From positions 88,590-152,589 of IMG/VR virus record IMGVR_UViG_3300037258_000282: a stretch of DNA of 64,000 nt; one strand, 5' to 3'. This DNA comes from a virus. Positions 1 through 64,000 of this stretch are shown piece after piece; the first letter of the stretch is position 1, and every line of letters begins with the position of its first letter. The translations under genes were made by a program, and so were the position numbers. The notes below the pieces were generated by a model. It had not been told where the DNA came from. It worked only from the letters and a program-made list of their open reading frames with translations, and made no database searches.

Positions 1-601
1 CATTCTTTATCTTCAACTCATCGCTGTTACAGAACACCGAGTGGTACTTCCAGTGATCCCTGTTGTTCATCATGACAAGGTTCTCTGGATTATTGTTGTA
101 TCTATTTAAGTCGAAGTGGTGAACTGTCCTCTTGTTTAGGTGGTTCAAGTCAGCATCATAAGAGAATTCCTCGCGAAGCCCGTTCTCGTCTTTCCACTTA
201 GATACCGCGCGATGAGTAAATACCCACTTCTTACTGTCATTTTGATATATCTGCTCGTACTCTCTTCCACCATCTTCTATGGGAGACATCCTCCTATAGC
301 CTGGAATGATCGACTCACCAATCGCGAGGTGCTGAGCCTCGACGAACCCCTTGTTCCAAACTGGAAACTTGTGATCTGGTGTGCAGACAACGCTCTTGCC
401 ATTGTCAAGAGTGACGCGAACTACGTCGGAGTCTCTCTTAGTGATGCCAGCCCACTCTACTGGTCCTGGCGCGAATTTACCAGTCATGGGATCGCATGAG
501 TATACCCAGTTCTTCTTACCAGCCTCGTACTCGGCGATTATCTCTTCTAGCGGAAGAGTGCGACCATCCAGCAGTGGTATTCTCGTATCTAACGCGAGAC
601 A
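1..601 (-). other. Intein with HNH homing endonuclease domain inside the portal protein (N-terminal 200 residues)
   Basis: In frame with the portal, 200 intein residues are visible. Residue 1 is Cys (block A begins CLALDTRIPLLDG). Block B holds the TxxH motif as TPDH at residues 74-77, within GKSVVCTPDHKFPVWN. Residues 150-190 form an HNH/HNN-type endonuclease motif with tandem His at 161-162, the NNNPENL segment at 169-175 and RDHWKYH at 181-187. By family knowledge inteins splice themselves out and the endonuclease spreads them. The insertion point lies after DRKFM, a highly conserved portal segment, which is typical of homing insertions. The C-terminal splice blocks (His-Asn and the +1 nucleophile) are beyond the window. 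Confidence 0.92.
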
Positions 602-1549
602 CATGAACTTGCGATCGTCACGAACCTCACCAGACGCGGCGTCATATATGAGACGATTCTTGTGCTTCACCATGATCTCGCGGACGTACTGCTCCGCCTT
701 GATCTTTGGAAGATTACCGACGTCGATGTACCATATTCTTCTCTCGGGGGCTCTCGCGATCCTGTATATGACCATGGAGTCTTCGAGCGTCCTAAGCTGG
801 TTCAGAGACTTAATGCCCTTATGCAGATAGGACAGGACCATGGTCCCACCGTTATCTGTCAGCCCGGATACTACGTGAAGTATGGAATCTACCGCGATCT
901 TTAGGCCGTTAGTCGCAGGGCCAGATGGCTTATTTCCGTAGTTGAACCCCTTATCGTTGAACACGAAGTACTCGTTAGCAACGCGAGTGATCGTGGCGTC
1001 ACCGCCTCCGATACCTCCAGATGAGCCTCCCTGAACTCGCTTTCGAGCGACCTCGCGAATCTTACGGATCTTTCTCGGATCTATGTATCGAAGTTCCTTG
1101 ATGCCACCAGACGTATCGTTCTCATCTATGATGACGTGATAGTATAGGCGCCCATCGATATACCAGCGCCTGAGAATGTCGTACGCGTATTTGTTAAAAT
1201 CGAGAAGGTCTAGGCAGTTGTGAAACTCCTCGATTATGACCTTCTTAATATTATCAGAGATATTGACTTTATCTAGATTTATATCTACGATGGTCTCTTC
1301 GTCGATAGACATAGCTTCATTGACTATCTCATCGATAGCCGAATCGCACTCCGGCTGGAGCGACATCTCTCGATATTTAGTGACGAGTTCGGCCTCAGTT
1401 CGAACAGTTCCATCTAGATCGATGTACGTTCCGAACGAGCCACCGGCCGCGACGATAACAGCTCCGTCCTCATTATCCCTCGGGGCGAATGAGACTAGCT
1501 GCTTGTCTAGCGGTACTTTTCTCTTAAACTCAAATCCGAATAGCATCAT
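1..1549 (-). CDS. 20: Portal vertex protein (gp20-like), N-terminal extein plus intein, truncated by window edge
   Basis: The frame is open from an ATG at 1549 to the window edge, with GGAG 11 bases upstream of the start. The first 316 residues match the T4 portal family, which forms the dodecameric ring at the head vertex through which DNA is packaged and ejected. Portal landmarks are the LRYIDPRKIRKIRE stretch and the VRDDRKFM segment just before the break. At codon 599-601 the portal sequence stops and a Cys-initiated intein begins (separate entry), so the C-terminal extein must lie outside the window. The gene sits directly downstream of the tail tube gene, as in T4. A second ATG immediately follows the first and could be used instead. 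Identity as portal is firm; the complete product cannot be seen. Confidence 0.93.
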   Translation of the reverse strand, partial: MMLFGFEFKRKVPLDKQLVSFAPRDNEDGAVIVAAGGSFGTYIDLDGTVRTEAELVTKYREMSLQPECDSAIDEIVNEAMSIDEETIVDINLDKVNISDNIKKVIIEEFHNCLDLLDFNKYAYDILRRWYIDGRLYYHVIIDENDTSGGIKELRYIDPRKIRKIREVARKRVQGGSSGGIGGGDATITRVANEYFVFNDKGFNYGNKPSGPATNGLKIAVDSILHVVSGLTDNGGTMVLSYLHKGIKSLNQLRTLEDSMVIYRIARAPERRIWYIDVGNLPKIKAEQYVREIMVKHKNRLIYDAASGEVRDDRKFMCLALDTRIPLLDGRTLPLEEIIAEYEAGKKNWVYSCDPMTGKFAPGPVEWAGITKRDSDVVRVTLDNGKSVVCTPDHKFPVWNKGFVEAQHLAIGESIIPGYRRMSPIEDGGREYEQIYQNDSKKWVFTHRAVSKWKDENGLREEFSYDADLNHLNKRTVHHFDLNRYNNNPENLVMMNNRDHWKYHSVFCNSDELKIKN

Positions 1550-1575
1550 AACGGAAAGTGACTCCTATGACGCTA

Positions 1576-2214
1576 TTATGACTGCCCACCAGTAGGATCT
1601 ACAGTGATGGCCGCGGTCGTATTGGAGATCTCCCACCAGTCATAAGAGAAAGTAACGTCGAATACCTCTATCTGGTTGGTCTGATCCCATCCGAGTCTGA
1701 TCTCTGCGACGTTGTTGGGCCATGCACCCATGATGGCGTATGTTACGATCTGCGATCCGGTTTTCGAGAACTGAGTGACGTCCATCTCTACCTTGTATGA
1801 AGTTCCAGAGCTTCCACCCGTGGTAGTCGTTGTATTGGTTCCAATACCTGGAGTTGGCCCACCGGACTCAGATAGAAAGTTAGGATTGCGGACGTTACCG
1901 ACCATGGCGTTTATGTAGTTCGACCACGCCTCAAACGTCGAGCGAAGGAGAAAGTCCTCGTCGTTCTGGATAGTTACGGTCCAATCCGGAAAGGTCCTAT
2001 CTCCAGCCGCCTTCATGGTCCGCCCAAAGTACGGTACGGGAATATTTCCTATAGTCGCCGGTGGAATCGACCCCGCCTGGCAGGCAAATTGGAACTTCTG
2101 AGGAGCTCCAGGAGCAGAGAACGGAGGAAGATTGAGAGTGCAGCTGAAGAGTGAGGGACGAGCACCGTCGAGAACTAGTCCCTGCTGTCTGAATGTGGCT
2201 ATGTTGAATGGCAG
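1576..2214 (-). CDS. 19: Tail tube protein (gp19-like) with probable CUG start
   Basis: The tail tube monomer polymerises into the inner tube through which DNA passes. The family is recognised from VLDGARPSLF near the N-terminus, the FACQAGSIPPATIGNIPVPY segment, WTVTIQNDEDF and the C-terminal VFDVTFSYDWWEI. The first ATG (2016) would delete about 66 conserved residues. The frame is open upstream to a stop at 2245-2247 but has no ATG, GTG or TTG. CTG at 2212-2214 gives MPFNIATFRQQG, matching the tube-like protein at 37358 (MPFNVSTFKQN). GGGAG (2223-2227) lies 8 bases upstream of this CTG. A product of 212 residues results (T4 gp19: 163). Function is sure; the CUG start is inferred. Confidence 0.9.
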   Translation of the reverse strand: MPFNIATFRQQGLVLDGARPSLFSCTLNLPPFSAPGAPQKFQFACQAGSIPPATIGNIPVPYFGRTMKAAGDRTFPDWTVTIQNDEDFLLRSTFEAWSNYINAMVGNVRNPNFLSESGGPTPGIGTNTTTTTGGSSGTSYKVEMDVTQFSKTGSQIVTYAIMGAWPNNVAEIRLGWDQTNQIEVFDVTFSYDWWEISNTTAAITVDPTGGQS

Positions 2215-2228
2215 TGGAGTTACTCCCG

Positions 2229-2423
2229 TTAGATGACGTATGTACTATTTATTCTCTTCTGATGTGAGGCAGACATCTTGGTCCTAGTCTCATCAGATAT
2301 CTTGGTACCTAATTTTCTCAGTCTCATCTTCTCTCTAGCCTCTGTGGAGTGCCTATTACCGGTATTATCGGTCGGAATGCCAGAGCTCCAGACTCTAATG
2401 TATTTTTTTATCAAAGGTACCAA
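2229..2423 (-). pseudogene. NUMOD3-type homing endonuclease remnant
   Basis: A 64-codon frame opening with TTG lies between the sheath and tube genes. Its centre (NRHSTEAREKMRLRKLG, then SDETRTKMSASH) resembles two NUMOD3 motifs, the DNA-binding helices found at the C-termini of GIY-YIG and HNH homing endonucleases. No nuclease domain is present, so this is probably the tail of a degraded free-standing endonuclease gene. It lies after the sheath terminator and runs into the tube gene promoter. It could still be transcribed but looks non-functional. Confidence 0.6.
2246..2253 (-). promoter_or_regulatory. T4-type late promoter for tail tube gene
   Basis: On the minus strand this reads AATAAATA, one base from the T4 late consensus TATAAATA. 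Transcription would begin near 2240, giving a leader of about 26 bases before the proposed CTG start of the tail tube gene. Confidence 0.55.
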
Positions 2424-2454
2424 AAATATTTAGTAGGTGAAGAAATCCTACTAA
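2421..2454 (-). terminator. Rho-independent terminator after sheath gene
   Basis: On the minus strand an 8-bp stem TTAGTAGG/CCTACTAA with a 9-base loop is followed by ATATTTTT. It lies 25 bases after the sheath stop codon. The stem is AT-rich, so termination may be partial. Confidence 0.55.
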
Positions 2455-2478
2455 GTTGTTGATTTCAAATTGGTTTTA

Positions 2479-4611
2479 TTATCCCGAGAAGTTGCCAACT
2501 ACCTCTGCGAAGGCCACTCCGGTCGGAACAGCTACAAAATTAAGTTGTATAAAGTTAATTGAGCGCGATGGCTTGACGTATATGTCGGCCACAAACTGAT
2601 TTGAGTCAATTACCTGAGCCGTGTTGTTGGTGGTATCGCAGACAACTTCGAAGTCAAAGATACCATCGAGAGCCTTGATTCCCGCAAGATATGGAGTCAC
2701 CATATTGACGAACGCCGCGCGGGTAAACGCGTCATTTAGCTGGAATAGGGTATACTTCGCGGCTATAGAGATGGCCTTCTCTATGGTGATGAACAGGCGC
2801 CTGACGTTGATGCGATCGAAGGCCGACGGCTGCGACAGCATCGTCTTGTCTCCGTAGAGGATCGTTCCCTGAGCCGGGAAAGTCACTACCGGATCTATGC
2901 CGTTTGGATACAGGAGATTCCTATCCGAGAGGGCCGGATTGAAGCGCATCTTGACGACGTTGTTTATCTGACCGCGGTTGAAGCCGGCCGGTGAGTCCCA
3001 AGGATATCCGATGGAATCATTCCTCACGCAGAGCCCGGCGATGTCTCCGTTGGTCGGAACCCACCTATAGACGTCATTATACCTATCGTACTGGTACTTA
3101 TACCCGGAATCGATCAGGGCATAGGAAGTAGACGAGAGGATGTTCCTCCAGTTTATGAGCGCTACGGCCTCATTATTATAGTTGTTAGTGATGACCGCGT
3201 CGTCTGGAGTGATAAACACCACGCAGTCTAGGCGAAATTGGGCGATATTCTGGATCAGCCACTCACTTAGGAGGAAGTTGTTGATCTGCATGCCGGATCC
3301 ATCTAGGGCTACCGTAGCTCCACCGATAGGTCTTCCCTGAAGGATCAGAGACACGTCGATGTCTTCGGTCGACTGAAACTTCAGGTAGCCGTTGGTGATG
3401 GTCGCCAGCGAGGCGTTGGACTCGCCGACTCCGTCTTGGCCGGAGTTAAAGGCGATCGTAAGTGGAAAGCTGTCTGACGAGCTGAGGAGCGACGTGGAGA
3501 TCGCGGAGTTGGCCGCGTGATCTGGGCGATCGTTTACTCCCCAGGCGTACTGAGAGTTCTGGTTGAGGACGGTCTTCCAGAAGTTCGTCACACCACCTAC
3601 GGTCAGCGCGTCGGTCGCGCGAGATAGGTTGGTGTAGGTCTCGAGAATGGTTCCAGGGACTCCCGAGAAATCTCCGTTCTCATCTTGAATGACCACGTGC
3701 ATTCCATCGATGATCGACGCGTTGGACGTCTTCGTCGCCATATACGGCGTCTGCTGAGGTGGAACTCCGATGACGTTCTGAAATTCCCAGAACCTAGTGA
3801 TGAAGTTGGTGTTCGCCGCGGCAGATGAGTTGATCGAGAAGTCCGTCGATACGATATACTTCGAGGTCAGTCCGACAGATACGGTCGAGATATTCGAAGT
3901 CGCGTTCGTGGTAAGTACCGGAGCTGATATCGTCGCGATCTGAGAGTACTGCGTTCCGACAGAGGTATTTCCCAGCACTATGTAGTCGCCAACAGAGAAG
4001 TTAGAGATCAGCGTGTTGACCGCCGCAGTTATCTGCGTTCCGTTAGCGCCGACCATCACGAGTGATACGGCGTTAGATCCAGTATTGATCGACGCGGTAG
4101 TCACTACAGCGTTTGAAGATACGGCGTTTGGAAGAAAGACGTTTGAGGTATAGGCATTGACCGAGTCGCACACCGACACGAGAAGTGAATTTCCGAGCCC
4201 GCCCGGCCACTTAGCGATGAACATCGCGTTAGTGTCGAATGATACGACGTTCTCAAATTGAGCCTCGTTAGTGACCACGCAAAGCGCGACGTTAGCGACC
4301 GGTCCGGTGTTGGCGATAGCGTTGAGAGCGGCATTGGCGTCACCAGAGGTCGTGTTGGCCGCGCGAACGACGAAGAGCTGATTACCATAGGACAGGAAGT
4401 TAGCCGCGGTAAACCAAGTCTGGAAGTTGTTCTGGTTAGGAGATCCAAAGGTCGACACTAGAGTCGACTCGGAGTTGATCTGAATGGCCTCTCCAACTGG
4501 TCCCCAGCTGAAGATACCGGCAATCGCTCCCTGAGTAGTGCCTACCGCCGGAACTATGGTAGTTAGGTCAAACTCAGTTACGTTTACGCCGGGAGATAGT
4601 TGAGTCGCCAT
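2479..4611 (-). CDS. 18: Tail sheath protein (gp18-like)
   Basis: This 710-residue protein is the contractile sheath subunit surrounding the tail tube. The start (SPGVNVTEFDLT) and the C-terminal region from about residue 560 (DRINVRRLFITIEKAI, then FVADIYVKPSRSINFIQLNF) are typical of the myovirus sheath family, in which the C-terminal domain forms the inter-subunit mesh. It is slightly longer than T4 gp18 (659 residues), with extra sequence in the variable central domains. GAAAGGAAAG precedes the ATG. Two late promoter elements lie upstream and a hairpin terminator follows, so it can be expressed as its own late unit. Confidence 0.96.
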   Translation of the reverse strand: MATQLSPGVNVTEFDLTTIVPAVGTTQGAIAGIFSWGPVGEAIQINSESTLVSTFGSPNQNNFQTWFTAANFLSYGNQLFVVRAANTTSGDANAALNAIANTGPVANVALCVVTNEAQFENVVSFDTNAMFIAKWPGGLGNSLLVSVCDSVNAYTSNVFLPNAVSSNAVVTTASINTGSNAVSLVMVGANGTQITAAVNTLISNFSVGDYIVLGNTSVGTQYSQIATISAPVLTTNATSNISTVSVGLTSKYIVSTDFSINSSAAANTNFITRFWEFQNVIGVPPQQTPYMATKTSNASIIDGMHVVIQDENGDFSGVPGTILETYTNLSRATDALTVGGVTNFWKTVLNQNSQYAWGVNDRPDHAANSAISTSLLSSSDSFPLTIAFNSGQDGVGESNASLATITNGYLKFQSTEDIDVSLILQGRPIGGATVALDGSGMQINNFLLSEWLIQNIAQFRLDCVVFITPDDAVITNNYNNEAVALINWRNILSSTSYALIDSGYKYQYDRYNDVYRWVPTNGDIAGLCVRNDSIGYPWDSPAGFNRGQINNVVKMRFNPALSDRNLLYPNGIDPVVTFPAQGTILYGDKTMLSQPSAFDRINVRRLFITIEKAISIAAKYTLFQLNDAFTRAAFVNMVTPYLAGIKALDGIFDFEVVCDTTNNTAQVIDSNQFVADIYVKPSRSINFIQLNFVAVPTGVAFAEVVGNFSG

Positions 4612-4666
4612 GCCTCTTTCCTTTCAGTAGTTTAAACTACAACTGATTATTATTCTAATTTCCGAG

Positions 4667-4674
4667 TATTTATA
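4667..4674 (-). promoter_or_regulatory. T4-type late promoter for sheath gene
   Basis: The minus strand carries an exact TATAAATA, 56 bases upstream of the sheath ATG in the gap between the terminase and sheath genes. Confidence 0.75.
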
Positions 4675-4700
4675 ATACTGAGGCTTTCACTACAGTTCCG

Positions 4701-4708
4701 TATTTATC
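4701..4708 (-). promoter_or_regulatory. Second late promoter-like element upstream of sheath
   Basis: GATAAATA on the minus strand overlaps the terminase large subunit stop codon. It is one base from consensus and would give a tandem late promoter for the sheath gene. Confidence 0.45.
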
Positions 4709-6359
4709 AGAATTTCTCCTGCTTATAGTACATCCAGTTGTCACCGTCGTATGGTCTGACGTTTGGATCCGGCTCATCCCTGCCGTCATACACGAATAGA
4801 AATTGGGCTAGATCCTGCTCGATCTCTTCGTCTGTCTTATCTCTAAGCTTCTGCATGGTATGGATGTTGGCATAGTCCTTGAAGTATCCTTGATCTGACA
4901 GCCATGAGAAGAGCACGAGACCCATGACCAAGTCGTCGTGCTTTCCCGGCTCGGCCTCATATGAATCTTTCTTCTTTGAGAACGTCGAGAGCTCCTCGAT
5001 AGTGTTAAAATCATTTATGATGAGCTGATTCTGCTCCACGAGAAGCTTTAATATCGAGCAACCTATGTTCTTAACTACTTTAGTAGTCCTGATACCCTTA
5101 TCAATCTGCTTTCCACCGAAGCCAGAGGTGATCCTCTTTCCAGACCTTCCGGCATTCTCAGTAAAGAGAACGTTGTCATAGTTGAAGTCATAGTGCAGGG
5201 AGGTAGAGACCTGCTCACCGATATCGTTGATCTCTACTAGAACTGCCGAATTGTTGTAGGCGATCGCGACTCTATGCACTATGGCGGCGTAGTCCAATGG
5301 AGTGATGTAGTTGTCTCTATACACCGCGACCTGCTCATATGGCATCTCGGTGACGTCGATAAGTTGAAACGCAGAGTAGTCTAGACCTTTTCCACGTGAG
5401 ACGTCGCAGACCATCATGTAGATCCTATTAGGTCGCGGAGAGACATACACGTGAAGTCCCTCGGAAGCGGTCTCTGGACTCTTCCATATGAGCTCCTTGA
5501 GCTTCCATCCCGCGATAAGCGTTCCAGATGAACCTTGAAATTCGCACTCCATCTCTTGGGCGAATTTCTGAAGATCTCCATTCATTCCATCGAGAGTGTC
5601 TTTCTTCCACTTCTCGTCCCTTCCCGGAACGTCCTTCCAGTGGACTCTCAGAGGCTTGAACTGATTTTTTCTCTCCTTGGCTCCTACCCAAAACTTATGA
5701 AAGTGATTGAGTCCAAATGGCGTGGAGACCAAGATGATCTTTGAGTCGACGCCGGACGAGATAGTCGGATAGACTGAGGTGTAGAACTCATCCCACTTCT
5801 CGATGTGAGCCGCCTCGTCGACGAAGAGAAGTGATATGGAGTATCCTCGGATCGCGTCTTTTGTAGTAGTAGAAGCTATAACGCGAGAGTTGTTGTCTAG
5901 CTCAAACGATCCCTCGTTCCACTTCAGAACTCCATGCTGAAGCCACTTGGGAAGATGCTCGTATGCGAGCTGAATGCGTCCTAGTATCTCGCGAGCGACC
6001 TCTCCCTTGTTGGCTAGCAGCGCGACGGTCTTCTCTGACTGAAACAGAACGTACCACAGTATGAAGCCGCACGTAGTGGTTGACTTGCCACTTTGACGCG
6101 CGGAAGTTATAATATTGAACCTCTCATTTTTGAAGTTCAACAACATCTGCTTCTGATAGTCATATAGCTTAAAGTGCACGAGTCCCTTATCTAGAGATAC
6201 GATCTTCATGTAGGTCTCTACGAAGTAGATGGGATCCTCGGAGCACTTGACGTACTCTTGAATAAGTTCCGGCGTCCACTCTATCTGCTGATTAGCTCTC
6301 TTTAAGAGTGGATTTCCGTTGTAGGCTTTTACTAGGTCGAAATTTCGATCATCCTGCAT
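4707..6359 (-). CDS. 17: Terminase large subunit (gp17-like)
   Basis: This is the ATPase-nuclease motor that packages DNA into the prohead through the portal. Counting from the chosen start, the Walker A motif SARQSGKST is at residues 86-94, Walker B LLFVDEA at 177-183 and the coupling motif VSTPFG at 211-216. The RNase H-like nuclease domain begins near CDVSRGKGLDYSAF (Asp 319 and 327), with a further HDDLV acidic site near the C-terminus. The product is 550 residues (T4 gp17: 610). ATG at 6359 is preferred over 6368 because AAGAGG is then 9 bases upstream instead of abutting the codon. It overlaps the small subunit gene by 11 bases, which implies translational coupling. Confidence 0.97.
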   Translation of the reverse strand: MQDDRNFDLVKAYNGNPLLKRANQQIEWTPELIQEYVKCSEDPIYFVETYMKIVSLDKGLVHFKLYDYQKQMLLNFKNERFNIITSARQSGKSTTTCGFILWYVLFQSEKTVALLANKGEVAREILGRIQLAYEHLPKWLQHGVLKWNEGSFELDNNSRVIASTTTKDAIRGYSISLLFVDEAAHIEKWDEFYTSVYPTISSGVDSKIILVSTPFGLNHFHKFWVGAKERKNQFKPLRVHWKDVPGRDEKWKKDTLDGMNGDLQKFAQEMECEFQGSSGTLIAGWKLKELIWKSPETASEGLHVYVSPRPNRIYMMVCDVSRGKGLDYSAFQLIDVTEMPYEQVAVYRDNYITPLDYAAIVHRVAIAYNNSAVLVEINDIGEQVSTSLHYDFNYDNVLFTENAGRSGKRITSGFGGKQIDKGIRTTKVVKNIGCSILKLLVEQNQLIINDFNTIEELSTFSKKKDSYEAEPGKHDDLVMGLVLFSWLSDQGYFKDYANIHTMQKLRDKTDEEIEQDLAQFLFVYDGRDEPDPNVRPYDGDNWMYYKQEKF

Positions 6360-6768
6360 ACTTACCATCCTCTTGAGGTGACTCTACGACCTTCATCTCT
6401 ATGATCTTCTGCTCGTCCTTAACTCCAGCTATCATCTTCGCGAGTTCTGCCGTAGAGAGAAATAGGTTGTTGTTCGTGATGTTTTTAGTCGAAGTGATCG
6501 GAGCGTCGGCGTTGCGAATAGATCTGATCTTTATCTGAAGATCAAGAAGGTCCTTGTTAGCCATCACTATAGTCGAGACTAGCCCGGAGAGAACCTCATA
6601 TGAGCGCGGATGCTGCGACTGCTGGGCTAGATTAGAGAGTTCGTGAAGAGAGGTCTTGGCGGTCTCTATAACTTCTAATAGATTAGCTCTCGCGGTCTCA
6701 AAGTCTCTCGATGCCGAGTCGTTGTTTACTTCATCAAGCAGGTTAGAGATCTCATCACTTTCGCTCAT
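6349..6768 (-). CDS. 16: Terminase small subunit (gp16-like)
   Basis: This 139-residue helical protein (T4 gp16: 164) recognises DNA for packaging and regulates the large subunit. The central block HELSNLAQQSQHPRSYEVLS, followed by LVSTIVMANKDLLDLQ, is characteristic of the T4 gp16 family, where it forms the oligomerising coiled coil. The N-terminus is acidic. The gene lies between 15 and 17 as in T4, and both ends overlap its neighbours: by 4 bases with gene 15 and 11 with gene 17. Confidence 0.93.
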   Translation of the reverse strand: MSESDEISNLLDEVNNDSASRDFETARANLLEVIETAKTSLHELSNLAQQSQHPRSYEVLSGLVSTIVMANKDLLDLQIKIRSIRNADAPITSTKNITNNNLFLSTAELAKMIAGVKDEQKIIEMKVVESPQEDGKYAG

Positions 6769-7571
6769 ACGTCAGTTTCCATTATAGTAGAGATGAACCC
6801 ATAGTCGTCAGTTATGGAGATCTCTTGATATGGAATCGTTAGAGACGCGTTTGAAGTCGGCTGACCATTAGCGAGAAGACCAGGATAATACTGAAAGCTT
6901 GCAGATGGAGTCAAGTTAGCCGCCGCATCTCCAACTATGATAGATGTGTTAGTGAATTGAATTGGGAAGGCCTGCTTTATCGGCCCGTACATATATCCCT
7001 TGACCTGAAGACTAAACTCCCAGATTATAGCTCTTCTCTTATTGAAGTCACCGTCGTAATTATCAGATACCGCGACGTCTGATATGACTACTGGAATATT
7101 TCTAGAGTCACTCATCTCGGGGACCAGATTTATAGATAGGGTCCAATCTGGAGTAAAGTATGGAAGTATCTGCTCGATGATCTTCGTACCGTCCTCAGCG
7201 TTCTTCACGTAGACGTAGCACTTGAAGTTGATGTTATAGGGAACTGGGTTATACTGAACGCTGAGGCGGTTAGCCGCAGAGCCCGGCCGTATGTTTCGAT
7301 TTATAGTCTCAAGCTTTCTCGACGCGTCGTACTCTAGTCCCACCAGCTCATACGACATCACGGGAAGTATCACGGCGGCTGGCCTAGAGATGTCGGGATC
7401 TTGGTCGACTCTGGCCATCATCTTATCTTTGGGAGCGTACATAACCGGCACGGTTAGGAGCTCAGTAGTCGAGCCACCGACTGTCCTGACTATCTTGATG
7501 TCGTTGAGAAGAACTCCTACTAGAACTACATACTTTCTGATGAGTCCGAAATAATACGACTGGCCAAAAAT
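6765..7571 (-). CDS. 15: Tail completion/sheath stabiliser (gp15-like) with probable AUU start
   Basis: The gp15 hexamer caps the tail tube and sheath and joins the tail to the neck. Family features include VPVMYAPKDKMMARV, QYNPVPYNINFKCYVYVKN, ILPYFTPDWTLSIN and the RAIIWEFSLQVKGYMYGP block. Conventional starts (GTG 7451, ATG 7442) would remove about 40 conserved residues. In frame, ATT at 7569-7571 is 5 bases after a perfect AGGAGG and opens with IFGQSYYFGLIRKYVVLVG, which parallels the MFG start of T4 gp15. The resulting 268 residues match T4 gp15 (272). Function is sure; initiation at AUU is inferred. Confidence 0.9.
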   Translation of the reverse strand: MFGQSYYFGLIRKYVVLVGVLLNDIKIVRTVGGSTTELLTVPVMYAPKDKMMARVDQDPDISRPAAVILPVMSYELVGLEYDASRKLETINRNIRPGSAANRLSVQYNPVPYNINFKCYVYVKNAEDGTKIIEQILPYFTPDWTLSINLVPEMSDSRNIPVVISDVAVSDNYDGDFNKRRAIIWEFSLQVKGYMYGPIKQAFPIQFTNTSIIVGDAAANLTPSASFQYYPGLLANGQPTSNASLTIPYQEISITDDYGFISTIMETDV

Positions 7572-7606
7572 ACAAACCTCCTATGACTGAATGAAAGAGA
7601 GTGTGG

Positions 7607-8389
7607 TTAAAAAATTCCGCCTGATGGTTGGACTGAGTCTGGAACTTCTCCCTCCTCAACGTCGTCCTCAGAGAACGGATTCTCAACCGTCCAGTTGATT
7701 ACCTCATCTCCCTCAGTATCGATCTCGCGAGAGTCATCGAACGCCATCCTCTTGTCGGGCCCAGAACTGGCCTGCTGGATGATGTTGTCGTCCGTATCCG
7801 TGAGGTAGTTGCCCAGAGTGTCGAGAATGGCCCAGTCATAGATGTTGTTGTCGAACATCGCCTGTATCTTATCGATCTGAGGCACCCCAGTGTTGAATAT
7901 CTCAGACGAGTACTCGAACAGTTGGCACGTCATCTGCCAGGTATATAGCTTACCGAGCTGATAGAAGGTCTCAAACTTCTGAACGAAGGTTATCTGAAAG
8001 CACTTATCGTTCAATGGAAAGTATATGAGGTCTCCCTCGTTTGGTCTTACCTGTCCAGTGACTGACGATACTATCTGCTTGAAGACTTTTCGAGGAACAG
8101 ACAGCGTAACCTGATCTCGGATCTCTAGCCCGGCGAACTTAGACATAAACGAGCCATCGCCCTCGAATTGATCGGCTGACTCTATGTATAGGCAGAGAGG
8201 AATGGCCTGACTATATGTGGACTGATCGTCGGCCCCGAGAAGTCTATCCTTGTTTACTATTCCGCGTGGGAGGTACATCATGTCCTCACCATATATTCCG
8301 GTCGCCTCAATAATCAAGCTCTCGAGCAGGTCCTGCTCCTTAGAGGCCTTGTAGTTATTAAAAAAAAGTGAACTCCCGCTTATCGGCAT
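7607..8389 (-). CDS. 14: Neck protein (gp14-like)
   Basis: This 260-residue protein matches T4 gp14 (256 residues), which with gp13 forms the collar that seals the filled head and receives the tail. Typical segments are SSLFFNNYKASKEQDLLES, EATGIYGEDMMYLPR, LCLYIESADQFEGDGSF and KLYTWQMTCQLFEYSSEIF. The gene follows gene 13 with a 38-base gap. The C-terminus is acidic. No anomaly is seen. Confidence 0.95.
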   Translation of the reverse strand: MPISGSSLFFNNYKASKEQDLLESLIIEATGIYGEDMMYLPRGIVNKDRLLGADDQSTYSQAIPLCLYIESADQFEGDGSFMSKFAGLEIRDQVTLSVPRKVFKQIVSSVTGQVRPNEGDLIYFPLNDKCFQITFVQKFETFYQLGKLYTWQMTCQLFEYSSEIFNTGVPQIDKIQAMFDNNIYDWAILDTLGNYLTDTDDNIIQQASSGPDKRMAFDDSREIDTEGDEVINWTVENPFSEDDVEEGEVPDSVQPSGGIF

Positions 8390-8427
8390 CGAGATCTCTT
8401 AAACCTTGCTCTTAATTAACATAAAAA

Positions 8428-9165
8428 TTAGTTAATCATATCTACAACCGGAAGCGAGTAGTTCATGATGAGATCATGCTCGAGCTTCTCTCGCTCCTCT
8501 GTGGCCTCATTGTAGATCTTCTGCCCGTTGAACATCACGCCTCCAGGTAGCTTCATGCCGGTGAACTTAGACAGGTTAGAGCCCCAGTTCTGCTTTATGA
8601 GGCAAGTCGCGTATCTCGTGAGCCAGCGATCTCCCCACATCTTGGGATACTCATCTGGATCTATCACTTTATACGCCCTGAATATCAAGAAGTCGCCGAC
8701 GTTGACGATATTCCAGTCCATGTCTATGTAGACGCGATTCTGGTGCCTGTTATATCTAAGTGGCTGCAGTCCGACTAGAATCTGCTCCAAGAACTGTATT
8801 CCCTGGAGAGCCACATAGTATGGAGTCATAGATACCGACGTCAGGGTATAGAGGTCGTTTAGGGCGATCTGATACCTGATATTGAACAAGTTGTTCGTGT
8901 TCAGGGCCTCTCCGATGGGAAATATGTCGACGACTCCAACGAAGTTATCTGGGAGCGTTACGTACCTATTGGTGATGTCCTGCTGCTGAACCTTATAGGC
9001 GTAGTTCTCTGCCGTAACTCCGTCGAAGTGATAGTCCGCGAACATCTGGAGGGCCTCGTCGATCCTGTCCTCGACCTGATCGTCGTCGACGTTGATCTCA
9101 ACGACAGGATGACCGAGCTTCCTCAGGCAAAAAGTCTTAAATTGTTGCCTATTGACAGGTATCAT
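8428..9165 (-). CDS. 13: Neck protein (gp13-like)
   Basis: This 245-residue head-completion protein (T4 gp13: 309) binds the portal after packaging. Diagnostic segments are FKTFCLRKLGHPVVEINVD at the N-terminus, DDQVEDRIDEALQMFADYHF, WGDRWLTRYATCLIKQNWG and KLPGGVMFNGQKIYNEA. It is shorter than the T4 protein but carries the full conserved core. It lies 5 bases after the GH19 endolysin gene, so both may be on one late transcript. Confidence 0.95.
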   Translation of the reverse strand: MIPVNRQQFKTFCLRKLGHPVVEINVDDDQVEDRIDEALQMFADYHFDGVTAENYAYKVQQQDITNRYVTLPDNFVGVVDIFPIGEALNTNNLFNIRYQIALNDLYTLTSVSMTPYYVALQGIQFLEQILVGLQPLRYNRHQNRVYIDMDWNIVNVGDFLIFRAYKVIDPDEYPKMWGDRWLTRYATCLIKQNWGSNLSKFTGMKLPGGVMFNGQKIYNEATEEREKLEHDLIMNYSLPVVDMIN

Positions 9166-9170
9166 TTATA

Positions 9171-9713
9171 CTATTCCCCGAACAGTGGTGTTAGGGCTTT
9201 GTCTGCTCTGGTGGTGAACGTCTCGCGATCGGCTATACCGTTAGTACCGCCGTTGATCCTCCTCGTGATAGTCTCGAGATCGTCTGCGTCGGCGTACTTC
9301 GAGAGGTCTCTAGACTTCCAGTACTCGCAGGCCGTTCGAACGGCGATCTCTGGAGTCGCGGCCAGGTCTGGGTTGGACACTAAGTCCACTCCTAGAGTGT
9401 GTGTCATCGCCATGTAGTTCAATCTTCCGGTAAGTTGGAAGATTCCACGACCCTTGAAGCGCGGCCCATCTCCAGCCTCGACGTTTCCGAGATCCTTCCT
9501 TCCCTCATACTCTCTGCCAGACGCGTACTCTACTAAAGTCCTAAATCCAGCGGTCTCTTCGGCAGACTGCCCGAGAAAGTGGTCCAGCCTGAGTAGAGTG
9601 TCGATTCCATACTCAGGTAGGTATCTGTTGAGGTGTGGGGTAAGATCTACGATGAGCTCTCGTGAGGCCTGCGGGGCGATCTCAAGTAGTATCTCAGAAG
9701 TAAGTTGTATCAT
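9171..9713 (-). CDS. Endolysin, glycoside hydrolase family 19
   Basis: This 180-residue single-domain protein resembles the chitinase-like GH19 lysozymes used by phages to cut peptidoglycan at lysis. The catalytic Glu is expected at residue 53 in HFLGQSAEETAGF. The substrate-cleft motif FKGRGIFQLTGRLNYM and the RRINGGTNGI segment are also present. No signal peptide or membrane segment is seen, so export should rely on a holin (candidate at 43151). A second GH19 domain occurs in the tail protein at 38939, but the two are embedded in different architectures. Confidence 0.9.
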   Translation of the reverse strand: MIQLTSEILLEIAPQASRELIVDLTPHLNRYLPEYGIDTLLRLDHFLGQSAEETAGFRTLVEYASGREYEGRKDLGNVEAGDGPRFKGRGIFQLTGRLNYMAMTHTLGVDLVSNPDLAATPEIAVRTACEYWKSRDLSKYADADDLETITRRINGGTNGIADRETFTTRADKALTPLFGE

Positions 9714-9725
9714 ACATAAGCTCCA

Positions 9726-10244
9726 TTATGCCCAATAGATGCTGGACCCATTGCTGTGAAGGGTAGTTCCATTCGCTCCGAAGCTTCCGTTGGCCACGAT
9801 CCCACCTGAGATTAGGATGCTTCCATTAGTATAGACCTCGAAAGTCGTGTTCGAGCTGGTATTTTGAACTTGAATCGCTACGTTTGCTCCAGAGACCACC
9901 AGCAGCGTTCCCTGCTCCGACATTCTTCCCACGAGACCGGAAGCGTTGGCCCAGTGCACGATGTCTCCATTATTTGAAGTTATCGTAAGGCCCTGTCCAT
10001 TGAGAGAGATGATCTCGCACGCCAGCCCAAAATTAGTTTGAAAATATCCGGCCTGCCCTGAGTTACTGAACCCCTCCACTCCAGTTCCAGATACCGAGAC
10101 GCCGATAGCTCCAGCACTGGTATTCGAGTACCCAGACGTACCGATGCCGTCAGTAGACACGCCGACGATCGCGGCGTTCGCCTGCGACTGCGCCTCTAGC
10201 GCGTTGTTGAATAGGTTCTTCACTTGAAAAGTTAGGGTAGTCAT
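9726..10244 (-). CDS. Fibre-like structural protein, unknown
   Basis: This 172-residue Asn/Ser/Thr/Gly-rich protein starts MTTLTFQVKNLFNN and ends with the short pattern HSNGSSIYWA. A similar SNGSGVFW pattern occurs in the fibre protein at 25501, and the middle has GIGTSGYSNTSAGAIGVS-type beta repeats. No catalytic motif is visible. Its place after the tail spike and behind its own late promoter suggests a virion surface or fibre accessory role; this is inference. Confidence 0.7.
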   Translation of the reverse strand: MTTLTFQVKNLFNNALEAQSQANAAIVGVSTDGIGTSGYSNTSAGAIGVSVSGTGVEGFSNSGQAGYFQTNFGLACEIISLNGQGLTITSNNGDIVHWANASGLVGRMSEQGTLLVVSGANVAIQVQNTSSNTTFEVYTNGSILISGGIVANGSFGANGTTLHSNGSSIYWA

Positions 10245-10269
10245 TAGACCTCTTTCGCGTACTTTTAGA

Positions 10270-10277
10270 TATTTATA
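10270..10277 (-). promoter_or_regulatory. T4-type late promoter
   Basis: Exact TATAAATA on the minus strand, 26 bases upstream of the ATG at 10244. It overlaps the 3' end of the preceding spike gene. Confidence 0.75.
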
Positions 10278-12225
10278 GGTTGCTGGCGATCACTTTGCCA
10301 GTTCCAGTACCAAGATCGTTCACAGTATTGGCCCTCAGCCCATAACCCCTGTTTCCAACGATGACGTAGTTGTTGGACCCTCCAGAGGTTACGGTGATGC
10401 CAAATGAGTTGTTCCCGGTTACGGTAGGATACGCCGCTCCTAAGACGTTGTTGATAATAGAGAAGTTGTTTATGGCCGCCGCCACGTTGATGCACGGGTA
10501 CGTATTGGCCGATCGAGTGCCATTTTGAACTATGATGTTGTCCGATATCAGATAGTCGATTCCACCCTGAAGATTTATAGCTGACATGGAGTTGTTCTGA
10601 ATCAGGTTGCCGACGATGCGGTTTGGTCCTATGACTGCAGTAGACTTCATGATTATTCCACTAGAAAAGATGGCTCCCTGTATGGTACAATCAGAGATCA
10701 TGACGTCAGTGCACGTGGCAAAAGACAGCGGTGTAGAGATAGGATTTGAGAACGTAGACTTGTTGATGTATATACCAGAGGCCGCGGCCGCGTTGGTGGT
10801 GGCCGTATCTACCACGCTTATTGAAGATAATAGATTATTTACTATGGTAGAATCTATTATGGTATTGTACGTATAGTTGTCGATTAGGATTCCAATGGCT
10901 GACGTCGACATGATAGGTCGATACGACATGGTATTGGAAGTCTGCGTGTTGGTCTGCCAGCCTAATGCAGTCGGTGCGGTGGGAAGTCCAACTCCTGAAG
11001 TTCCAGCGACCGTGACCTGAAAGTACCAGCTAGATGAGCTAAACACGTCTCCCAAACTGTATGCCGTAGAGTTCGCGTATGCGGCCTTATAGTTGAGCGT
11101 AGTTGGAGTATTTGCCGCATATGAATATGGATTGTCTATGAGACAGTTTCGTATCTTACTATTATACACTCCTACCGTCGAGTTTCCCTGAAGCTCGATG
11201 CCGTAAAATCCAGTAGCATTTAATACCGTTATATTATCCACGATAGTGTTGTTACACATTCTGAGAAATACCCCAGAAAAACCTCCATTAATATATAGAT
11301 CTCTAAGCACGCAGTTATTCGCGCCGAATAGTTGGATCTCATAGCCGGAGGTCTTGAATACGCTTGGAACGAAGGCCATTTCAGTTAGCATGCACTGCGA
11401 TCCATCTATCTGAAACGTTACTCCCGTAGTGGCCGCCGTCTGAATTACTGTCGTATTAAGTCCAGAACCAAGCAGACATATGTTGTTAGAAGTTATGGCG
11501 GACGGGTTGTTTATTGGATATACTCCCGGAGGAAAGAATATGATCGCTCCGTTAGTGAGTGAGTTTACGGCCGTCACTATATTGTTGAAGTTAGTCGTGT
11601 TGATGGCGGCATTGTTCTGCGGGGTGACGTTATAGTCAGTGATGACGTTTATCCACGGAATGATATCGACACCATTGATCGAGTACGTCGTAGCGTTTAT
11701 CGACGTATTTACCGTCGAGTTTCCTATCGAAGAAGATGCTGGAGTTAGATTAAAAGTAGACGTAGAGTTCGCTACTGTTATAGCGACAGACGTTAAGACC
11801 ACATTTGCGGTCGTATTGCTGATAGAGATTGAGTTTATTCCGATGACTGCTTTAGTCGTCGAATTGCTGATGCTGAGAGTCATCGGAGTCGTGGTTACTG
11901 TAGACGTAGAGTTAGCTATACTCTCTGACGACGAGTTTCTAGAAGAGTTAGCGATCGTATTTCCGATGAATAGGACAGAAGTGTTGACGGTGACGTTGGC
12001 TCCAACTGTCATACCGCCGTTCACGTTGAGATTGACTAAGTTTGATCCGATCTCAAAGTACGCCGATCCATTGGACGAAAACATCTTGAAGTCTATTAGG
12101 TTGAGCGCTAGTTCGCCGGTAGATATATACGAAGAGTTTGCGTTATACGACCCGGCGGTAGTATTGGGAGTTTTTCCCGTAGTTGAGGTACGCTTTATAT
12201 AAAGCGGCAGTGGATCTGTTGCCAA
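10273..12225 (-). CDS. Tail spike/fibre with parallel beta-helix
   Basis: This 650-residue protein has an N-terminal fibre anchor (PLPLYIKRTSTTGKTPN, then STGELALNLIDFKMFS and a FEIGSNL turn). Repeats of the NSTxxVxIxxTT type follow to about residue 190. From about residue 200, IPWINVITDYNVTPQNNAAI opens a right-handed beta-helix of the pectate-lyase type, with successive strands such as NTIVDNITVLNATGFYGIEL and GIYINKSTFSNPI. By family knowledge such spikes bind or degrade surface polysaccharide. The active site cannot be assigned by eye. It shares the anchor style with the protein at 12505. Confidence 0.82.
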   Translation of the reverse strand: MATDPLPLYIKRTSTTGKTPNTTAGSYNANSSYISTGELALNLIDFKMFSSNGSAYFEIGSNLVNLNVNGGMTVGANVTVNTSVLFIGNTIANSSRNSSSESIANSTSTVTTTPMTLSISNSTTKAVIGINSISISNTTANVVLTSVAITVANSTSTFNLTPASSSIGNSTVNTSINATTYSINGVDIIPWINVITDYNVTPQNNAAINTTNFNNIVTAVNSLTNGAIIFFPPGVYPINNPSAITSNNICLLGSGLNTTVIQTAATTGVTFQIDGSQCMLTEMAFVPSVFKTSGYEIQLFGANNCVLRDLYINGGFSGVFLRMCNNTIVDNITVLNATGFYGIELQGNSTVGVYNSKIRNCLIDNPYSYAANTPTTLNYKAAYANSTAYSLGDVFSSSSWYFQVTVAGTSGVGLPTAPTALGWQTNTQTSNTMSYRPIMSTSAIGILIDNYTYNTIIDSTIVNNLLSSISVVDTATTNAAAASGIYINKSTFSNPISTPLSFATCTDVMISDCTIQGAIFSSGIIMKSTAVIGPNRIVGNLIQNNSMSAINLQGGIDYLISDNIIVQNGTRSANTYPCINVAAAINNFSIINNVLGAAYPTVTGNNSFGITVTSGGSNNYVIVGNRGYGLRANTVNDLGTGTGKVIASNL

Positions 12226-12268
12226 TGTTGGCTCCTATTCATGCGAGTATATACTCGCGTTTCTACTA

Positions 12269-12481
12269 TCAGAACGAAGAGTCGTCCTTCTTCGTCTTCT
12301 TCTTGACGTCTTCTAACCGCTTCTCTAGAGCGATCTTCTCATCACTTAAGACTCTAACGGCATTCTCAGCTATAGTCAGACGAGTCGTAAACATGAGTTC
12401 GTTTCTCATCAGTTCGGCGATCTTATCATTCATCACCTGTATATAGGTGTTGATGAACACCTCGTTCATCGGCTGGTCCAT
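12269..12481 (-). CDS. Small coiled-coil protein, unknown
   Basis: This 70-residue protein starts MDQPMNEVFINTYIQVM and continues as a heptad-rich helix ending in a Lys/Asp-rich tail (KRLEDVKKKTKKDDSSF). GAAAGGAAG precedes the ATG. It lies between two fibre genes on the same strand. Fibre chaperone or connector is a guess from position only. Confidence 0.65.
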   Translation of the reverse strand: MDQPMNEVFINTYIQVMNDKIAELMRNELMFTTRLTIAENAVRVLSDEKIALEKRLEDVKKKTKKDDSSF

Positions 12482-12504
12482 TTCAAACTTCCTTTCATTG
12501 AATA

Positions 12505-13848
12505 TTAGAAGCTACCACCGTCTAGCGTTCCATAGGCCGGCAGGTTGTTGGTGATCTGTAGAACATACCCATTAGATCCAACTCCAAGTCTAGATAGGGC
12601 CGATGGGGCCGCAGTAGCGGCATAGAGGATGTCTCCTGCGGCATACGATCCTCCGGCCACACCAGTACCTCCGTAGGTCGCCAGAAGGGCAGTCGTCAGA
12701 GTGAGTGAGTTGGCCACGATCGTTGACGAGACGGTCGAGTTCGCCGTGATGTTGACTACGGTAGAGTTGACGACTAAGCCACCGATAGTCAGGGCGGCGA
12801 GAGTCAGAGCTCCAGTCGTCAGAGTGTTTGCCGTGATGCTGACTGGAAGCGTCGAGTTCGCCGTTACGGTAACTCCTGTGGAGTTAACTACGAATGCTCC
12901 GCCAGCTCCATATGGAACTAGGTAAGACTGGAGAAAGCCAACCGCGGCATTAGCTGACGCGATGTCGAATGTCGAGTGAGTATTTGGGCTCGTGTTTGAC
13001 ACTCCGAGCCAGAAGAATGGGGCCACGTTGGTGGACTTAGACGCTATCCTACCGAAGATGTTGTAGTATGGCGTCGATGGGCCGGATGAGTTCGCGGGAG
13101 ACCACCATCCAGTATCTATGGTATCCGACGTGAGAGCCGAGAGGTTAGAGCCAAGCTCTATGAAGTTGGCGTTGACTATAAGCTCGGTCGTATTGACGAG
13201 CTCTACAGTTCCGGCGACCGTTAGGTTTCCAGATAGGGTCATATTCACGCCCTGGATGGTCGCTCCCGATACCGCCAGGTTCGATGAGATGACGGTATTA
13301 GTGCCAGCTAGGGTATTATTTCCAGTTAGAGTCTGACTCGCTACAGTCGTGACTACGTTCGACGCCGGAACCGATCCGATGTAGTTGGCGGAGTTAGCCA
13401 CGATGTTAGGCTGAGAGGCAGTCTGGAGCGTTCCATAGATGTTTGTAGTCGAGATCGACGCCGCGTTTAGTGTAGTCGTACCACCGGTGTTGGCCAGTAT
13501 AAGTTGAACTAGAACGTTCGCGGTAGAGTTACCAACCAGCATTCCCATCGGGTTGGTGTTTCCCGTGATGACGTGGTAGGTCGTGTTGCTTGTCTGAGTA
13601 GTAGACGAGTCATTGACCGTCAGGATCGCTATTCCAGATATTCCAAATGTCGAGTTGACTACGAGTGCCTGGTTAGCGGTCGCGGTTCCCGGAGTCCTCT
13701 GTCCGGCGATGGGAACTATGGTCGCTCCATCGGTAGAACCTATATAGAGAACCTCTACAACGTTAGAATAAGCTAGCTCTCCAGGATTGAGCGACGCTGG
13801 AATAGAGTTTCCCGCCGAGCGCTTGATCTGAATTAAGTTGTTAGCCAT
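12505..13848 (-). CDS. Tail fibre-like structural protein
   Basis: This 447-residue protein opens with the phage fibre anchor IQIKRSAGNSIPASLNPGEL, then AYSNVVEVLYIGSTDG. The body is Asn/Thr/Val-rich beta repeats, with several VNSTVVNITANSTVSS-type units between about residues 310 and 380. The C-terminus (AGDILYAATAAPSALSRLG, ending PAYGTLDGGSF) resembles the repeat unit that closes many phage fibres. A late promoter-like element lies upstream. Receptor specificity cannot be inferred. Confidence 0.78.
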   Translation of the reverse strand: MANNLIQIKRSAGNSIPASLNPGELAYSNVVEVLYIGSTDGATIVPIAGQRTPGTATANQALVVNSTFGISGIAILTVNDSSTTQTSNTTYHVITGNTNPMGMLVGNSTANVLVQLILANTGGTTTLNAASISTTNIYGTLQTASQPNIVANSANYIGSVPASNVVTTVASQTLTGNNTLAGTNTVISSNLAVSGATIQGVNMTLSGNLTVAGTVELVNTTELIVNANFIELGSNLSALTSDTIDTGWWSPANSSGPSTPYYNIFGRIASKSTNVAPFFWLGVSNTSPNTHSTFDIASANAAVGFLQSYLVPYGAGGAFVVNSTGVTVTANSTLPVSITANTLTTGALTLAALTIGGLVVNSTVVNITANSTVSSTIVANSLTLTTALLATYGGTGVAGGSYAAGDILYAATAAPSALSRLGVGSNGYVLQITNNLPAYGTLDGGSF

Positions 13849-13876
13849 TAGATGTCCTCTGTCGTGGTGTCGATGT

Positions 13877-13884
13877 TATTTATT
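13877..13884 (-). promoter_or_regulatory. Late promoter-like element
   Basis: AATAAATA on the minus strand, 29 bases upstream of the ATG at 13848. One mismatch to TATAAATA. Confidence 0.5.
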
Positions 13885-13941
13885 AGTTACAAGTTTTTTT
13901 TCATCAACTGTTCATTATAAGCGTCGCAGAGTCATTTATGC

Positions 13942-14127
13942 TTAAAAAAATCCACCATCAACTGAGAATAGCGTATTGATGAATCCATCCGAGCCGCCTT
14001 GAACTATGACCGAGGGATAGCTTTTCACCGTGATGGTCTGAGTGTTAGCTTTCTGAACGCGAACTTGCTGAGCGGGCGGCTGCCTCACCACTATCTTTAC
14101 GTCTCCAGTGAGCCCTCCGCCGCTCAT
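13942..14127 (-). CDS. Small structural-region protein, unknown
   Basis: This 61-residue protein starts with a Gly-rich MSGGGLTGDVKIVVRQPPAQ and ends FINTLFSVDGGFF. It lies 3 bases after the gene at 14131 in a tight run of small genes. It is not recognised. Beta-rich composition and position suggest a virion component. Confidence 0.6.
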   Translation of the reverse strand: MSGGGLTGDVKIVVRQPPAQQVRVQKANTQTITVKSYPSVIVQGGSDGFINTLFSVDGGFF

Positions 14128-14130
14128 AGC

Positions 14131-14523
14131 TTAATCCGATATTTGACTAGTATTATTTGAGTATATCTGCGAGAATGTATAGGTGTTTGGGTATGAAGCT
14201 CCAGTAACGGCTGGAGTGACCTCCACGTAGCCGTCGACGACTCTAGTCACCTGATTTGCCGTAGCTATCTGTACGTCGTATACGTACTTTCCAGGAAATA
14301 TAGAGTTAGTCACCGCGGCATTCATAGTGAGAACTATGCCTCCGGAGATGTTGTTTATAGTGGCTTGAAATGGAATAATATTAGTCGACGTGTACCATCT
14401 CTGCATGACGGCATTGACCGTATATCCCATGAGATTGATTATATCGCCGATGTTGTCAGTGACGATAATGTCAGTCGAGAAGCTAGCTCCCTGATCTATC
14501 ACTAGGTCGTATCTTATCGCCAT
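14131..14523 (-). CDS. Structural protein, unknown (fibre/baseplate region)
   Basis: This 130-residue beta-rich protein begins MAIRYDLVIDQGASFSTDII and has IINLMGYTVNAVMQRWYTS and GKYVYDVQIATANQVTRVVDGYVEVTP. The layout recalls the Ig-like N-terminal domain of phage upper-baseplate and fibre accessory proteins, whose typical pattern is an initial RxDxxxxQGxxF strand. It overlaps its upstream neighbour by one base. Domain similarity is by eye only. Confidence 0.65.
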   Translation of the reverse strand: MAIRYDLVIDQGASFSTDIIVTDNIGDIINLMGYTVNAVMQRWYTSTNIIPFQATINNISGGIVLTMNAAVTNSIFPGKYVYDVQIATANQVTRVVDGYVEVTPAVTGASYPNTYTFSQIYSNNTSQISD

Positions 14524-15128
14524 TACGCGCCGGTCCTCACGAAGTTGACTACGACGGAGTTAGATACCGGCGTAAACTGCAGCTGCAGGGTCGTCGCGTT
14601 AGCGGTAGCTGAGAACTCGCCCATATAGCTGTTCGTATACATCTGAGCCCATTCGGACATATACGCATTTTGCCCATCGTTTGTCGTGAGGACCTTAGAG
14701 GCGTAATAGTTGTTGGCGAGCTCGTCCTTTATCGCGACCATATATTCAGCCGCGTGAAGTCCGGAGAGTGAGTAGCTGTCGACAGTTTGAGTCGTAGTGC
14801 CCGATAGAGTCACTGAAGAGGTGTATAGAACCGTAGATACTACTTGAACCCAAGATCCATTGGCGTTCAAAAAATACTGACCGTTGGACACCTGTGAGGT
14901 CGACGGCACGGAGACAGTGACGTTAGAAGTTGAGTTAGCGACTTCTAGAGTGCCGTTGGTATAGAGTCCACCGGCCGAAAAGGTTCCAACTAGCGCCGCA
15001 TTGCCTGGAGTCGCCGCGGTGTTGGCGGTCATGACTATAGTAGACATGGCGTTGGCTATGGCGTCTGTCTGCGTCAGCCAGAACTCAAACGTGTTGGTCA
15101 GTGCGGTATTTGCTATCGATATTGTCAT
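14523..15128 (-). CDS. Structural protein, unknown
   Basis: This 201-residue protein begins with a helical-looking ISIANTALTNTFEFWLTQTD, which recurs in phage fibre-associated proteins. Thr/Asn/Val-rich beta sequence follows, ending LQLQFTPVSNSVVVNFVRTG. It overlaps the genes on either side (4 bases at 15125 and 1 base at 14523), so the four genes 15340 to 13942 form one coupled block. Confidence 0.65.
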   Translation of the reverse strand: MTISIANTALTNTFEFWLTQTDAIANAMSTIVMTANTAATPGNAALVGTFSAGGLYTNGTLEVANSTSNVTVSVPSTSQVSNGQYFLNANGSWVQVVSTVLYTSSVTLSGTTTQTVDSYSLSGLHAAEYMVAIKDELANNYYASKVLTTNDGQNAYMSEWAQMYTNSYMGEFSATANATTLQLQFTPVSNSVVVNFVRTGA

Positions 15129-15340
15129 GCGCCTAACTTTTCCAGTATTAACTTTAGTGTCGTCTTGATCTCCGCGACATCTCCCTCTAGAACCCTTAGT
15201 TTATCTACGGCTCTATTCACCTTATTGGTGTGGGCTTTCTTCATCTTATACTCACGAAGTTTCTCTAAGTCTACACTTAAGATTGCTCCAGTGTGGATGT
15301 CCATGGACAGTCCCGGTCGATCAGTAGGCACTAACTTCAT
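15125..15340 (-). CDS. Small coiled-coil protein conserved in T4-like tail regions
   Basis: This 71-residue protein starts MKLVPTDRPGLSMDIHTGAI and ends in an amphipathic helix (KLRVLEGDVAEIKTTLKLI). Small proteins of this form occur beside structural genes in marine T4-like phages; their function is not known to me. A late promoter element lies almost on the start codon, leaving essentially no leader. Confidence 0.65.
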   Translation of the reverse strand: MKLVPTDRPGLSMDIHTGAILSVDLEKLREYKMKKAHTNKVNRAVDKLRVLEGDVAEIKTTLKLILEKLGA

Positions 15341-15344
15341 GAGA

Positions 15345-15352
15345 TATTTATC
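15345..15352 (-). promoter_or_regulatory. Late promoter-like element abutting the start codon
   Basis: GATAAATA on the minus strand ends 5 bases before the ATG at 15340. With T4 late spacing the first transcribed base would fall at or within one base of that ATG. Confidence 0.5.
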
Positions 15353-15357
15353 GGGTA

Positions 15358-18108
15358 TTATAGTTGAAGTGCGAGAGCTCTAACGTCTTTAAGTATCGGC
15401 ACCTGAGCCGAAGAGTCAGCCTGAAGAACTACCTTGATCTTAAACTGTATGTAACTTTGATACAGGCTTCCCGTACTTCCCAGATATGTCAAGCCGTCGT
15501 CAGTCTGAACGTAGGCAGAGGCTCCAGCATTCGACGTCTGCCACGGAGTTCCTACCGTCAGTAACTCATCGTCTGTGACAGACACTACTGCCTGCTCATC
15601 TCCGTCGATCTGAATGATGGTTCCCGGCTGAAAGTTCAAAGTGAAGTCAGTGCTAGAGCCGACGATCTGGTTGTTGGTCGTCGAGGTAGTTACCGTTCCG
15701 TTGACTAAAGTATTGGATCCAGTTGAGAGCCAAGCTGTAGTCGGCGGCAGCACCAGATAGTAGGTACTGTTGGTGTAGTTTCCATTGAACGGCTCATTTA
15801 GAGTCAGAACTGAGTTGCTCGATATAGAAGTGATCTGCCGAGCGGACTCAGTGAACGTCGAGTTTCCCAGCATGTTGATGAACCAACCAACTGCCAGTTC
15901 GTTCTCAAATCTCGTTCCATTTCCAGAGACGTTGACTGAGTTGTTCGGCGAGGTTATCGTTCCAGTAGTAGCTATCGAAGAGTAGTTATGCGCAGTTGAG
16001 AAAGTATAGTCATTGAACGACGATGGATTAGCCGGATTAGAGTAGAAATCTGGAGTCTGATTTATCAGCGGGGTCCAAGTCTTAGCAGAGATTGGATCTG
16101 GATCATATGAATTCTTAAACTTCACGTATACCAGGACGTCAGTTCCAGGAGGCCTATACGCAGTCAGCAGTATCTGAATGTCCTGTGAGTCTTGCCCCGT
16201 CGCGAGAGTCACTGGAACGGATACGTACTTAGACTTCTCATTTCCAGTGCTGAAGAACTCATTATAGTCAAAGCCAAGCGGGTCGACTAGATTTTCAATA
16301 ACGAGCTGCTTGTTCTTTACCATGTCTATCACGGGAGATAAGAACTGACTGTCTGTAGTCATCCTAGCGTGAATAGTCATAGACTTCGCACCGGCCATAA
16401 ACTGCTTCTCGTTAGAATATCCCGCGACTATCCTCTCCTTATCGTAGAGATTGGTCTCATATCCAACGCTTATCGGCTGAAAGCCCGTGTCGAGCTCGTA
16501 GGTATTACTCGTGCCGGAATATTCAAACGTGACGCTAGTTCCCGCTGGAGCTATCGTCGCGAAGTTTCCAACGATCGAGTCTACTACTGGATTGAGAAGA
16601 CCAGATACCTGCGCCGTCGCCACTAGAGTAGACGTGTTGGGTGAGGAGGCTAGAGATGAATTCGCGAACCTATGAAATTGAATAAAGGAAGTGCCAAAGA
16701 AAGTTCCAGAGCTCGATCCCATGTGAAGCTCTTCGTTGTTTGGGTCGATATAGAATACTACTGCGTTAGCCGCAGAGTCTATCGTGCTGACGGTAGAGTT
16801 TCCCGCGGCAAATACTATATCTCCGGGAAGAACTTGAGACGCCGTGTTGGGATAGCTGACGTTGTATATCGACAGGTAGTCTGTGTTGGCGTTGTTGAAG
16901 TACGCGTCGCCTCCAGTAGACGTGAAGTTCGAGACAAACAGCTTGAACTTCACGTACTCAGTCTGAAGTGCGGTCCACGCCGTCGCGGTCGCCCCATAGA
17001 AGGCCGTACCTCCGACTCCAGGCTGAGAGAACATCTGAAGCCCGGTGGATACGTCGACGTCGCCTATGTTGGCGGTCCACACCTGATAATCTGGATCGTC
17101 TGAATCTGGAGCGATGACGAGAGCGTATTGCTGCCCGTTCTGCATGAATACTGGGGACTCGAAGAAGAAGCTCGTGCCAACAGTTCCAGTATTAGAAACG
17201 CTGACGTTGGCCATAGGCATGTGAACTTGAGAGAATGGAAGTATCGAATTCGTGTCTGGATATCCGTTAGTCACGTCGCAGAGGTAGACGCTAACGCCGT
17301 TATTGGCCGTAAGTGATGTCTGGTTAAAGTATAGTACTACGTACGTTCCAAATACTCCATCTTCCTGATTCGGCGTGACGATGGTAAACACCTGAGCCAG
17401 TGGATCTGCTCCAGATCCAGGTCCGCATCCTCCCCCGTGCGGCCATCCAGTATAGGACGGCGTATAGGACACTACCTTAGTTGGGCTCGGTGGAGCTACG
17501 GTGACGGTTGAATTCGACGTCGTCACTATCGACGTGACGGTATTAACTACTGGAATAGACGATAGTAGTGGGTTGACCGTGGTTAGAGTTACCGTCTGCT
17601 TCGTTACAGACAGATTCGACGCAGTATACTGAGCGGATGCCATGGAAGTTATGGCCGCCGCACCTAGTACGAGATTGCTGACGTCAGCGGCCTCGAGAGT
17701 GCACACTCCCGTCTTAAAAGTTGCGTCTGGAATATTGAACTGACCGGTCAGAGTGCCATTAGCGTCAGTCGTTAGAGTAGTTCCCCACGTTCCTCCGACT
17801 TGAACTTGAGTATAATCAGAGGTGTCTGTGACGTTTACCGCATACGTGCCGTCTGGATTACGTATTCCGGGAGCGCAGTATTGATCTACGTTGATGTTGT
17901 TGAAGAACACGTGCATCTGAGCGGACGGACGAAGACCGACCGCGACAAACGAGATGATGGTTGCCCGAATGTATGGCTGCAGCGATACGTCCGTGACGTA
18001 GTTTCCTACGGTCACGGTATTGCTCTGTGGACTTACTGAAAGCTGATAGCCGCTCTGAGTAGACGTAGTCGTCGTAGTAGACGTTGTGGTCGAAGTGGTT
18101 GTTGCCAA
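15358..18108 (-). CDS. Large virion structural protein (baseplate/fibre region)
   Basis: This 916-residue protein begins with a striking Thr/Ser run, then YQLSVSPQSNTVTVGNYVTD and IISFVAVGLRPSAQMHVFFN. The middle has DPLAQVFTIVTPNQEDGVFG and ALVIAPDSDDPDYQVWTANIG. Residues 600-700 include TIHARMTTDSQFLSPVIDM and PVTLATGQDSQDIQILLTAYR. Large proteins with these blocks lie beside the DUF4815 protein in T4-like phages of marine and soil bacteria and are annotated only as virion structural. The sequence shows no enzyme motif. It may take the place of the T4 wedge pin or fibre-attachment genes; this is inference. Confidence 0.75.
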   Translation of the reverse strand: MATTTSTTTSTTTTTSTQSGYQLSVSPQSNTVTVGNYVTDVSLQPYIRATIISFVAVGLRPSAQMHVFFNNINVDQYCAPGIRNPDGTYAVNVTDTSDYTQVQVGGTWGTTLTTDANGTLTGQFNIPDATFKTGVCTLEAADVSNLVLGAAAITSMASAQYTASNLSVTKQTVTLTTVNPLLSSIPVVNTVTSIVTTSNSTVTVAPPSPTKVVSYTPSYTGWPHGGGCGPGSGADPLAQVFTIVTPNQEDGVFGTYVVLYFNQTSLTANNGVSVYLCDVTNGYPDTNSILPFSQVHMPMANVSVSNTGTVGTSFFFESPVFMQNGQQYALVIAPDSDDPDYQVWTANIGDVDVSTGLQMFSQPGVGGTAFYGATATAWTALQTEYVKFKLFVSNFTSTGGDAYFNNANTDYLSIYNVSYPNTASQVLPGDIVFAAGNSTVSTIDSAANAVVFYIDPNNEELHMGSSSGTFFGTSFIQFHRFANSSLASSPNTSTLVATAQVSGLLNPVVDSIVGNFATIAPAGTSVTFEYSGTSNTYELDTGFQPISVGYETNLYDKERIVAGYSNEKQFMAGAKSMTIHARMTTDSQFLSPVIDMVKNKQLVIENLVDPLGFDYNEFFSTGNEKSKYVSVPVTLATGQDSQDIQILLTAYRPPGTDVLVYVKFKNSYDPDPISAKTWTPLINQTPDFYSNPANPSSFNDYTFSTAHNYSSIATTGTITSPNNSVNVSGNGTRFENELAVGWFINMLGNSTFTESARQITSISSNSVLTLNEPFNGNYTNSTYYLVLPPTTAWLSTGSNTLVNGTVTTSTTNNQIVGSSTDFTLNFQPGTIIQIDGDEQAVVSVTDDELLTVGTPWQTSNAGASAYVQTDDGLTYLGSTGSLYQSYIQFKIKVVLQADSSAQVPILKDVRALALQL

Positions 18109-18144
18109 GGCGCTAAGCGTCTCCCGATATGCCGCTGTTAAGCG

Positions 18145-18152
18145 TATTTATG
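18145..18152 (-). promoter_or_regulatory. Late promoter-like element
   Basis: CATAAATA on the minus strand, 37 bases upstream of the ATG at 18108, between two large structural genes. Confidence 0.5.
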
Positions 18153-18157
18153 TTGGA

Positions 18158-21100
18158 TCAGCCGACGAATAACCCGTTGTTATAGGTCACCGGCGTTCCG
18201 TTATTGATGAATGGACTAGTCCACGTTGAAGACGGCGTCGACGTCGCAGCCGTAGAAGTGGTAGAAGTATTGGTGGTGACTATGGTATTTGATACTGTAG
18301 ACGTCGCGGTCCTCCAGTCACCCCAGATGCTCGCGTATGGACTGTTGGCGAACTGGTTCCAGGCCGAGGTGTTATTGATCGTTATCGAGGCTGAGCCCGT
18401 CGTGTTAGTGTCTATCTCGTTGTTGTACGATGGAAGGAGAGTCATCACTCCATTCCACGCGTAGGCCACGAGGGCCGCGGACCTGTACTTAGTCGCGAAG
18501 CTCTGATTCAGGAACTCTTGATGCGTGTATGGAAGTATCGTCACTCTACCGCGTCGAACGGTATTCACGGCCTCAGCATAGTTAAAGTTAACCGCAACGT
18601 TAGTCCTCACGATCTTTGGCCGAGCCACTGAATTAACTGAATCGATGGCGACAGAGAACTCATGGTCAGACACGTCGCAGTAGCTGAAGTCGTTTAGTGG
18701 ATCGGCGAATATTCCATTCTTAAATCTGTCATTTCCACTCGCGTCTAGAACAGTAACGCTCATCGCAGACTGCTGAAGCATGTTCAGAGACACGCAGTAT
18801 TCCAGGTTAGTTATCCTAGAGTCTAGCGTACCGATATCTTTCATCGTGTACCTTCTATTGGTCACGAGAGAAGTAGACATATACTTTGAAACGTCTCTAG
18901 ATATACTTTTAGAGCTCTTGTTCTCAATGGTGAGCGCATCGACTTGATCTGAAGTCAGAGACGGGTATGGGGGCACGGCGATGACGGCGAGGGCCATGGC
19001 GTTGTCTGGAAACAGCGGAGGCTGCGGCGATACTGACGACACTCCCTCTTTGATCTTTAGGATATTATCTGGAGTGATGTACACCAGATCATTCCTCGGA
19101 AGATACGCGGTGAAGTCAGACTGCATGTTCCATCCCCAGGCTGGGTTGTTGATCCCAGTTCCAGGTATATTGAACGATACGTTGGCAAGCGGATTTGTAG
19201 TCGCGTAAGTTATGGCGGTCGCGACAGCCGCGGCGTTAGTAGTGTCGACGTACCCGGTGTCGTTGGCGGTAGATACTGCTGGAGTCCTAAAGTCAACGTA
19301 ATCTCTGAGAGGTCTCTGAACTCCCTGAGAGTCTACATAGACCGGTATCTCGGTCGTGGTTATGGCCGTAGCGTTAGCGGTATTCGCGTCGTCGATCGGA
19401 TAGGACTCGACGGTAAAGAAGCCTACTCCAGGCGAGTTGTTGATAGAAAAGTAGTCGAGTTGCACTAGCAGGTATGGATTATCACTCTGCGAATACGAAG
19501 AGGTTGGATACAGGTATCCAGGACCATAGTTAGTGTCTGTTCCACCTGAGTCGAATACGAACTGAGAGGTTATGAGTGAGCCACTCGTGCCGTACGACCC
19601 GTTGGCCGAGCCATACACGGCAGTGATGGCGTGTACGTCGGGGAATCCCAGGCAGAATGGCCCGGCCGGATTCGCGGAGCTTGCCGTGTTTATCGCGACG
19701 AAGCGATTCTTGTTTATGATCTTAGCGGCTGGATGAACGCCAGTTCTTAGAACGTCGAAGTCGACCACGCACGTCAGCGCGCTCACCGGAGCGTCTCCGT
19801 TGCCATAGCTGAACGCCACGCTAAACGACGTAGAGTTCGTGATCTCAACTAGACCCGTAACGTCTCTGTTAAACGATGAGATCGGAAGTATCGCTCCAGC
19901 TGGCCAGTACTTATAGTACGTCTGACCCGATGCGTTCGCCGAGAAGGCGGCATCTACGTAGAGTTGAGAGGAGTTCTTGACGCTGGTGATGGTACGAACG
20001 GTAGAACCAACGAGTATCTGACTTCCCTTGATGAAGTTTTGATCGAATGTCGTACTGCTTCCAGTCACGAGAGTGTTTGCAGAACTTACCGTAATCGTTC
20101 CAGATAGCGCTGAAGAAAGATTGTTAGAGGTATTTACCAGTGTGAAGTTCTTGGCTTCTGGGTCAGTGAGAACCCCGATTCCATATGGAAGTACGTCTAC
20201 TCCTCCTGAAGCAGAGGTAGTTATGGTATAAGTTCCTATTCCAGCGGTGATAGTCAGCGGAACGGAAGCCCTATATACGTACTCGGTATTTACGTTGTTA
20301 GACTGATCGCGAAGATTTTCTAGACCAGATACGCCAAAGGTGTACAGCTGCTCTGAAATAGTTGGGTTTATGATCCCGTTGAAGACCATGTCTCCAACTC
20401 CCATCACGCTTCCGTTATAGTAGACTATGGACTGGATATCAGTCGTGGATGCTCCAGAATTCATCGCGATATTGTATAGATGCAGGGCGTACTGACACCC
20501 CGCATTTCCAGGAGTTCCATCATTATACGAGAAGCACCTTACGGTAGCGGTTCCTATCTGATTTCCTACGGGAGATAGAGAGGTAAACGCCCTATTAGTT
20601 ACGGCAAACTGAGCGGTGTCGTAGAGTCTGACGGTCTGTGCGGAAGTAAAAGCGAAGTTACCCGCCACCTGATCCAGGACGGCATAGCCACCATAGTTGA
20701 AGCTGATCTGCTGAGAGTTGAAAGTATTGGTGTCTACTCCCCTTCGCATCTGAACGTACGCGGTCTTGATGACCTCTACTGGGTATCCCTGGGCGTATCC
20801 CTTGCCGGTTCCTATCCTAGCCAGCGCGTTGTCAGGAGCGAGGTTCGCGGAGACAGAATTTGAAGAGGTGATGGTATCGATCGCAAATGGATTTACGACG
20901 AAGTTTCCGGCCTCATCATATACTCTAGAAGCTATGGCGCTTCCGATAGTTGAGTATAGTTGAGATTGGCTGTTAGTAGCAGATACCAGCGAGCCATATG
21001 AGTAGGTCGCGATTGGATTGAATCCAACGGTATTGGCCGCAGTATTTGGATCTAGCGTCAGGAGTCCGCATGAGATCTTAAGTCTATCAGCTCCGGGCGC

Positions 21101-21832
21101 GTTGACGTTGGTATATCCAAGCGCGTTGTCCAGGAGAGATGGATCCTGCGCGTAGGTCACGATAGTTTCTGTCGCTACGAACCCAACGACCGAATTTCCA
21201 GCATCAGTCCCATAGGCATTGACTATTCCAAAGGTCGGCTCTAGGATCTTAACGAACGTGCCGTTGATGAACACCACGCCGTCGGCCACTGAGATTCCAT
21301 GCGCGTTTCCATTCGTTATCGTAGAGGCGTTTGAAGTGTAGGTGTTGACTACGAATAGGTTTGAGCCATTAGCAACGCTCGAAAATACGAGCTGCTCGTT
21401 GTTTCCAAACGTCTGAGACGCGTCGTTGCCGGTATTGAGGTAGTTCAGATATACGATCTGAGTATTTGGATAATTTGACTGGAGGCCGGGGGTCGCGAAC
21501 ACTACTCGGGCTTGAAGGTTAGACGTTAGGCTCGTCACTAGCGCGTTGACAGAAGATACTACGTCGTAACTAGCCCCATTAGAGGCCGCGTCTGACAACC
21601 TGACGTAGGGAAGGTTGGCCACGTCGTAGATCGCGCCACCGGTAACGATATCTCCATTCTGAAACGCCCAGTCTGCGAATGACTCTACTTGATTCTGAAG
21701 TATCGTCTGAAGTTGAGTCAGCTCACGCGCCTGAACTGCCTGCGACGGCTTGAATAGAACCCGATAATATAGGTTATTGGCGTCGAAGTCGTCGTACCAG
21801 GGGGCTACGTTGAGATTAGTGGAGATCGGCAA
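18158..21832 (-). CDS. DUF4815 virion structural protein
   Basis: This is the largest protein of the window (1224 residues). Its N-terminus, APWYDDFDANNLYYRVLFKP followed by QAVQARELTQLQTILQNQVE, is the hallmark of the DUF4815 family found in the tail region of many T4-like phages. Other features are VFINGTFVKI near residue 195, PLRDYVDFRTP near 840 and DIGTLDSRITNLEYCVSLNML near 1000. The C-terminus is Thr/Ser-rich (NTIVTTNTSTTSTAATST). Structural role is by family; its exact place in the baseplate or fibre network is unknown. Confidence 0.85.
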   Translation of the reverse strand: MPISTNLNVAPWYDDFDANNLYYRVLFKPSQAVQARELTQLQTILQNQVESFADWAFQNGDIVTGGAIYDVANLPYVRLSDAASNGASYDVVSSVNALVTSLTSNLQARVVFATPGLQSNYPNTQIVYLNYLNTGNDASQTFGNNEQLVFSSVANGSNLFVVNTYTSNASTITNGNAHGISVADGVVFINGTFVKILEPTFGIVNAYGTDAGNSVVGFVATETIVTYAQDPSLLDNALGYTNVNAPGADRLKISCGLLTLDPNTAANTVGFNPIATYSYGSLVSATNSQSQLYSTIGSAIASRVYDEAGNFVVNPFAIDTITSSNSVSANLAPDNALARIGTGKGYAQGYPVEVIKTAYVQMRRGVDTNTFNSQQISFNYGGYAVLDQVAGNFAFTSAQTVRLYDTAQFAVTNRAFTSLSPVGNQIGTATVRCFSYNDGTPGNAGCQYALHLYNIAMNSGASTTDIQSIVYYNGSVMGVGDMVFNGIINPTISEQLYTFGVSGLENLRDQSNNVNTEYVYRASVPLTITAGIGTYTITTSASGGVDVLPYGIGVLTDPEAKNFTLVNTSNNLSSALSGTITVSSANTLVTGSSTTFDQNFIKGSQILVGSTVRTITSVKNSSQLYVDAAFSANASGQTYYKYWPAGAILPISSFNRDVTGLVEITNSTSFSVAFSYGNGDAPVSALTCVVDFDVLRTGVHPAAKIINKNRFVAINTASSANPAGPFCLGFPDVHAITAVYGSANGSYGTSGSLITSQFVFDSGGTDTNYGPGYLYPTSSYSQSDNPYLLVQLDYFSINNSPGVGFFTVESYPIDDANTANATAITTTEIPVYVDSQGVQRPLRDYVDFRTPAVSTANDTGYVDTTNAAAVATAITYATTNPLANVSFNIPGTGINNPAWGWNMQSDFTAYLPRNDLVYITPDNILKIKEGVSSVSPQPPLFPDNAMALAVIAVPPYPSLTSDQVDALTIENKSSKSISRDVSKYMSTSLVTNRRYTMKDIGTLDSRITNLEYCVSLNMLQQSAMSVTVLDASGNDRFKNGIFADPLNDFSYCDVSDHEFSVAIDSVNSVARPKIVRTNVAVNFNYAEAVNTVRRGRVTILPYTHQEFLNQSFATKYRSAALVAYAWNGVMTLLPSYNNEIDTNTTGSASITINNTSAWNQFANSPYASIWGDWRTATSTVSNTIVTTNTSTTSTAATSTPSSTWTSPFINNGTPVTYNNGLFVG

Positions 21833-21843
21833 GTGCTGCTTCC

Positions 21844-23376
21844 TTACAGGCTAATCACGACGCGATAAAGTTCGCTCTCGGTATTAGACCTATTGATGTT
21901 GTTGATATTAGTAATATAGAGTGGTCTCACGTCTTTAGCATAGATCTGTCCTACAGTATTTATTACTAGAATCGAGTTCGCGTAGTTAGAGTTCGCGACG
22001 ATAACCTCGTTATTCTGAAAGTTCTTATCTCCAGTGAGATATATCGTGTTTCCGACGATGTTAGCGATAGTTCCGAGGGCGCCAGAGTTAACTCCCTGCA
22101 CTTCAGAGCTGATGACGAACGCGTTAGTAGCGATAGTTCCACTCAAGACTTGGCTAAAGGTCGAATTGGTATATAGATTAGAGCTCTTAGATCCGTCTGG
22201 ATTAGCGGCATAAGGATTCTTAATGATTCCTATCTTGTTGTAGAGTATTCCATCTACCGGAATAGTGTTGCTCTCCGTGTTGGCGAACGCGAACGTTATC
22301 CCGATTCCCTGGAGGCTTAGCTCGGTGGATGGATCGGCACCGTGACCGCCTGGAGGTGGAACTATCGGATAGATATTTGCTCCGGATCCTACGGTCGGTG
22401 AGGCGATGAAGGCGTTAGCCCACGAGACGTTAGATCCTGGATCTACGACTACTACGCTTATGATCGTCTGAGCCGAGGTATTCACGACTGAGTAGGCCAG
22501 AACGTTAGTACTTCCATCAGAGTCGACATACACTTGTGGGGCGATATGCGCGGTAGTGGTGCCACCTACTACAGTTCCAGTCTCTAAGTTTTGATTGAGA
22601 GTGAGAAAGTTTCCATTGACTGGATCATACGTGTGACTAACCACGATCCTAAGTTGATCGGTAAACGACGGAGTGTGGATATATATACCGCAGTTATTGA
22701 AGAACCCGCTCGTGCCAGACGCGTTTGTCGAGAGCTGAAGCACGACGTTGTTTCCATCTACTCCAACCACCGTCCCATCATACGTGGTAGTATACCCGCC
22801 TCCGCCGTTAGTTACGGGTATCACGTCGACGCCACAATACGTAGACGCCGTAGTCTGTATAGCTGAGTTGGAGACGATCGGAGCGTAGACTCCGATGCTG
22901 AAAGTCTGAAAGATATAGTTCGGAATGGAGGTAATATATCTCCACTTATACCCATCTCCAGTCTGAAAAGTCGTCGTCTGAATCGTGGACGGCTCGACCG
23001 TCGACGGGACGCCATTAGCGTTGTCGATGCACTTGAACACTGAGTATGGAGCGCCGACTCTAGGCAGCGTGAAGACGTAGAAGTCATTATCCACTAAGGT
23101 CTGAGTGTTGTCGTACCTAGAGTAGATAGTGTTGGCAACCCATAGGTTGCTGTATACCATAGGAGATATATCGGCGCCGACCAAGAGTTTTCCAAACTCC
23201 ATCTGCCAGTCGTTAGTAAACTGCTCGGCGTAGTCGGTAGTCGTTACCGGCCGCGCGTTTCCAGATATAGCCACAGGGCTGGCACCGAAGCCATAGTAGA
23301 AAGAGTTATTGGAGTTTATCGCGGAGGTAAACTCATCTATCATCGCCTTCTTATAGGCCGCTAGGGTCAGTCCCAT
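21844..23376 (-). CDS. 8: Baseplate wedge protein (gp8-like)
   Basis: This 510-residue protein matches the gp8 wedge family in FYVFTLPRVGAPYSVFKCID, NGVPSTVEPSTI and the TGDGYKWRYITSIPNY segment (residues 95-160). T4 gp8 (334 residues) dimerises and links wedges to the baseplate periphery. The protein here is longer, with an extra beta-rich C-terminal half containing VISSEVQGVNSGALGTIANI. It overlaps the S74-type gene by 10 bases. Confidence 0.85.
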   Translation of the reverse strand: MGLTLAAYKKAMIDEFTSAINSNNSFYYGFGASPVAISGNARPVTTTDYAEQFTNDWQMEFGKLLVGADISPMVYSNLWVANTIYSRYDNTQTLVDNDFYVFTLPRVGAPYSVFKCIDNANGVPSTVEPSTIQTTTFQTGDGYKWRYITSIPNYIFQTFSIGVYAPIVSNSAIQTTASTYCGVDVIPVTNGGGGYTTTYDGTVVGVDGNNVVLQLSTNASGTSGFFNNCGIYIHTPSFTDQLRIVVSHTYDPVNGNFLTLNQNLETGTVVGGTTTAHIAPQVYVDSDGSTNVLAYSVVNTSAQTIISVVVVDPGSNVSWANAFIASPTVGSGANIYPIVPPPGGHGADPSTELSLQGIGITFAFANTESNTIPVDGILYNKIGIIKNPYAANPDGSKSSNLYTNSTFSQVLSGTIATNAFVISSEVQGVNSGALGTIANIVGNTIYLTGDKNFQNNEVIVANSNYANSILVINTVGQIYAKDVRPLYITNINNINRSNTESELYRVVISL

Positions 23377-23687
23377 ATATGCTCTCTCTTTATCTGCTTT
23401 TTCAACGCGATGACCTCGTCGTGCAGCTCCTGCAAGGCTTTAACGATAAGTGGTATGAGCTTATCGTTGTTTATCATCCACGGCTTGAGTACTGGATCTA
23501 TGCCGCCAACTCTAACCGCGCGTGGGAACGCGTCGTTCATCTCCTGAGCTATGAAGCTCGTTAGATCGACGCTTGGATCGCGCTTGAAGTTAAAGTCTAC
23601 GACTCGTATCTTTAGGAGATTTTCAAGACCAAACTCAGTGTCTCTAATATTTTCCTTAAGTCTTATATCCGATTGAGTGTTTGTCAT
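23367..23687 (-). CDS. Free-standing S74-type intramolecular chaperone domain
   Basis: The protein has 106 residues. SDIRLKENIRDTEFGLENLL is the classic opening of the peptidase S74 (endosialidase chaperone) domain, and the C-terminal helix LIVKALQELHDEVIALKKQ is its coiled coil. Normally this domain ends a trimeric fibre, assists folding and is then clipped off. Here it is a separate gene after the fibre at 23702. It may act in trans, or have separated from a fibre gene. The catalytic Ser that follows the DIRLKENI block in active members is not obvious. Confidence 0.8.
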   Translation of the reverse strand: MTNTQSDIRLKENIRDTEFGLENLLKIRVVDFNFKRDPSVDLTSFIAQEMNDAFPRAVRVGGIDPVLKPWMINNDKLIPLIVKALQELHDEVIALKKQIKREHIWD

Positions 23688-23701
23688 CTAGGTACTCTCC
23701 A

Positions 23702-24502
23702 TCAGTAGGAATTGTTAGCTAGTACTCTAGCTTTGACGGTGCAGGCCGCTATGTTGTCTGTAAGCACGTACACGTGAACATTCGCGTTTACCAGCGTAAC
23801 GTTAGTATCTTGGACTTGCTGTGGGTAGTATGAGTTGATATGTCCCCAGATCCTATTATCGTTCGTATTACTCACCGCGGCCACGACTGTCATGACGAGC
23901 TCCTGGCATGACGTAAAGTCCCACGTCGCTCCAGAAGTCCCGGAAGCCGCCATAGAGCTTCCCGTGTGGTAGAATATATAGTTACCATCGCTCTGAGCCG
24001 TAACCCAGTACGCTAGGGTGTTTCCATCCGACTGAACTCCTAGAGAGGCGCTGTTTCCGGCATACTTGAAGATGAAGCCATCGACATCTATCCTTCCAGT
24101 GTTGGCTAGAACGAACACTTGGTCAGATTTGTAGAAGCTATTGCCAGCGTTGTTGCCGAATGGATTATTGGCAGATCCGGAAAAGGTCACAGCCACGAAA
24201 CCATCTGAGAGGTCGGTGGGAGAGCCCCAGTATACGGTATTTCCGGAGCTCGTGAGAACCTGCAGCCCAGTCCCATTAGAGCCATTGGCGGTTATAGTGT
24301 TGACCACTAGAGTAGTGACCTGAATGGTCGTCGTGTTTATCGATGAGTTGATGGAAGAATTTCCCACCGTTACGGACTGAGATACTACGGCGTTAGTATA
24401 CAATTCTGTAAAGTTCGAGTTGATCTTCTGGCCTCCCGTGCGAAGCGGGTCGCCAGTTCCATCATTATTAGCCGCACCTAAACCTATGAGTTGTTGTGAC
24501 AT
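23702..24502 (-). CDS. Fibre protein, paralog of the gene at 25501
   Basis: The first 35 residues of this 266-residue protein (MSQQLIGLGAANNDGTGDPL, RTGGQKINSNFTELYTNA) are nearly identical to the protein at 25501, a phage fibre attachment motif. The middle has the TVGNSSINSSIN and VLTSSGNTVYWG turns shared with other fibres of this window. The C-terminal 150 residues (YKSDQVFVLANTGRIDVDGF onward) are unique and form a likely receptor-binding or lectin-like module. Position next to the Gly-rich adhesin supports a host-range role. Confidence 0.75.
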   Translation of the reverse strand: MSQQLIGLGAANNDGTGDPLRTGGQKINSNFTELYTNAVVSQSVTVGNSSINSSINTTTIQVTTLVVNTITANGSNGTGLQVLTSSGNTVYWGSPTDLSDGFVAVTFSGSANNPFGNNAGNSFYKSDQVFVLANTGRIDVDGFIFKYAGNSASLGVQSDGNTLAYWVTAQSDGNYIFYHTGSSMAASGTSGATWDFTSCQELVMTVVAAVSNTNDNRIWGHINSYYPQQVQDTNVTLVNANVHVYVLTDNIAACTVKARVLANNSY

Positions 24503-24514
24503 AAAAGTTCCCGC

Positions 24515-25501
24515 TTAAGCTACTGCTAGAAGTATACCGCCGTTTATCAACTGCGTGAAGTAAGTGATGATTATCATTCCATTAGCGCCGTCCCCTCCAT
24601 ACCCAGCCGTACTGGAAGCCGCCCCGCCGCAACCTCCTCCTCCTCCGAATAGACCTCCCCCTCCTCCGTTGGCTCCATAGGTCGCGGCTCCACCGCCTCC
24701 CCCTCCTCCTCCCCCACCGCCAGGTCCGAATACGAAACCATTTGAAGTTAGAGAATATCCGACTCCACCGCCACCTTCACCACCGTACCCAGCGGTAGTT
24801 CCCTCTCCGCCGCCGCCCCCTCCGCCAGACCCATTCGCTCCGGGACTACCGCTTCCTCCTCCCGCCGCGCCGCCTGTTCCTCCGGCAGTTCCATCGTATG
24901 CCGTACCACCATTGCCACCAGTACCAGTGACCGTAGAGTTAGCTCCAGCCGTCCCACCATCGGCCGCGCCCCCAGCTCCAGCCCCACCGCCTCCGGTTGA
25001 GATCGCCCCGCCGTTCGCCCCGGGACCATGCTGTCCCCCCGCCCCTCCGCCGCCCGCGCCAGCATAGTACGTTAGATACTCATTTGGACCTCCCCACCCT
25101 CCACCCTGAGCTCCGGTAGATGGTACGCATAGAGAGACGTTCCCTCCGATTTGATCTCCGCTTCCTCCTGGAGCAAACAGAAGTGGCCCACCTGAATTTC
25201 CAATACCTATCCCAAAGGACGTATCTGTCCCAGTGACTCCAGAATAGATTCCGCTCGTATTTGAGCCCGCGCCCCCAAGTCCAACGCTATAGGATATCGT
25301 CTGATAGTGCGTAAGAGTGGGATTCTTAAGAATAGAATAGGCCCCACCTCCGCCTCCCACTCCTCCAGTAGTATCGGCTAAACCGCTTCCGCCTCCACCG
25401 CCGCCGCCGATTCCCTCGACCGTAATATTGGCGCCGAGATTTACATCTGGAGTCACGACCCAAGTGTTTCCAGACGTGAGGATTATAACTTTCTGTGCCA
25501 T
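24515..25501 (-). CDS. Glycine-rich tail fibre adhesin
   Basis: This 328-residue protein starts VIILTSGNTWVVTPDVNLGA, a conserved opening of glycine-rich phage tail fibre proteins. Long Gly runs follow (GGGGGGGSGLADTTGGVGGG, and later stretches from about residue 150 to 300). Known phage adhesins with such runs fold as packed polyglycine II helices bearing variable loops that bind outer-membrane receptors. It is flanked by the two paralogous fibre genes and overlaps the upstream one by a base. The codons make this stretch CCN-rich on the plus strand. Confidence 0.8.
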   Translation of the reverse strand: MAQKVIILTSGNTWVVTPDVNLGANITVEGIGGGGGGGSGLADTTGGVGGGGGAYSILKNPTLTHYQTISYSVGLGGAGSNTSGIYSGVTGTDTSFGIGIGNSGGPLLFAPGGSGDQIGGNVSLCVPSTGAQGGGWGGPNEYLTYYAGAGGGGAGGQHGPGANGGAISTGGGGAGAGGAADGGTAGANSTVTGTGGNGGTAYDGTAGGTGGAAGGGSGSPGANGSGGGGGGGEGTTAGYGGEGGGGVGYSLTSNGFVFGPGGGGGGGGGGGAATYGANGGGGGLFGGGGGCGGAASSTAGYGGDGANGMIIITYFTQLINGGILLAVA

Positions 25502-26178
25502 CAGGAGTATGCCTGTCCGGCGACAGTACCATATATAGTACTACCACCATTAAAGCTCATCAAAACGATGAGATCTTTGCCGCTTCCTCCTGTAGTTATC
25601 GTCGGAGCTGAACCTCCCGGCCAAACCGTTCCGGGGGGCCACCCCGTTATGTCAAATGATCCAGTATTTTCTATCTCGAGAGTCAGTCTCGCCACTTGGT
25701 TAGAGGTGGGCCAGCTCGAGACGTTTATTACGGCATCCCCGGTCAGAGATATTCTCTGAAACTCTCCGTTAGCCCTATTGATCGTGACGCTTCCATTTAC
25801 AGATATCTGACCTCCGCATGGGAGGTCAACTTTATTAGAGTTTATAAAGAAGCCAGACGAATCATATACTAAGGCCTGAGAGACTATAGGGTTAGCTATA
25901 TTGAACACCTGCGGAGACCAGAATACGCCCGAGCCGTTGCTGGTCATAGACGCATTATTAGTTCCAACTGAACCATTCGCGACTATCGACGAGACTACGA
26001 TCGCAGTACTGTTTACGAATGAATTTACCGTGGAGTTGCCGACCGTAACAGACACCGAGATCACGGCGTTCGTATAGAGCTCCGTGAAGTTGGCGTTGAT
26101 CTTCATCCCGCCGGTCCTCAGCGGATCGCCGGTTCCATCGTTATTAGCCGATCCAATACCGATTAGCTGCTGAGACAT
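25501..26178 (-). CDS. Fibre protein, paralog of the gene at 23702
   Basis: This 225-residue protein shares the start MSQQLIGIGSANNDGTGDPL and then RTGGMKINANFTELYTNA with the gene at 23702. It then carries TVGNSTVNSFVN and SNGSGVFWS turns. The C-terminal half (LVYDSSGFFINSNKVDLPCG, then ITGWPPGTVWPGGSAP) is a beta-rich domain often seen at the ends of phage fibres. A late promoter-like element lies upstream. Confidence 0.75.
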   Translation of the reverse strand: MSQQLIGIGSANNDGTGDPLRTGGMKINANFTELYTNAVISVSVTVGNSTVNSFVNSTAIVVSSIVANGSVGTNNASMTSNGSGVFWSPQVFNIANPIVSQALVYDSSGFFINSNKVDLPCGGQISVNGSVTINRANGEFQRISLTGDAVINVSSWPTSNQVARLTLEIENTGSFDITGWPPGTVWPGGSAPTITTGGSGKDLIVLMSFNGGSTIYGTVAGQAYS

Positions 26179-26206
26179 TCAGGTGTTAAATCCCTACTTT
26201 TTTTGA

Positions 26207-26214
26207 TATTTATC
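26207..26214 (-). promoter_or_regulatory. Late promoter-like element
   Basis: GATAAATA on the minus strand overlaps the stop of the gene at 26213 and lies 29 bases upstream of the ATG at 26178. Confidence 0.55.
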
Positions 26215-28402
26215 AGGTAGCGTCGAACGTTACGTAGGTCTCGTCGAGTAGGAATACGGTAGAATCCCACCTAACATCACCCGTGGGTATCGAATTTCCC
26301 GCCACAGTTGGATCCGCAAGGACACTCATCGGAGAGCTCTCTACTATATTCAAGCAGAACTCACCGAACATCTCTGATCCCGCAGGATGAAACGTGTTGT
26401 ATAGTATATCCCTATACTGCTGGAGCTGGATAGCGGCCTGAAGCTGGTATGAAAATACTTGATAAAAGTAGCTATCCTGAATGTACTTATCGGAGTTTAG
26501 AAACCCCTGAGTGGTATCCCAGTATCCAGGCGCGACTCCAACGCCGGACTTAACTACGCTTCCCATGACGCCAGAGAAAGTATCGACTTGAATGAGAGAT
26601 GACACTAAGTTGGCACCGGAGCCAGTCTTAGACATAACGAAAGTCTGAGGAGAAGCCGGATATCCAGAACCACGATAAGTCATCGCGGTGTTTACTACGG
26701 AGCCATTTCCATCGGTTATTACGTATCCGACCGCCCTATCGGTATTATTGTCAGAGAAAGAGAGAACGTCTCCATTAGAGTACTTGCTTCCTCCCAAGAT
26801 GATCTCTGGATCGGCTATACTATTGTAGAGATACGCGGTGATAGACTCACCAGTCTGATAACCTCTACCAGAATCATGGGCCTTGACGGTAAGCACTATC
26901 GTGTTGGACGATCTCAGATCGGTGTTTACCATGGCTCTAGAGTTAGCATATCCAAACTGAGCGAAGGCTAGATCTGGACACACCTCATATATGGCGCTCG
27001 TGGTAGAGTTACTCTTCGGATAGTCCCAGAGGGTTATAGAAGTGTCGTTTGTCACCGCATATATCACGTGCTTCTCGAGGACGATACTCGCAGAATTAGG
27101 AGCTATCGCCACTAAGTCGTCGTCGCTAAACGCGGACGTGAAGTACGTACCGACGCCGGTTATTATCTTCGAGTTGCTTACCCAGCTTACATTACCCTGA
27201 AGTGGAGCTGAGTCTATTACAGTTCTAACTGAAACATAGGGATTGTCTACGTAGTTGTTTCCCGCTATCTCATATGCTAGAGAGTTTATACTTCCAAATG
27301 TCTCGGCCGCGAAAGAGAGAGCAGAATCTATCGGAGAACTTATGTTAGCCGCCGCGTTTCCCACGAATCCAAACGTCGGGGAGTTCAACACGACGTTAGC
27401 GTAAGGCGCTATGATATCTGAATTGAACGTGATGGAAGTCGTATTAGTCATCGTTCCGATCTGAAACGACGCTCCATGACCGGTATTGTCAGACGACTGA
27501 TTGTATATGTATATGCCCGCGTTGGCCTGTTGATCGAATCCTCCAGAGACCAAGTCAAAGAATACGGACCCGAATAGGCTCTCAGTGGCGGTGATCCTCA
27601 GAAGTCCGCCGATACCATGAGATATGATGCTGCTATTAGCGTCGGTATGCTGGACTTGCAGGACTTGCCCCACTGAAAAGTCGATACCACCCTGAGTGAT
27701 CTCGAGGCTGTCTAGTGATCCCACTATGGTTGGGGCCGAAGTTACGAGCATATCGTCTCTTCCAGCGTAGTCAGAGAGCAACAGCAGCTTCTCTCCTACT
27801 TCAAAAGACTTATTGGGTGGAGACATATTCGATATATTGAATACCGTCAGAAGAGTCTGATTTATAGGCTCCTTCGTAGCGCTCTCTACTACAGCGGTTA
27901 CTCCAGACGACAGTCCTATGACTGCCTGTCCAAGATATGAGTCCAGTATTATATCGTCTACTGAATTTCCTATCAACTCCAGATACATGGGTTGCTTCCA
28001 AGTTCCATCTGATGGAAGCAGCATGTCGTACGACGGGATGTATACCTCTACGTCCTCGTTGTATATGAGCTTAAATAAAAGTTTAAAGCAGGTTATAGAT
28101 CCCTTCGCCCGATAGACGTCGAGGATATGCTTCAGCAGATACCTCTTGTTTATTATGACGTTGAATGGGATTCCATAGAGGTACTCAGACTGAAAGTGAG
28201 ATAGAAACTCGTCTAAAGTATTATCGATGTCGCGATAGTTTAATAGGTTTCGGGCCGCGCCGAGGGGATTACCAGTCTGCGACATCCACTCATAGTAGGC
28301 CTGCATGAACAGGATAAAGTTGGGTCCGTAACTTTGAAAGAAAGCCGGAAACTGTGACTTTACGAATGGAGTTACGTCTTGTTGTATCCCAAAGTCCATC
28401 AA
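26213..28402 (-). CDS. Baseplate wedge protein (gp7-position)
   Basis: This 729-residue protein begins with the conserved block VKSQFPAFFQSYGPNFILFM, then AYYEWMSQTGNP. It continues with FLSHFQSEYLYGIP, KRYLLKHILDVYRAKGS and FKLLFKLIYNEDVEVYIPSYD, a pattern of T4-like wedge proteins next to gene 6. The C-terminus has LQAAIQLQQYRDILYNTFHPAGSE. It is shorter than T4 gp7 (1032 residues) but occupies the same position between genes 6 and 8. It overlaps gene 6 in a TGATG arrangement. Confidence 0.78.
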   Translation of the reverse strand: MMDFGIQQDVTPFVKSQFPAFFQSYGPNFILFMQAYYEWMSQTGNPLGAARNLLNYRDIDNTLDEFLSHFQSEYLYGIPFNVIINKRYLLKHILDVYRAKGSITCFKLLFKLIYNEDVEVYIPSYDMLLPSDGTWKQPMYLELIGNSVDDIILDSYLGQAVIGLSSGVTAVVESATKEPINQTLLTVFNISNMSPPNKSFEVGEKLLLLSDYAGRDDMLVTSAPTIVGSLDSLEITQGGIDFSVGQVLQVQHTDANSSIISHGIGGLLRITATESLFGSVFFDLVSGGFDQQANAGIYIYNQSSDNTGHGASFQIGTMTNTTSITFNSDIIAPYANVVLNSPTFGFVGNAAANISSPIDSALSFAAETFGSINSLAYEIAGNNYVDNPYVSVRTVIDSAPLQGNVSWVSNSKIITGVGTYFTSAFSDDDLVAIAPNSASIVLEKHVIYAVTNDTSITLWDYPKSNSTTSAIYEVCPDLAFAQFGYANSRAMVNTDLRSSNTIVLTVKAHDSGRGYQTGESITAYLYNSIADPEIILGGSKYSNGDVLSFSDNNTDRAVGYVITDGNGSVVNTAMTYRGSGYPASPQTFVMSKTGSGANLVSSLIQVDTFSGVMGSVVKSGVGVAPGYWDTTQGFLNSDKYIQDSYFYQVFSYQLQAAIQLQQYRDILYNTFHPAGSEMFGEFCLNIVESSPMSVLADPTVAGNSIPTGDVRWDSTVFLLDETYVTFDAT

Positions 28403-30246
28403 CTCGTCCCGGTGTTAATCGAGATGATCACGTCGTTTGGATCTATAGTGAGGATCTGATCTTGCTCTATCACTATATCGTCGTTCTGAAGTTGGGCATA
28501 CAGGCTTATATAGCTACCGACGTACTGCGACACCTGTATGATATTGAGTGAGATAACTCCATTTGAGTAGTTGACGGTGCCCACTGAGTCGTTGATGTTG
28601 GTGACGATTCCAGAGTTCTTTGAGTATATTATGAGATTTCCATAGTTGTCGTCTCTAATTATTGAGTTTGGAAACGTGTTTCCCTGTGGATTCACGTACG
28701 TGAACGCCGTAGAGAATACTACCGGCTGCGCTGAGCCGAGTGGCAGCTTTGAGATCTCATACTGATGACTTGGAGTCTGTATGGCATTATTGAAGTCTAT
28801 CGTAGTCTGAAAGTCGATGTTGATCTGTGGCGAGAGCCTCTTTATCATCAGAGCCGTCGTGTCATTACTGATGATAGATGGATCAGTGTCGTCTATGGCC
28901 GCGATAAACTTAGAATATCGAAAGTCGCCGTTGAATTTTTGCAGGTTGTTCGCTGAGTATTCAGTTATAGTGTCTAGTACGAGAGTCTGCAGGTCGGCGG
29001 AAGTCAGACTAGTCGACATAGGTGAGAAGGTGACGTTGGAGGTGACTCCAATGAAGAAATAGTTGGGATCTGTCACTATCACTCTTATGGGAACGCAGTC
29101 TAGACTTATCAGATAGTTGATAACGTTAGATTTAATATAGTCTGGAGCGACCGACGATGAGCCGGTCGGCTTAAGGCACGCCGCGACGAATCCGTACTTC
29201 TTGGGATTAAGCTGCTCTCCGCCATAAGTGTTTACGTCTGAGATCTCTCCTGAGAATTGAGCCATAATCAGTGACTTGAAGTCATCGGAAGCTACTGCTC
29301 GCTCCTGCGTAGCGTAGAACCTCGGGGCATTGAACTTTATCGAGTTGAGACTCTCTTGGCTGGTCCCACCAGACGAGTTGACAATCACGACGATAGGACC
29401 AGAAATAGAGGCGGTCCCACCGTTGAAGGCCCCTAAATTCTGAATCGTCACGAAACTTGATATACCGTCTGCCGTGTTTCCAGAAGCTACCCTGTAGCTT
29501 GCCGTAACTAGAGATCCATTGAATGGAACATAGCCCAGTAGGCCGTCTCCAAACACTACCTCATATTGTCCGTCTTGAGCTCCCTGCACGAAGTAGACCT
29601 CGGAGTTGGCGTTGAGCCCGTATAAGTTGAGCGCTCGCGCGTACTCGACTCCGGTATTTGAGGTATTCGAGGAGTTTTCAAATACCGTAACCGTCAGTGA
29701 AGATACGTCTATACCTGGGTTCGAGAGTAAGAATATCTGCTGCTCGCTAGTCGCGTCTATGACGAATGAGTCAGTGATATACTGACCCTCGAAGATCTGC
29801 AGGTTTGATACCTGATACGTAGAGTTAGATGAGACGAATGACTGATCTGCAGATGTCGAAAACGTGTAGTTTCCATTGGCGTTCGTGCCCGAGAATAGCG
29901 TTCCAGCCGGAATGACGAATGGATTAGATATTCCATTGGTGACTACGGTAAATGATATGTTAGCTTCAGACGAAGCCGCTGACGTAGGTAGGTAATTAAG
30001 CTCCTTGGCTCTCGACACGGCTGAGTTCAACTTCTGAGCTGAGTCGAGAAACATCTCAGATAGAACCATGTTAAGATAGAACGAGTTTAGATACGTGTTG
30101 TATGACAACGCGTCCAGTAGGACGTTCAGAGCTGCTGAGTTAAAGTTATAGTCCTGCAGCGTGTCCTGAGAAGTCAGGTACTGCTCTAGTTGAGTCTTCA
30201 GAGTGTTGAAGTCAAGCGACGAGAGTATTAGTGCGCTGTTGGCCAT
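28399..30246 (-). CDS. 6: Baseplate wedge protein (gp6-like)
   Basis: gp6 dimers form the inner ring of the baseplate. In this 615-residue protein (T4: 660) family landmarks are DFNTLKTQLEQYLTSQDTLQ, DYNFNSAALNVLLDALSYNT, LNMVLSEMFLDSAQ and AVSRAKELNYLPTSAASSEA in the first 110 residues. The J-domain core ERAVASDDFKSLIMAQF, with EQLNPKKYGFVAACLKPTG, lies near residues 310-370. A late promoter-like element lies upstream inside gene 25. Confidence 0.94.
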   Translation of the reverse strand: MANSALILSSLDFNTLKTQLEQYLTSQDTLQDYNFNSAALNVLLDALSYNTYLNSFYLNMVLSEMFLDSAQKLNSAVSRAKELNYLPTSAASSEANISFTVVTNGISNPFVIPAGTLFSGTNANGNYTFSTSADQSFVSSNSTYQVSNLQIFEGQYITDSFVIDATSEQQIFLLSNPGIDVSSLTVTVFENSSNTSNTGVEYARALNLYGLNANSEVYFVQGAQDGQYEVVFGDGLLGYVPFNGSLVTASYRVASGNTADGISSFVTIQNLGAFNGGTASISGPIVVIVNSSGGTSQESLNSIKFNAPRFYATQERAVASDDFKSLIMAQFSGEISDVNTYGGEQLNPKKYGFVAACLKPTGSSSVAPDYIKSNVINYLISLDCVPIRVIVTDPNYFFIGVTSNVTFSPMSTSLTSADLQTLVLDTITEYSANNLQKFNGDFRYSKFIAAIDDTDPSIISNDTTALMIKRLSPQINIDFQTTIDFNNAIQTPSHQYEISKLPLGSAQPVVFSTAFTYVNPQGNTFPNSIIRDDNYGNLIIYSKNSGIVTNINDSVGTVNYSNGVISLNIIQVSQYVGSYISLYAQLQNDDIVIEQDQILTIDPNDVIISINTGTS

Positions 30247-30249
30247 AGA

Positions 30250-30675
30250 CTACCTTGTTCTGGAAATAAAAAGTTTTAGACTTCCTGGTTCAGGGATATT
30301 TATTAGTGAGAAAGTTATGTTGACGTTGAACCCATCGTTATCGGGATCTGCTATGACTGAAATATTGAGAAGTTGAGCTCTCGGCTCATACAGAGACATC
30401 GAGAGCGCGATCTTACGTATGATATCCTGCTGAACGAACGGCGTGTAGTTCTCGAAGAGCATTCCGGTTATTCCAGATCCAAAGAATGGATCAAATAGTC
30501 TCTCTCCGGGGTTAGTCAGAAGCATGTTCTTGAGAGCCTGTCTAATAGAGTCCTGGTTCTTTAGTACGACCAGAGAGTTAGACATCGGGTGCTGAAGAAA
30601 GTTGTCGTCAAAGTCAGAGTATACGTTCAGCTTTCTAGACTGCGCGGTTATCAGATCTGCTCGAGTTACGGCCAT
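30250..30675 (-). CDS. 25: Baseplate wedge protein (gp25-like)
   Basis: This 141-residue protein (T4: 132) is the gp25/TssE family wedge component that, with gp6 and gp53, triggers sheath contraction. The conserved segments DSIRQALKNMLLTNPGERLF, DPFFGSGITGMLFEN and the SLYEPRAQL block with the invariant EPR are present. It lies 3 bases upstream of gene 6. Confidence 0.95.
   Translation of the reverse strand: MAVTRADLITAQSRKLNVYSDFDDNFLQHPMSNSLVVLKNQDSIRQALKNMLLTNPGERLFDPFFGSGITGMLFENYTPFVQQDIIRKIALSMSLYEPRAQLLNISVIADPDNDGFNVNITFSLINIPEPGSLKLFISRTR
30297..30304 (-). promoter_or_regulatory. Late promoter-like element inside gene 25
   Basis: AATAAATA on the minus strand lies within the 3' end of gene 25 and 51 bases upstream of the gene 6 ATG, so it could give extra wedge transcripts. 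Confidence 0.4.
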
Positions 30676-30686
30676 ATTTTTCCTCC

Positions 30687-31559
30687 CTATGGCGTGACGA
30701 AGAATGGAGTCACTTGACTGGTAGCGGTAGGCTCAAGCACGACAGATCCATCTGAATTCGTCGACTCCAGCATCAAGTTCTGAACGTTGACGTCTCCATT
30801 TGGTGCATATATATTGACGTTGCTCTGCGCGGCATACACGTTGATGTCACCGACATGGGTTACTATAGTTATCCCTCCAGTATCTATCACTATCTTATTA
30901 CTTCCAACTATTAGCTCTATCGCCGTGGCAGAAGTCAGAGATATAGTCCCATTAGCGTTATACGACACGGAACCATTCGCCGTATGCCCCTCATTTCCAC
31001 CGACCTTGACTGAATATTCTTGAGTGGCGTCGTGATGTATAGTTCCCACTGCGGTAACTGAGAAGTCCTGGTCGACCGAGTGGTGCTCTCCACCCTGCAC
31101 CACGGTAAAGGATTGATCTCCCTGCATGGCGTGATGACCATCGCCGTTGGCTGACAGCGTCATGTGGTTTTCAGCCGTCGCGCAGATGGCTGGACCATTT
31201 ATCGCCGTATAGTCTGATCCGGCGGCTATCTCAGTATGCCTTCCAGTTCCTATGTTGACTCTATGACTGCCTCCTATCGCGGCGTCGACGTGCCCGGCTA
31301 TAGATGAAGTATGTGACGCGGAGGCAGACTTGACTCCACCATGCACCATCTCATTCATATTTCCATCTTTATCGAGCATCCTAGTCGTATAGCTTCCGTC
31401 CTCAGTCACTCTCGCTACTATAGAACCGACGTTGCTCGGATCGATCGAAGAGCTGTCTTGATCTCCCAGTGGGTGAGTGGAGTTCCATATAAGGTACTCA
31501 TCTGGAAGTGGAAAGTGGGGATCAGTTCTAGTGTTTTGTACAGTAGGAAGTGCCATCAC
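30687..31559 (-). CDS. Baseplate central spike, beta-helix (gp5 C-terminal-like)
   Basis: This 290-residue protein has repeats whose register suggests a trimeric triple-stranded beta-helix: HRVNIGTGRHTEIAAGSDYT, AENHMTLSANGDGHHAMQ and KVGGNEGHTANGSVSYNANG, ending in IVIDTGGITIVTHVGDINVY. This matches the gp5/VgrG spike that pierces the outer membrane. His-rich turns are frequent. No OB fold or lysozyme domain is in this gene; the OB fold is encoded separately at 32933. It overlaps its upstream neighbour by 4 bases. Confidence 0.8.
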   Translation of the reverse strand: MMALPTVQNTRTDPHFPLPDEYLIWNSTHPLGDQDSSSIDPSNVGSIVARVTEDGSYTTRMLDKDGNMNEMVHGGVKSASASHTSSIAGHVDAAIGGSHRVNIGTGRHTEIAAGSDYTAINGPAICATAENHMTLSANGDGHHAMQGDQSFTVVQGGEHHSVDQDFSVTAVGTIHHDATQEYSVKVGGNEGHTANGSVSYNANGTISLTSATAIELIVGSNKIVIDTGGITIVTHVGDINVYAAQSNVNIYAPNGDVNVQNLMLESTNSDGSVVLEPTATSQVTPFFVTP

Positions 31560-32890
31560 TTAGTCCTAGTAGATTGAATGCTGACTCCAGATATGATAGA
31601 CGTTAGAGACGCGCCGACCGGCATCGAAGACACCGCAGAGGCGAGACTTCCAGCTACACTTTGGGCCTGCTCACTCATGGTTGAGCCAAACATATTAGCG
31701 ATGTTAAATGCCATTCGTCCGAGAGACATGACCTTAGTGGCGTTCTGAAGCATGGTCTGCATCGTACTCTGATTAAGTACAGTTCTGGGAACGTGCTCTG
31801 GAAGTACTGTACTTATCGCTGGAGCGATGTTCGGAATGAGAGTTCCAACGCTTCCAAGAATTCCAGACAGCGTGGTTCCTAGGATCTTTTGAAGTCCCTG
31901 ATCGGTGGCAGACGCTTGAGCCGATAATATTATGGCGGATAGCTGCGCGAGACCAAGCTGTCGTATCTCGAAGAGTATCGAGCTCACTAAGTTATTGGCG
32001 ATCTCCACGTTCTCACTTCCCGTGAGAGCTGGAATAGTGGCCAGTTGATCTGCCACGGTAGAGTCAAGTATAGAAATAACGGTCTGAACTGTCGCTGAGC
32101 CGGTATTTAAAGTTTGAGTAGTCGATTGGCCTACTGGAAGTGACGCGATCGTCTGGGCCAGAGACGACACTTGGAGGCCCAAGAGTGGCCCTCCGATAGT
32201 CGCCGCAGTATTAGCTATCGCCGCGACACTGTTCGAGCTTACGGCCGCAGAGATCGCGGAAGATAGGGCAGAGGCGGCCGAGACAGACGCCGAAGATAAT
32301 GCCCCGGTCCCAGTTCCTGAGAGCATTCCACCTATAGCCTCGTTTAGTAGGTACTGAGATGGAGCTGAGAGAGTTGGAGATATCGCGTTGAGTTGATTGA
32401 GAACGCTCGACATACCGATAGTTCCCGATAGAGACTGAAGTGCTCCCGTAAGACCACCTGATACCATCTGAGCTATCCCGCCCGTAGACGAGACTGAGCT
32501 CATCGTTCTGAGAAGTATCATCGCGTCGAGGGCCTTTCGCACGACGCCGACGACGTTCGATGGATCTACAGACTTTATGGCCTGAAGAACGTACTGTTCA
32601 GAACTTGCGGATGCAGAAGTCGGGTTATTTGCCGACATATTCGATGGATACTGCTGAGATATGACCATCTGAGCGCGCTTCTGGGCGTTGTCAGAAGTAT
32701 CCGAAGGAACTGTTCCCTGGTTTCCGATGTTGGCGTTTAAGCCGACACTTCCAGGATCATAGGATTTCTTCAGTAGAGATCCCTTGACCGTCGTCGTTAT
32801 AACTCCAACTATGGCAGAGTTGAAAGTATTGCCGTAGGTCAGTGGTTCCGACCTCTTAGTTACGTCGAACTGTCCGTCTTGCTCAAGCAA
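31556..32890 (-). CDS. Baseplate hub-region protein, unknown (Ser/Ala-rich)
   Basis: This 444-residue protein is not recognised. The N-terminal 60 residues are polar; the rest is Ser/Ala/Leu-rich with many small-residue helices (ALSSASVSAASALSSAISAA at about 205-225). It lies between the OB-fold hub gene and the spike gene. That is where the T4 gene 5 lysozyme and linker would be encoded, but no lysozyme motif is seen. The 4-base overlap with the spike gene suggests joint translation. A hub or tail-lumen role is inferred from position. Confidence 0.65.
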   Translation of the reverse strand: MLEQDGQFDVTKRSEPLTYGNTFNSAIVGVITTTVKGSLLKKSYDPGSVGLNANIGNQGTVPSDTSDNAQKRAQMVISQQYPSNMSANNPTSASASSEQYVLQAIKSVDPSNVVGVVRKALDAMILLRTMSSVSSTGGIAQMVSGGLTGALQSLSGTIGMSSVLNQLNAISPTLSAPSQYLLNEAIGGMLSGTGTGALSSASVSAASALSSAISAAVSSNSVAAIANTAATIGGPLLGLQVSSLAQTIASLPVGQSTTQTLNTGSATVQTVISILDSTVADQLATIPALTGSENVEIANNLVSSILFEIRQLGLAQLSAIILSAQASATDQGLQKILGTTLSGILGSVGTLIPNIAPAISTVLPEHVPRTVLNQSTMQTMLQNATKVMSLGRMAFNIANMFGSTMSEQAQSVAGSLASAVSSMPVGASLTSIISGVSIQSTRTK

Positions 32891-32932
32891 GTTTTATATT
32901 CCTTATAGAGATTAATCGTACATATCAAACGT

Positions 32933-33247
32933 TCAAGTGGAACTTCTTCCAGCACGATGAAAGGACCCTAGAATGAATGGGATTTGCTTCGTCTCTGGAT
33001 CTAAAAAACAGCCGAACACGTGGGTTCCAGGAAGATACTTATTAGTGACTCCAACTCCATTCAGTGACGGAACGTTGTTGTGCACTGAGTGGCACCAGAT
33101 GAGATCCTCATCTGGTATAGGATTAGGTCCGGCATTCTGGTGTCCGTGTATCATTACTTTTACCTTATGGGCGTTGTCCGGGTCCTGAATGTCTAGAACC
33201 TCGCCGACGAAGAACGGCGTGAAGCCGCTACCAGATTGAGCGGTCAT
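32933..33247 (-). CDS. 5: Baseplate hub OB-fold protein (gp5 N-terminal-like)
   Basis: This 104-residue protein corresponds to the N-terminal OB domain of gp5: FFVGEVLDIQDPDNAHKVKV, MIHGHQNAGPNPIPDEDLIW, LPGTHVFGCFLDPETKQIPF and ILGSFHRAG. In T4 this domain links the spike to gp27. Here the gp5 functions are split over separate genes. The start at 33247 is chosen because its ATG overlaps the upstream stop as ATGA and GGGAGGG lies 10 bases before it. A GTG farther upstream would be inside the hub gene. Confidence 0.88.
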   Translation of the reverse strand: MTAQSGSGFTPFFVGEVLDIQDPDNAHKVKVMIHGHQNAGPNPIPDEDLIWCHSVHNNVPSLNGVGVTNKYLPGTHVFGCFLDPETKQIPFILGSFHRAGRSST

Positions 33248-34437
33248 CCCTGCTGATACCCTCCCTTGATGCACTCGAGGTTGCAGAGATATCTGGGCTG
33301 AACGTCGGGTCTTCGAATATCATGAGTGAGCTTAGATATCAGCCATCTTCCATACATCTGCTGTTCCCTTCCAGGATTTACGACCGCTATTACTTGAGGA
33401 ATGTCGCAGAAGACAGTCTTTCCAGCCATCAGTACCGGATCTCCAATGCAACTCATCCTCATAAGCTGCTCCATCATCTGGGCCTTGTTTGTCATCTTAT
33501 TTGGAATAGTGTCAGGCATGAAGCTCTTCGGAACATTCTGATTAGTGATATTGGGATTGACGTACCTGAAGATCGGCCGATTGGCGCCGGAGAACAGCGA
33601 CGTAAAGCTCGATAGAGTCGTTATCACCGTAGACGCAAGTTCAGTCACACCAGCTGGCGTAAAGTCTTGCTGCTTGAATTCGTGAGTATGAGTGTTGAAC
33701 GTGAGAACCCGCTGTGCTATAGTTCCAGCCGACACACGGTTCATCGCGTCCATACTCTGAAGTACCTCCCAGGAGAGTATGTTGTCGTCGAGATTCGAGA
33801 AGAAGTCATGCCCGACCGTGTTTATCTGTGTGAATGTCTTAACGTCACCGGATCTAGTCATTCCCTCTATGGTCTGAAAGTTATATCCTCCGGCGTTCTG
33901 GAAGAACATATAGTTTGATGAGCTCTGGTTCTGCTGAGAGACGGCCTCCTTTCTGAGCATCTCTATAGCTTCAAATACTGTTTGATTGGTGATGTTCATG
34001 TTTCGATTGCCTATGGTCTGCTCTACCGCTATGCCTGAACCTATCTTTTCAAAGATACTCTGAACCATAGACGATATCTGAGTGTTGAATGCCTGCTGAA
34101 CCGTCGTGGCAGCTCCAGTCAGCACTTCCGTACCTACGCACACTAACTTATAGGTCTTGGCGTGAAGGGCTCCATGAGACTCTATCTCTCGAACTGAGTT
34201 GAGCGTGAGATCGTAGTTAGCAGTCGCGCCATTTGGCTTAGAGAAGTTTAAGTTTACGCTCTCTCCACCAGACAGGTTGTATCCAGATATGGAGTCCGTA
34301 GAGTCTACTACCTCTATCTCGGCCATGACTCCCGGAGTGAAGATGGTCTCCATGATCTGAGCAGAGAGAAAGTTTATTCTGGAGATGTCCCACCCTCCTA
34401 CAGTGAGGGCGTTTATCTGTGCGTCACCAACGCTCAT
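33244..34437 (-). CDS. 27: Baseplate hub protein (gp27-like)
   Basis: This 397-residue protein (T4 gp27: 391) matches the hub family by layout: an N-terminal tube-like domain with LTVGGWDISRINFLSAQIME and the EIEVVDSTDS segment, a middle QTVFEAIEMLRKEAVSQQN, and NYMFFQNAGGYNFQTIEGM near residue 200. The C-terminal domain has FCDIPQVIAVVNPGREQQMY and GRWLISKLTHDIR. Hub trimers connect tube, wedges and spike. Position upstream of the OB-fold gene supports the call. Confidence 0.85.
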   Translation of the reverse strand: MSVGDAQINALTVGGWDISRINFLSAQIMETIFTPGVMAEIEVVDSTDSISGYNLSGGESVNLNFSKPNGATANYDLTLNSVREIESHGALHAKTYKLVCVGTEVLTGAATTVQQAFNTQISSMVQSIFEKIGSGIAVEQTIGNRNMNITNQTVFEAIEMLRKEAVSQQNQSSSNYMFFQNAGGYNFQTIEGMTRSGDVKTFTQINTVGHDFFSNLDDNILSWEVLQSMDAMNRVSAGTIAQRVLTFNTHTHEFKQQDFTPAGVTELASTVITTLSSFTSLFSGANRPIFRYVNPNITNQNVPKSFMPDTIPNKMTNKAQMMEQLMRMSCIGDPVLMAGKTVFCDIPQVIAVVNPGREQQMYGRWLISKLTHDIRRPDVQPRYLCNLECIKGGYQQG

Positions 34438-35330
34438 TACACCACCGGAGTGTTAGACTGAAGTAGACCCTTCACCATAGTCACGAAGTTACTCAGGTAC
34501 TGCGGTTGAAGTACGTTTATGATCTTGTTACCCTCGTTCTTAGCGTTTTCCCAATCATAATAAGTAAGTGGAGCCCAGTATGCCTGCGTATCCTCAGGTA
34601 TGTTGTTGGATACTATAGCGAAGCTGGTAGTAGTGACGCTAACTCCACTCTGAAGGCCGGTAACAGTCGATCCATTCGCTACGGAAAAGCCATTAGAAGA
34701 TCCATATGGAAATTGTATGTGCTGAAGTATTAGAAAAGTTGGATCTGACTGCAGCACCTGGGCGTTTAAGTTTCCGGAAACCTGCGATATGTTCACTACC
34801 TCGTCAAAGATGAACTTAGCGGTATCTCCATTCACTCCTACGTTTATCACAAAATTGGTAGTCGTAGTCCAGTCAGTGTTGGCTCTCGAATAGCTACTTG
34901 GATTAGCCGAGGTAGTGTAGTTAGGCTGCCAGTAACTCTGCTGATTCGCCGTCAGCGCCTCGTATCCAGCTGGAGTTATCGTACTCTGATCCAACCAGTT
35001 GTTTATAAAGTACTTTATTCTCTGCTGCGCGATTGGAACAGAGCCATACTTGTCAATAATGAACGAGTTGAACTGGTCGGTGGATAGATACCAATCAAAA
35101 TATGGATCAATTATACCATTGCAGAGATATAAGACCCAAGACGCGTACGGATCTCCATATGCCGCATACGCGATGTTGTCTGGTCTGATTCCCTCGTTGA
35201 GCGTCAGCGGGTAGTAGAGGAAGGGGTTGCTGGTAGTCGTATTAGACACCACTACTCTCTCAGTTATATCTACCGCGACGCTATTAGAATATACGGTGTT
35301 GGAAAAGTTGGTAAAGTACGTAAGGGCCAC
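34437..35330 (-). CDS. 53: Baseplate wedge protein (gp53-like)
   Basis: gp53 holds the inner baseplate ring together. In this 297-residue protein (T4: 196) the first 110 residues carry the family pattern: FLYYPLTLNEGIRPDNIAYA, YGDPYASWVLYLCNGIIDPY, FDWYLSTDQFNSFIIDKYGS and AQQRIKYFINNW. The C-terminus NEGNKIINVLQPQYLSNF is also typical. It overlaps the hub gene by one base. Confidence 0.93.
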   Translation of the reverse strand: MALTYFTNFSNTVYSNSVAVDITERVVVSNTTTSNPFLYYPLTLNEGIRPDNIAYAAYGDPYASWVLYLCNGIIDPYFDWYLSTDQFNSFIIDKYGSVPIAQQRIKYFINNWLDQSTITPAGYEALTANQQSYWQPNYTTSANPSSYSRANTDWTTTTNFVINVGVNGDTAKFIFDEVVNISQVSGNLNAQVLQSDPTFLILQHIQFPYGSSNGFSVANGSTVTGLQSGVSVTTTSFAIVSNNIPEDTQAYWAPLTYYDWENAKNEGNKIINVLQPQYLSNFVTMVKGLLQSNTPVV

Positions 35331-36260
35331 TCACTGTCCCCCTGCGAACGTAGTTGGAGAGGATCCGATGTTCAAAAATGAGTTGAGTATGCTCTTAACT
35401 CCAGAAGTTATCGTATTCTGAAGCTGCTCTATAGTGATATTGTTTACGGTAGTTCCAGTAAAGTCTGAATTAAGCCAGAATTCTACTTCCATCAGTGATA
35501 TCCTGATCTCGGCCATAGTCGGCCCCTTCGTCGATCCAAAGAATGACGGCTGTCCCGCGGGAGTCCAATTGACTGAGAATGATTCTATTACGGCTGGCTT
35601 GAATATATACGTAAAGTTATTAGGATCATTGTTGGACACGACTATTAGCACGAGGCTTGGATAGGTCAGGAGCAGTCCTCCTGTAGCCGTTCCAGGAAGC
35701 TGGTTGGCCTTGAAAGTGTTCGCTATCGAGTTAAGAATCTGAGTCTCTCCAGGACTTACTGGAGTTAGCTGCCATGCAAACGAGTGCTTCTTAAATGATG
35801 GGGCCTCAAACATCACAGTCATAAATGGGTTTAGAGTCGCACCGAGAGCCTGAAGTGGATACTTTCCCAGGTTGGCAACGTCTGCCCCACCGAACTTATT
35901 AGCTAGCTTACCAACGACAGATCCTCCTAGTGCCGCCGCAGCTCCGCCTATGGGATTACTGCTCCCAACTTGATTCATAGACATACCTATGGCTAGACCC
36001 ATCTCAGTGGCGTTGAACCTCACGTCCTGTTGATCTACCATATTATTAGGAAGTGGAAGTCTTATAGTACCTAAGTCAGTGAGATTGACGTTGTTGTTGA
36101 ACGTTACGGGAGTGTACTGATAGAATGAAAATGACATCCAGTATGGAAACGCGGACGAGCTTCCCAGATCGGATGGGAAGTTAAGCCCTCCGGTCGGGGA
36201 TAAGTTAGCGTTGTTATTGAATACTGCGGTCAGATTAACTGCCGAAGCTGGAGTCGCCAT
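35331..36260 (-). CDS. 48: Baseplate-tail tube junction protein (gp48-like)
   Basis: This 309-residue protein contains PYWMSFSFYQYTPVTFNN, RLPLPNNMVDQQDVRFNATE, KKHSFAWQLTPVSPGETQIL and IESFSVNWTPAGQPSFF, the pattern of the gp48 cap on which tube assembly starts. ATG 36260 is chosen: AAGGAT lies 5 bases upstream and the late promoter at 36293 is then correctly placed. Upstream ATGs (36374, 36290) would extend across that promoter and into the divergent gene. It begins the minus-strand baseplate operon. Confidence 0.87.
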   Translation of the reverse strand: MATPASAVNLTAVFNNNANLSPTGGLNFPSDLGSSSAFPYWMSFSFYQYTPVTFNNNVNLTDLGTIRLPLPNNMVDQQDVRFNATEMGLAIGMSMNQVGSSNPIGGAAAALGGSVVGKLANKFGGADVANLGKYPLQALGATLNPFMTVMFEAPSFKKHSFAWQLTPVSPGETQILNSIANTFKANQLPGTATGGLLLTYPSLVLIVVSNNDPNNFTYIFKPAVIESFSVNWTPAGQPSFFGSTKGPTMAEIRISLMEVEFWLNSDFTGTTVNNITIEQLQNTITSGVKSILNSFLNIGSSPTTFAGGQ

Positions 36261-36278
36261 TGGTATCCTTGAGTTTCC

Positions 36279-36286
36279 TATAAATA
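36279..36286 (+). promoter_or_regulatory. Late promoter, plus strand (head completion/tail chaperone operon)
   Basis: Exact TATAAATA on the plus strand, 32 bases before the ATG at 36319. It is back to back with the minus-strand element at 36293. Confidence 0.75.
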
Positions 36287-36292
36287 CCATAT

Positions 36293-36300
36293 TATTTATC
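36293..36300 (-). promoter_or_regulatory. Late promoter, minus strand (baseplate operon)
   Basis: GATAAATA on the minus strand, 32 bases upstream of the gene 48 ATG. The two elements of this divergent pair cross, so each polymerase starts within the leader of the other operon. Confidence 0.6.
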
Positions 36301-36318
36301 AAGAATCTGGAAGAGTAG

Positions 36319-36759
36319 ATGCAGGGGCGTTTTAAGTTAAAGCACCCAGAAAAATATAAGGGAAATGCTTCCAACGTAGTGTATCGAAGCAGTTGGGAGC
36401 TGAAAATTATGATTCATCTCGATCATGATACCACTGTATCGAAGTGGAGCTCTGAGGAAAATGTAATAGCATACAGGTCTCCAGTAGACGGTCGACTTCA
36501 CAGGTACTTTGTGGACTTTATGGTTGAAAGAGTAGACTCTTCTGGAAATAGAACTACTACTCTGATAGAGGTCAAACCTGAGAAAGAGACCGTACCTCCT
36601 AAAGTTACTAAGAACAAAAAATCAAGACACTTCATAACTGAGTCTATGACGTATGCCAAAAACTTAGCGAAGTGGGAGGCGGCTAAGAAGTACTGTGAGA
36701 GTCGTGGGTGGAAGTTCGTGATACTAACTGAGCGACATCTGTTCGGAAAGAAGAGCTAG
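36319..36759 (+). CDS. 4: Head completion protein (gp4-like)
   Basis: This 146-residue protein (T4 gp4: 150) has FKLKHPEKYKGNASNVVYRS, SWELKIMIHLDHDTTVSKW, YRSPVDGRLHRYFVDFMVER and TLIEVKPEKETVPP, the TnsA-like nuclease fold seen in T4 gp4. It acts on packaged heads before tail joining. The acidic and Lys residues of an endonuclease core (D in YFVDF, E and K in IEVKP) are kept. GGAAGAG precedes the ATG. It opens the plus-strand late operon. Confidence 0.93.
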   Translation: MQGRFKLKHPEKYKGNASNVVYRSSWELKIMIHLDHDTTVSKWSSEENVIAYRSPVDGRLHRYFVDFMVERVDSSGNRTTTLIEVKPEKETVPPKVTKNKKSRHFITESMTYAKNLAKWEAAKKYCESRGWKFVILTERHLFGKKS

Positions 36760-37358
36760 TGGCAGATAATTTTCTTACGACTCTAAAGAAGAGAGCCAGG
36801 GGATTAGTACGAGTAGGCACCAAGAAGGCCTCTGACTGGTTCAGAGAGGCCGTAAAGGCGCTGTCTAAACCATCTGCCAGGCAGCTGATCGACCAGGCTG
36901 GTCCCTTTAAGAGATTCGAGACTCTATCTAAGAACTCGATAGGAAAGATGTATCTCTTTCAATATGATCCCAAACTTAAAGAAGTGTTACCATACTACGA
37001 CATATATCCCCTGATATTTCCGATACAATACTACTCTGATGGCTTCCTAGGAATAAACTTACACTACCTTCCGATAACTCTTCGCATGAAGCTCATGAGA
37101 GAGCTCTACACTATCGCTAACAACAAGAAGTTCGATAAGACTACAAAACTGCAGATCTCATACTCACTGCTGAATGGAGCGGCTAGGTTCTCCTACTTTA
37201 GACCGTGCGTCAAGAGATATCTGTTCAGCCACATCAGGTCGCCGTTCTTGTATATATCACCGGATGAGTGGGATATAGTACTATCTCTGCCGATCCAGAA
37301 GTTCAAGAAGGCCACGGCCGAGAAGGTATGGGAAGACTCGAGGAGGGCCGTTCAGTAA
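36759..37358 (+). CDS. Conserved T4-like structural-region protein
   Basis: This 199-residue basic protein begins with GTG overlapping the gene 4 stop. The centre reads KMYLFQYDPKLKEVLPYYDI, YPLIFPIQYYSDGFLGINLH and YLPITLRMKLMRELY. This pattern occurs next to head or tail completion genes in several T4-like groups. The end (LYISPDEWDIVLSLPIQKF) is also conserved. No enzymatic motif is recognised. A structural or DNA-associated role is likely from basic composition and context. Confidence 0.72.
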   Translation: MADNFLTTLKKRARGLVRVGTKKASDWFREAVKALSKPSARQLIDQAGPFKRFETLSKNSIGKMYLFQYDPKLKEVLPYYDIYPLIFPIQYYSDGFLGINLHYLPITLRMKLMRELYTIANNKKFDKTTKLQISYSLLNGAARFSYFRPCVKRYLFSHIRSPFLYISPDEWDIVLSLPIQKFKKATAEKVWEDSRRAVQ

Positions 37359-38035
37359 TGCCGTTCAACGTAAGCACCTTCAAGCAGAACATATCTACAT
37401 ATGGCATCATTCAAGATAACAAGTATGACTTCAGCGTCAATTTTGGCTTCTCGGGTCCAGTTAGCACCGGATCCGCAGGCCTGCCATCGGCCGCGATCTC
37501 CTCGTCAAAGATTCAGACGTCGGTTGGTCCGGTAACTATGTCCACTCTCGCGGCAGACCTATCAAATAGGTCCATTCTCACCAGTCTTCCATCGTTCATT
37601 CTCAGACCAACGAACGTCAATAGATACGGTCTAGGACTGCTTGAGAGCATGCCGTTCACGGGAATGTACTCTGATCTTCCCGTTACATTTCTCGCTGACT
37701 CAAAGGGCGGCATCTACAACTTCTTCTATAACTGGATGAGCTTTATATTCACCGGAAATGGACAGGCCGCTCCAGATGGAGTGTCGAATCAGATCACCCG
37801 CGGCAACTCATATTATACTATGGAGTACAAGTCGAACTATGCCGCGACCATAACTATTAAGGTCTACGACAACGCGGGAAACGTGTCTATGACTCACAAC
37901 TTCTACAACGCCTTTCCGATATCTCTCAATGAAACTTCAGTTAGCTGGGAATCTACCAACAAGCTCATGAAATTATCTGTTACATTTTCCTATAAAGAAT
38001 GGAAGATGACTAATTCAACACTAACATCACAGTGA
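37358..38035 (+). CDS. Tail tube-like protein (gp54/tube initiator candidate)
   Basis: This 225-residue protein has an N-terminus (MPFNVSTFKQN) mirroring that of the tail tube protein, and a C-terminus (NAFPISLNETSVSWES, then LMKLSVTFSYKEWKM) with the strand order of phage tube folds. It may be the tube initiator (gp54 role) sitting on the gp48 cap. The ATG overlaps the upstream stop as TAATG; earlier ATGs lie inside the preceding gene. Family is fair; assignment to gene 54 is tentative. Confidence 0.75.
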   Translation: MPFNVSTFKQNISTYGIIQDNKYDFSVNFGFSGPVSTGSAGLPSAAISSSKIQTSVGPVTMSTLAADLSNRSILTSLPSFILRPTNVNRYGLGLLESMPFTGMYSDLPVTFLADSKGGIYNFFYNWMSFIFTGNGQAAPDGVSNQITRGNSYYTMEYKSNYAATITIKVYDNAGNVSMTHNFYNAFPISLNETSVSWESTNKLMKLSVTFSYKEWKMTNSTLTSQ

Positions 38036-38042
38036 GGAACTA

Positions 38043-38768
38043 TTGCTACCCAAGATAAACTTTCCTACTATCCTACTGACTATTCCATCGCGGGGAAATA
38101 AGGAAAAAAAGTTCTCGTTCAGACCTATGCTAGTCAGAGAAGAGAAGATCCTACTCATGGCCAAGGAGTCCGAGAGCGATACTGATATTCTTACTGCAGT
38201 GAGGCAGGTAGTTAATAACTGCGCTCTGGATCCTAATTTCGACGTCGATGATCTCGCTCTATTCGAGTTAGACTGGCTGTTCATTAGACTCAGAGCGTTC
38301 TCATCTAGTGACACTATAGAAGTCTCTTATCGAGATAATCAAGAAAATAAAGTCTATGACTTTAAGATTAAGCTCGACGAAGTTCAGATAAAGTTCCCCG
38401 ATGGCGCGCAAGCCGACGTGATAGAGCTCACGAAGACCGCGGGAATTACTCTAAGATATCCATCTGCAAAGTTATATTCAGACTCTAAGTTTCTGAACTC
38501 TCTAGATGGTGAGAAGTCCTTCTTTGACCTCGCGGCGCGATGCATCAAGAGCGTATACGATGGCGACTCAGTCATGTCTGCCTCAGATTTTTCACATGAA
38601 GAACTTATGGAGTTTATAGAGTCTATAGATATAAAGAGCTATAACAAGATACGAGAGTACCTCACTTTGGTACCTTCACTATACCATAGGCTCTCTTATG
38701 TTGACTCTAGTGGACAAGAAAAAGAGATCATCTTGTCTTCGTTATCAGATTTTTTTACGCTGCGCTGA
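38043..38768 (+). CDS. 26: Baseplate hub assembly protein/tail chaperone (gp26-like), zero-frame product
   Basis: This 241-residue protein has a TTG start with GAGGAAC 4 bases upstream. FPTILLTIPSRGNKEKKFSF, PMLVREEKILLMAKESES, TDILTAVRQVVNNCAL and VDDLALFELDWLFIRLRAFS are the gp26/hub-chaperone family signature. Such proteins assist tail assembly and are not in the mature tube. The frame ends just after a run of seven T, where the -1 frame continues as a conserved gp51-like extension (next entry). It lies immediately before the tape-measure-position gene, as tail chaperones do. Confidence 0.88.
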   Translation: MLPKINFPTILLTIPSRGNKEKKFSFRPMLVREEKILLMAKESESDTDILTAVRQVVNNCALDPNFDVDDLALFELDWLFIRLRAFSSSDTIEVSYRDNQENKVYDFKIKLDEVQIKFPDGAQADVIELTKTAGITLRYPSAKLYSDSKFLNSLDGEKSFFDLAARCIKSVYDGDSVMSASDFSHEELMEFIESIDIKSYNKIREYLTLVPSLYHRLSYVDSSGQEKEIILSSLSDFFTLR

Positions 38769-38938
38769 GCTCGGCGTCACTAGAGAGCTATTATAAGACT
38801 TTATTCTCTCTGATGCAGCACCACAAGTGGGGTTCAATCGGAGAGATCGAGAGTATGATATTATTTGAAAGGGATCTTCTAGTAGATATGCTGATACAGT
38901 TTATCAAAGAAAAAGAAAGAGAGTTAGGGGAGCAATAG
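38043..38938 (+). CDS. 51: gp26-51 fusion by -1 ribosomal frameshift
   Basis: The zero frame reads GAT TTT TTT ACG at 38748-38759. Slipping back one base on the T7 run (38750-38756) gives Phe-Phe then TAC and enters an open frame to TAG at 38936. The 60-residue extension reads YAALSSASLESYYKTLFSLM, QHHKWGSIGEIESMILFER and DLLVDMLIQFIKEKEREL, matching the C-terminal part of the gp51/hub-chaperone family. No plausible independent start serves it. This parallels the short/long tail-chaperone pairs of other tailed phages. The frameshift is inferred. Confidence 0.8.
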
Positions 38939-41662
38939 TTGGCGTCACGACGTCCAAAAAGTATACTAAGTTCTATATTTCCAGAACTCACCGAAACCTC
39001 TAAGGAGGTGGCGCGCGAGGGGTTTGGCCATACTGTAGCTTCAGCGATCTTTCCATCTATCAGGTTCCATCGCTCACCCACACGCGCCACAGCGGCTCGC
39101 GAAAAGCCAAAAAAAGTCGTAGATAGAACCAGACAGACCGACGATGAGTTCAAGACGAATATCACGCTAGTAAAGCTAGCCCTAGACTCTATCTCTGCCT
39201 CTCAGAGAGAGGGAGCATTTATACTCAAGCAGGAGTTGAATCTAACAAAGAGGACTAACGCGCTCCTGGAATCTATACTAGCGAAGGGTGGTATTTCATC
39301 TAGTGGTTCTGGTTCTGGTGGAGGAGGCGGTCTACTTAGCGATCTAGGCACAGTAGCGGCTGGTATAGCCGGAGGTCTTGGGACAGTTAAAGGCGGACTA
39401 AAGTACGTCTCCGAAGGTATAACTAACATACTAAAGAAGGTCGGTCCAGCGACTGCCGAAAAAACAGTCGCAGAAGCTGGAGCGGGCGAAGGTTTGCTCG
39501 CGAAGTCCCTGAAGATAGGTAAAGGTATACCTCTTCTAGGCGACGCAATACAGGGAGCTATCTATGGTTACGAATCTGGGTCAGTTGGGGAAGGAATCGC
39601 TGCGGGATTTGGCTCGCTCGGTGGAAGACTCACGGGTGGCGCTGCTGGTTCGGCTGGAGGACCAGTTGGCGCACTTGTCGGTGAAGTCGGAGGCAGCCTC
39701 GCCGGCGCGGCCACGGGAGCAGATGCCTATAAGAAGACGAGGGATAACTATGAGTGGTCGTGGCTGAGGCTTCGCTGGGTACCTAAGAACTCTCCTCCAG
39801 ATCCCATGAGTCAGATACACTCCGGGGAGCACTGGGACTGGCTGAGACTGAGATGGGTTCCAAATGATGGCTCTACGACATTTAACCCTCTGGGAACTGG
39901 GATACCAAGTCAACCTAAGATCGGCCCGTCACTCAACGAAAAGAGCGTCAAGACTAGAGTTACTGATCTTCACTTCACAGCTAGAAAGATCACTCTTAAG
40001 ACCGATAAGTTAGTTCTAAACATCAAGGGTATGGGAAGTTCGACAACTCAGGCTCGAGCAGATTTCAGTACCGGAGGCGCTACTCCAGCATTTGGCGGTG
40101 GGTCTATCGGTACCGGAGGAACGTACGGACCGAGCACTCTAGGTCTCGGTGGTTCTACTAGTCCTATCACTGGAAATCTCTCTGGAGGTGGGACGCCTAG
40201 AGTACAATCTGCTCCAGGAGCTGGAAATACGTCAGTGGCCGGAGGTGGCGTTTCAGCTAAGGTAAGTTCAGCGACCGTAAGTCAGAACAAGCAGTATTTC
40301 CTCGACGCACTCAACAAGGGTGGAATAACCGATCCCCAGATGAGGGCCGCTATGGCGGCTGTAGCGGAAGGAGAGTCTCATTTTGGTCCGCACTCAGAGA
40401 CTGGATATCAGAATACATCTAATGCCCGCATCAGGTCTGTATTTGGAAGCAGGCTTTCAGGATACAGTGACGATCAGATCACTCAGCTAAAGAAAGACCA
40501 GCGAGCTTTTTTCAACGCCGTGTATGGTGGCAGGCTTGGTAATGCCTCAGACGATGGATATCAATATAGGGGGAGGGGATACTTTCAGCTCACCGGAAAG
40601 GGAAACTACGCTAAGTACGGTAAGATGATAGGGGTAGATCTAGTAAACAATCCAGATCTAGCCAACGATCCCCGGATAGCAGCCCGGATAGCGGTAGCAT
40701 ACATGAATGACAGATACGCCTCTGCTCCTGGATCTTCAGTCTATGAGAAGACCGCTCGAGCTGTAGGAAGAGCCGTCGCCTCGACTGAGGCAGTCAAGAT
40801 GGCCGCGTATGGTCGCTACATTAATTCCGGAGAGTTTGCCCCTGGAAAGATCGCTGATCTAAGCTTTGAAAGTAAGAGCCAGGGCGCTACTAGAGTTGGA
40901 AATGGATCAGTAAGCGCGGCGGTCGATTCAGTACTGAAGCTCAAGGGAAAAGACGACGCCCACGACGACGCCCTGCTTAAAAAATATATGTCTGATGGAG
41001 GTGTGGGCATGGATCCGCATGACTTAGCCTGGTGCGCCGCGACTGTAGACTCAGCTCTATCACAGCAGGGAATAAGAATTCCTAGACTTCCTAATGGAAG
41101 ACCAGACTTAATGGCAAGATCGTATGCCAACTGGGGAACCTCCGTAGAACCCAAGAATACTCAAAAGGGAGACGTCCTGGAGTTTAAGGATGGGTCTCAC
41201 GTTGGATTCGCTACGGGAAATACTAGGATAGGTCCCAACGGCCAGCCGCAGGTTGAACTACTGGCTGGAAATGAAAACGCCCACATGCCGGGCCTGCAGG
41301 GACCTGGACGCTCGCAAGTTGGAATGGTTAATACTAGGTTCGTAGACGCAGACCAAGTCAACATCCGAAGAGCGGGTGCTGAAGATCTTCCAACTCAAGA
41401 ACTCTTAGCCGCTGAGAGGCCGGCCCCACCTCCGGCACCAGGTATGTATGAGGATAGAAGTGATAGACTAGTGAAGTCAGCAGAGATTCACGATAAGAGA
41501 AATTCTTCTATACCTAGGGAGGATCTACATGATCGTCACTGGCCTATATCTCCAACTAAGCCGAAGAACCCGCATGATTCTAGTTATTTCGACGTCGCCC
41601 ACTTCTTCCCACACATCTATGACAAGTCCAAGAAAGACTCACCGTCGATTCAGGTAGCATAA
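38939..41662 (+). CDS. Tail protein with GH19 and NlpC/P60-like hydrolase domains (tape-measure position)
   Basis: This 907-residue protein has a TTG start directly after the gp51 stop. Residues 1-115 are polar and end in a coiled coil (FILKQELNLTKRTNALLESI). Residues 120-280 are Gly/Ala-rich with small-residue zippers. Residues about 450-625 form a GH19 lysozyme domain (MAAVAEGESHFGPH, QYRGRGYFQLTGKGNYAKYG). Residues about 650-815 resemble a Cys-amidase/CHAP-like domain (HDLAWCAATVDSALSQQGIR, a conserved WGT and GSHVGFATG). It probably cuts peptidoglycan during DNA entry, replacing the missing gp5 lysozyme. Its N-terminus is paralogous to the next gene. Confidence 0.85.
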   Translation: MASRRPKSILSSIFPELTETSKEVAREGFGHTVASAIFPSIRFHRSPTRATAAREKPKKVVDRTRQTDDEFKTNITLVKLALDSISASQREGAFILKQELNLTKRTNALLESILAKGGISSSGSGSGGGGGLLSDLGTVAAGIAGGLGTVKGGLKYVSEGITNILKKVGPATAEKTVAEAGAGEGLLAKSLKIGKGIPLLGDAIQGAIYGYESGSVGEGIAAGFGSLGGRLTGGAAGSAGGPVGALVGEVGGSLAGAATGADAYKKTRDNYEWSWLRLRWVPKNSPPDPMSQIHSGEHWDWLRLRWVPNDGSTTFNPLGTGIPSQPKIGPSLNEKSVKTRVTDLHFTARKITLKTDKLVLNIKGMGSSTTQARADFSTGGATPAFGGGSIGTGGTYGPSTLGLGGSTSPITGNLSGGGTPRVQSAPGAGNTSVAGGGVSAKVSSATVSQNKQYFLDALNKGGITDPQMRAAMAAVAEGESHFGPHSETGYQNTSNARIRSVFGSRLSGYSDDQITQLKKDQRAFFNAVYGGRLGNASDDGYQYRGRGYFQLTGKGNYAKYGKMIGVDLVNNPDLANDPRIAARIAVAYMNDRYASAPGSSVYEKTARAVGRAVASTEAVKMAAYGRYINSGEFAPGKIADLSFESKSQGATRVGNGSVSAAVDSVLKLKGKDDAHDDALLKKYMSDGGVGMDPHDLAWCAATVDSALSQQGIRIPRLPNGRPDLMARSYANWGTSVEPKNTQKGDVLEFKDGSHVGFATGNTRIGPNGQPQVELLAGNENAHMPGLQGPGRSQVGMVNTRFVDADQVNIRRAGAEDLPTQELLAAERPAPPPAPGMYEDRSDRLVKSAEIHDKRNSSIPREDLHDRHWPISPTKPKNPHDSSYFDVAHFFPHIYDKSKKDSPSIQVA

Positions 41663-41663
41663 T

Positions 41664-43154
41664 ATGGTATCACTATCTGATATAGGTAGATCTATAGGAT
41701 CTGGAGCCGCGAGAATCACGTCGGCTGGGGCTCGCGCGCTATTTCCATCTATGTTTGGTAGATCTCCACTAGACGCCGCTGACATTAGTCAGGAAGATCC
41801 AAAAGAAAGTGATGACGCGCCGAAGAAGGGATCGATCGTATCAAAGATCGACAGATTATCGGCCTCGACTCTTCAGACTAACTATATACTGAAAAAACAA
41901 CTAGACCTTATAGGAAAGCAGAACCAGATACTCTCGGTCATCAGAGCAAATTCAGGATCTGGATCGGGACTCGGGTGGTTGAACAGTATTCTAGCTATGG
42001 CCGTCGGCATAGGAACGGCCTTCGGAGGAAAGTATATATTTGATAAGCTATCTGGTAAAGTCGTCGACGCGTCCCCCAAGAAGCGTGAGATAAGACAGGA
42101 GAAGTCTTATACTTCAGTGCCGCCCGCGGCGCGCCAGCATACTCCCACACAGACACCGATGGAGAGGATGCCGAGCAGTCCAGAGCCGACGACATCTGTT
42201 CCAGAGACTCACACTAGAGTCGTTAACTCTACAGATCAAGTGGGAAATAGCGACAAGAGCCTAAACTTCAGCGCAGACACGATAACCCTCGATGCTAAGG
42301 ATGAGTTCGATCTTGAGGTAGGCGACGTTGAGCTCGCGAACAACGCTACGCCGATCTCAACTCAAGTGTCTAGGTTTGTCGCGCCAGCGACTCCAGCGAC
42401 TCCAGCGCCGGCGACGCCATCTAAGAGTACTCAGCCAACTTTACAAGAAAAGCCTGCCCCATCAGCGCCGGCTTCACCACCAGACGCGTCAGAGAAAAAG
42501 GCGGCGACTCAGCAGAAGAATCTTCCTAGTTCAAGTGATGTTACCAGTCCCGAGAGCTCATCTCTATGGCAGCCGCAGGCCAGCGGAGGACCCTCTCCTG
42601 GACCATCACCAGCTCCCTCTGGGGCACCCTCTAGAGGAATAACACCACCTCCAAACGATGCTCCCCAGAAGGCTCCCGCTATCGTTCAGAAAGGAACTCC
42701 TTCTGTTTCCCCACAGACTGCCACTCCGGCGATCGACTCAGGTCAGTCGACTCCTCTCGTTCCCAACTCGCAGTCTCGAATCCAGCGATCTCCGGAAGTA
42801 GTTCCAGCTCCTCCCATGGAAGGGGCTCAACAGCAGAGATCTACTCATCACCTGCAGATGCCTCCGCGGGCCAGATTCAATTTATATTCTCCCATGGCCG
42901 ATAGACCAGTAGCGCCAGATCTCAGAGAGATCGACCAACCAAATGCCGATATAGTTCAGAGAGTAAGACCCTCTCCGCCACCTATATTCTTAAAGAAAAG
43001 AGAGAGCGCGAGAGAGAAAGATAGAGCTAGAGAGATCTCTAGTCCCACAAGCGAACATAAGTACACCCAGATGGTGGCTAAGATGAATGAGAGTAAGAGA
43101 GATAAGACTATGAATCCTAACTCACACGCGCTGCTGGATGCGCTGGTGACATGA
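41664..43154 (+). CDS. Pro-rich tail protein sharing N-terminus with the hydrolase gene
   Basis: This 496-residue protein has an N-terminal segment (ARALFPSMFGRSPLDAADIS; LSASTLQTNYILKKQLDL) that parallels the gene at 38939 (SAIFPSIRFHRSPTRA; SISASQREGAFILKQELNL). A Gly-rich hydrophobic stretch LGWLNSILAMAVGIGTAFGG lies near residues 94-113. From about 140 to 430 it is Pro/Ala/Ser/Thr-rich and probably extended. Charged residues end it. An elongated lumen or tape-measure-like protein fits; there is no catalytic motif. It overlaps the holin by 4 bases. Confidence 0.68.
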   Translation: MVSLSDIGRSIGSGAARITSAGARALFPSMFGRSPLDAADISQEDPKESDDAPKKGSIVSKIDRLSASTLQTNYILKKQLDLIGKQNQILSVIRANSGSGSGLGWLNSILAMAVGIGTAFGGKYIFDKLSGKVVDASPKKREIRQEKSYTSVPPAARQHTPTQTPMERMPSSPEPTTSVPETHTRVVNSTDQVGNSDKSLNFSADTITLDAKDEFDLEVGDVELANNATPISTQVSRFVAPATPATPAPATPSKSTQPTLQEKPAPSAPASPPDASEKKAATQQKNLPSSSDVTSPESSSLWQPQASGGPSPGPSPAPSGAPSRGITPPPNDAPQKAPAIVQKGTPSVSPQTATPAIDSGQSTPLVPNSQSRIQRSPEVVPAPPMEGAQQQRSTHHLQMPPRARFNLYSPMADRPVAPDLREIDQPNADIVQRVRPSPPPIFLKKRESAREKDRAREISSPTSEHKYTQMVAKMNESKRDKTMNPNSHALLDALVT

Positions 43155-43456
43155 GCGATCAAGATACTAAGCCATCCACTCGCGATAGTTCTTCCGTCAA
43201 TGTAGACGATCAAAGTTGGTTCAAGAACCACTGGCGTCCGGCTATGGCGTGGCTCTATATGCTCATATGCCTCAACGACTTCGTGATATTTCCGTGGGTC
43301 TCTATGCTGATACCCGTGTTCGTGAAGGGAGCCGTATACATACCATGGATGCCGGTTACGCTCCATGAGGGTGGATTCATCCACATAACCTTTGGGGCTA
43401 TCCTAGGAATTACGGCGTGGACGAAGGGACAAGTTGAGAGAATAAACGCTAGTTAA
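43151..43456 (+). CDS. Holin (3-TM, gene transfer agent type)
   Basis: In this 101-residue protein RPAMAWLYMLICLNDFVIFP, WVSMLIPVFVKGAVYIPWMP and GGFIHITFGAILGITAWTKG give two to three membrane helices. The RPxxAWxY / DFxxxP / GGxxHxxFGAIxGxxAW arrangement is that of the holin family of alphaproteobacterial gene transfer agents. It would permeabilise the inner membrane and release the GH19 endolysin. The start overlaps the upstream gene as ATGA. Confidence 0.85.
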   Translation: MSDQDTKPSTRDSSSVNVDDQSWFKNHWRPAMAWLYMLICLNDFVIFPWVSMLIPVFVKGAVYIPWMPVTLHEGGFIHITFGAILGITAWTKGQVERINAS

Positions 43457-43483
43457 AAAAAGAGGGGCCGAAGCCCCTCTTTT
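43455..43483. terminator. Bidirectional terminator between convergent operons
   Basis: The stem AAAGAGGGGC/GCCCCTCTTT has a CGAA tetraloop, with A-run before and T-run after, so it works on both strands. It separates the plus-strand late operon from gene 32 on the minus strand. Confidence 0.9.
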
Positions 43484-43504
43484 CCTATCATTCTCTGCGA
43501 CGCG

Positions 43505-44455
43505 TCATATCTTATTCGCGAGACTCTTGAAGTACTCTAGAGTCTCCCCGTCGTCTTCACCAGAGTCGTCAGTCTGCAGCGACGGAGACTCCACCTTCTC
43601 GTCGTCCCTAGCCTCTTCGGTCTTTCGAGACTTCGATGAAGAATGCTCAATCGCCTCACGAGCGGCACTCTTGGTCTCGTTCTCACCCTTCCATGGGTCG
43701 TCAGTTCCATCCTCGAGAACTGTCGCGAGCTTAAGCTTGAGCTCTTGATAGGTCTTGAAGTGCTTGCGATTCAATAGGTCCTGAAGTGAGTAGCAGGTCC
43801 TCCAGATGGTCTCGATCTCTTCGTCAGTCTTGGCGATCTGAGAGGGCTTCATGAACTCAGACTTATCGTAATTCCTATAACCCTCGTGATTACGAACTTT
43901 GAGCTTGAAGTTAGCTCCCTCCCAGAGGTCGAAGGCGTTGAACGCCTCTTCATCCGCGAACTGAGGCTGAGTCGTCTCGGACAACTTGTCGAAGATCTTC
44001 TTTCCGTACTTAAACAGAAAGACCTTCCCGTTGTTGTCAGGCTTAGCCGGATCGTCGACTACCAGGATGTTTGAGTAGAAGTGAAGTCGCCTCTTCTGCT
44101 TCCTGGCGATCTCCTTGTTGGACTCTAAGTTAGTGTTCCAGAGCTTAGAGTTAAGCTCTGAGAGAGGATCCTTCTCTCCCTCAAAAGTGGTCAGCGACTT
44201 TTCAATGTACCACTTGCCGGTCGGTCCCTGGAATCCATGGTCGTATATCCTGACGAATGGAACGTTCTCTCCGGGAGGGGCCGCGAGGAAGCGAATTATG
44301 GCATAGCCATTTCCTGCCTTATCGACGGTCGGGATCCAGAATCTCTCGTCTGGCCCGTTGTCGTACTTTTGGTTCATCTTGGTCATCTCGGCAGAGATAG
44401 TCTCAATGGACCTCTTACCTGAATTTGCCTTGAGCTTTGCAAAGTCTATTGTCAT
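43505..44455 (-). CDS. 32: Single-stranded DNA-binding protein (gp32-like)
   Basis: This 316-residue protein (T4: 301) coats ssDNA in replication and recombination. It has the basic N-terminus (FAKLKANSGKRSIETISA), core RFWIPTVDKAGNGYAIIRFL, YDHGFQGPTGKWYIEKSLTT and SNILVVDDPAKPDNNGKVFL, with an acidic C-terminal tail (DDSGEDDGETLEYF) that recruits partners. The Cys cluster that binds zinc in T4 gp32 is absent: the segment after WNTNLESNKEIARKQKRR has no Cys. It lies next to genes 59 and 33, as in T4. Confidence 0.95.
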   Translation of the reverse strand: MTIDFAKLKANSGKRSIETISAEMTKMNQKYDNGPDERFWIPTVDKAGNGYAIIRFLAAPPGENVPFVRIYDHGFQGPTGKWYIEKSLTTFEGEKDPLSELNSKLWNTNLESNKEIARKQKRRLHFYSNILVVDDPAKPDNNGKVFLFKYGKKIFDKLSETTQPQFADEEAFNAFDLWEGANFKLKVRNHEGYRNYDKSEFMKPSQIAKTDEEIETIWRTCYSLQDLLNRKHFKTYQELKLKLATVLEDGTDDPWKGENETKSAAREAIEHSSSKSRKTEEARDDEKVESPSLQTDDSGEDDGETLEYFKSLANKI

Positions 44456-44527
44456 GTACTCTTAGATTTCCTTTTATGTTGCAATGTTTACACTTGTTTT
44501 GATGTAGGCCACGTATAACGCCTAATC

Positions 44528-44535
44528 TATTTATC
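44528..44535 (-). promoter_or_regulatory. Late promoter-like element upstream of gene 32
   Basis: GATAAATA on the minus strand, 72 bases upstream of the gene 32 ATG, in the gap after gene 59. Confidence 0.5.
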
Positions 44536-44543
44536 AAACTATA

Positions 44544-45122
44544 TCACATAACTTCAAAAGAGTCAAGGATAATCTGTCTAAACTTGTGAGCGTCGTACTC
44601 GATAAATGGAGTATACTTTTTAATCATAAAGCTTAAGTCACTCCACACGACGTCGTCAACTAGAACTTTATTCCAGTTCTTCCACGCGCCGGTAAGTTGG
44701 AGAAGTATCGCTACTGTGTCTATCGACACCTTCGAAGCTATATAGTCGATCAGTAGGATCGGATACTGCTGGCCTCCCTGAAACGTCAGATTTTTATCGA
44801 ATATTGGATGCAGTATCTTAAGCTCTTGAGAGAAGAAGTAGGTTAAAGCCTCGCGCCTCTTCATCCACTTCTTATAGATTATCTCTCCGTGCTCATTGAG
44901 CGCGTCTCTAATATAGAGATTTGGGTTCATCACTAGGTTTGATACTAGAAAGTTCTTAGGATCCTGGTGCCTTGAGAGCTTCTCAAACCAATATCTGTCT
45001 TTTCGAGCTAAGAAACTGTTGACTGAGATCCTCGTCTTACCGCCATACTTGAAGTAGTCGTAGTCCGAAGTGAAGTGCTGCTTAAGTGACTGGTAGAGCG
45101 TGAATGCGTTATACGGTGTCAT
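44544..45122 (-). CDS. 59: DNA helicase loader (gp59-like)
   Basis: This 192-residue protein (T4 gp59: 217) loads the replicative helicase on gp32-coated DNA. Matching features are MTPYNAFTLYQSLKQHF at the start, KDRYWFEKLSRHQDPKNFLV, the SNLVMNPNLYIRDAL block and a basic, helical C-terminus (DDVVWSDLSFMIKKYTPFIE). The ATG at 45122 is used because upstream candidates lie inside the peptidase gene in another frame and read as low-complexity. It overlaps that gene by 14 bases. Confidence 0.88.
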   Translation of the reverse strand: MTPYNAFTLYQSLKQHFTSDYDYFKYGGKTRISVNSFLARKDRYWFEKLSRHQDPKNFLVSNLVMNPNLYIRDALNEHGEIIYKKWMKRREALTYFFSQELKILHPIFDKNLTFQGGQQYPILLIDYIASKVSIDTVAILLQLTGAWKNWNKVLVDDVVWSDLSFMIKKYTPFIEYDAHKFRQIILDSFEVM

Positions 45123-45555
45123 CCTGCATAGCTCTCTCAAAGCGGGCATAGAGGCCGACCGCCTTACCATAGGCCTCGATCTCCCAGGGGAGGTCCCAAT
45201 AGTCCATACTATCAATATTGTAGCTGCGCCCATCAAATGACGACCTTGAGCTAGATAGGTCGCGCAGGCGTCCCGAGACGTGCTGAGCTGCGTGGGTCAT
45301 TTCATGAGCTATTAACTCTAGAAGAATCCTCTTCTTCTTGATATTCTTAGAGAGGCATATCGTATACTCATACTTTGAGTCTCTACCAATGTCGGCCTCT
45401 TCCTCGGCTCTGTCGCCGAAGTGAATAAACTCAAAGTATATGTGAAGTTTCTTCCTCACGCTCTTGGTGAAGAGGATGTCTGCGTAAAAATTAATCGCAG
45501 AGCGTAGATCTGACTCGTTCCACCTCTTTGGAACGTTCTTAAAGTACAGATGCAT
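45109..45555 (-). CDS. SprT-like zinc metallopeptidase
   Basis: This 148-residue protein has the HExxH zinc motif in LLELIAHEMTHAAQHVSG (about residues 80-97) and a downstream DLPWEIEAYGKAVGLYARF helix that could supply the third ligand. The fold recalls SprT/WLM-type minimal peptidases found in many T4-like phages. The substrate is unknown. It is inserted between genes 59 and 33 and overlaps 59. Confidence 0.75.
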   Translation of the reverse strand: MHLYFKNVPKRWNESDLRSAINFYADILFTKSVRKKLHIYFEFIHFGDRAEEEADIGRDSKYEYTICLSKNIKKKRILLELIAHEMTHAAQHVSGRLRDLSSSRSSFDGRSYNIDSMDYWDLPWEIEAYGKAVGLYARFERAMQDDTV

Positions 45556-45558
45556 AGA

Positions 45559-45777
45559 TTATACCGGAAGTCTTGCGGTCTTCTTTAATATGTTCAGATC
45601 TTCAGCCTCGACCTGAATCCGCGCCTTCAAGCCCGAGTCTCTCTTGACTAACTGAGCGAGTAGCTCTATGTCTATCTCATTTTTTTCAGAAAATAGAACT
45701 ACGGCATCTATGACACCGATATTCTTGGAGGCGGCGAGCTTGGTTATCTCGTCTATCACAGAACTCTTATCGAACAA
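45559..45777 (-). CDS. 33: Late transcription coactivator (gp33-like)
   Basis: This 72-residue protein contains NIGVIDAVVLFSEKNEIDIE, LLAQLVKRDSGLKARIQVEA and the C-terminal EAEDLNILKKTARLPV, the gp33 pattern. In T4, gp33 bridges RNA polymerase and the sliding clamp to activate TATAAATA promoters, many of which occur in this window. It is shorter than T4 gp33 (112 residues) but lies in the T4 order 33-59-32. Confidence 0.85.
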   Translation of the reverse strand: MFDKSSVIDEITKLAASKNIGVIDAVVLFSEKNEIDIELLAQLVKRDSGLKARIQVEAEDLNILKKTARLPV

Positions 45778-45795
45778 TGTAATTTCCGGTAAGTG

Positions 45796-45870
45796 TGGTA
45801 GGCGTACAGTGAGTCGAACACTGATAAAACCTGTTATGAGCAGGTGGCATTACCATTATGCTATACGCCT
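45796..45870 (-). tRNA. tRNA with CAT anticodon (Met, or Ile if modified)
   Basis: This is a 75-base cloverleaf on the minus strand. The acceptor AGGCGTA/TACGCCT is followed by A and an encoded CCA. The D arm is GCA...TGC, the anticodon arm ACCTG-CTCATAA-CAGGT, and the T arm CAGTG-TTCGACT-CACTG. The initiator features (C1-A72 mismatch, three G-C pairs) are absent. Elongator Met and lysidine-modified Ile cannot be told apart with confidence. It has its own host-type promoter. Confidence 0.9.
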
Positions 45871-45878
45871 GTAATTCT

Positions 45879-45907
45879 ACGATATCACGGATGGTGAGGT
45901 ATGTCAA
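45879..45907 (-). promoter_or_regulatory. Host-type promoter for tRNA-Met(CAT)
   Basis: TTGACA (45902-45907), a 17-base spacer ending TGA, and TATCGT (45879-45884) on the minus strand. Transcription would start within a few bases of the tRNA 5' end at 45870. Confidence 0.75.
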
Positions 45908-45952
45908 CGACAGGTGACTTTACAGAATGTAACCGATAGTTGACATGTATCG

Positions 45953-46034
45953 TGGAGCCTCAGACAGGGATCGAACCTGCATTTGCAACTCCTTTACGGA
46001 TAACGGGGTAGAAACCCGAACCGGTTACTGAGGC
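45953..46034 (-). tRNA. Aberrant tRNA-like gene, anticodon unclear (TCT candidate)
   Basis: This is an 82-base element on the minus strand. It has a perfect acceptor GCCTCAG/CTGAGGC, a T discriminator, an encoded CCA and a good T arm (GCAGG-TTCGATC-CCTGT). The 47 bases between do not fold normally. The only anticodon-like arm is CGGG-TTTCTAC-CCCG (anticodon TCT, Arg), which leaves about 8 bases for a D arm and 22 for the variable region. It may be a class II-like or D-arm-reduced tRNA, a decayed gene, or a tRNA mimic. Confidence 0.5.
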
Positions 46035-46078
46035 GATATCTCATACATAGCGTTCACTTCGAGACTTAGTCACTTATC

Positions 46079-46405
46079 CTAGTGACTAAACTGAAGTGGA
46101 GGCTTTGGAGCAGACCTCGGCTTGAATATATCAGAGGTCTTGAACTCAGGAGCGTGAGTCGGCGTCGAGTTAGTGGTCTCGATAGTCGCTATCTCTGCCT
46201 TAAGTGCGGTCTCTCTAGTCTCCAGAGCCTCGAGTTCTTTCTCAACTCTCGCGGCTAGTGTGGTGAAGTTGTCGGTGGGAGTATTCGCTACCGACGCGTT
46301 GGCTACCGCAGAGACAGTGGTGTTCGCGACCTGCTCGACCAGTCTTGGGCGCTCCGCGCCCTCTGGAGTGCGCGGAGCGGTCCTCTGAATGCGCTGAAGA
46401 GGCAC
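46079..46405 (-). CDS. Small protein with coiled coil, unknown
   Basis: This 108-residue protein has a GTG start one base after the stop of the upstream gene. A Pro/Arg-rich N-terminus (PLQRIQRTAPRTPEGAERPR) leads to a helical stretch (LAARVEKELEALETRETALK) and a polar Pro-rich end. It is not recognised. It is probably co-translated with the membrane protein upstream and could act with it. Confidence 0.6.
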   Translation of the reverse strand: MPLQRIQRTAPRTPEGAERPRLVEQVANTTVSAVANASVANTPTDNFTTLAARVEKELEALETRETALKAEIATIETTNSTPTHAPEFKTSDIFKPRSAPKPPLQFSH

Positions 46406-46406
46406 G

Positions 46407-46742
46407 TCAGATCTTCTTGATCTCGCCTACCACGTCCGAAGCCGCGGTCTCGATTCCAGTCAGGATCTTGGACCCAACGCTCTCGACGACCGGAGCAGCT
46501 GGCGATGCCGCCGCTGCCGCTACCACCGCAGTCGCGGTGGAAGTTACCGTCGATACTGCCGCATTCGCCGCGGCTAGAGTCGTTGGATTCATGACGGCCT
46601 TCTCAGCAGACTTGACGTCGTTTGACACGGCAAGACCGATTCCACCGAGCTCAGTGTTGACGCTCGGCTGCCACCAATTCATCTTGTAGCCGACGAACGC
46701 GATCACGCATACTAATACTAACAACCAGAAAATAACTGCCAT
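46407..46742 (-). CDS. Small single-pass membrane protein, unknown
   Basis: This 111-residue protein has an N-terminal membrane helix (VIFWLLVLVCVIAFVGY, residues 3-19). An Ala/Val/Thr-rich, probably helical domain follows (AAANAAVSTVTSTATAVVAA) and ends EIKKI. AGGAGGAGAG precedes the ATG. Short membrane-anchored proteins of this kind can be spanin-like or envelope-modifying, but nothing specific is recognisable. It follows the tmRNA terminator. Confidence 0.6.
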   Translation of the reverse strand: MAVIFWLLVLVCVIAFVGYKMNWWQPSVNTELGGIGLAVSNDVKSAEKAVMNPTTLAAANAAVSTVTSTATAVVAAAAASPAAPVVESVGSKILTGIETAASDVVGEIKKI

Positions 46743-46760
46743 AGATCTCTCCTCCTAGAC

Positions 46761-46799
46761 AAAAAAGACGCGGATTTTGTTGTTTCCGAGAAAATCCGC
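46761..46799 (-). terminator. Terminator after tmRNA gene
   Basis: On the minus strand the stem GCGGATTTT/AAAATCCGC (9 bp, 12-base loop) is followed by GTCTTTTTT. It closes the tmRNA unit. Confidence 0.85.
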
Positions 46800-47012
46800 A
46801 AACTCAGCGAGGGTTACGCCGCTAGGCGGGCCTCACAGGCGAAGTTGTCGTTCGCATTTAACTACGATAGGTCTCTCAACGGGAGCCATCAACGCCAGTC
46901 GATCCTATTTCGCCCCCAGCAGAAGAGAACCCTTAGATTCTCTCGTGGTGGAGGCGCCGGGTACTGCCCCCGGGTCCTTGCGCCTATCTCGTCGTATCAA
47001 CGATTCCCATCA
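46800..47012 (-). ncRNA. ssrA: Permuted two-piece tmRNA (ssrA)
   Basis: tmRNA rescues stalled ribosomes and tags the nascent chain. On the minus strand the acceptor half comes first: T arm CCGGG-GGCAGTA-CCCGG, then CGCCTCC and ACCA ending at 46946. A 28-base linker with its own small hairpin (46945-46918) follows. The coding half then starts GGGGGCGAAATAGGATCGACT at 46917. GGGGGCG pairs fully with CGCCTCC, including the G3-U70 alanine identity pair. The resume codon is GCG (46855-46853), giving tag ANDNFACEARLAA and TAA (46816-46814). This order is the alphaproteobacterial permuted form. A late promoter and a terminator frame it; mature ends are approximate. Confidence 0.93.
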
Positions 47013-47018
47013 TATCGA

Positions 47019-47026
47019 TATTTATA
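47019..47026 (-). promoter_or_regulatory. Late promoter for tmRNA
   Basis: Exact TATAAATA on the minus strand. Transcription would begin near 47012, about 66 bases before the mature CCA end of the acceptor half. Confidence 0.7.
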
Positions 47027-47065
47027 TATCTAATCTGGGACCGCGACAATAGAAAAAAATAGAAG

Positions 47066-47524
47066 TCAGTACGTATCTGGCTCAGACTGCTTCTTCTGAG
47101 CCGGCGCTTCGGCACCGCCGTGCTCCCTTAGGGACTTCATCACCTGCTCGATATAGCCAAATAGCTTGGCCGTAGTTACCGGGCTTACAGACATATCGAC
47201 CAGCGACGTGTCTGCTCTGATGCATATCTTCTTGATCTTGTCGTATTCAGTCTCTGCAGTAGAGCTTAGTAGTCCCGGATCGTACGACTCGTACTCCACG
47301 CTAAGGAGCTCATGGCTTACTGGGTTTATCCATACCTCTACGATCTTGGTCTTGTCAGAGAGCTCGCCTCCGCGAAACAACTTCGCGAAGCCACCGGCAG
47401 CAATATCTTGTGCGAACTTGCTGGCGTCAGTATTACATAGCTGCTGCTTTGAATCAAGTCCGTAGGCCGGAGTCATCAGCATCAGCGCCGCGAGAGTCGC
47501 GATTCCGATCTTTTTAGTATTCAT
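47066..47524 (-). CDS. Secreted/periplasmic protein, unknown
   Basis: This 152-residue protein has an N-terminal signal peptide (MNTKKIGIATLAALMLMTPA with YG before the likely cleavage site). The mature part contains KIVEVWINPVSHELLSVEYE and two Cys residues that could pair. ATG 47524 is preferred over the in-frame GTG at 47533 because GAGG then has an 8-base spacing. Function is not recognised; export to the periplasm is inferred. Confidence 0.7.
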   Translation of the reverse strand: MNTKKIGIATLAALMLMTPAYGLDSKQQLCNTDASKFAQDIAAGGFAKLFRGGELSDKTKIVEVWINPVSHELLSVEYESYDPGLLSSTAETEYDKIKKICIRADTSLVDMSVSPVTTAKLFGYIEQVMKSLREHGGAEAPAQKKQSEPDTY

Positions 47525-47543
47525 GTCTATCACCTCTTCTGTG

Positions 47544-48677
47544 TTAGAGCGCCCTGAGGATGACGATACTCTCAGTCATCCTCGACTGTAGATTAACTGG
47601 ACTACCTTCTACTTGGCCCATTAACTTCCCCAGGGCGATCTTACCAGCCGATAGAACTTCACTAACTATCTCGGCAGTCTTTCGTCCAGTCTTTTTAGTG
47701 ATAGAACTACTCGCGTCGGACCCAACTATCGTAGTTCCACTTACAGAAAGAGTCGAGCCATTCTTGGCCCTATGCACCGTAAGTAAGTTATATCTCGTAT
47801 TTATACACCAGACTTCAGATGCTCCCACTATCTTCTTAGGGTCTATGGATACGACCTTAAGGCTTGGACAGTCTCGCATGAACTTTAGGTTCTTTACGGT
47901 CTTGTCCGAGCTGACAGCCCTGTGAGTCCTTATTATGATCGGTTTTTTGACGACGTTCTTGGCGTTTGAGTCGTATCTCTCAGCATCTGATATCAGCTCA
48001 GCGAAGAAGTTTATACGCTCGTTCAACTGATCTGAAGACATGTTCCTGTACGCGTATCTCAAGTCGACATCGTCCGTATCTAAAGCTTCGACGAGCTCTT
48101 CGAACCACTCTCCATAGAAAGTCACGATCGCCTGAATATAAGGTCTCGGCACAGACTTCGCCGCTAGGTATTCATATAGTGAGAAATTCTCATTTAAGTC
48201 GATCTCACGCTCTATATCCCCCAAGACATCCGAGATCCTGTTTGTCTGAGTCTTATCTCTCGCCTTCGTCTGACGATCTTCAGTCGCTTGCGGTTTTATG
48301 GCGCGCGATTGAGCGACGTCATAGATCTTCTTGATGATGAACGCCTCGGGCTCTCCTGGAAGTTCGCATCCCCTGGACAAAAGTCTGGCTATCCAGCATG
48401 CCGTGAGCGGAAGCCACGTGTCAGGCATCCTCTTCAAGATCTCGAATTCTTCTGACAGTTCAAACTCACTCAGATAGACTTTTAGATACTCTCTAGCGTC
48501 GGAGGCATCGCACATGGTATTGTACCACGTCAGTGTCGATCCATACTGGCTGTCTGTAAGAGGATCTGAGAACTCTGGCTCTGGGCCCATGAACTTTAGG
48601 TTGGCGTAATAACTCTCTCCGCGAGTCATTCTCTCTACTTTACGCGCGGGCCTCTTAGTGATAGTCGACCTGCGCAT
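47544..48677 (-). CDS. Conserved hypothetical protein
   Basis: This 377-residue soluble, charged protein begins with a basic stretch (RRSTITKRPARKVERMTRGE) and has helical segments such as ENFSLYEYLAAKSVPRPYIQ and IVTFYGEWFEELVEALDTDD. The C-terminal part looks like a beta domain (LKVVSIDPKKIVGASEVWCI, SGTTIVGSDASSSIT). It is not recognised. A host-type promoter directly upstream suggests early expression, unlike the late genes around it. Confidence 0.7.
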   Translation of the reverse strand: MRRSTITKRPARKVERMTRGESYYANLKFMGPEPEFSDPLTDSQYGSTLTWYNTMCDASDAREYLKVYLSEFELSEEFEILKRMPDTWLPLTACWIARLLSRGCELPGEPEAFIIKKIYDVAQSRAIKPQATEDRQTKARDKTQTNRISDVLGDIEREIDLNENFSLYEYLAAKSVPRPYIQAIVTFYGEWFEELVEALDTDDVDLRYAYRNMSSDQLNERINFFAELISDAERYDSNAKNVVKKPIIIRTHRAVSSDKTVKNLKFMRDCPSLKVVSIDPKKIVGASEVWCINTRYNLLTVHRAKNGSTLSVSGTTIVGSDASSSITKKTGRKTAEIVSEVLSAGKIALGKLMGQVEGSPVNLQSRMTESIVILRAL

Positions 48678-48712
48678 AGTGGATCCAAACCTTCTAGCGA
48701 ACTGTCATCACC

Positions 48713-48741
48713 ACAATAACACGTGAGTGCTCGCTTGTAAA
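48713..48741 (-). promoter_or_regulatory. Host-type promoter for the gene at 47544
   Basis: TTTACA (48736-48741), 17-base spacer, TATTGT (48713-48718) on the minus strand, 36 bases upstream of the ATG. Confidence 0.6.
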
Positions 48742-48749
48742 CTACTTAT

Positions 48750-49388
48750 TTAAGAGAAGATCGTGGTGGTCACCATCACTCTCCCATAGACCTCCGCGCT
48801 CCCATAGACCCGAGCGTTCTCATAGATCCGAGCGCTTCCATAGACCTCCGCGTTCCCAAAGACCTGAGCGTCTCCATAGACCTCCGCGTTCCCAAAGACA
48901 TAAGCGTTCCCATGGACATAAGCGCTTCCATAGACCAGAGCGTCCCCATAGACCCGAGCGTCCCCATAGACCCGAGCGTCCCCATAGACCCATCCGGAGT
49001 CCGATAGGTTCTCCTCGCGCTCGATCCATCCCCCGAGGTCTTCGGCCTTGACTCCATGGATTGGAATATCCCGAGTAGCCCGAATCCTTCTGAGAGTGAC
49101 TCCATAGTGGAGTAGAGTCTCTCCGGTGAACTCAAATGTTTTATTGGAGGTCTTCGTACTTGAGTTCATCTCTGAGTCGAGATTGTCGAGTGCGTGCCTA
49201 ACGTCCGCCATCTCTCTCCGCACCCAGTCGACGTTCATCTCTCGCTGATCTGGTGGCAATTCTGGATTGAATGAGGACCATCCACACCGAAGCGTCTTAC
49301 CTAGCGCGGCGCACAGCTCTCCGCACTCCTCGACTGTTTTTCCTACTGCAAAGTCGAGCCCTGGACGCATGTATCGCTTATCTGTCAT
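48750..49388 (-). CDS. MazG-like domain fused to hexapeptide-repeat protein
   Basis: In this 212-residue protein residues 1-75 resemble the MazG-type all-alpha nucleotide pyrophosphohydrolase fold: TVEECGELCAALGKTLRCGW and later REMADVRHALDNLDSEM supply the EExxE and ExxD metal motifs. Residues 82-135 are the N-terminal domain shared by the 56-62 kb family (FEFTGETLLHYGVTLRRIRA, DLGGWIEREENLSDSGWV). About 12 hexapeptides of the V-Y-G-D-A-R type follow, predicted to form a left-handed beta-helix. The fusion is continuous in one frame. Its role is unknown; house-cleaning of nucleotides combined with a scaffold is only a guess. Confidence 0.78.
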   Translation of the reverse strand: MTDKRYMRPGLDFAVGKTVEECGELCAALGKTLRCGWSSFNPELPPDQREMNVDWVRREMADVRHALDNLDSEMNSSTKTSNKTFEFTGETLLHYGVTLRRIRATRDIPIHGVKAEDLGGWIEREENLSDSGWVYGDARVYGDARVYGDALVYGSAYVHGNAYVFGNAEVYGDAQVFGNAEVYGSARIYENARVYGSAEVYGRVMVTTTIFS

Positions 49389-49472
49389 GATCTTTTTCCT
49401 TTTTCACGCCGTGAAGTCAAACTCCACGAGCAGCCACATTTAGCCAATGAACTTATAGTACTTCATCAGTTC

Positions 49473-49676
49473 TTAGCTCTCAGACCGGTTGAGTCTCTTT
49501 GAGACTTCGGCTATCTTAGCCTTAAGTCTGTCATATTCCTCAATAGAGTACACGACAAGTTCATCATCATCTGGCCACAGCTGGGCGTGAAGTTGATCTC
49601 TACGCCATCTTCGCCAGAGCAAATATCGATACCGCCCGCACTCGGAGATATCAGGGTCATATAAGTGGAGCTCCAC
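49473..49676 (-). CDS. Small protein, unknown
   Basis: This 67-residue protein has a GTG start and overlaps the upstream gene by 20 bases. It is rich in Tyr, Arg and Trp at the start (CGRYRYLLWRRWRRDQLH) and ends in a helix (IEEYDRLKAKIAEVSKRLN). It is not recognised. The reading is plausible but weak. Confidence 0.45.
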   Translation of the reverse strand: MELHLYDPDISECGRYRYLLWRRWRRDQLHAQLWPDDDELVVYSIEEYDRLKAKIAEVSKRLNRSES

Positions 49677-49863
49677 TCGATTCGCTCCACTGCTTTCGCG
49701 CCCGAGCCCATCTGCCCATCATAGTCTTTACGTCGACCGTCTGTGGCTCCGCGTAGAAACCGGCCGTCGCTTCGTCAAACTCGTCGGCGCACTTAATCAA
49801 CTTATCGACATCTGCGTGGCCAGACGCCGCGAGTTTCCGCATGTTATCCGAAAGTACCGTCAA
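49657..49863 (-). CDS. Small helical protein, unknown
   Basis: This 68-residue protein begins MTVLSDNMRKLAASGHADVD and has a KLIKCADEFDEATAGFYAEP helix-like region. It lies 16 bases downstream of the hexapeptide gene on the same strand. No recognised family. Confidence 0.5.
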   Translation of the reverse strand: MTVLSDNMRKLAASGHADVDKLIKCADEFDEATAGFYAEPQTVDVKTMMGRWARARKQWSESSGAPLI

Positions 49864-49879
49864 CTGTTATCTCCTATTC

Positions 49880-50800
49880 CTATAGTCTTCCTATGGCGCG
49901 CTCTAGAAAGTTAATAATATCTATCGTCTCGTCACCCAGAGGCGTACCTCCGCGTGTTTCCTGCCAGTGCTCCCGCGCCTCGGCGAAGGTAAAATACCTG
50001 CATCCGGCCGTGAGGCGCGGCGTACCATCGGCGCATGGAAACGCGAAGAACGTATAGCCGTCGCTGCGCATGACGAAAGGAAGATTCATCGTTATCCGCG
50101 CGCCACCGAAGACCCGAGCGCTCCCGTAGACCTTAGCGCTTCCATAGACCTCCGCGTACCCATAGACCCGAGCGTCCTCAGAGACTTGAGCGTCCCCGTA
50201 GACCCAAGCGTCCCCATAGACCATGGCGTCATCATAGACCCAGGAGTTTCCATAGACCCGAGCGTCCCCATAGACCCGAGCGTTCCCATGGATATAAGCG
50301 CGCCCGGAGACCCAAGCGCTCCCGGAGACCTCCGCGTACCCATAGACCCAGGAGTTTCCATAGACCCGAGCGTTCCTATGGACCTCCGCGCCACCGCAGA
50401 CCTGAGCGTCCCCGTGGACTATAGCGCTTCCATAGACCTTCGAGTTCCCATAGACCCGAGCGCCTCCGTAGACCCGGGTGCGCCCATAGACCTGAGCGTC
50501 CCCATAGACCCAAGCGTCCCCATAGACACGAGCGCTCCCGGAGACCAAAGCGCCCCCGTAGACCCGAGCGTTCCCATGGATATAAGCGCTACCATAGACC
50601 TGAGCGTCCCCATAGACCCAAGCGCCGTCCGTGTGACTTAGGTTACGTTCGGTCGCGATGTAACCACCAAGGCTACCTACTTGCACTTCTCCAAATTCCC
50701 GCGCCGCGACAATGCGATAAAGTGTCGTACCATCATTTGAGGTAACTGTATCATCTGGTAGCAAGTTGTACTTGGTAACATAAATTTGATTGTCGCTCAT
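49880..50800 (-). CDS. Hexapeptide-repeat (left-handed beta-helix) protein with C-terminal domain
   Basis: This 306-residue protein is the most complete member of the family. The N-terminal domain of about 55 residues (DDTVTSNDGTTLYRIVAARE, SLGGYIATERNLSHTDGAWV) is more diverged than in the 56-62 kb copies. About 29 hexapeptides (VYGDAQ, VSGSAR and variants) follow to residue 235. A conserved C-terminal domain (SDGYTFFAFPCADGTPRLTA, GCRYFTFAEAREHW, TRGGTPLGDETIDII) closes it; this domain occurs with such repeats in other phages and bacteria. Function is unknown. AAGGAGATATTG precedes the ATG. Confidence 0.82.
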   Translation of the reverse strand: MSDNQIYVTKYNLLPDDTVTSNDGTTLYRIVAAREFGEVQVGSLGGYIATERNLSHTDGAWVYGDAQVYGSAYIHGNARVYGGALVSGSARVYGDAWVYGDAQVYGRTRVYGGARVYGNSKVYGSAIVHGDAQVCGGAEVHRNARVYGNSWVYGYAEVSGSAWVSGRAYIHGNARVYGDARVYGNSWVYDDAMVYGDAWVYGDAQVSEDARVYGYAEVYGSAKVYGSARVFGGARITMNLPFVMRSDGYTFFAFPCADGTPRLTAGCRYFTFAEAREHWQETRGGTPLGDETIDIINFLERAIGRL

Positions 50801-50849
50801 GGATTCAATATCTCCTTGCTTTTATTGATGTCATTCATTGACTATCGCT

Positions 50850-52310
50850 TCATCCGCGCTTCTTCCTCCATGGAGCGTCTCTCTGCCAGTCACCTGCCAT
50901 GATATTTCCAATTGGATCGACATAATCGACTATATCACAGAGATCGAAGTCTTTTATCTGACTCAGAATCTCTTTTGCGGACTTGTACGCCGATGGAAGT
51001 TCAGATTTATCTGGAATTCCAGAGAAGTATCTTACGTCGATTCCCTTAGCCTCATTCCTGATGATCTCCTCTACCGGACGATCAGCGCTCATCCTTAGGT
51101 ACTTTCCGCGTGAGAAATTCCTTCCAGCCCCATGCGGAGCGAATCCGAGGGATGATGACATACCAGACTCCGGACGCGTCTTCGCCATCAGAATCGGCTC
51201 TGCCATGTTGAGCGGTATCAGAGTCAGATTGTTGGTGTCGTCAGAGAAGAAGTCATATGCTGGAGTCGCGCCCTTGGCGTGATAGAACAATCCGTCGGAT
51301 TTCTGAAACACGAAGTTGTGCTCGTTCCAAAATCGATCTTTGACCTTCAGACCTAGGGCGTCTGCGCAGGCATCGTGTATGGCGAAGTGACTCTTCTTGG
51401 TCCAGCGCCTGATCAGCTGAAGCGCCGCCCAATACTCCCTCCCGTCGTCTGACTCTGTGGGTATCCACGCCTGATGCTCTGGAACATCCGGAGCGATCTT
51501 CCTCCTATGACTCTCCGCGCACGCCATGCCTCGGTCGAAGAGCATGGCGCCAGGTTTTCTAGAGCCGTGATGAGTCACGAGAGCGATCTGTCCGGTCGAC
51601 CTGACTCGCCCGACGAAGAAGAAGTGATTTCCGTCGCCCTGAGTTCCGAACGTCGCGGAGGCCGCATCTCCCATCATCGACAAGAACTTGTTTCTCTCGA
51701 AGTCGTCCATCAGATCTTGAGATGGACATAGGGCTCGGTAGGTTTTCTTTCTCCCGCCGAAGTGCGAGAGCTTCATCCCCGCGTCGAGCAGATCTGTTCC
51801 AGTATTAGTGGAGGAAGCGAAGCCCGCTTGTCCGAATATAGATATGGCCATAGAGCAGCATATGTCGGATGAGTGCATGGCCGGATGAATGGCACTCTTA
51901 CAGGCCGCGACGCCGCCGACCGGAATCACCCCGAGTCTCAGATCGTAGGGGCACGCATCCGGCATTATGGTCGCCGCGATTACGGTGGGAACTCTAACGA
52001 GCTCGTCCATTGACTTTGCTACCATATCGTAGTTCGCCAGATCATCGTCTGTATTCAGGCGGATGTTAGAGCTCCACCGTGGTCCCGATCCCGACTTCCT
52101 GAGACTCATCTGAACTGGCTCGTAGTGGTCGGCGAACGCGCGGATCTCCTCGTCAGTCTCGAACGAGAGACAGGCTGAGTCTGCGATGACCGCCTTCCAC
52201 CACGGCGCGCCGCGGTATCCCAATTCCTTAAGCTTCGAACCAGTGATTTCCACAGCGATGATCCTCCGATCTTGCCTCCCCACGATATACCTTCCATGAG
52301 CGACTGTCAA
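50850..52310 (-). CDS. RtcB-family RNA ligase, divergent
   Basis: This 486-residue protein (E. coli RtcB: 408) belongs to the family that joins 3'-phosphate RNA ends with GTP and Mn. Recognisable motifs: IMPDACPYDLRLGVIPVGGV (canonical MPDxH has Cys here), GTQGDGNHFFFVGRV, VTHHGSRKPGAMLFDRG, NEHNFVF, HAKGATPA with the presumed guanylylated His at 344, and GFAPHGAGRNFSR. A TTG start is used; no ATG lies nearby. It could repair tRNAs cut by host nucleases. It lies near three tRNA genes, but the link is inference. Confidence 0.85.
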   Translation of the reverse strand: MTVAHGRYIVGRQDRRIIAVEITGSKLKELGYRGAPWWKAVIADSACLSFETDEEIRAFADHYEPVQMSLRKSGSGPRWSSNIRLNTDDDLANYDMVAKSMDELVRVPTVIAATIMPDACPYDLRLGVIPVGGVAACKSAIHPAMHSSDICCSMAISIFGQAGFASSTNTGTDLLDAGMKLSHFGGRKKTYRALCPSQDLMDDFERNKFLSMMGDAASATFGTQGDGNHFFFVGRVRSTGQIALVTHHGSRKPGAMLFDRGMACAESHRRKIAPDVPEHQAWIPTESDDGREYWAALQLIRRWTKKSHFAIHDACADALGLKVKDRFWNEHNFVFQKSDGLFYHAKGATPAYDFFSDDTNNLTLIPLNMAEPILMAKTRPESGMSSSLGFAPHGAGRNFSRGKYLRMSADRPVEEIIRNEAKGIDVRYFSGIPDKSELPSAYKSAKEILSQIKDFDLCDIVDYVDPIGNIMAGDWQRDAPWRKKRG

Positions 52311-52349
52311 TAGATCATCTCTCTGACCTTCAGAGCAGTTAACTCATGA

Positions 52350-52378
52350 TTGACAAATCCGCTCGAGAGTGATAGTAT
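52350..52378 (+). promoter_or_regulatory. Host-type promoter, plus-strand early operon
   Basis: TTGACA (52350-52355), 17-base spacer ending TGA, TAGTAT (52373-52378), 33 bases before the TTG start at 52412. Confidence 0.8.
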
Positions 52379-52411
52379 GGCGTAATGATATACATTTAGT
52401 CGGAGATAGAA

Positions 52412-52912
52412 TTGCTGATAGAACATGACAGAGGCGCGGTGGAAAGCCAGAATCAGATGGGAACACCAGAGTTAGATATTCCAGTCACGAGCGGGATGCA
52501 CCACATCGGTGTAACTGGAACTCGCAAGGGAATGACTAACTATCAGATGCGGTGCGTGAATAGTTTTCTCGTCGACCTGGCGTCCTCTAAGAAACCGACT
52601 CGCGTCGCGCTCCACCACGGAGACTGCGTTGGAGTGGATCTTGAGGTCGCGGAGCTCGCCGCGTCCATCGGTATGTGGGTGGTGTGTCATCCGCCTATAA
52701 ATAAAGAGTTGAGGGCATACCACGAGTCCGATGAGATTCGAGCGCCGGCTGGGTACATGTCGAGAGATCGAGATATAGTGAGAGAGTCTATATGTCTCAT
52801 GGTAGTTCCGATGGATGAGTACGTGGCTAGTGGAGGCACCTGGTACACGTATAATGAGGCCAGGAAGATGAGAAAGATCACTGAGATATTCTGGCCAAGC
52901 GAACTTCACTGA
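52412..52912 (+). CDS. SLOG-family (DprA/LOG-like Rossmann) protein
   Basis: This 166-residue protein has GVTGTRKGMTNYQMRCVNSF (residues 33-52), LHHGDCVGVDLEVAELAASI and HPPINKELRAYHESDEIRAP. These, with YMSRDRDIVRESICLMVVP and GGTWYTYNEARKM, follow the SLOG fold used to bind nucleotides or nucleotide-derived ligands. The TTG start has GGAG 6 bases upstream; ATG 52457 is an alternative. It is the first gene of an overlapping run of small genes. Confidence 0.8.
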   Translation: MLIEHDRGAVESQNQMGTPELDIPVTSGMHHIGVTGTRKGMTNYQMRCVNSFLVDLASSKKPTRVALHHGDCVGVDLEVAELAASIGMWVVCHPPINKELRAYHESDEIRAPAGYMSRDRDIVRESICLMVVPMDEYVASGGTWYTYNEARKMRKITEIFWPSELH

Positions 52913-53055
52913 TGCTCGCGAAGATCAAGAATTTTTTAAGTGAGTGCATAAGGATCGCGTCTAAGATCACTGGAGTAAGTCATAGGGAATCCACTCCTAT
53001 TGCCGCGCCTAGGGTCAAGATCCACATGTACTTTGGAGATGAGGAGATTAAGTGA
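52912..53055 (+). CDS. Small basic protein, unknown
   Basis: A 47-residue frame whose ATG overlaps the SLOG stop (TGATG) and whose stop overlaps the next GTG start. It begins MLAKIKNFLSECIRIASKIT and ends KIHMYFGDEEIK. The perfect coupling on both sides is the main support. Confidence 0.6.
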   Translation: MLAKIKNFLSECIRIASKITGVSHRESTPIAAPRVKIHMYFGDEEIK

Positions 53056-53258
53056 AGAAGTTTGAATTTATAGTCACCATATACGAGGGATGCGACGAGT
53101 TCTGGGATGAACTCAAGGATGAGCGAGACTTCGGCGCCGGCGTAGTGAAGTCGCTCATATCTGGTAGCATTGATGATATGGGCTTCGGTAGGGATACCGT
53201 CACCGTAAAGAGCTTCTCGTGGGAGCCTGATTCATTGGAGTCCAATGATAATGGCTGA
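53052..53258 (+). CDS. Small acidic protein, unknown
   Basis: A 68-residue protein from a GTG start that overlaps the previous stop (GTGA), with GAGGAG upstream. It begins MKKFEFIVTIYEGCDEFWDE and contains a DERDFGAGVVKSLISGSIDD stretch. Alpha/beta pattern; not recognised. Confidence 0.6.
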   Translation: MKKFEFIVTIYEGCDEFWDELKDERDFGAGVVKSLISGSIDDMGFGRDTVTVKSFSWEPDSLESNDNG

Positions 53259-53448
53259 CATCATTCAGATCAGCTCATTTCTCAAGACTAACTGCAACGT
53301 CGCGTCTGACTACCTGACATTCTGTAGGAATGAACTGGTACGTGAGGACTACGAGGACTTGCTAATAGCCATACTTGATCACGACCACTATGAGACTCTC
53401 GACGAGGACATGCAGGATATAGTCGACACTTACTGGAGCATCAAATGA
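53251..53448 (+). CDS. Small acidic helical protein, unknown
   Basis: This 65-residue protein begins MADIIQISSFLKTNCNVASD and continues YLTFCRNELVREDYEDLLIA. An earlier ATG at 53245 is also possible; the GGAG is 4 bases from that codon and 10 from this one. It overlaps genes on both sides. Not recognised. Confidence 0.6.
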   Translation: MADIIQISSFLKTNCNVASDYLTFCRNELVREDYEDLLIAILDHDHYETLDEDMQDIVDTYWSIK

Positions 53449-53657
53449 CAAGACTGACTGAGGTGAGCGTATGCAAGCTGCTCACGACTAAACTGAAGCA
53501 GGCCGAGCTAGCCGGAGAGCCGGCAAGTTGGCCGATCCCAATTGATAAAGAGGTCTTGGCATTCATCGCGAGAGGGCGCTCCGAGATCTACGTCTACGAC
53601 GCACTGGGCGCCTTACAGGAGAACTCTCTGAGCAGGCCGCGGCGCCGGACGCACTGA
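53445..53657 (+). CDS. Small protein, unknown
   Basis: This 70-residue protein has an ATG overlapping the upstream stop (ATGA). It begins MTRLTEVSVCKLLTTKLKQA and contains PIDKEVLAFIARGRSEIYVY. Helical pattern; not recognised. Confidence 0.55.
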   Translation: MTRLTEVSVCKLLTTKLKQAELAGEPASWPIPIDKEVLAFIARGRSEIYVYDALGALQENSLSRPRRRTH

Positions 53658-53670
53658 TGCTCGCTGTGCT

Positions 53671-54120
53671 ATGACTCTCAACCTAGCGTTTCTATTATCC
53701 CTACTGTTCTCTCAGCCGGCATCAGCTCCTCAACCTGCGCTCCATCATCAGAGCGCGGCTGTAGTCGGAGACTCACTGGCCGTAGGACTTGGAGGCGCCG
53801 CTCACCTTCCAACCTTCGCGAGAGTGGGAGCGTCGTCTTGCGTCATAGTTGGTATGGTTCCAAGATCATACTACTCCGTGGTGTTCGTGTCAGCTGGAAC
53901 TAACGATCCTCCCGGCAGGTGCCTAGATAAGATAAGAGCGCGCATCAGGGCCGGTAAGATCATCTGGATACTTCCAGTCAACTCGGCTCGCAGAAATGTC
54001 GTGAGATTCGCGGCCTCTCATGGGGACTCAACGCTAAATTACGTTCCCTCAGTTAAGAACTGGCCGCACCCAGACTCATATGAGCCGATGGCTAGATTAG
54101 CTAGAGCAGAGGTAGAGTAA
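53671..54120 (+). CDS. Secreted SGNH/GDSL-like hydrolase candidate
   Basis: This 149-residue protein has a short signal-peptide-like start (MTLNLAFLLSLLFSQPASA). AAVVGDSLAVGLGGAAHLP carries a GDS block I, VVFVSAGTNDPPG the GxND block III, and WPHPDSYEPMA could hold a rearranged block V His. SGNH enzymes remove acyl groups from lipids or glycans. The protein is short for the family and the catalytic Asp-x-x-His is not in standard form, so activity is uncertain. Export would place it in the periplasm. Confidence 0.65.
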   Translation: MTLNLAFLLSLLFSQPASAPQPALHHQSAAVVGDSLAVGLGGAAHLPTFARVGASSCVIVGMVPRSYYSVVFVSAGTNDPPGRCLDKIRARIRAGKIIWILPVNSARRNVVRFAASHGDSTLNYVPSVKNWPHPDSYEPMARLARAEVE

Positions 54121-54130
54121 GAGACTATCC

Positions 54131-54286
54131 TTGGGAAAGACATACAGAAACCAAAAGTCGGCCTACGAAGATCAGTCCGATGCGAAGAAGTTCCAGAAGA
54201 GAGCTAAGAGAGATAAGAGCTTCAAGATCAAGCACGTCGCGACTGATAAGAAGAAGTTCATAGAACCCGCGGCGCTTCCTAAATAA
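54131..54286 (+). CDS. Small Lys-rich protein, unknown
   Basis: A 51-residue frame from TTG, 10 bases after the hydrolase stop. It begins MGKTYRNQKSAYEDQSDAKK and is strongly basic (KRAKRDKSFKIKHVATDKKK). A nucleic-acid-binding role is possible from charge alone. Confidence 0.5.
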   Translation: MGKTYRNQKSAYEDQSDAKKFQKRAKRDKSFKIKHVATDKKKFIEPAALPK

Positions 54287-54301
54287 CTATATAAAGATTT
54301 G

Positions 54302-54330
54302 TTTACATGGCGTATGAGGTGTGATAGTAT
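54302..54330 (+). promoter_or_regulatory. Host-type promoter
   Basis: TTTACA (54302-54307), 17-base spacer ending TGA, TAGTAT (54325-54330), about 62 bases before the GTG at 54392. Confidence 0.75.
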
Positions 54331-54391
54331 CGCATGGTAGTTTGGGGGCAAGAAGATATTATGTCTTGCCAGTTGGGGAGGTGGTAAAAAG

Positions 54392-54853
54392 GTGAATAAG
54401 AGTGGAGATATAGTACTTAACGTTGGAAAGTACGTTGTCGGTGATCCATGCTACTTCATCGAAGACGAAGACTGGATTGATTTTCTTGAGGAACACGACT
54501 TCTTCACGGAGATAAGTCTTGGTAAGACCATGGATGGTAGGACCGCCTGCATAATGGCGACAGAGTTCGGCGACGGTACGCTCTTCGATATGGAGAAGAA
54601 TGAGTACATAGTCGACTCCGGCCTTATTGGAGTCATCGAGTATAGAGAGGGGGACGACATCCCCTACGGTATGAGACTCGTAGACTTTACCGAGAAGGCC
54701 TGGTGCTTCAACTTAGATGGGTTTCTTCACTTTGGTCCCATCATAATAGATACGGTCGGCAACTTCGAGGGATTCCTGGAAGAGGACGGTGAGGAAAAGC
54801 CGCCGCACGACTACGTATCTGAGATACTCGGCCGAGACCCGGTCGAAGATTGA
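54392..54853 (+). CDS. Conserved phage hypothetical protein (GDPCY motif)
   Basis: This 153-residue acidic protein has LNVGKYVVGDPCYFIEDEDW at the start and ATEFGDGTLFDMEKNEYIVD in the middle. Proteins with the VGDPCY opening are frequent in phages without a known role. A GTG start follows a good GGGGAGG region at 12 bases. It is followed by tRNA-Gln within 4 bases, so the tRNA may be processed from the same transcript. Confidence 0.7.
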   Translation: MNKSGDIVLNVGKYVVGDPCYFIEDEDWIDFLEEHDFFTEISLGKTMDGRTACIMATEFGDGTLFDMEKNEYIVDSGLIGVIEYREGDDIPYGMRLVDFTEKAWCFNLDGFLHFGPIIIDTVGNFEGFLEEDGEEKPPHDYVSEILGRDPVED

Positions 54854-54856
54854 CTT

Positions 54857-54931
54857 TCCACGATAGTTTAATCGGTAGAACCTCGGGCTCTGAACTCGGG
54901 AATCCTAGTTCGAATCTAGGTCGTGGATCCA
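54857..54931 (+). tRNA. tRNA-Gln(CTG)
   Basis: This is a 75-base cloverleaf. The acceptor TCCACGA/TCGTGGA is followed by a T discriminator and encoded CCA. The D arm is GTT...AAC, the anticodon arm TCGGG-CTCTGAA-CTCGG with anticodon CTG, and the T arm CCTAG-TTCGAAT-CTAGG. The U discriminator is unusual for tRNA-Gln. Confidence 0.9.
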
Positions 54932-54934
54932 GTA

Positions 54935-54965
54935 TCTTGAGTAGGGTCCAACTCCCTACTCAAGA
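54935..54965 (+). ncRNA. Perfect hairpin following tRNA-Gln
   Basis: A 12-bp perfect stem (TCTTGAGTAGGG paired with its complement) with loop TCCAACT starts 4 bases after the tRNA CCA. There is no T run, so it is not a standard terminator. It may direct tRNA 3' processing or stabilise RNA. The following stretch to about 55060 has no recognised gene. Confidence 0.5.
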
Positions 54966-55061
54966 GAGTACTCGATTCGGTCGCAAGCCTCGCCTACAGG
55001 AGGACAGGCGCGTCGAGCTTAAAGCGGTAGATGTTGCTATCATAAGTGATTGAATAAACTT

Positions 55062-55091
55062 AGGGGACTGTCGAGCGCTCGACAGTCCCCT
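55062..55091. terminator. 30-base perfect palindrome, probable terminator
   Basis: AGGGGACTGTCGAGC is followed directly by its reverse complement, then TTTATC on the plus strand. The T run is weak. It ends the tRNA-Gln transcript before the next promoter. A protein-binding palindrome is an alternative. Confidence 0.6.
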
Positions 55092-55153
55092 TTATCATAG
55101 AGTGATGATCGGGATCCTCCGAGCTATCATCCTATGATTTTTTTCAAAATCAT

Positions 55154-55182
55154 TTGACATCTTCTTAAAGAGGTGATATGTT
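55154..55182 (+). promoter_or_regulatory. Host-type promoter for DUF932 gene
   Basis: TTGACA (55154-55159), 17-base spacer ending TGA, TATGTT (55177-55182), 30 bases before the ATG at 55212. Confidence 0.8.
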
Positions 55183-55211
55183 TATATCCATCGACAAGAG
55201 GAGAGAGTCAG

Positions 55212-56183
55212 ATGTCTCATGAGATTGAAATTATCGACGGTAAGGCCGCGATGGCGTATGCCGGAGCGGTTCCCTGGCACGGACTGGGAACGAAGGTTCC
55301 ATCGGATCTGACTCCCATACAGATGCTTGAGGCCGCCGGGCTTGACTGGAAGGTGGAAAAATCTCAGGCCTACGTCGTGGTCGACGACGAAGTTCAGCTG
55401 ATCGATAGAGCCGCCCTGATCCGATCTTCGGATAAGAAGGTGCTCGACGTCGTCACAAATGACTGGAATCCCGTACAGAACGAGACGGCATTCGAGTTCT
55501 TCAACGAGTTTATCGCGACCGGCGACATGGAGATGCATACGGCTGGATCTCTTCACGGAGGTCAGATTGTTTGGGCTCTCGCCAAGACCAAAGATTCATT
55601 TGAGCTCTTCGGTGGAGATAGGATCGACTCCTATATGCTCTTCACTAACTTTCATCGGTATGGATGCGCGATCGACAACAGGTTCACTCCGGTTCGCGTC
55701 GTATGCAATAATACCATTCAGATCGCTTTAGCGGCCTACGACAACGATCGAATATTCAAGAGCTCTCATCGAAGAGAGTACATTCCGACACTCGCCAAGA
55801 AGGCTCTCGGAATAGCCACGGATGGCATGAAGAGCTATAAGGAGCGCGCGGAGTTTCTCGGCTCCAGGCAGGCCAAGGGCGAGGATATAGTCGACTACTT
55901 CAACCGAATATTTCCGATGAACTCCGACGGCGATAGTGAGAAGGTCCGAAGAAAGGATGTCTCAAAGAACGCCTCGCGCGCTCGGGCCATTCTTGAGACA
56001 CAGCCGGGCCATGAATTCGCCGCCGGAACGTGGTGGCAGCCATTCAATGCCGTGACGTACCTAGTAGATCACGTGATGGGAAGAAGCGATGACACTCGCA
56101 TGACTTCCGCGTGGTACGGCGCCAACCGAACTCTCAAGAATCGGGCCCTCACGGAAGCCCTCGCGATGGCCGACGCGTCGTGA
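55212..56183 (+). CDS. DUF932 phage/plasmid protein
   Basis: This 323-residue protein has AMAYAGAVPWHGLGTKVPSD near the N-terminus, RAALIRSSDKKVLDVVTNDW, QNETAFEFFNEFIATGD and RFTPVRVVCNNTIQIALAAY. These are the signature of the DUF932 (TIGR03299) family widespread in phages and plasmids, with unknown biochemical role. The C-terminus has HEFAAGTWWQPFNAVTYLVD. GAGGAGAGAG lies before the chosen ATG; the earlier ATG at 55179 lacks such a site. Confidence 0.88.
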   Translation: MSHEIEIIDGKAAMAYAGAVPWHGLGTKVPSDLTPIQMLEAAGLDWKVEKSQAYVVVDDEVQLIDRAALIRSSDKKVLDVVTNDWNPVQNETAFEFFNEFIATGDMEMHTAGSLHGGQIVWALAKTKDSFELFGGDRIDSYMLFTNFHRYGCAIDNRFTPVRVVCNNTIQIALAAYDNDRIFKSSHRREYIPTLAKKALGIATDGMKSYKERAEFLGSRQAKGEDIVDYFNRIFPMNSDGDSEKVRRKDVSKNASRARAILETQPGHEFAAGTWWQPFNAVTYLVDHVMGRSDDTRMTSAWYGANRTLKNRALTEALAMADAS

Positions 56184-56202
56184 TATGATTTATGAATAGG
56201 AC

Positions 56203-56225
56203 TCAGAGGACGCGAAGTCCTCTGA
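56203..56225 (+). promoter_or_regulatory. Leader hairpin before first hexapeptide gene
   Basis: Stem TCAGAGGAC/GTCCTCTGA (9 bp) with loop GCGAA, 5 bases before AGGAGG of the gene at 56241. It is not followed by T residues, so it is more likely an RNA stability or processing element than a terminator. Confidence 0.4.
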
Positions 56226-56240
56226 TCGACAGGAGGTAAC

Positions 56241-56837
56241 ATGACCAAGCACTTTGAATTTACCGATGAGACTTTATTCGACTCCGGAATAATCCTCAGG
56301 AGGATTCGTGCTACTCGGAATATTCCAATCTATGGGGTAGAGACCGGAGACCTCGGGGGATGGATCGAGCGCGAGGAGAACCTATCGGACTCCGGATGGG
56401 TCTATGAAGACGCTCGAGTCTATGGGGACGCCATGGTCTATGGGGACGCTATGGTCTATGAAGACGCTCTGGTCTATGGAAGCGCTAAGGTCTACGGGAG
56501 CGCTCGGGTTTTCGGGGACGCTCGGGTCTTCGAGAGCGCTTTGGTCTATGGGGACGCGGAGGTCTATGGAAGCGCTTATGTCCATGGGAACGCTCAGGTC
56601 TATGGGTACGCGGAGGTCTATGGAAGCGCTAAGGTCTACGGGAGCGCTCGGGTCTTCGGGGACGCTCGGGTCTTCGAGAGCGCTCAGGTCTATGGGGACG
56701 CTCAGGTCTATGAAGACGCTTTGGTCTATGAAGGCGCTAAGGTCTATGGGGACGCTAAGGTCTATGGGAGAGCTCGGGTCTTCAGAAACTCCGTGATCTC
56801 TGGCTCAACCCACGTCACTCTAGATCTTAGATCGTAA
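56241..56837 (+). CDS. Hexapeptide-repeat protein, copy 1 of plus-strand array
   Basis: In this 198-residue protein residues 1-55 form the family N-terminal domain (FEFTDETLFDSGIILRRIRA, DLGGWIEREENLSDSGWVYE). About 22 hexapeptides such as VYGDAM, VYGSAK and VFGDAR follow, predicted to wind as a left-handed beta-helix. A short end (SVISGSTHVTLDLRS) caps it. AGGAGG precedes the ATG. No membrane segment or enzyme motif is seen. The third position D/S/N and the residue after A vary most between repeats. Confidence 0.8.
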   Translation: MTKHFEFTDETLFDSGIILRRIRATRNIPIYGVETGDLGGWIEREENLSDSGWVYEDARVYGDAMVYGDAMVYEDALVYGSAKVYGSARVFGDARVFESALVYGDAEVYGSAYVHGNAQVYGYAEVYGSAKVYGSARVFGDARVFESAQVYGDAQVYEDALVYEGAKVYGDAKVYGRARVFRNSVISGSTHVTLDLRS

Positions 56838-56847
56838 AGCGCGACCA

Positions 56848-56876
56848 TTGACATCGAAGCGAGATCTTGATAAGGT
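56848..56876 (+). promoter_or_regulatory. Host-type promoter for second hexapeptide gene
   Basis: TTGACA (56848-56853), 17-base spacer ending TGA, TAAGGT (56871-56876), 26 bases before the ATG at 56903. Confidence 0.75.
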
Positions 56877-56902
56877 ATCTTCCATTGGATAGGAGGTTCG
56901 AC

Positions 56903-57457
56903 ATGGCTAATCACTTCGAGTTCACCGGTGAGACTACTACCTTCGATGGAGTCACCCTCCGTAGGATCAGGGCTACTCGAGATATACCCGAGTACGCCGT
57001 CGCCGTCGGAGACCTCGGGGGATGGATCGAGCGCGAGGAGAACCTATCGGACTCCGGATGGGTCGATGGAGAGGCCAAGGTCTATGGGGACGCTCGGGTC
57101 TTCGGGAACGCTCTGGTCTCCGGGAGCGCTCAGGTCTTCGGGGACGCTCGGGTCTTCGGGTACGCTCAGGTCTTCGGGTACGCTCGGGTCTTCGGGAGCG
57201 CTCAGGTCTTCGGGAACGCTCGGGTCTATAATTCCACGATCGAGCCGTCGATCGTGGACCGAATCTATGAGACGCCCGGCGCGCAGCTATCCGAAAAGGA
57301 CTGTAGGAAGACTGCGGTAAGTTCATTCGTTGAAAATATCGTGAAGTCAATGATCCACGGCTCCGACGCCCCACTCGCGAAGTTGTCCGTAGAATTCACC
57401 GACGGGACGAAGATCACTGTCGATCTCCCGAAGCGGTCCAAGCGCGCGGCAGATTAG
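56903..57457 (+). CDS. Hexapeptide-repeat protein, copy 2, with distinct C-terminal domain
   Basis: This 184-residue protein has the family N-terminal domain (HFEFTGETTTFDGVTLRRIR; YAVAVGDLGGWIEREENLSD) and about 10 hexapeptides. A non-repeat C-terminal domain of 75 residues follows (SSFVENIVKSMIHGSDAPLA; KLSVEFTDGTKITVDLPKR). The latter resembles the small protein encoded next (VEFTDGMKMSVD), so it looks like a gene fusion or split. AGGAGG is 6 bases before the ATG. Confidence 0.78.
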   Translation: MANHFEFTGETTTFDGVTLRRIRATRDIPEYAVAVGDLGGWIEREENLSDSGWVDGEAKVYGDARVFGNALVSGSAQVFGDARVFGYAQVFGYARVFGSAQVFGNARVYNSTIEPSIVDRIYETPGAQLSEKDCRKTAVSSFVENIVKSMIHGSDAPLAKLSVEFTDGTKITVDLPKRSKRAAD

Positions 57458-57458
57458 A

Positions 57459-57487
57459 TTGACATATGCCCACGATCCTGATAATCT
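57459..57487 (+). promoter_or_regulatory. Host-type promoter (duplicated at 60603)
   Basis: TTGACA (57459-57464), 17-base spacer ending TGA, TAATCT (57482-57487), 21 bases before the ATG at 57509. Confidence 0.8.
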
Positions 57488-57508
57488 GGAAATGAGGAGT
57501 TGCACGAG

Positions 57509-57724
57509 ATGATAGAGAAAGCGGATTATCAGAGGACCGAGCTCGGTTCCATCATCGGAAAGACTGTAAAGTCGATAACGCATGACTATAGGGCCCCGAT
57601 GGCTCGATTCACCGTTGAGTTCACCGATGGAATGAAGATGTCGGTCGATCACTCTGGAATGTTCGACTCGAATGGGTATCTGTTCGACACTGACTCGATA
57701 AGGTACCCATATGAGAGGACTTGA
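57509..57724 (+). CDS. Small protein related to C-terminal domain of copy 2
   Basis: A 71-residue protein starting MIEKADYQRTELGSIIGKTV and containing MARFTVEFTDGMKMSVDHSG, a close parallel of the C-terminal domain of the preceding gene. ATG 57509 has GAGGAG 9 bases upstream; a TTG at 57500 is less likely. Its first 17 codons are duplicated at 60653. Confidence 0.68.
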   Translation: MIEKADYQRTELGSIIGKTVKSITHDYRAPMARFTVEFTDGMKMSVDHSGMFDSNGYLFDTDSIRYPYERT

Positions 57725-57965
57725 TCGCGACCACCACCGCCCTCCCATGCACATCGGATATTCTAAGGGAACATGGGTGATGTTTCTCGAGAACGGCGAG
57801 CCACCCATGCGGTTTGACTCCATCGTGTCCATAGAAGCGTTCTGTGAGGCGAGATGGCCGCATGAGTATGGGCCCAAGAATCAGAGGGCTGAACGCGAGA
57901 GTATTAGAGACGACAACGTCAGGTGGTTTAACTCCTGGCCTAAGTTTAACCGGAGAAAAAGATGA
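57711..57965 (+). CDS. Small protein, unknown
   Basis: This 84-residue protein overlaps the previous gene by 14 bases; ATG 57747 is an alternative start. HIGYSKGTWVMFLENGEPPM is followed by a basic end (WFNSWPKFNRRKR). Its stop overlaps the next start (ATGA). Not recognised. Confidence 0.55.
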   Translation: MRGLDRDHHRPPMHIGYSKGTWVMFLENGEPPMRFDSIVSIEAFCEARWPHEYGPKNQRAERESIRDDNVRWFNSWPKFNRRKR

Positions 57966-58789
57966 GCAGTCACTACAGGCTTACCGAAGAGACTATGACT
58001 CTCGATAAGACAGTACTTCATAGAATTCAGGCTCTCCGAGATATTCCAATCTATGGGGTAGAGACCGGAGACCTCGGGGGATGGATCGAGAGGGAAGATA
58101 ACTTATCGGACTCCGGATGGGTCGGGGAAGAGGCCATGGTCTACGGGGACGCTCGGGTCTATGGGGACGCTTGGGTCTGTGGGGACGCTCGGGTTTTCGG
58201 GAGCGCTTTGGTCTATGGGGACGCTTGGGTCTTCGGGAGCGCTTTGGTCTATGGGGACGCCATGGTCTATGAGAGCGCTCGGGTCTTCGGGAGCGCTCGG
58301 GTCTTCGGGAGCGCTTTGGTCTCCGGGAGCGCTCAGGTCTATGGGGACGCTCGGGTCTATGGGAGCGCTCGGGTCTATGGGGACGCCATGGTCTATGGGG
58401 ACGCTCGGGTCTTCGGGAGCGCTCAGGTCTCCGGGAGCGCTTGGGTCTCCGAGAGCGCTTTGGTCTATGGGGACGCTTGGGTCTACGGGGACGCTCGGGT
58501 CTTCGAGAGCGCATGGATCTACGGGGAAGCGGAGATCTCCGGGAACTCGAAGGTCTCCGAGAGCGCTCGAGTCTATGGGAGCGCTTGGGTCTCCGGGAGC
58601 GCTCGGGTCTATGGGAGCGCTGAGATCTATGACGCTCGAGTCTCCGGGAGCGCTCGAGTCTCCGGGAGCGCTTTGGTCTCCGGGAGCGCTCGTGTCTATG
58701 GGAACGCTCGTGTATATGGGGACGCGGGGGTCGGAGGAGAGACCGTGGTCTATGACTCAACCCACGTTACTAGGAGTTTGCGTCTATGA
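57962..58789 (+). CDS. Hexapeptide-repeat protein, copy 3 (longest array)
   Basis: In this 275-residue protein the N-terminal domain variant reads HYRLTEETMTLDKTVLHRIQ and ALRDIPIYGVETGDLGGWIE, followed by about 35 hexapeptides to residue 265 and an end VVYDSTHVTRSLRL. One repeat has lost a residue (SAEIYDARVSGSA), which would put a kink in the helix. It overlaps the flanking genes by 4 bases each. Confidence 0.8.
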   Translation: MSSHYRLTEETMTLDKTVLHRIQALRDIPIYGVETGDLGGWIEREDNLSDSGWVGEEAMVYGDARVYGDAWVCGDARVFGSALVYGDAWVFGSALVYGDAMVYESARVFGSARVFGSALVSGSAQVYGDARVYGSARVYGDAMVYGDARVFGSAQVSGSAWVSESALVYGDAWVYGDARVFESAWIYGEAEISGNSKVSESARVYGSAWVSGSARVYGSAEIYDARVSGSARVSGSALVSGSARVYGNARVYGDAGVGGETVVYDSTHVTRSLRL

Positions 58790-59277
58790 AGCACTTTGAG
58801 TTCACCGGAGAGACTTTATCCGACTATGGAGTCACTCTCAGAAGGATTCGGGCTACTCAAGATATTCCAGTCTGTGGAGTCAAGGCCGGAGACCTCGGGG
58901 GATGGATCGAGCGAGAGGAGAACCTATCGGACTCCGGATGGGTCGGGGAAGAGGCCAAGGTCTACGGGAGCGCTCAGGTCTCCGGGAGCGCTTGGGTCTC
59001 CGGGAGCGCTCAGGTCTATGGGGACGCCTGGATCTACGAGAGAGCTCGAGTCAATGAAAGTGCTAAAGTCTACGAGAACGCTCAAGCCTACGGAAGCGCC
59101 TGGATCTACGAGAGCGCTCAGGTCTACGGGTGCGCGGATGTCTACGGGAGCGCGGATGTCTACGGGCGCGCCCAGGTCTTTGGGAGCGCTCGAGTCTACG
59201 GGAACGCGGATGTCTTTGGGAGCGCTCAGGTCTATGGGGACGCGGAGGTCTATGGGAGCGCGGAGGTCTACTTCTGA
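58786..59277 (+). CDS. Hexapeptide-repeat protein, copy 4
   Basis: This 163-residue protein has N-terminal domain FEFTGETLSDYGVTLRRIRA and GVKAGDLGGWIEREENLSDS, then about 18 hexapeptides ending abruptly at VYGSAEVYF without a cap. Several repeats carry unusual residues (ARVNESAKVYENAQAYGSAW). The start overlaps copy 3 as ATGA. Confidence 0.78.
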   Translation: MKHFEFTGETLSDYGVTLRRIRATQDIPVCGVKAGDLGGWIEREENLSDSGWVGEEAKVYGSAQVSGSAWVSGSAQVYGDAWIYERARVNESAKVYENAQAYGSAWIYESAQVYGCADVYGSADVYGRAQVFGSARVYGNADVFGSAQVYGDAEVYGSAEVYF

Positions 59278-59285
59278 GGACTACG

Positions 59286-59385
59286 GTGGTTTAACCGGAG
59301 AAAAAGATGAGCAGCTATCGTCACTACAGGCTTACAGGTGGTTTTAACCGGAGAAAAAGATGAGCAGCTATCGTCACTACAAGCT
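59286..59385 (+). repeat. Direct repeat of a gene-start module
   Basis: The segment around TTAACCGGAGAAAAAGATGA, with the codons after it, occurs at 57947, 59290 and 59343. The 59290 copy opens a frame that reads only 17 codons (MSSYRHYRLTGGFNRRKR-like) into the next copy and stops. It is a non-functional scar of an unequal exchange. Confidence 0.75.
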
Positions 59386-59956
59386 TACCGAAGAGACTAT
59401 GACTCTCGATAAGACAGTACTTCATAGAATTCAAGCTCTCCGAGATATCCCGAGAGCTATGGTTAGAGTCGGAGACCTCGGGGGATGGATCGAGCGAGAG
59501 GAGAACCTATCGGACTCCGGATGGGTCGATGGAGAGGCCAAGGTCTACGGGGACGCTCGAGTCTCTGAGGATGCTCAGGTCTATGGGTACGCGGAGGTCT
59601 ATGGAAGCGCTAAGGTCTACGGGAGCGCTCGGGTCTTCGGGTACGCTCGGGTCTTCGAGAGCGCGGAGGTCTACGGGGACGCTCGAGTCTATGGAGACCC
59701 ATGGGTCTATGGAGAAGCTCGAGTCTTTGGGTACGCCCGAGTCTATGGCGACGCGCGCGTATATGACTTCAGAAAAGTCTACGGAAGCGATGAGGTCTAT
59801 AACAACGCCCAAAGCTTGAAACAAGAGCCGGGGCCCGCGCCCACTGAGAGATCTACTGAGAGATCCGAGTCTACAGACTCTTCGCTTCCTAAGCTTCCTA
59901 AGATCTCAATAGAGTTCGTAGATGGAGTAGTGAAGATCGCGATAGGTCTGAAGTGA
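59360..59956 (+). CDS. Hexapeptide-repeat protein, copy 5, with C-terminal tail
   Basis: In this 198-residue protein the N-terminal domain HYKLTEETMTLDKTVLHRIQ and ALRDIPRAMVRVGDLGGWIE is shared with copy 3. About 14 hexapeptides follow, with some decay (VYGDPW, VYDFRK). A 50-residue tail ends it (TERSTERSESTDSSLPKLPK; ISIEFVDGVVKIAIGL), whose last part recalls the VEFTDG domain of copy 2. GGAG lies 8 bases upstream of the start. Confidence 0.76.
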   Translation: MSSYRHYKLTEETMTLDKTVLHRIQALRDIPRAMVRVGDLGGWIEREENLSDSGWVDGEAKVYGDARVSEDAQVYGYAEVYGSAKVYGSARVFGYARVFESAEVYGDARVYGDPWVYGEARVFGYARVYGDARVYDFRKVYGSDEVYNNAQSLKQEPGPAPTERSTERSESTDSSLPKLPKISIEFVDGVVKIAIGLK

Positions 59957-59983
59957 AGATCGTCGTCGACATGGGATCCTAAC

Positions 59984-60625
59984 ATGAAGCACTTCGAGTT
60001 CACCAGAGAGACTTTATTCTTCAATGGAGTCACCCTTCATCGAATTCAAGCTCTCCGAGATATCCCGAGAGCTAAGGTTAGAGTCGGAGACCTCGGGGGG
60101 TGGATCGAGAGGGAAGATAACTTATCGGACTCCGGATGGGTCGGGGAAGAGGCCAAGGTCTTCGGGAACGCGGAGGTCTTTGGAAACTCTCGGGTCTTCG
60201 GGAGCGCTCGGGTCTCAGGGGACGCTTGGGTCTACGGGGACGCTTGGGTCTTTGGGCGCGCTCTGGTCTCAGGGGACGCTTGGGTCTCCGGGGACGCATG
60301 GATCTACGGGCGCGCTCTGGTCTCCGGGGACGCGTGGGTCTTCGGGGAAGCGGAGGTCTCCGGGAACTCGAAGGTCTACGAGAGCGCTCGAGTCTCCGGG
60401 AGCGCTTGGGTCTCCGGAAGCGCTCGGGTCTATGGGAGCGCTGAGGTCTATGACGCCGGACGAGTATATCAAGACGCCAAGGTCTTCGGGAACGCTAGAG
60501 TCAATGGCATCGCCCTAGTCTCCGGGAGCGCTCGAGTCTCCGGGAGCGCTCAACCCACGTTACGGAACGAAGATCACTGTCGGTCCGAGTGCGCGCGCGA
60601 GATTGACATAGGCCCACGATCCTGA
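59984..60625 (+). CDS. Hexapeptide-repeat protein, copy 6, with captured 3' end
   Basis: This 213-residue protein has N-terminal domain FEFTRETLFFNGVTLHRIQA and RAKVRVGDLGGWIEREDNLS, then about 23 hexapeptides. The last 24 residues (PTLRNEDHCRSECAREIDIG) come from a duplicated copy of 57407-57481 read in another frame, so the original C-terminus has been replaced. The stop lies within the copied promoter. Confidence 0.75.
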   Translation: MKHFEFTRETLFFNGVTLHRIQALRDIPRAKVRVGDLGGWIEREDNLSDSGWVGEEAKVFGNAEVFGNSRVFGSARVSGDAWVYGDAWVFGRALVSGDAWVSGDAWIYGRALVSGDAWVFGEAEVSGNSKVYESARVSGSAWVSGSARVYGSAEVYDAGRVYQDAKVFGNARVNGIALVSGSARVSGSAQPTLRNEDHCRSECAREIDIGPRS

Positions 60626-60631
60626 TAATCT
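60603..60631 (+). promoter_or_regulatory. Host-type promoter, duplicate of 57459
   Basis: TTGACA (60603-60608), 17-base spacer ending TGA, TAATCT (60626-60631), 21 bases before the ATG at 60653. Confidence 0.75.
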
Positions 60632-60652
60632 GGAAATGAGGAGTTGCACGAG

Positions 60653-61354
60653 ATGATAGAGAAAGCGGATTATCAGAGGACCGAGCTCGGTTCCATCATC
60701 GGAGAGTTCGCGTCTATGAAGCACTTTGAGTTCACGGGAGAGACTCTACTCCACTCTGGAGTCACTCTCAGAAGGATTCGGGCTACTCGGGATATTCCAA
60801 TCCATGGAGTCAAGACTGGAGACCTCGGTGGATGGATCGAGCGCGAGGAGAACCTATCGGACTCCGGATGGGTCGGGGAAGAGGCCAAGGTCTCCGGGTA
60901 CGCTCGTGTCTACGGGGACGCTCAGGTCTCCGGGAACGCTCATGTCTTCGGGTACGCATGGATCTACGAGAGAGCTCGAGTCAATGGAAGTGCTAAAGTC
61001 TACGGGAGCGCTCGTGTCTATGGGAACGCCTGGATCTACGAGAGCGCTCATGTCTTCGGGTACGCATGGATCTATGGGAGCGCTCGTGTCTACGGGTATG
61101 CTCAGGTCTCCGGGAACTCGAAGGTCTCCGAGAGCGCTCGAGTCTATGGGAGCGCTCAGGTCTATGGGAGCGCTCAGGTCTCCGGGGACGCTCGGGTCTT
61201 CGGGCGCGCTCGGGTCTATGGGCGCGCTCAGGTCTATGGGGACGCTTTGGTCTATGGAGACGACGCTTTGGTCTATGGAGACGCTTTGGTCTATGGGGGC
61301 GCTCGGGTCGGAGGAGAGACCGTGGTCTATGGCTCAACCCATGTATGTTACTAG
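60653..61354 (+). CDS. Hexapeptide-repeat protein, copy 7, fused to N-terminus of the small protein
   Basis: This 233-residue protein has residues 1-17 (MIEKADYQRTELGSIIG) identical to the protein at 57509, joined in frame through EFAS to a complete family member that starts MKHFEFTGETLLHSGVTL at 60716. About 25 hexapeptides follow, with one insertion (YGDDALVYGDA). The small gene's promoter and ribosome site are retained, so the fusion start at 60653 is likely; internal ATG 60716 is possible. Confidence 0.75.
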   Translation: MIEKADYQRTELGSIIGEFASMKHFEFTGETLLHSGVTLRRIRATRDIPIHGVKTGDLGGWIEREENLSDSGWVGEEAKVSGYARVYGDAQVSGNAHVFGYAWIYERARVNGSAKVYGSARVYGNAWIYESAHVFGYAWIYGSARVYGYAQVSGNSKVSESARVYGSAQVYGSAQVSGDARVFGRARVYGRAQVYGDALVYGDDALVYGDALVYGGARVGGETVVYGSTHVCY

Positions 61355-61366
61355 GAGTTCGCGTCT

Positions 61367-62131
61367 ATGAAGCACTTTGAGTTCACGGGAGAGACTCTGG
61401 AGTCACTCTCCACGGGAGAGACTCTACACTCTGGAGTCACTCTCAGAAGGATTCGGGCTACTCAAGATATTCCGAATGGAGGAGTCAAGGCCGGAGACCT
61501 CGGGGGATGGATCGAGAGGGAAGATAACTTATCGGACTCCGGATGGGTCGGGGAAGAGGCCAAGGTCTCCGGGCGCGCGCGGGTCTTCGGGGACGCCATG
61601 GTCTTCAGGAGCGCTTGGGTCTATGGGAGCGCTCAGGTCTCCGGGAGCGCTTGGGTCTGTGGGGACGCCATGGTCTATGGGGACGCTCAGGCCTTTGGGT
61701 GCTCCCGAGTCTTTGGGGACGCTGAGGTCTTTGGGGACGCTCTGGTCTATGGGGACGCGAGGGTCTTTGGAAACTCTCGGATCTACGAGAGCGCGCTGGT
61801 CTTCGGGTACGCTCAGGTCTCCGGGAACGCTCATGTCTTCGGTGACGCTCACGTTCGTGGGAGCGCTCGGGTCTTCGTGGACGCGAAGGTCTCCGGGCGC
61901 GCTCGGGTCTTCGGGAGCGCTCTGGTCTTCGGGTACGCTCAGGTCTTCGGGAGCGCTCGTGTCTATGGGGACGCTCAGGTCTTTGGGCGCGCCCTAGTCT
62001 ATGGGGACGCTCGGGTCTATGGGGACGCTCTGGTCTATGGGGACGCTGAAGTCCTCGAGCGCGCGGAGGTCTACGGGGACGCTGAAGTCTATGGAGGCGC
62101 GCTCTACGGTACTCATAGGAGACATGACTAA
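61367..62131 (+). CDS. Hexapeptide-repeat protein, copy 8
   Basis: In this 254-residue protein the N-terminus contains an internal duplication (FTGETLESLSTGETLHSGVT). DLGGWIEREDNLSDSGWVGE and about 31 hexapeptides follow, including rarer forms (AFGCSR, VRGSAR). The end YGGALYGTHRRHD overlaps the start of the broken ninth copy. AGGAG lies upstream of the ATG. Confidence 0.78.
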   Translation: MKHFEFTGETLESLSTGETLHSGVTLRRIRATQDIPNGGVKAGDLGGWIEREDNLSDSGWVGEEAKVSGRARVFGDAMVFRSAWVYGSAQVSGSAWVCGDAMVYGDAQAFGCSRVFGDAEVFGDALVYGDARVFGNSRIYESALVFGYAQVSGNAHVFGDAHVRGSARVFVDAKVSGRARVFGSALVFGYAQVFGSARVYGDAQVFGRALVYGDARVYGDALVYGDAEVLERAEVYGDAEVYGGALYGTHRRHD

Positions 62132-62630
62132 GCACTTTGAGTTCACGGGAGAGACTCTACGGAAGCGCCTGGGTAACTCTCGAGTCTATGGGAACGCCTG
62201 GATCGCTCCTAGTCTCTACGGGGACGCGCCTGGATCAGAGCGGACTCAGACTCCGAGAGCGAACTCCAGCGAACTCCAGCGGACTCCAGCGGAAGAGAGT
62301 GAACTCCAGCAGACTCCAGCAGACTCCAGCAGACTTCAGCGAACTCCAGCGGACTCCAGCAGAAGAGAGCAGACTCCAGCAAACTCCAGCAAACTCCAGC
62401 AGACTCCAGCAGACTCCAGCAGACTCCAGCGGAAGAGAGCGGACTCCAGCAGACTCCAGCAGACTCCAGCAGACTCCAGCAGACTCCAGCAGACTCCAGC
62501 GGAAGAGAGCGGACTCCAGCGAACTCCAGCGGACTCCAGCGGACTCCAGCGGACTCCAGCAGACTCCAGCAGGAGAGCGAACTCCAGCGAACTCCAGCAG
62601 ACTTCAGCAGACTCCAGCGGACTCCAGTAG
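62124..62630 (+). pseudogene. Truncated hexapeptide gene running into 10-bp repeats
   Basis: The frame begins MTKHFEFTGETL, then skips the LRRIRA-to-SDSGWV part of the domain and joins RKRLGNSRVYGNAWIAPSLY directly. After about three degenerate hexapeptides it enters the 10-bp array, read as a low-complexity TPADSSRLQR-type repeat to a TAG at 62628. It looks like a deletion product and is unlikely to be functional. Confidence 0.7.
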
Positions 62631-64000
62631 ACTCCAGCAGAAGAGAGCGAACTCCAGCAGACTCCAGCAGACTCCAGCAGACTCCAGCAGACTTCAGCAG
62701 ACTCCAGCAAACTCCAGCAAACTCCAGCAGACTCCAGCGGAAGAGTCCAGACTCCAGCAGACTTCAGCAGACTTCAGCGAACTCCAGCGGACTCCAGCAG
62801 ACTCCAGCAGACTCCAGCAGACAGACTCCAGCAGACTCCAGCGGAAGAGTCCAGACTCCAGCAGACTTCAGCAGACTTCAGCAGACTTCAGCGAACTCCA
62901 GCGGACTCCAGCAAACTCCAGCAGACTCCAGCGGAAGAGAGCGGACTCCAGCAGAAGAGAGCAGACTCCAGCAAACTCCAGCAAACTCCAGCAGACTCCA
63001 GCAGACTCCAGCGGAAGAGAGCGGACTCCAGCGGGAAGAGAGCGGACTCCAGCAAACTCCGGCAGACTCCAGCAGAAGAGAGCGAACTCCAGCAAACTCC
63101 GGCAGACTCCAGCGGAAGAGAGCGGACTCCAGCGGAAGAGAGCGGACTCCAGCAAACTCCGGCAGACTCCAGCGGAAGAGAGCGGACTCCAGCAAACTCC
63201 GGCAGACTCCAGCGGAAGAGAGCGGACTCCAGCAAACTCCGGCAGACTCCAGCGGAAGAGAGCGGACTCCAGCAAACTCCGGCAGACTCCAGCGGAAGAG
63301 AGCGGACTCCAGCAGACTTCAGCAGACTCCAGCAGACTCCAGCGGAAGAGAGCGGACTCCAGCAGAAGAGAGCAGACTCCAGCAAACTCCAGCAAACTCC
63401 AGCAGACTCCAGCAGACTCCAGCGGAAGAGAGCGGACTCCAGCAGACTCCAGCGGACTCCAGCGGACTCCAGCAGCTCCGAGCGAACTCCAGCGGACTCC
63501 AGCAGACTCCGAGCGAACTCCAGCAGACTCCAGCGGACTCCAGCGGACTCCAGCAAACTCCGGCAGACTCCAGCGGAAGAGAGCGGACTCCAGCAGACTC
63601 CGGCAGACTCCAGCAGACTCCAGCAGACTCCAGCAAACTCCAGCAGACTCCAGCGGAAGAGAGCGGACTCCAGCAGACTCCAGCAGAAGAGAGCGAACTC
63701 CAGCGGACTCCAGCAGACTCCAGCGGAAGAGAGCGGACTCCAGCAGCTCCGAGCGAACTCCAGCGGACTCCAGCAGACTCCGAGCGAACTCCAGCAGACT
63801 CCAGCGGACTCCAGCGGAAGAGAGCAAACTCCGGCAGACTCCAGCGGAAGAGAGCAGACTCCAGCAGACTCCAGCAGACTCCAGCAGACTCCAGCAGACT
63901 CCAGCAAACTCCAGCAGACTCCAGCGGAAGAGAGCGGACTCCAGCAGACTCCAGCAGAAGAGAGCGAACTCCAGCGGACTCCAGCAGACTCCAGCGGAAG
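62260..64000. repeat. Degenerate 10-bp tandem array with 40-bp higher-order units
   Basis: Units follow (A/G)(A/G)ACTCCAGC: AGACTCCAGC, GGACTCCAGC, GAACTCCAGC and AAACTCCAGC. They are interspersed with (A/G)GAAGAGAGC, plus rarer AGACTTCAGC and AAACTCCGGC. Around 63090-63300 a 40-base unit (AAACTCCGGC, AGACTCCAGC, GGAAGAGAGC, GGACTCCAGC) repeats several times. The units contain no stop codon in any frame of either strand, so the long frames here are by-products. No gene is supported. The array continues past the window. Confidence 0.9.

Follow-up and report, generated by a model that had tools for sequence, protein, structure and literature searches.

Does a 323-bp gap between two open reading frames of a phage hold a working ribosome-rescue RNA, and what would the phage gain from one? 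Bacteria free stuck ribosomes with tmRNA, which in its two-piece form is a split RNA. The gap (46743-47065, minus strand) lies in a 64,000-nucleotide stretch, here called the window, that forms the end of a T4-superfamily phage record of 152,589 bp. The gap runs from the stop of an ORF at 47066-47533 to the start of an ORF at 46407-46742 and is filled by a tmRNA gene that is complete and circularly permuted. In the window, ARAGORN detects a permuted tmRNA with the tag ANDNFACEARLAA, and two Rfam models match above their cut-offs: RF04321 tmRNA_permuted with 84.2 bits (E 1.1e-14; cut-off 47 bits) and RF01849 alpha_tmRNA with 82.5 bits (E 7.9e-21; cut-off 50 bits). An earlier note on this DNA had proposed a phage-borne, circularly permuted two-piece tmRNA of the alphaproteobacterial type and named ARAGORN and the alpha_tmRNA model as checks; both bear out the proposal, as do the phage genes of the record.

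On the minus strand, the promoter-like motif TATAAATA (47026-47019) is followed by the acceptor piece, a linker, the coding piece, a 3' hairpin, and a T run. The precursor is placed at 46767..47012, with its start inferred from the promoter-like motif and its end set after the 3' hairpin. The acceptor piece (46946..47012), delimited from the sequence and the RF04321 and RF01849 alignments, contains the T arm CCGGG-GGCAGTA-CCCGG (46973-46957), the acceptor 3' strand (46956-46950), and the discriminator A with CCA (46949-46946), reading on from the T arm as CGCCTCCACCA to its end at 46946. The 28-nt linker (46918..46945) folds as a hairpin and is expected to be removed. The coding piece (46769..46917) opens with GGGGGCGAAATAGGATCGAC from 46917 and carries the acceptor 5' strand GGGGGCG (46917-46911), 62 nt between its 5' G and the resume codon, the tag frame, and the 3' hairpin. 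Together, the two pieces form a 7-bp acceptor stem, GGGGGCG/CGCCUCC, with the G3-U70 alanine identity pair. The ARAGORN frame, ANDNFACEARLAA plus TAA, occupies 46814..46855, from the resume codon GCG (46855-46853) to the stop TAA (46816-46814), and keeps both an ANDN start and an LAA end, the latter being the usual ClpXP signal. The order of the halves, the 28-base linker, the rebuilt 7-bp stem with its G-U pair, and the tag followed by TAA had all been read correctly in the earlier note, and its span of 46770-47026 fits closely because the RNA includes the 3' hairpin (46800-46769).

That hairpin, UGCGGAUUUU/AAAAUCCGCG (46769..46800), lies between the stop codon and the T run. Other permuted tmRNAs have a conserved, homologous hairpin at this place, with an AACAGAA-type loop; owing to the T run the window's hairpin is also terminator-like, and it is not only a terminator. 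Its loop CUCGG can pair with CUGAG at 46807-46803, which suggests a 3' pseudoknot, although the swap test is weak (score 10.0 vs 9.6). The folded precursor is more stable than shuffled sequences (z -2.44), with the acceptor stem closed over the linker hairpin. A chance origin is excluded by the model scores together with covariation in relatives. Judged by its sequence, the window RNA is a genuine, well-formed permuted tmRNA gene and probably a working one.

The paired regions show signs of selection. Among 31 relatives with a short coding piece, the acceptor stem pairs in 215 of 217 cells; G3-U70 is kept in all 31, while pairs 4-6 vary and change partners. Across 22 RNAs of this short class, 99.2% of the cells in the acceptor and T stems are paired. 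Double-sided changes number 41, compared with 10.3 in shuffles, and none of the 500 shuffles or of the slid controls reaches this covariation. The 3' stems occur in 51 different complementary versions in 92 phage RNAs. All but one of 69 different phage tags (68) end in AA, 60 of them in LAA. The stems, the G3-U70 pair, and the tag ends are marks expected of a working, alanylated, tag-encoding RNA.

The gene also has a conserved place. It lies 1.0 kb upstream of the late-transcription coactivator gp33 (45559..45777; PF16805) on the same, minus strand, followed by the helicase loader gp59 (44544..45236; PF08993) and the ssDNA-binding protein gp32 (43505..44455; PF08804), which serve as syntenic markers. 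A tRNA-Met gene called by ARAGORN (45796..45870, minus strand) sits between tmRNA and gp33, an interval that holds tRNAs in several relatives as well. Upstream is a conserved hypothetical protein (47544..48677, minus strand; phrog_11903) that is syntenic in relatives. In 18 of 20 tmRNA-positive viral records, the tmRNA shares the strand of gp33 and precedes it by at most 5 kb; the remaining two have it about 10 and about 33 kb away. Some relatives closely repeat the window's order: the 47544-type protein, tmRNA, tRNAs, gp33, a 45109-type protein, gp59, and gp32. The tmRNA is upstream of gp33 in phages Melnitz and Mosig too, and in HTVC008M the tmRNA match (145161-145370) precedes the annotated late-promoter factor. 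The position upstream of gp33-gp59-gp32 on the same strand in these 18 of 20 records is new here, and the conserved locus argues against a host gene that merely strayed into the phage.

The motif TATAAATA just before the acceptor piece (47019..47026, minus strand) resembles either a T4-late-type motif or a sigma70-like -10 element. The phage genome contains 17 copies, where its dinucleotide content predicts 3.45. Of 100 distinct phage tmRNAs, 55 have the motif at -73 to -82 from the CCA end, compared with none of 130 alphaproteobacterial genes; within the short class it stands at -78 to -81 in 28 of 31, and the sequences flanking it are about as similar as chance would give. A TTGACA-like hexamer (at least 5/6) lies 16-19 nt upstream of the motif in 34 of these 55 phage cases, compared with 5 of 275 control positions, so that in many phages the motif resembles a sigma70-type promoter. 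The window has a weak -35-like TTGTCG (47044..47049, minus strand; 4/6 matches to TTGACA) with a 17-nt spacer, and early (sigma70-like) and late (T4-late-type) expression may both be considered for its tmRNA. The fixed distance of TATAAATA before the acceptor piece, found only in phage RNAs in the sets compared, is likewise new. Locus, phage-type promoter motif, and strong covariation together say that T4-type phages keep this tmRNA under selection, which makes phage-borne ribosome rescue a testable idea.

The phage encodes a tail sheath, a T4-type terminase, gp32, gp59, and gp33, and its relationship to named phages at the DNA level is confined to short conserved stretches. Sinorhizobium phages phiN3 and phiM12 have the nearest terminases (55% identity). 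The exact tag ANDNFACEARLAA was found in no bacterial genome under the codon pattern searched; a relaxed pattern matched mostly rhizobia with ANDNYAEARLAA, plus one Rhodospirillaceae MAG with ANDNFAGEARLAA. The rhizobial tag ANDNYAEARLAA accounts for 117 of 118 host tags called, in a set itself chosen by tag pattern. Because of the tag style and the terminase relatives, the host is likely an alphaproteobacterium and perhaps a rhizobium. The 26 tRNA genes of the phage are mostly clustered elsewhere than the tmRNA. Two YdcK-type beta-solenoid repeat proteins are encoded at 48750-49388 and 49880-50800 of the window, and the DNA of the first is about 70-80% identical to repeats in Streptococcus phage genes.

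Phage permuted tmRNA genes are already known, and the window RNA is one more of this kind. According to a 2022 paper, 53 two-piece tmRNAs were present in phage genomes by 2021; 50 were marine or aquatic, and of 47 contigs in the Melnitz group 17 carried one (PMC9004378). Counting every form of the RNA, 79 phage tmRNA sequences are listed in a database from 2025 (PMC11915505). In this analysis, a DNA pattern matched at least 119 stretches in IMG/VR, and among the matches listed most are permuted tmRNAs by ARAGORN. The RF04321 cut-off is reached in 12 of 15 phage records, several of which were chosen because a tmRNA query had matched them, and in 20 of 31 viral records with a relative of the window's gp32, a set that includes the window's own record and many fragments. 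The claim in the earlier note that the permuted form is rare in phages is, by these counts and the published ones, overstated: T4-superfamily phages of alphaproteobacteria, and marine phages too, frequently carry permuted tmRNAs. By RF04321, phiM12, phiN3, and Pseudoalteromonas phage XG4, among the 15 chosen records, have none; the gene is therefore not essential in the wider group.

Several side observations belong to this survey. Stenotrophomonas phage DLP6 carries a permuted tmRNA (136.8 bits, tag ANDDSFAPMAIAA) beside tRNA genes; since it is a phage of a gammaproteobacterium, the tmRNA type and host are mismatched, as in Melnitz. An unusually long tag of 29 amino acids, ANDNALSNVTFVDFSAPVTAVNEDFALAA, is encoded by phage tmRNAs of eight contigs. 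Named Rhodobacter and Mesorhizobium phages have permuted tmRNAs in records without a tmRNA annotation.

The region before the tag sets the window RNA apart. Its 62 nt compare with 83-89 nt in 100 distinct bacterial genes and 76-91 nt in most other phage RNAs. After a second pattern scan, the short class has 31 distinct members including the window RNA, with 61-68 nt before the tag and, in most members, a GAGACC mark. The short-form pattern gave 13 matches in 385 alphaproteobacterial genomes. When the matched strings were read, none showed tmRNA features, and a backward control of the pattern gave about as many matches. A smaller pseudoknot or a hairpin in place of the host-type PK1 are both possible in the window RNA; pseudoknot scans were without power in any class. 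A first RNA tree placed the window RNA among phage RNAs, whereas a second tree with clade tests did not reject its grouping with host genes (p-AU 0.455); as the first favors phage and the second makes no decision, tree placement is not relied on. The window RNA may descend from the short class or may have been shortened independently. The shortened coding piece, shared by the window RNA and 30 others, is new here and possibly constitutes a structural variant, and it may show how little tmRNA upstream of the tag a natural RNA needs. A broader proposal is offered only tentatively and is itself doubtful: a structural class of two-piece tmRNA confined to phages, in which the 5' domain is cut down and lacks the host-type PK1, with a fixed place in T4-type genomes and a phage promoter, acting as a self-contained ribosome-rescue module for infection.

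The best explanation, with a probability of roughly two in three, is that the phage permuted tmRNA provides supplementary ribosome rescue during infection and works with host SmpB, AlaRS, EF-Tu, and ClpXP. Transcription from the promoter-like motif directly ahead of the acceptor piece would yield one precursor. Its linker would be cut out by the host's tRNA-processing enzymes, and the acceptor stem would keep the two pieces paired. Host AlaRS would charge the RNA through G3-U70, and with host SmpB and EF-Tu it would enter ribosomes stalled on truncated mRNAs. Alanine plus ANDNFACEARLAA would be added to the stalled product, and the LAA end would signal ClpXP. The phage would thereby gain extra rescue capacity while mRNA undergoes destruction. 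No detectable SmpB match is encoded by the phage, and host SmpB would therefore be needed. The activity of the RNA could be reduced because of its low model score and a region before the tag about 20 nt shorter. Against a need for it, hosts already have their own tmRNA, and no demonstrated function of a complete phage tmRNA was found in the literature examined.

Related phages offer a further view of ribosome rescue. ArfA-like factors above the Pfam cut-off occur in T4-type phages of alphaproteobacteria: Ochrobactrum phage OC (L518, 5507-5704), Caulobacter phage Cr30 (11142-11219 of its record), and a further record (G401:4853-4924), with marginal matches in OC and Cr30. In OC, which has no permuted tmRNA, the ArfA-like protein lies between the 47544-type protein and gp33; in Cr30, also without a permuted tmRNA, it lies elsewhere in the genome. 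An ArfA-like factor in these two related phages is expected if rescue is a selected function, and such factors point to rescue as a recurring need in the lineage. Strict exclusivity of tmRNA and ArfA is broken by one tmRNA-positive viral record that also has an ArfA match above the cut-off, so their alternation is a trend in a small set and no rule. Factors of the ArfB/RF-1 type were found in none of 42 records of relatives. The "aminoacyl-tRNA hydrolase" of phiM12 (L525, 11097-11519), a related phage without a permuted tmRNA, was considered as ArfB and rejected, as it is a PTH2-type peptidyl-tRNA hydrolase.

Four other readings were weighed against supplementary rescue; two of them, replacement and retargeting, had been suggested as possible roles in the earlier note, along with rescue of ribosomes at the lysis stage. 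The one that survives best, still improbable, is that the phage RNA replaces or backs up a host tmRNA damaged in infection, for example by RelE/MazF-type RNases, with a phage RtcB ligase as its RNA-repair companion. The window encodes an RtcB RNA ligase (50850-52310) 3.8 kb from the tmRNA, Mesorhizobium phage Cp1R7A-A1 also has RtcB (L129, 392-1624) near its tmRNA, and the 26 phage tRNAs fit as well, but the association of RtcB with tmRNA is seen in two phages only. RtcB beside a tmRNA raises, in its own right, the possibility of RNA repair linked to the tmRNA or to tRNAs. There is little to recommend a decoy, a diverged RNA that would block trans-translation in the host by competing for SmpB or AlaRS with the host's tmRNA: the low model score and short 5' domain would suit it, but a decoy needs no tag, and the RNA still has its resume region, its tag frame with the LAA end and stop codon, and the 3' hairpin. 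Equally unpromising is retargeting, by which the phage tag would direct degradation, or spare tagged proteins, in a manner unlike the host's. The diversity of phage tags (69 different) and the recycling of host proteins proposed by the Melnitz authors (PMC9004378) speak for it; the common ANDN start and LAA end are kept, however, an ordinary degradation-type tag that argues mildly against reprogramming, and no phage SspB was found. Least probable of all is a recently acquired, functionless host tmRNA gene carried as a passenger, for example after integration at ssrA, for although tmRNA genes are common integration sites, the window tag resembles rhizobial ANDNYAEARLAA, and the RNA tree tolerates a grouping with host genes, this reading is opposed by the conserved place in a replication and late-regulation gene block, the lack of the shortened form in the 385 alphaproteobacterial genomes, a promoter motif that is phage-specific in the sets compared, compensatory changes in relatives, and an exact tag seen in no bacterial genome under the codon pattern searched.

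Among known systems, mycobacteriophage DS6A likewise encodes a tmRNA-like RNA. As described where PMC11915505 cites it, that RNA is tag-less and inhibits the endogenous tmRNA, whereas the tag frame of the window RNA is complete. The bacterial two-piece tmRNA of the Caulobacter type (RF01849) shares with the window RNA its piece order, acceptor stem, T arm, D-loop motif, tag style, and a 3' hairpin with an AACA(G/A)-type loop. The window RNA scores 82.5 bits with this model, far below the 143-313 bits of 52 bacterial genomes, and the bacterial genes have 83-89 nt before the tag (100 genes) rather than 62 and lack TATAAATA upstream (130 genes). Rhodobacter phages RcRudolph and RcSimone-Hastad, Mesorhizobium phage Cp1R7A-A1, and Rhizobium phage RHph_I1_18 resemble the window type in their permuted tmRNAs above the RF04321 cut-off and alphaproteobacterial hosts, but their tmRNA gene neighborhoods are unlike the window's. 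Similar in setting are Methylophilales phage Melnitz (PMC9004378) and Pelagibacter phages Mosig and HTVC008M, T4-type phages with a permuted two-piece gene on the same strand as and upstream of gp33 and with an alphaproteobacterial tag style. The window phage differs from these three in having a terminase closest to Sinorhizobium phages and no glutamine riboswitch above the Rfam threshold in the window. Counted from the sequences, its tmRNA has 62 nt before the tag, compared with 82 in Melnitz and 79 in Mosig.
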